In this document: one piece after another, positions 1 through 6,868 of the stretch
Layout: the number at the start of each line of letters is the position of its first letter
How positions within the stretch are numbered: the stretch's first letter is position 1
NCBI GenBank assembly: GCA_020431945.1
Contig: JAGQHH010000616.1
Location: 1 to 6,868 of the forward strand
From: Cyanobacteria bacterium HKST-UBA02
Lineage (GTDB): Bacteria; Cyanobacteriota; Vampirovibrionia; Obscuribacterales; Obscuribacteraceae
Direction: 5' to 3'
DNA length: 6,868 nucleotides
Program-made: the position numbers and the translations under genes
Notes under the pieces: model-generated
The model's input: only the letters and a program-made list of their open reading frames with translations
What the model was told of the DNA's origin: nothing
The model's database searches: none

Positions 1-85
1 CATGGAGCTGGTTGCATGGAGCTGGTTGCATGGAGCTGGTTACATGGGGGTGGCTATAGCGGGTTGGTGTTAGCGGGTTCGGCTA
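1..85. repeat. Degenerate tandem array, about 14 bp period
   Basis: The unit catggagctggttg occurs exactly at 1-14 and 15-28, with one change at 29-42 (ending gtta), and in a more diverged form at 43-56 (catgggggtggcta). Two further units with a different core follow: tagcgggttggtgt at 57-70 and tagcgggttcggcta at 71-85. The array ends on the stop codon of the minus-strand TPR gene (83-85) and probably continues beyond the left edge of the window. A 14 bp period is not a multiple of three, which argues against it being coding. I see no gene within it. It lies in the 3' flank of the TPR gene, and its function is unknown. Confidence 0.85.
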
Positions 86-89
86 TAGC
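53..89. other. Perfect 8 bp stem-loop at the 3' end of the TPR gene
   Basis: The self-complementary octamer GCTATAGC occurs at 53-60 and again at 82-89, separated by 21 bases. The two copies can pair as a perfect 8 bp stem on either strand. The distal copy contains the TAG stop codon of the minus-strand gene (83-85). There is no T-tract after the stem on the minus strand, so it is not a standard intrinsic terminator. It might act as a 3'-end stabiliser, or simply be a by-product of the repeat array. Confidence 0.5.
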
Positions 90-1825
90 GCTCCGGGTCC
101 CGGGGGTCCGGGGGGACCGGTGGGGCCGTCCGGCACTTTAGAATCGTCGATCTCGGGCTCGGTTTCGGGATCCGCCAGGACCTGGTCGATGAAATCGATA
201 TTCTGCCTGGCGGCGGTCAGGGCGCTGTCTCTTCTGAGGGCCTCGTCGAAGTCGGCTCGCGCGCCTTTCAGGTCGCCCAGGCGATAGCGTGCCACAGCCC
301 GATTGAAGAGGGGCTGCCCGATCCTGGGGGCTTCCACCGCTGCTGCTGTCCATGTATGAATGGCGGCATGGAGCGTGTCGGCGGAGCGCTTCGCCATTAG
401 ATCGCGCTCTTCCTGGCTCTTGCTCTGGTCGTGCATCGCTTTTATAGTCTCGACCGAGCTCCGGTAATAGACGAATCCTTTATTGTAGAGCGCCTGGGCG
501 AGATCGCATTTGATACCGAGAGTATTGGTGAAATCAGCCAGAGCAGCGCTGAGCTTGCCCTGGGAAAGGTGGGTCACGCCAAGGTTGTAGACAGTTTGAT
601 ATACGTTGTGATTGGTCATGATGGAGTTCATGAAGTGCTTCTCGGCCGAGTCGTAGTCGCTCTTGTCCACGGCATCGAGTCCGAGATTGTATTCGCCGAC
701 TCCGTCAATCGAATAATAAGTAGTCCGCCATGCAAATCCGGCAGGACCGGCCACCGGCGAAATTCCGCGTCCGTACGCCTGATAGCTCTTACTCGACACG
801 GGTTGCTGCGGGCTCAGCCCCTTCACGGCAAGCATTCCTGCCTTCTCATGCTCGGCAAGGCCGAATTGCGAGTCCACCGAGCTCGGCTTCTCCACTGTCT
901 TCACGAAGCTGACGAAACAAAATAGAAACGTGACCGAAACAATTGTCAGAGAAGTCAAAAGTATCGTCCAGAATTTCTTGTGGCCACTTTCCGGCTCCTG
1001 AGCGACGATACCCTCGAGCTTGTTATATTCGTAGTCGGTGGCGTCCTCGGTGGCATCCTCGACAGCCATAGCGAATGAGTCGAGGAGACTATCCTCCACC
1101 GGCAGCTCGAGTCGCTTCATCTCCGCTATTGCGTCATTCATCACTTGCTCGGCGTTCTGCCTGACCGCGGAGTAAAGAGTCTCGTAAAACTCATCCGACT
1201 CGGTCCGCCCGGACTCCGACAGAGAAAGCGCATTTTCGGAAGCCGAACGTTTGGCTGCGGCGGTAATTCCGGTCATGGTCTCACGCGTGATTCGTTCGAT
1301 CTGCTGCGCTTTCTTCCGCCCGATTTTCGGCTCCTTGCCGACCCGCTTGTCACGCATCTCTTTGACAAGAAGACGCTCGTCTTGAAGACTCGATCCCTTG
1401 CCACCATCAGCGGTCGGCTCCGCCCCGGCAGCGGAGTCCGGAATCGCGTCCGGAGCCGATGGGCCACGCACCGATACCGGCTGCGGCGCGACTTCTTTGC
1501 GCAACAAAAGGGCCTCATCGCGAGTGAGCTTGCCCTGGAGAATCTCGTCGTTGACCTTTTCGAGCTGAGCCCGGAACGACTTCGGATCGGCAAGACAATC
1601 GAATGCCAGGTGAACGTCGTCCAGGCGCTGCTTCGCAAGAGAGCGCGCTTCCGGATTGTCCGAAAGAAAGTCGTCCCGGCACTTCTGCGCTTCCCGGTCC
1701 CGGGCGCGCTTGAGCTGCCGCCTCGAAGCCCCGGCAGGCAGACTTAGCACCCGTCTCAGATGCGTCCGGTATGTGGACTCGTCGATCTTTTCGGTCAGTT
1801 GCGCCAATCCCTTTTTTTGCTGCAA
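83..1825 (-). CDS. Membrane-anchored J-like/TPR protein with collagen-like tail
   Basis: This 580-residue protein is not a named family I recognise. Residues about 17-88 resemble a J-domain (TYRTHL..LSLPAGASRRQLKRA, then a helix ending AFDCLADPKSFRAQL), but the HPD motif is replaced by C49-R50-D51, so Hsp70 stimulation is unlikely. A charged, low-complexity linker (about 112-280) follows, then one membrane segment at about 285-309 preceded by Lys-Lys. The positive-inside rule predicts a cytoplasmic N-terminus and an extracytoplasmic C-terminus. TPR-like helices cover about 377-440 (YNLG, YDSAEKHF, GKLSAALADF) and about 503-537 (LFNRAVARYRLGDLKGARADF). The protein ends in four Gly-X-Y triplets (567-578). 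The start is a TTG at 1823-1825 without a clear ribosome binding site. An in-frame TAA at 1838-1840 rules out a longer form, and TTG at codon 7 is the alternative. It is transcribed divergently from the lipid operon. A scaffold or assembly role is inference only. Confidence 0.85.
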   Translation of the reverse strand: MQQKKGLAQLTEKIDESTYRTHLRRVLSLPAGASRRQLKRARDREAQKCRDDFLSDNPEARSLAKQRLDDVHLAFDCLADPKSFRAQLEKVNDEILQGKLTRDEALLLRKEVAPQPVSVRGPSAPDAIPDSAAGAEPTADGGKGSSLQDERLLVKEMRDKRVGKEPKIGRKKAQQIERITRETMTGITAAAKRSASENALSLSESGRTESDEFYETLYSAVRQNAEQVMNDAIAEMKRLELPVEDSLLDSFAMAVEDATEDATDYEYNKLEGIVAQEPESGHKKFWTILLTSLTIVSVTFLFCFVSFVKTVEKPSSVDSQFGLAEHEKAGMLAVKGLSPQQPVSSKSYQAYGRGISPVAGPAGFAWRTTYYSIDGVGEYNLGLDAVDKSDYDSAEKHFMNSIMTNHNVYQTVYNLGVTHLSQGKLSAALADFTNTLGIKCDLAQALYNKGFVYYRSSVETIKAMHDQSKSQEERDLMAKRSADTLHAAIHTWTAAAVEAPRIGQPLFNRAVARYRLGDLKGARADFDEALRRDSALTAARQNIDFIDQVLADPETEPEIDDSKVPDGPTGPPGPPGPGAL

Positions 1826-1968
1826 ACCAGAACAACTTTATACCCAGAGAATCTGTACCGGAGATATTTAATGTCATGAGGACAATAAGTCGTGAAATCC
1901 GTAGAAAGCCTGAGAAAGTGGCATAAGATGAAAGGCTCCGGTTGCCCGCGTGACGCGGCGAAAGACTG
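1826..1968. promoter_or_regulatory. Divergent intergenic region
   Basis: This 143 bp gap separates the minus-strand TPR gene from the plus-strand operon, so it should carry promoters for both. On the minus strand the hexamer TATAAA (plus 1837-1842) is a good -10 match, but no convincing -35 lies 16-18 bp upstream. It is so close to the TTG start that the mRNA would have a very short leader or none. On the plus strand TAAGAT (1924-1929) is a weak -10-like hexamer without a good -35. No operator palindrome or known riboswitch was recognised. Confidence 0.35.
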
Positions 1969-1971
1969 ATG
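1860..1971 (+). promoter_or_regulatory. Candidate leader ORF chain ahead of the operon
   Basis: GGAGA (1860-1864) lies 6 bases before ATG-TCA-TGA (1871-1879). That minimal ORF overlaps by ATGA with a 16-codon ORF at 1876-1926 (MRTISREIRRKPEKVA, strongly basic). One base after its TAA comes a 13-codon ORF at 1928-1969 (MKGSGCPRDAAKD), whose TGA overlaps the operon's first ATG as TGATG. The operon's first gene lacks a strong ribosome binding site of its own, so coupled re-initiation from these leaders is possible. ORFs this short arise easily by chance, and nothing shows that they are translated. Confidence 0.25.
1946..1958 (+). other. Short GC hairpin just upstream of the operon start
   Basis: CCGCG (1946-1950), loop TGA and CGCGG (1954-1958) form a 5 bp GC-only hairpin ending 10 bases before the ATG at 1969. 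The weak ribosome-binding candidate GGCGAAAG (1957-1964) overlaps its 3' arm, so the fold could modulate initiation. No U-tract follows, so it is not a terminator. Confidence 0.35.
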
Positions 1972-3567
1972 GACCAGGAAACAAGCGCACAGAGCATCGA
2001 AGATGAAAGCATTGCGTCCGATAAAAAGGACCCGGTCGGGCTGTTCTCCGCCTGGATGCGTCTCTTCAAATCCCGGGGACTCATGGTCGTCCTGGGCTTT
2101 CTCATCTCGGCGGTATTCTTCGCAGTCATCGTCAATCGCCTGCACTGGGACGAGGTTCAAGCAGCTTTCGGAAGAGCGGTCTGGCTGCCCTGGCTGCCGG
2201 CTGCCGTGACGGTCTATATCATGGGCATGCTCATGCGCGGCGTTCGGCTCCAGCTCCTGGTGAAAGACGAGTCATCCATCTCGGTAGGCACCGCCAGCAA
2301 TATCGTCGCCGTCGGCTATGTGACCAACAACATCCTGCCCCTGCGCCTGGGAGAATTCGCCCGCGCCGGCATGCTCGCCGAGCGCACCGGACTCCCCTAT
2401 ATCCTCGCCCTCACCATCACCTTTCTAGAACGGCTTCTAGACGGGCTCGTGATCATCTTTCTCTTCGTGGCGGGATCATTTTTCATCCCCCTCGAGAACA
2501 CCAACATCCACTATGTGGCAGCCGGAATGGCGGTATTGTTCCTGGTGGCAATTATAATAGTCGCCTTCGTCACTCTCAGCCCTCAGTCTGCCATCGCCCT
2601 GGCATCGAACCTCACCCATTTCCTGGGACGCAAGTGGCATCACCGGGCTCTCGGTCTCGTCACCCAGATCAACCGCGCCTTCTCCTGCCTTCGTGACGCA
2701 CAGAGCGCGCTCATGGTGCTGGGCACCAGCTTCCTGGTCTGGATCCTCGAAGCAGCCTTTTTCATGCTGGTGATGCCCTGTTTCGGACTCCCCCTGGGCT
2801 TCATCAGGGCAGTGGTGACGATGTCGGCCACTAACCTCGGCATCCTCGCTCCTTCAAGCCCCGGCTTCATCGGCGTTTATCACCTCGCCTGCCAGACCGC
2901 TCTCATCGCAGTCTCATCGGTGTCGGGCTTCACGCCGGGAACGGTCAACACCGTGGATATCGACGCTGCCACGGCCCTCAGCTATGCAGTAGTGGTGCAC
3001 TTCGTCTTCTTCGCCACGGTCACGGTCTGGGGACTTCTCGCCCTGGCGCGTTACGGCTTCGAAGTCGGCTCCACCCAGGCGCTCGCCTGGGAGGCCAAAC
3101 CGATCGGCACCCTGCCCGAGCCCGAGCACCAGTCCATGAGCGTCATCGTCTCCTATCCGGGCACCACCGCACCGGCACACAGCAAGCTCTCCGAGTTCTG
3201 GTCGGCAATTTGCGAATGTTTCACCCCGGAGCCTGATCTCATCGAAGATCCCAAATTGCGAGCCGAAGTCCACGAAGAAGTAGGACGCTTCACCTGCGAG
3301 CAGATCGATTGCATCCCCTTTCGCTATCGACTCCTTTTCAAAGTCGGACTGGTGGGCTTCAAGCTCTACATATTCGCCTGCACTGGCAAATTCCTCTGCA
3401 GCGTGCCCCTGGCTCGCCGCCGCAAGCTCATCGAATTCTGGGCGTTCGGCCCTATCGGCTTGACGCGCAAGTTCATGAAACTCATCCGTAGCCTGGCGAT
3501 TCTCGCATACTACGACCATGAGGCGGTGCAGGCAGTGCTTTTCAAAGGGGAGGAATCATCGATATGA
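1969..3567 (+). CDS. Flippase-like membrane protein with FAO-type C-terminal region
   Basis: This 532-residue polytopic inner-membrane protein belongs to the LPG_synthase_TM/UPF0104 family (the membrane part of MprF and AglD relatives), whose better-known members bind or translocate lipids. It has about 7-8 hydrophobic segments: near 38-56, 70-90, 142-174 (interrupted by the conserved ER..D), 182-203, 245-270, 280-318 and 335-360. Family signatures are the RLGEFARAGML stretch (126-136), FLERLLDGL (152-160) and PSSPGFIGVYH (295-305, the equivalent of PGGLGxxE). Family members are often about 300-350 residues long. Here about 165 extra residues follow the last segment, and residues about 404-525 resemble the helical N-terminus of long-chain-alcohol-oxidase GMC enzymes (LARRRKLIEFW, LTRKFMKLIRSLAILAYY). 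The start is the ATG at 1969; an in-frame TGA at 1951-1953 prevents extension, and the first membrane segment fits this start. The stop overlaps the next gene by ATGA. The substrate is unknown, and no aminoacyl-transferase domain is present. Confidence 0.88.
   Translation: MDQETSAQSIEDESIASDKKDPVGLFSAWMRLFKSRGLMVVLGFLISAVFFAVIVNRLHWDEVQAAFGRAVWLPWLPAAVTVYIMGMLMRGVRLQLLVKDESSISVGTASNIVAVGYVTNNILPLRLGEFARAGMLAERTGLPYILALTITFLERLLDGLVIIFLFVAGSFFIPLENTNIHYVAAGMAVLFLVAIIIVAFVTLSPQSAIALASNLTHFLGRKWHHRALGLVTQINRAFSCLRDAQSALMVLGTSFLVWILEAAFFMLVMPCFGLPLGFIRAVVTMSATNLGILAPSSPGFIGVYHLACQTALIAVSSVSGFTPGTVNTVDIDAATALSYAVVVHFVFFATVTVWGLLALARYGFEVGSTQALAWEAKPIGTLPEPEHQSMSVIVSYPGTTAPAHSKLSEFWSAICECFTPEPDLIEDPKLRAEVHEEVGRFTCEQIDCIPFRYRLLFKVGLVGFKLYIFACTGKFLCSVPLARRRKLIEFWAFGPIGLTRKFMKLIRSLAILAYYDHEAVQAVLFKGEESSI
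3549..3553 (+). promoter_or_regulatory. Ribosome binding site of the GMC oxidoreductase gene
   Basis: GGAGG lies inside an AAAGGGGAGGA stretch within the last codons of the upstream gene, 10 bases before the ATG at 3564. It is the best Shine-Dalgarno match in the window. It supports that start and a 4-base overlap with the preceding gene. Confidence 0.75.
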
Positions 3568-5042
3568 CCGACCCGGATAAGCTCAAACCTGTGAAAGTCC
3601 AGGCGCTCATCGTGGGCTCCGGAGCAGGCGGCGCCGTCACCGCCATCGAGCTCGCTCGCGCCGGCTTCGATGTGGTGGTGCTGGAAGAGGGCAACAGGCA
3701 AGGTCTGGACGCCTATGGACAGTCTTCCACGCGCTCAATGCAGCTCCTCTATCGAAACAAAGGCATGACGCCGATCATCGGCTCGGTCCCCATCGGCTAT
3801 GTCGAGGGGCGCTGCCTGGGCGGAAGCACCGAGATCAATAGCGGTTTCTGGCACAGGTTGCCACCCGAATTCGCCATGCGCTGGACCAAGCAATTCGAGA
3901 TCGACGGTCTCTCTGTAGAAGAGCTGGAGCCGCATTTCGCCTTTGCCGAAGAGCATCTTCATGTGAGCAAAGCGACGAACATCCCGAAGAGCACCGAGAT
4001 ATTCAAAAGAGGCACCGAGCTCATGGGCTGGTCGGCCCGGGTGGTGCCCAGAGCCGCCAACAACTGCGTCAACACCAATGCCTGCGCCTCCGGCTGCCCC
4101 AAGGGCGCCAAGCAGGGCATGACCCAGAATCTAATTCCATTAGCGGAGAAGTGGGGCGTCCGTTTCATCACCGGCGCCAAGGTGAAGCTCCTGCTCAAAA
4201 GCCACCACCGGGTCACCGGTGTCCTGGCCGAGATTCACCGGAGCGATTCCAGCACCGACCTGGTGCGGATCGACGCCGAGCATGTATTCGTCTGCGGTGG
4301 CGCCACCCAGACCCCGGCCCTGCTCCGGCGCAGCGGTATCAAGACCCATGTCGGAGATACTTTCCAGATCCACCCCATGCTCAAAGTAGCGGCCCTTTTC
4401 GACGAAGAAATAGACGCTCACAAAAGCGTCATGCCCATGGTCCAGGTCAAAGAATTCTGGCCCGATATCTCACTGGGCGGGTCTTTTTTCACCATCGGTC
4501 ACCTTGCTATGAACCTCAGCGACAACTGGCTCGAGACCCGGGATCTAGTAAAGCAGTATCGCAACATCGCCACCTATTATGTCGCCGCTCGGGGCACCGG
4601 TCGCGGTACTATCAGACCGGCACGATTCGGCTCGGACTACGCGCATCTCAAATACGAGCTGTCCGACGTCGACGTCAGACACCTGAGCCAGGGGCTCGCC
4701 AGGCTCTCGACCCTGCTTCTGCAGGCCGGCGCCAGAGCCGTCTACCCTTGCGTCCAGGGTCTCGCCAAAATCGACACCGAGCTCGAGGCGGTACGCTGGC
4801 TCGACGAGAATCTGCCTCGCAACAAGCTCAGCCTGACCACCGTGCACGCCTTCTCCACGACACCCATGGGCGAGCGCATGGACCGATGCGCCATAGACTC
4901 CTACGGGAGAGTGCATGGCTTCGAGAATCTCTACGTCAATGACGCGAGCATGCTGCCGGACTCGCCCGGCATCAATCCTCAGGGGACCATAATGGCAGTG
5001 GCAAGACGGAATGCCCAGCATTTCGTATCGGAGAAAAAATGA
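3564..5042 (+). CDS. GMC-family FAD oxidoreductase, FAO/cholesterol-oxidase-like
   Basis: This 492-residue flavoenzyme is predicted to oxidise a hydroxyl group, passing electrons to oxygen or a membrane acceptor. The Rossmann motif GSGAGG (18-23) begins almost at the N-terminus, with an acidic ribose-binding residue at E41 or E42. A second FAD motif, EGRCLGGSTEINSG, spans 81-94. The GMC C-terminal half carries the expected active-site pair H428 (TVHAFST) and N471 (GINPQGT), plus the FAD-contact segment NLYVNDAS (455-462). Residues 167-183 contain C168, C174 and C178 before PKGAK, a pattern typical of the long-chain alcohol oxidase branch; an Fe-S cluster is not implied. Relatives in that branch usually have a further 150-200 N-terminal residues, which are absent here and seem to be carried by the upstream membrane protein. 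There is no signal peptide, so a cytoplasmic, membrane-associated enzyme is likely. It overlaps both neighbours by ATGA. Alternative substrates are sterols, isoprenoid alcohols or sugars on lipids. Confidence 0.88.
   Translation: MTDPDKLKPVKVQALIVGSGAGGAVTAIELARAGFDVVVLEEGNRQGLDAYGQSSTRSMQLLYRNKGMTPIIGSVPIGYVEGRCLGGSTEINSGFWHRLPPEFAMRWTKQFEIDGLSVEELEPHFAFAEEHLHVSKATNIPKSTEIFKRGTELMGWSARVVPRAANNCVNTNACASGCPKGAKQGMTQNLIPLAEKWGVRFITGAKVKLLLKSHHRVTGVLAEIHRSDSSTDLVRIDAEHVFVCGGATQTPALLRRSGIKTHVGDTFQIHPMLKVAALFDEEIDAHKSVMPMVQVKEFWPDISLGGSFFTIGHLAMNLSDNWLETRDLVKQYRNIATYYVAARGTGRGTIRPARFGSDYAHLKYELSDVDVRHLSQGLARLSTLLLQAGARAVYPCVQGLAKIDTELEAVRWLDENLPRNKLSLTTVHAFSTTPMGERMDRCAIDSYGRVHGFENLYVNDASMLPDSPGINPQGTIMAVARRNAQHFVSEKK
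5030..5034 (+). promoter_or_regulatory. Ribosome binding site of the SDR gene
   Basis: GGAGA followed by an A-rich spacer lies 4 bases before the ATG at 5039, at the 3' end of the GMC gene. The spacing is short, so initiation may rely partly on termination-reinitiation at the ATGA overlap. Confidence 0.5.
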
Positions 5043-6088
5043 CAGAACTAGCAATCGTAACCGGCGCTCCCGGCTGGCTCGGGACGGCTCTTGTCAGATC
5101 CCTGGTCCAGGGACTCGAGGAAGCGGGACTGCCCGCGACACCCGGGCGTCAGGTCCGGGTCGGCAAGCTCCCCGGCAGTGACGATGACGAATTGAAAGTC
5201 CTTGGCGATCAGGTAATTGCCACCGATTGCGATATCACCGACCGCGCCAGCGTCGACCGCTTACTGGAAGGAGCCAGCGGCGCCACTCTGTTCCACAGCG
5301 CCGGCATCATCCACCCTTCAAAAGGTCGTCAGCAGTTTTATGACGTCAATGTGGAAGGCACCCGCAACCTCATCGAAGCCGCCGAGAAAGCCGGTGTCAG
5401 AAGATTCATCCATGTCTCATCCAATTCCCCTGTAGGAATAAATGAGAGCCGCGACAAGCTCTTTGACGAGAACAGCCCCTGCCGACCCTATATGCACTAC
5501 GGCAAGAGCAAGAAAGCCGGGGAGGACCTGGTCAACGCCGCTTTCAAGAGAGGCAATATGGAGACGGTAATCATCCGTCCACCATGGTTTTACGGTCCCG
5601 GTCAACCGCCTCGCCAGAGCCTCTTTTTCACCATGATCAAGAACGGCAAGGGACCCATTGTCGGGGGCGGCGAAAATCTGCGCTCCATGGCCTATGTCGA
5701 CAACATCTGCCAGGGCCTGCTCCTCTGCGAACAGGTCGAGAAAGCCAACGGACAAACCTACTGGATAGCCGACCGGCGTCCCTACACCATGAATGAAATC
5801 ATCGATACCATCGAGGGTCTGATGGAAAACGAGTTCGGCATGAAAGTCGCCCACAAGCGTATGCGCCTTCCTGGAATCGCCAGCGAAGTAGCCTATGTGG
5901 TGGACCTGCTCATTCAATCAGCCGGGCTCTACCATCAGAAATTCCACGTCCTCTCCGAGATGAACAAAGACATCGCTTGCAGCATAGCAAGAGCCGAAGC
6001 AGAGCTGGGCTACGATCCGAAGATCGAGCTTGCCGAAGGGATGCGGCGAAGCATCCGCTGGGTTCTCGATCAGGGGCGTGAGATCTGA
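5039..6088 (+). CDS. Extended SDR: NAD(P)-dependent epimerase/dehydratase, 3-beta-HSD-like
   Basis: This 349-residue protein has the usual length for extended short-chain dehydrogenases. The nucleotide-binding motif is TGAPGWLG (8-15). D65 (DCDITD) is the adenine-ring contact, and FHSAG follows at 85-89. NVEGTRNLIEAA (104-115) is the typical central helix. The catalytic set is S127 or S128 (HVSS), Y154 and K158 (YGKSK), followed by RPPWFYGPG (180-188). The C-terminus (LGYDPKIELAEGMRRSIRW, 323-341) is the substrate domain common to 3-beta-hydroxysteroid dehydrogenase, NSDHL and OleD-type members. Such enzymes oxidise or reduce hydroxyl and keto groups on sterols or on beta-hydroxy acids with long chains; sugar-nucleotide epimerases are the alternative. 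After beta-2 the sequence reads VRVGKLPG, without the acidic residue that usually marks NAD preference, so NADP use is possible. It is the last gene of the operon, and its stop codon falls inside the repeat array that follows. Confidence 0.88.
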   Translation: MTELAIVTGAPGWLGTALVRSLVQGLEEAGLPATPGRQVRVGKLPGSDDDELKVLGDQVIATDCDITDRASVDRLLEGASGATLFHSAGIIHPSKGRQQFYDVNVEGTRNLIEAAEKAGVRRFIHVSSNSPVGINESRDKLFDENSPCRPYMHYGKSKKAGEDLVNAAFKRGNMETVIIRPPWFYGPGQPPRQSLFFTMIKNGKGPIVGGGENLRSMAYVDNICQGLLLCEQVEKANGQTYWIADRRPYTMNEIIDTIEGLMENEFGMKVAHKRMRLPGIASEVAYVVDLLIQSAGLYHQKFHVLSEMNKDIACSIARAEAELGYDPKIELAEGMRRSIRWVLDQGREI

Positions 6089-6162
6089 GATAGCGAGCTC
6101 TGAGAGGCGAGATCTGAGAGCGCCGGACCTGTGAGCGCCGGATCTGAAGCACCAGCTCTGAG
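6081..6162. repeat. Tandem array of near-palindromic hexamers, 14-15 bp period
   Basis: Six hexamers of the form (A/G)G(A/C)(T/C)CT begin at 6081 (AGATCT), 6096 (AGCTCT), 6110 (AGATCT), 6125 (GGACCT), 6140 (GGATCT) and 6154 (AGCTCT). The steps are 15, 14, 15, 15 and 14 bases. Most are followed by GAG or GAA. The array begins on the last codons of the SDR gene (stop 6086-6088) and fills the whole gap to the stop of the convergent gene (6166-6168, followed by an in-frame TAA at 6163-6165). No intrinsic terminator is apparent on either strand, although the two AGATCT copies could form a 6 bp stem. The function is unknown. Confidence 0.8.
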
Positions 6163-6165
6163 TTA

Positions 6166-6868
6166 TCACTTTCCGGATTCTTCTGAAGACTCATCCCTGG
6201 TGAATTTGTCTGAGTGCAGGGTCGGTGCCTCTGGCACATAGATCCCTTTGGCTCGGGCTTCGGCATCGTTGATGATGCTCCTGATCCTGGCTTCGGCATC
6301 AGCCAACAACTGATTTACATACCATTCAGGCAGGCCTGTTATGACTTCGCCGCTTCTGGTAATGCCGACAGTCTGACTCTCTTCCGTTTCGCGCCTGATC
6401 CGCTCCTGTACTTCGTGGCGAATACGGCTGGCGGCCTCTCGGGCTTCGGTGAGGATTTTTTCCCTGCGCCTGATAGCAAGCTGGAGCTTCTTGCTATAGG
6501 TCTTGAGCTCGCGCTCATCTCTCACAACACGCCTGTTCTCTTCGGATTCCGCAAGTTTCTTCTTTATATCCGCAGTCTTGCCTGTAGCGGCAATATGATC
6601 GAGAGCCGCCTTGCAATGTGCTGCCGTCTGCGGATCGGGACCAGCCAGGATGCAACGCTCGTAAGCGTCTCTGGCTTCGTCATGATGTCCGAGCTTCAAG
6701 CTGATATTGCCCAGGAGGTACTGCGCCTGCCAGTTGGTCGGCACCTGACTGGTCACTTGCTTGAGACAGCGCCAGGCTTCAGGATATCTTCCCTTTGCAT
6801 AGAACTGCTTGCCCTGCTCGAAATAGTCGGTCCCCCAAACGGGGGCATTAAACGAGAAAAGCAAGCCG
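6166..6868 (-). CDS. Secreted TPR/coiled-coil protein, 5' end outside window
   Basis: The gene is partial. It ends with TGA at 6166-6168, directly followed by TAA, and its reading frame is still open at the right edge. The first visible residues (LLFSFNAPVWG, then TDYFEQG) look like the end of a signal peptide, so the true start lies a few codons beyond the window. The TTG at 6862-6864 would merely truncate the signal. Counting residues from that TTG, two TPR units follow: about 13-46 (YFEQGKQFYAKGRYPEAWRCL) and about 47-80 (AQYLLGNISLKLGHHDEARDAY). A highly charged coiled-coil helix covers about 95-165. A second helix at 182-207 repeats DAEAR with an 11-residue step. The tail is hydrophilic. 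It is probably an extracytoplasmic scaffold. It converges on the lipid operon and, like the other minus-strand gene, carries TPRs predicted to lie outside the cytoplasm. No specific function can be assigned. Confidence 0.8.
   Translation of the reverse strand, partial: GLLFSFNAPVWGTDYFEQGKQFYAKGRYPEAWRCLKQVTSQVPTNWQAQYLLGNISLKLGHHDEARDAYERCILAGPDPQTAAHCKAALDHIAATGKTADIKKKLAESEENRRVVRDERELKTYSKKLQLAIRRREKILTEAREAASRIRHEVQERIRRETEESQTVGITRSGEVITGLPEWYVNQLLADAEARIRSIINDAEARAKGIYVPEAPTLHSDKFTRDESSEESGK

Follow-up and report, generated by a model that had tools for sequence, protein, structure and literature searches.

In the window analysed here, which is a stretch of 6,868 nt from Cyanobacteria bacterium HKST-UBA02 (contig JAGQHH010000616.1, forward strand), a flippase-like membrane protein is extended at its C-terminus by a small domain, and the gene for a GMC-family FAD enzyme follows it immediately. 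As judged from profile comparisons, this domain is a homologue of the N-terminal regions of FAO-type GMC proteins and a distant relative of Gluconate_2-dh3 (PF13618), and its assignment as the small helical subunit of a GMC enzyme is well supported. Through it the enzyme is probably tethered to the transporter-like protein, so that oxidation and movement of a membrane lipid could take place at a single site. The whole is explained best, and we think fairly likely, as a membrane-docked GMC dehydrogenase or oxidase that acts together with an SDR on a membrane lipid, beside a flippase, with a substrate, topology and coupling that we infer.

The first of these genes (positions 1969–3567, + strand) encodes a protein of 532 aa, whose residues 40–355 match PF03706 with 126.9 bits against a gathering cut-off of 33.4, while the NCBIfam model TIGR00374 falls slightly short (41.8 bits, cut-off 43.2). 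By its Pfam score the protein is flippase-like, with a predicted flippase activity. Elsewhere along its length no Pfam or NCBIfam match was obtained, nor was there one at E ≤ 1 for residues 397–532 taken alone, and the single extension sequence found no match in the PDB. The small-subunit domain, supported by profile homology and AlphaFold2, occupies residues ~404–528 (3178–3552, + strand) with six predicted helices, and includes LARRRKLIEFW (residues 481–491, nt 3409–3441) and LTRKFMKLIRSLAILAYY (residues 498–515, nt 3460–3513); residues 397–532 were modelled with pLDDT 92 and pTM 0.82. The topology plot of the window protein has five peaks; averaged over the family, eight peaks precede the domain, and the charges are mixed.

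The GMC gene (3564–5042, + strand; 492 aa; PF00732 and PF05199) overlaps the flippase-like gene by four bases; its product lacks a separate N-terminal region, the GxGxxG being at residue 18, and this start near the FAD motif and the extension on the membrane protein, both described in the original prediction, are seen in the ORFs. His428 (4845–4847, + strand) and its presumed partner Asn471 (4974–4976, + strand) form the presumed catalytic His/Asn pair and are common to every aligned row. The motif C168-x5-C174-x3-C178 (4065–4097, + strand) is perhaps a 3Fe-4S site, as its spacing is that of the ligands Cys212/218/222 of Burkholderia cepacia glucose dehydrogenase (PMC6719666); it occurs in 30 of 32 flippase-fused rows, 0 of 31 stand-alone rows and 0 of 12 GMC-fused rows. 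Because of this motif and the relation to Gluconate_2-dh3, a dehydrogenase appears at least as likely as the oxidase originally named. A Pfam scan of the five ORFs in this short window found no cytochrome family that could stand for a heme c subunit. A further four-base overlap joins the GMC gene to its conserved downstream partner, an SDR of the 3Beta_HSD/Epimerase type (5039–6088, + strand; 349 aa; Pfam match).

The kinship of the extension with FAO-type N-termini, which had been proposed from a family motif, is borne out by profiles. A profile built from flippase extensions only, without FAO rows, matched 113 of the 120 FAO-type GMC proteins listed (hmmsearch) and none of the same 120 reversed; all 113 matches lie inside the first 162 residues, and in 112 of them the first GxGx[GA]G found comes after the end of the match, the remaining one ending by residue 162. 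With hhalign, the extensions aligned to 37 N-termini labelled “long-chain-alcohol oxidase” at 94.1% over 48 columns; the score was 49.4, while none of 30 column shuffles scored above 17.8. Similarly, the flippase extensions (26 rows: the window and 25 of the 32 flippase-fused loci) reached 99.4% against the stand-alone domains (23 rows from 31 loci) and 98.3% against the GMC-fused domains (12 rows). The motif itself fared less well: as a loose regular expression, it fits 103 of the 120 FAO-type proteins and only 4 of the 26 flippase-fused rows, so the homology is visible in profiles and not in a fixed motif.

Against a PF13618 set gathered with the Pfam model, the flippase extensions gave 96.3% and a score of 57.9 (20 column shuffles, ≤ 16.9), the stand-alone set only 17.9% and the GMC-fused set only 5.3%. 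The PF13618 model itself matched neither the whole protein (P0001) nor the extension alone at E ≤ 1, and a search of the PDB with an alignment of this family, built from 14 of 18 loci, gave no chain at E ≤ 0.01; PF13618 is carried by 113 of the 120 FAO-layout relatives listed. We make no claim that the γ subunit of the B. cepacia enzyme is a homologue of the small domain: the hhalign score against PF12318 was 13.2, within the range of the shuffles (maximum 15.1), in a comparison of five sequences only (five of six, L157 having stops in its stretch); a PF12318 sequence matched PDB entries 6a2u and 7w2j.

Across 80 GMC loci the domain was detected in 75, in 32 on a flippase-like protein, in 31 as a stand-alone small gene and in 12 on the GMC N-terminus. 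The split arrangement sought in other genomes is thus present in 32 of the 80 loci, some of them near copies of each other and one (L012) first binned as stand-alone because the contig end cuts its flippase. In all 32, the membrane part before the domain matches that of the window at E ≤ 1.6e-43. Of the five loci without the domain, L036 and L053 begin inside or at the GMC gene, L062 has no upstream ORF ≥ 70 aa, and the upstream ORF of L063 and of L064, about 125 aa long, was not picked up by the profile. Since three other proteins carry the extension (P0005, P0006 and P0007, with 99%, 66% and 62% identity over the extension) and the layout recurs in these loci, the fusion is no assembly artefact.

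When 6885 ORFs were searched with a profile made from seven extensions, 57 matched at E ≤ 1e-3 in round 0 and, once the search was iterated, 75, of which four belong to seed loci. All 75 lie on the GMC strand, and 73 either are part of the GMC ORF or precede the GMC match by no more than about 200 bases (in L016 and L068 the domain is 1.7 and 2.3 kb before it), a placement that is not due to chance. When two phyla were searched with the domain profile, 46 matches were obtained and loci recovered for 38 (L098–L135, with L098 and L128 repeating L061 and L079), of which 32 have a GMC gene either fused or in the locus. Among the GMC relatives listed (120 of 1824 found, 463–526 aa long), the refuting case of close homologues with their own N-terminal region did not arise; that region is present on the GMC protein in more distant relatives, namely in 12 of the 75 loci, and one such natural fusion folds as a single model (pLDDT 91.6, pTM 0.92).

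Regarding the history of the fusion, the GMC tree comprises 91 rows; outside it are 15 of the 80 loci, namely the five in which no domain was detected and ten near copies, and eleven later GMC loci (L098, L100, L105, L107, L117, L119, L120, L125, L126, L129 and L130). The flippase-fused GMCs form one well-supported clade that holds MAGs of Obscuribacterales, Myxococcota, Sumerlaeota and Planctomycetota, which indicates that the flippase fusion arose once. Parsimony, applied without 18 of the 91 rows, costs five changes with a stand-alone subunit at the ingroup root, six with a flippase fusion and seven with a GMC fusion, so that a stand-alone ancestor is slightly preferred. The fusion would have formed most simply by the joining of two neighbours in one gene group, and in two Bacillaceae loci the domain and a PF03706 protein are separate genes in one run.

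The neighbourhood of these genes bears on their function. In all three layouts an SDR homologue is found downstream at a distance of up to 1.5 kb: in 27 of the 33 loci with a flippase fusion, counting the window, in 23 of the 31 with a stand-alone domain and in 9 of the 12 with a GMC fusion, with identities under 45% in two, one and two of these matches, respectively. The SDR matches both the 3Beta_HSD and the Epimerase models of Pfam, and its best NCBIfam matches, an OleD-like 2-alkyl-3-oxoalkanoate reductase and a dTDP-glucose dehydratase, are far below cut-off. UbiA-family genes, grouped by BLAST, occur in the recovered flanks of 18 of the 31 loci with a stand-alone domain, 7 of the 12 with a GMC fusion and 0 of the 33 with a flippase fusion; among three UbiA proteins scanned, that of L040 passes the cut-off for decaprenyl-phosphate phosphoribosyltransferase and that of L037 is 0.2 bit under. 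A single run in Peribacillus (L040) encodes the stand-alone domain, GMC, a separate PF03706 protein, UbiA, DprE1-like and DprE2-like proteins and a GT-C, and this shared run weakens the idea, which we set aside, that the GMC replaces DprE1. Beside the SDR, a GT-C (PMT_2) exceeds its cut-off in L006, L009 and L029 and is 0.5 bit under in L008; none was found in the scanned downstream proteins of L005, L010, L014, L016, L019 and L027. Genome-wide co-occurrence with UbiA (24 of 25 genomes) was discarded in view of a control of 113 of 121 Myxococcota genomes, and in ten genomes with a flippase fusion (G008 left out) the 3.8 kb around UbiA gave no GMC or SDR match at E ≤ 1e-5.

In the mechanism we propose, the fused domain would still bind the GMC enzyme, making flippase and enzyme a two-chain membrane complex, for which the cytoplasmic side is the simplest placement. 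With His428/Asn471 and perhaps a 3Fe-4S cluster at C168/C174/C178, the GMC would oxidise a hydroxyl of a membrane-bound lipid, the SDR would reduce or further process the keto product, and the flippase-like part would either move this product or hold the enzymes at its entrance. The transport coupling, already part of the original prediction, is suggested by the fusion and the gene context only. The gene context of relatives leads us to guess, tentatively, at a polyprenyl-phosphate-linked sugar as the substrate. A more specific version, in which the flippase itself bears the subunit that docks its redox enzyme and GMC oxidation and SDR epimerisation of a polyprenyl-phosphate sugar lead to direct export, is speculative and seems doubtful to us. 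In such an epimerase the electrons might leave through the 3Fe-4S cluster to the membrane, and the system would be a GMC-based counterpart of DprE1/DprE2 in bacteria outside Actinomycetota.

Other explanations may be weighed against the docked complex. The resemblance might be the chance likeness of a short helical motif, in an extension unrelated to GMC N-termini, a view to which the lone sequence, with its empty Pfam, NCBIfam and PDB searches, and the rarity of the loose motif in flippase-fused rows lend some appeal; it is refuted by the contrast between genuine and reversed FAO-type proteins and by the gene position, and we give it almost no credence. Rather improbable, in our opinion, is the history implied by the original prediction, in which a usual single polypeptide of the FAO-like kind was split and its domain carved out and moved directly onto the flippase. 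Many outgroup rows are GMC-fused, FAO-type forms, but the ingroup root favours the stand-alone state over the GMC-fused one, by a margin of two steps only, and the lineage of L033 and L067, which forms a polytomy with the flippase-fused clade and the remaining rows, has a stand-alone domain.

As for function, the domain may serve as an anchor only, holding the GMC at the membrane for a sterol-, hopanoid- or fatty-alcohol-like lipid, with no role for the flippase. The nearest PDB sequences to the GMC are indeed cholesterol oxidases, 37 of the 120 FAO-layout relatives listed are labelled long-chain-alcohol oxidase, and the SDR, with its 3Beta_HSD/Epimerase matches and weak NCBIfam likenesses, would suit such a lipid; yet UbiA-family genes in the recovered flanks of 25 of the 43 loci whose domain is stand-alone or GMC-fused, a family of SMR-type small transporters in eight stand-alone loci and the DprE1-like and DprE2-like genes of L040 point to a lipid-linked sugar, even if none of them adjoins a flippase-fused locus, and on balance we consider this alternative unlikely, though worth keeping in mind. 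Less probable still is a chaperone that aids the folding of the GMC or shields its FeS cluster, the genes having been joined neutrally with no mature complex. The B. cepacia small subunit is indeed described as a hitch-hiker and stabiliser (PMC6719666, PMC9727119); against this, the fusion persists across the four groups of its clade, and in a GMC-fused relative the domain and the enzyme are modelled together with high confidence.

These results show a small redox subunit that is encoded in three ways, namely alone, on its enzyme and on a transporter-like protein, and our literature search found no link between FAO-type N-terminal regions, Gluconate_2-dh3-like subunits and PF03706 flippase-like proteins. 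If the coupling is true, a single complex would physically unite the chemistry of a lipid with its transport. The Bacillaceae loci belong to named strains, in which the substrate is directly testable, and the cysteine motif offers a testable electron path.

Compared with known systems, FAO-type oxidases share with the window a homologous small domain and a GMC domain, and a three-cysteine loop occurs in the aligned FAO-type GMCs; they differ in uniting PF13618, GMC_oxred_N and GMC_oxred_C in one chain, whereas here two overlapping genes are used, the small domain is on the flippase-like protein and the GMC belongs to another clade. Gluconate_2-dh3 small subunits resemble the domain in profile and in the stand-alone gene that precedes the GMC in relatives, but the domain here is carried by a multi-span membrane protein and is below detection by the Pfam model. 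MprF-type proteins have the PF03706 membrane domain in common with the window protein and carry an aminoacyl-transferase domain at the C-terminus, a place taken here by an oxidoreductase small subunit. The γ–α complex of B. cepacia glucose dehydrogenase (PDB 6a2u) likewise pairs a catalytic subunit of the GMC family with a small helical one and has the His/Asn pair and C-x5-C-x3-C (PMC6719666); the small subunit there belongs to PF12318, without profile similarity to the window domain in our small test, and the complex is described as periplasmic by Tat and as having a heme c subunit (PMC9727119). Finally, the parts of mycobacterial DprE1/DprE2 with UbiA and of three-component pentofuranose systems (PMC11127046), namely FAD oxidoreductase, SDR, flippase-like protein, UbiA and GT-C, match those of L040, although DprE1 is of another flavoprotein family (FAD_binding_4/ALO) than the GMC (PF00732/PF05199) and UbiA is missing from the recovered flanks of flippase-fused loci; with chemistry that is predicted only, 27 of the 33 flippase-fused loci pair an oxidoreductase with an SDR as the polyprenyl-phosphate pentose systems do.

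Three genes of the window follow one another on the plus strand, with a 4-base overlap at each joint: a flippase-like membrane protein (1969-3567, PF03706 match at residues 40-355), a GMC-family FAD enzyme (3564-5042) and an SDR (5039-6088). The GMC enzyme does begin near its FAD motif (GxGxxG at residue 18), as the original prediction had stated. Beyond the PF03706 region the flippase-like protein matched no Pfam or NCBIfam family, and its C-terminal extension (residues ~404-528), searched as a single sequence, had no Pfam, NCBIfam or PDB match, while AlphaFold2 predicts six helices for residues 397-532 (pLDDT 92, pTM 0.82). The extension of a relative, P0005, is 99% identical to that of the window, and its flippase protein has 30 additional low-complexity residues near the N-terminus (compare window 1969-2050). 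The window opens with catggagctggttg repeated in tandem (1-45). On the minus strand, a divergently oriented protein of 580 aa (83-1825) contains TPR repeats, and its N-terminus weakly matches the ActJ cold-adaptation model; its protein group is also upstream in 14 other loci of the flippase-fused type. A convergent ORF on that strand (6166-6864) has TPR repeats too.

The extension is a member of a small-domain family that accompanies GMC enzymes. Of 179 loci that encode relatives of the GMC enzyme, the best 80 were taken, and all their 6885 ORFs of at least 60 aa were searched with a profile built from seven flippase extensions (window, P0006, P0007, L001-L004). It matched 57 ORFs at first (round 0) and, after five further rounds, 75; of these, 73 sit immediately ahead of a GMC ORF or within it. 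Three layouts were found: 32 domains are fused to the flippase-like protein (including L012, whose contig cuts the flippase), 31 are stand-alone and 12 form the N-terminus of the GMC enzyme. In all 32 flippase-fused cases the region preceding the domain is a match to the membrane domain of the window's protein (E <= 1.6e-43). In hhalign comparisons the flippase extensions align with the stand-alone set at 99.4%, with the GMC-fused set at 98.3% and with a Gluconate_2-dh3 (PF13618) set, gathered with the Pfam model alone, at 96.3% (score 57.9; maximum of 20 column shuffles, 16.9); the PF13618 set matches the stand-alone (17.9%) and GMC-fused (5.3%) sets weakly. When the domain profile was run on two phyla (198 and 200 genomes), loci were fetched for 38 of the 46 matches, and a GMC enzyme was fused or in the same locus in 32, counting three with weak GMC scores (L120, L125, L126) and two that repeat earlier loci (L098, L128); among the six others, L131 stops near a contig edge and five are weak matches. 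At L016:4351-5982, ~1.6 kb with a 543-aa ORF separates the flippase-domain gene from the GMC gene. L064, titled Bifidobacterium breve, has a GMC gene and an upstream ORF like those of the Acidimicrobiia locus L063, and is possibly a mislabelled or contaminated MAG.

The resemblance to the N-terminal region of FAO-type proteins, central to the original prediction, is borne out. The domain profile led to L111, a GMC-fused actinobacterial protein with 1918 relatives; among the 120 listed, 37 carry the source label 'long-chain-alcohol oxidase' and 113 have PF13618 in the database's own annotation, the FAO-type set being known by such labels and not as experimentally characterised enzymes. A profile of flippase extensions alone, with no FAO rows, matches 113 of these 120 within their first 162 residues (i-E < 0.01) and none of 120 reversed copies; because they were reached via a domain-profile match, the 120 are not an unbiased draw, their scoring nevertheless resting on the flippase extensions. 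Between flippase extensions and FAO-type N-termini, hhalign gives 94.1% in an alignment of 48 columns that takes in the stretch originally named.

The history of the fusion was approached with two GMC trees, one of 91 rows and a careful one of 73. In the 91-row tree the window's nearest rows include several Obscuribacterales/Melainabacteria MAGs, which makes that group its probable source, and L001, titled Proteobacteria. All flippase-fused enzymes group in a single clade (100/100, and in 100% of the 200 bootstrap trees), the GMC-fused layout of the window's GMC family requires two or more changes even by starred branches, and L033 and L067, which have the stand-alone domain, share an unresolved fork with the flippase-fused clade and the rest in the 91-row tree. 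Parsimony at the ingroup root costs five changes for a stand-alone ancestor, six for a flippase-fused and seven for a GMC-fused one. The flippase fusion is therefore a single event, for which a stand-alone small subunit is the simplest starting point. The route of the original prediction, a single polypeptide split and the domain moved directly off the GMC enzyme onto the flippase, is the costlier one (seven against five); since the deficit is two steps, such a move keeps some probability.

As for chemistry, His428 and Asn471 are conserved in all aligned GMC rows, and passages of PMC6719666 report a His/Asn pair for BcGDH, the Burkholderia cepacia glucose dehydrogenase, and for cholesterol oxidase. 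The same passages give Cys212, Cys218 and Cys222 as the BcGDH 3Fe-4S ligands, a spacing exactly that of C168-x5-C174-x3-C178 in the window's enzyme. This motif occurs in 30 of 32 flippase-fused enzymes (missing in L026 and L028) and in none of the 31 stand-alone or 12 GMC-fused ones. Of 34 GMC sequences from the genome matches, 27 also have a three-cysteine loop, of variable spacing, and the seven lacking it all match the profile built for the GMC family of the window at E <= 2e-150, a distribution in which the flippase-fused type appears to retain an old feature lost by near relatives. With a putative 3Fe-4S cluster at these cysteines, the enzyme may be a dehydrogenase handing electrons on instead of an oxidase.

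The AlphaFold2 model of L080, a natural GMC-fused relative of 622 aa (pLDDT 91.6, pTM 0.92), supports the view that the domain packs on the GMC body in a fixed way. Because the GMC enzyme begins directly with its FAD fold, we infer that it and the extension are both cytoplasmic. The window's own hydropathy plot has five membrane peaks; the family average has eight ahead of the domain, and these eight would put both protein ends on one side, but the charge pattern is mixed, and hydropathy does not decide the side. A hydrophobic helix inside the small domain (window 3316-3384, residues ~450-472; family-average peak near residue 463) could contact the membrane or the GMC enzyme. Searches of open-licence PMC literature for work that joins GMC enzymes to flippase-like proteins or lysylphosphatidylglycerol synthase, gluconate 2-dehydrogenase subunit 3 to a flippase, or Obscuribacterales to GMC enzymes brought up a single fungal paper, off topic judging by its title and the opening of its abstract.

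The steadiest partner in the neighbourhood is the SDR. A homologue, mostly 45-69% identical, lies downstream at a distance of at most 1.5 kb in 27 of the 33 flippase-fused loci, window counted, in 23 of the 31 with a stand-alone domain and in 9 of the 12 GMC-fused ones. At L028:5995-8592, in a Melainabacteria MAG, GMC and SDR apparently form one 865-aa ORF, a copy that has lost the three-cysteine motif. Downstream of the SDR, L005:8556-10208 and eleven more flippase-fused loci have a group of 376-583-aa proteins, three of which were scanned with no Pfam match over cut-off.

Regarding the substrate, a sugar-lipid is possible, though we hold it as a tentative reading given the mixed UbiA and GT-C context; the main rival is simple anchoring, the substrate then being like a sterol or an alcohol. 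Genes of the UbiA family occur in the flanks fetched for 18 of the 31 stand-alone loci and for 7 of the 12 GMC-fused ones. Of three scanned, that of L040 passes the decaprenyl-phosphate phosphoribosyltransferase cut-off, that of L037 is 0.2 bit under, and that of L066 has its best fit to a different UbiA model, NF006088. A small transporter of one group occurs in eight stand-alone loci; the member scanned exceeds the Pfam SMR cut-off and weakly matches ArnE/ArnF among other SMR models. After the SDR, a GT-C passes its cut-off in three flippase-fused loci (L006, L009, L029), is half a bit under in L008 and is absent in six others scanned. The UbiA and SMR genes near relatives point to a lipid-linked sugar and so speak against the sterol- or alcohol-like rival. 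Against the sugar reading stands the absence of UbiA from the fetched flanks of all flippase-fused loci; UbiA elsewhere in a genome is uninformative, since 113 of 121 Myxococcota genomes have it.

The unfused parts stand together in two Bacillaceae loci. In Peribacillus frigoritolerans (L040), with identical gene groups in identical order in Metabacillus (L041), one strand encodes a metallophosphatase-like protein, the stand-alone domain and then GMC, UbiA (NF008977, 256.8 bits vs 234), DprE1-like (NF053785, 450.1 bits, below the cut-off of 500) and DprE2-like SDR (NF053786, 152.8, below 250) proteins, a separate PF03706 flippase-like protein (153.8 bits; TIGR00374, 102.1 vs 43.2), a PAP2-like protein and a GT-C (PMT_2). 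The flippase-fused type therefore unites two genes found elsewhere in one run, although the membrane parts of the fused and unfused types show only a distant likeness (19% identity over 272 columns, E 5e-6). The relatives' loci share parts with the known lipid-linked pentose pathways, which, as described in PMC11127046, comprise UbiA, an oxidase plus reductase, a flippase and a GT-C.
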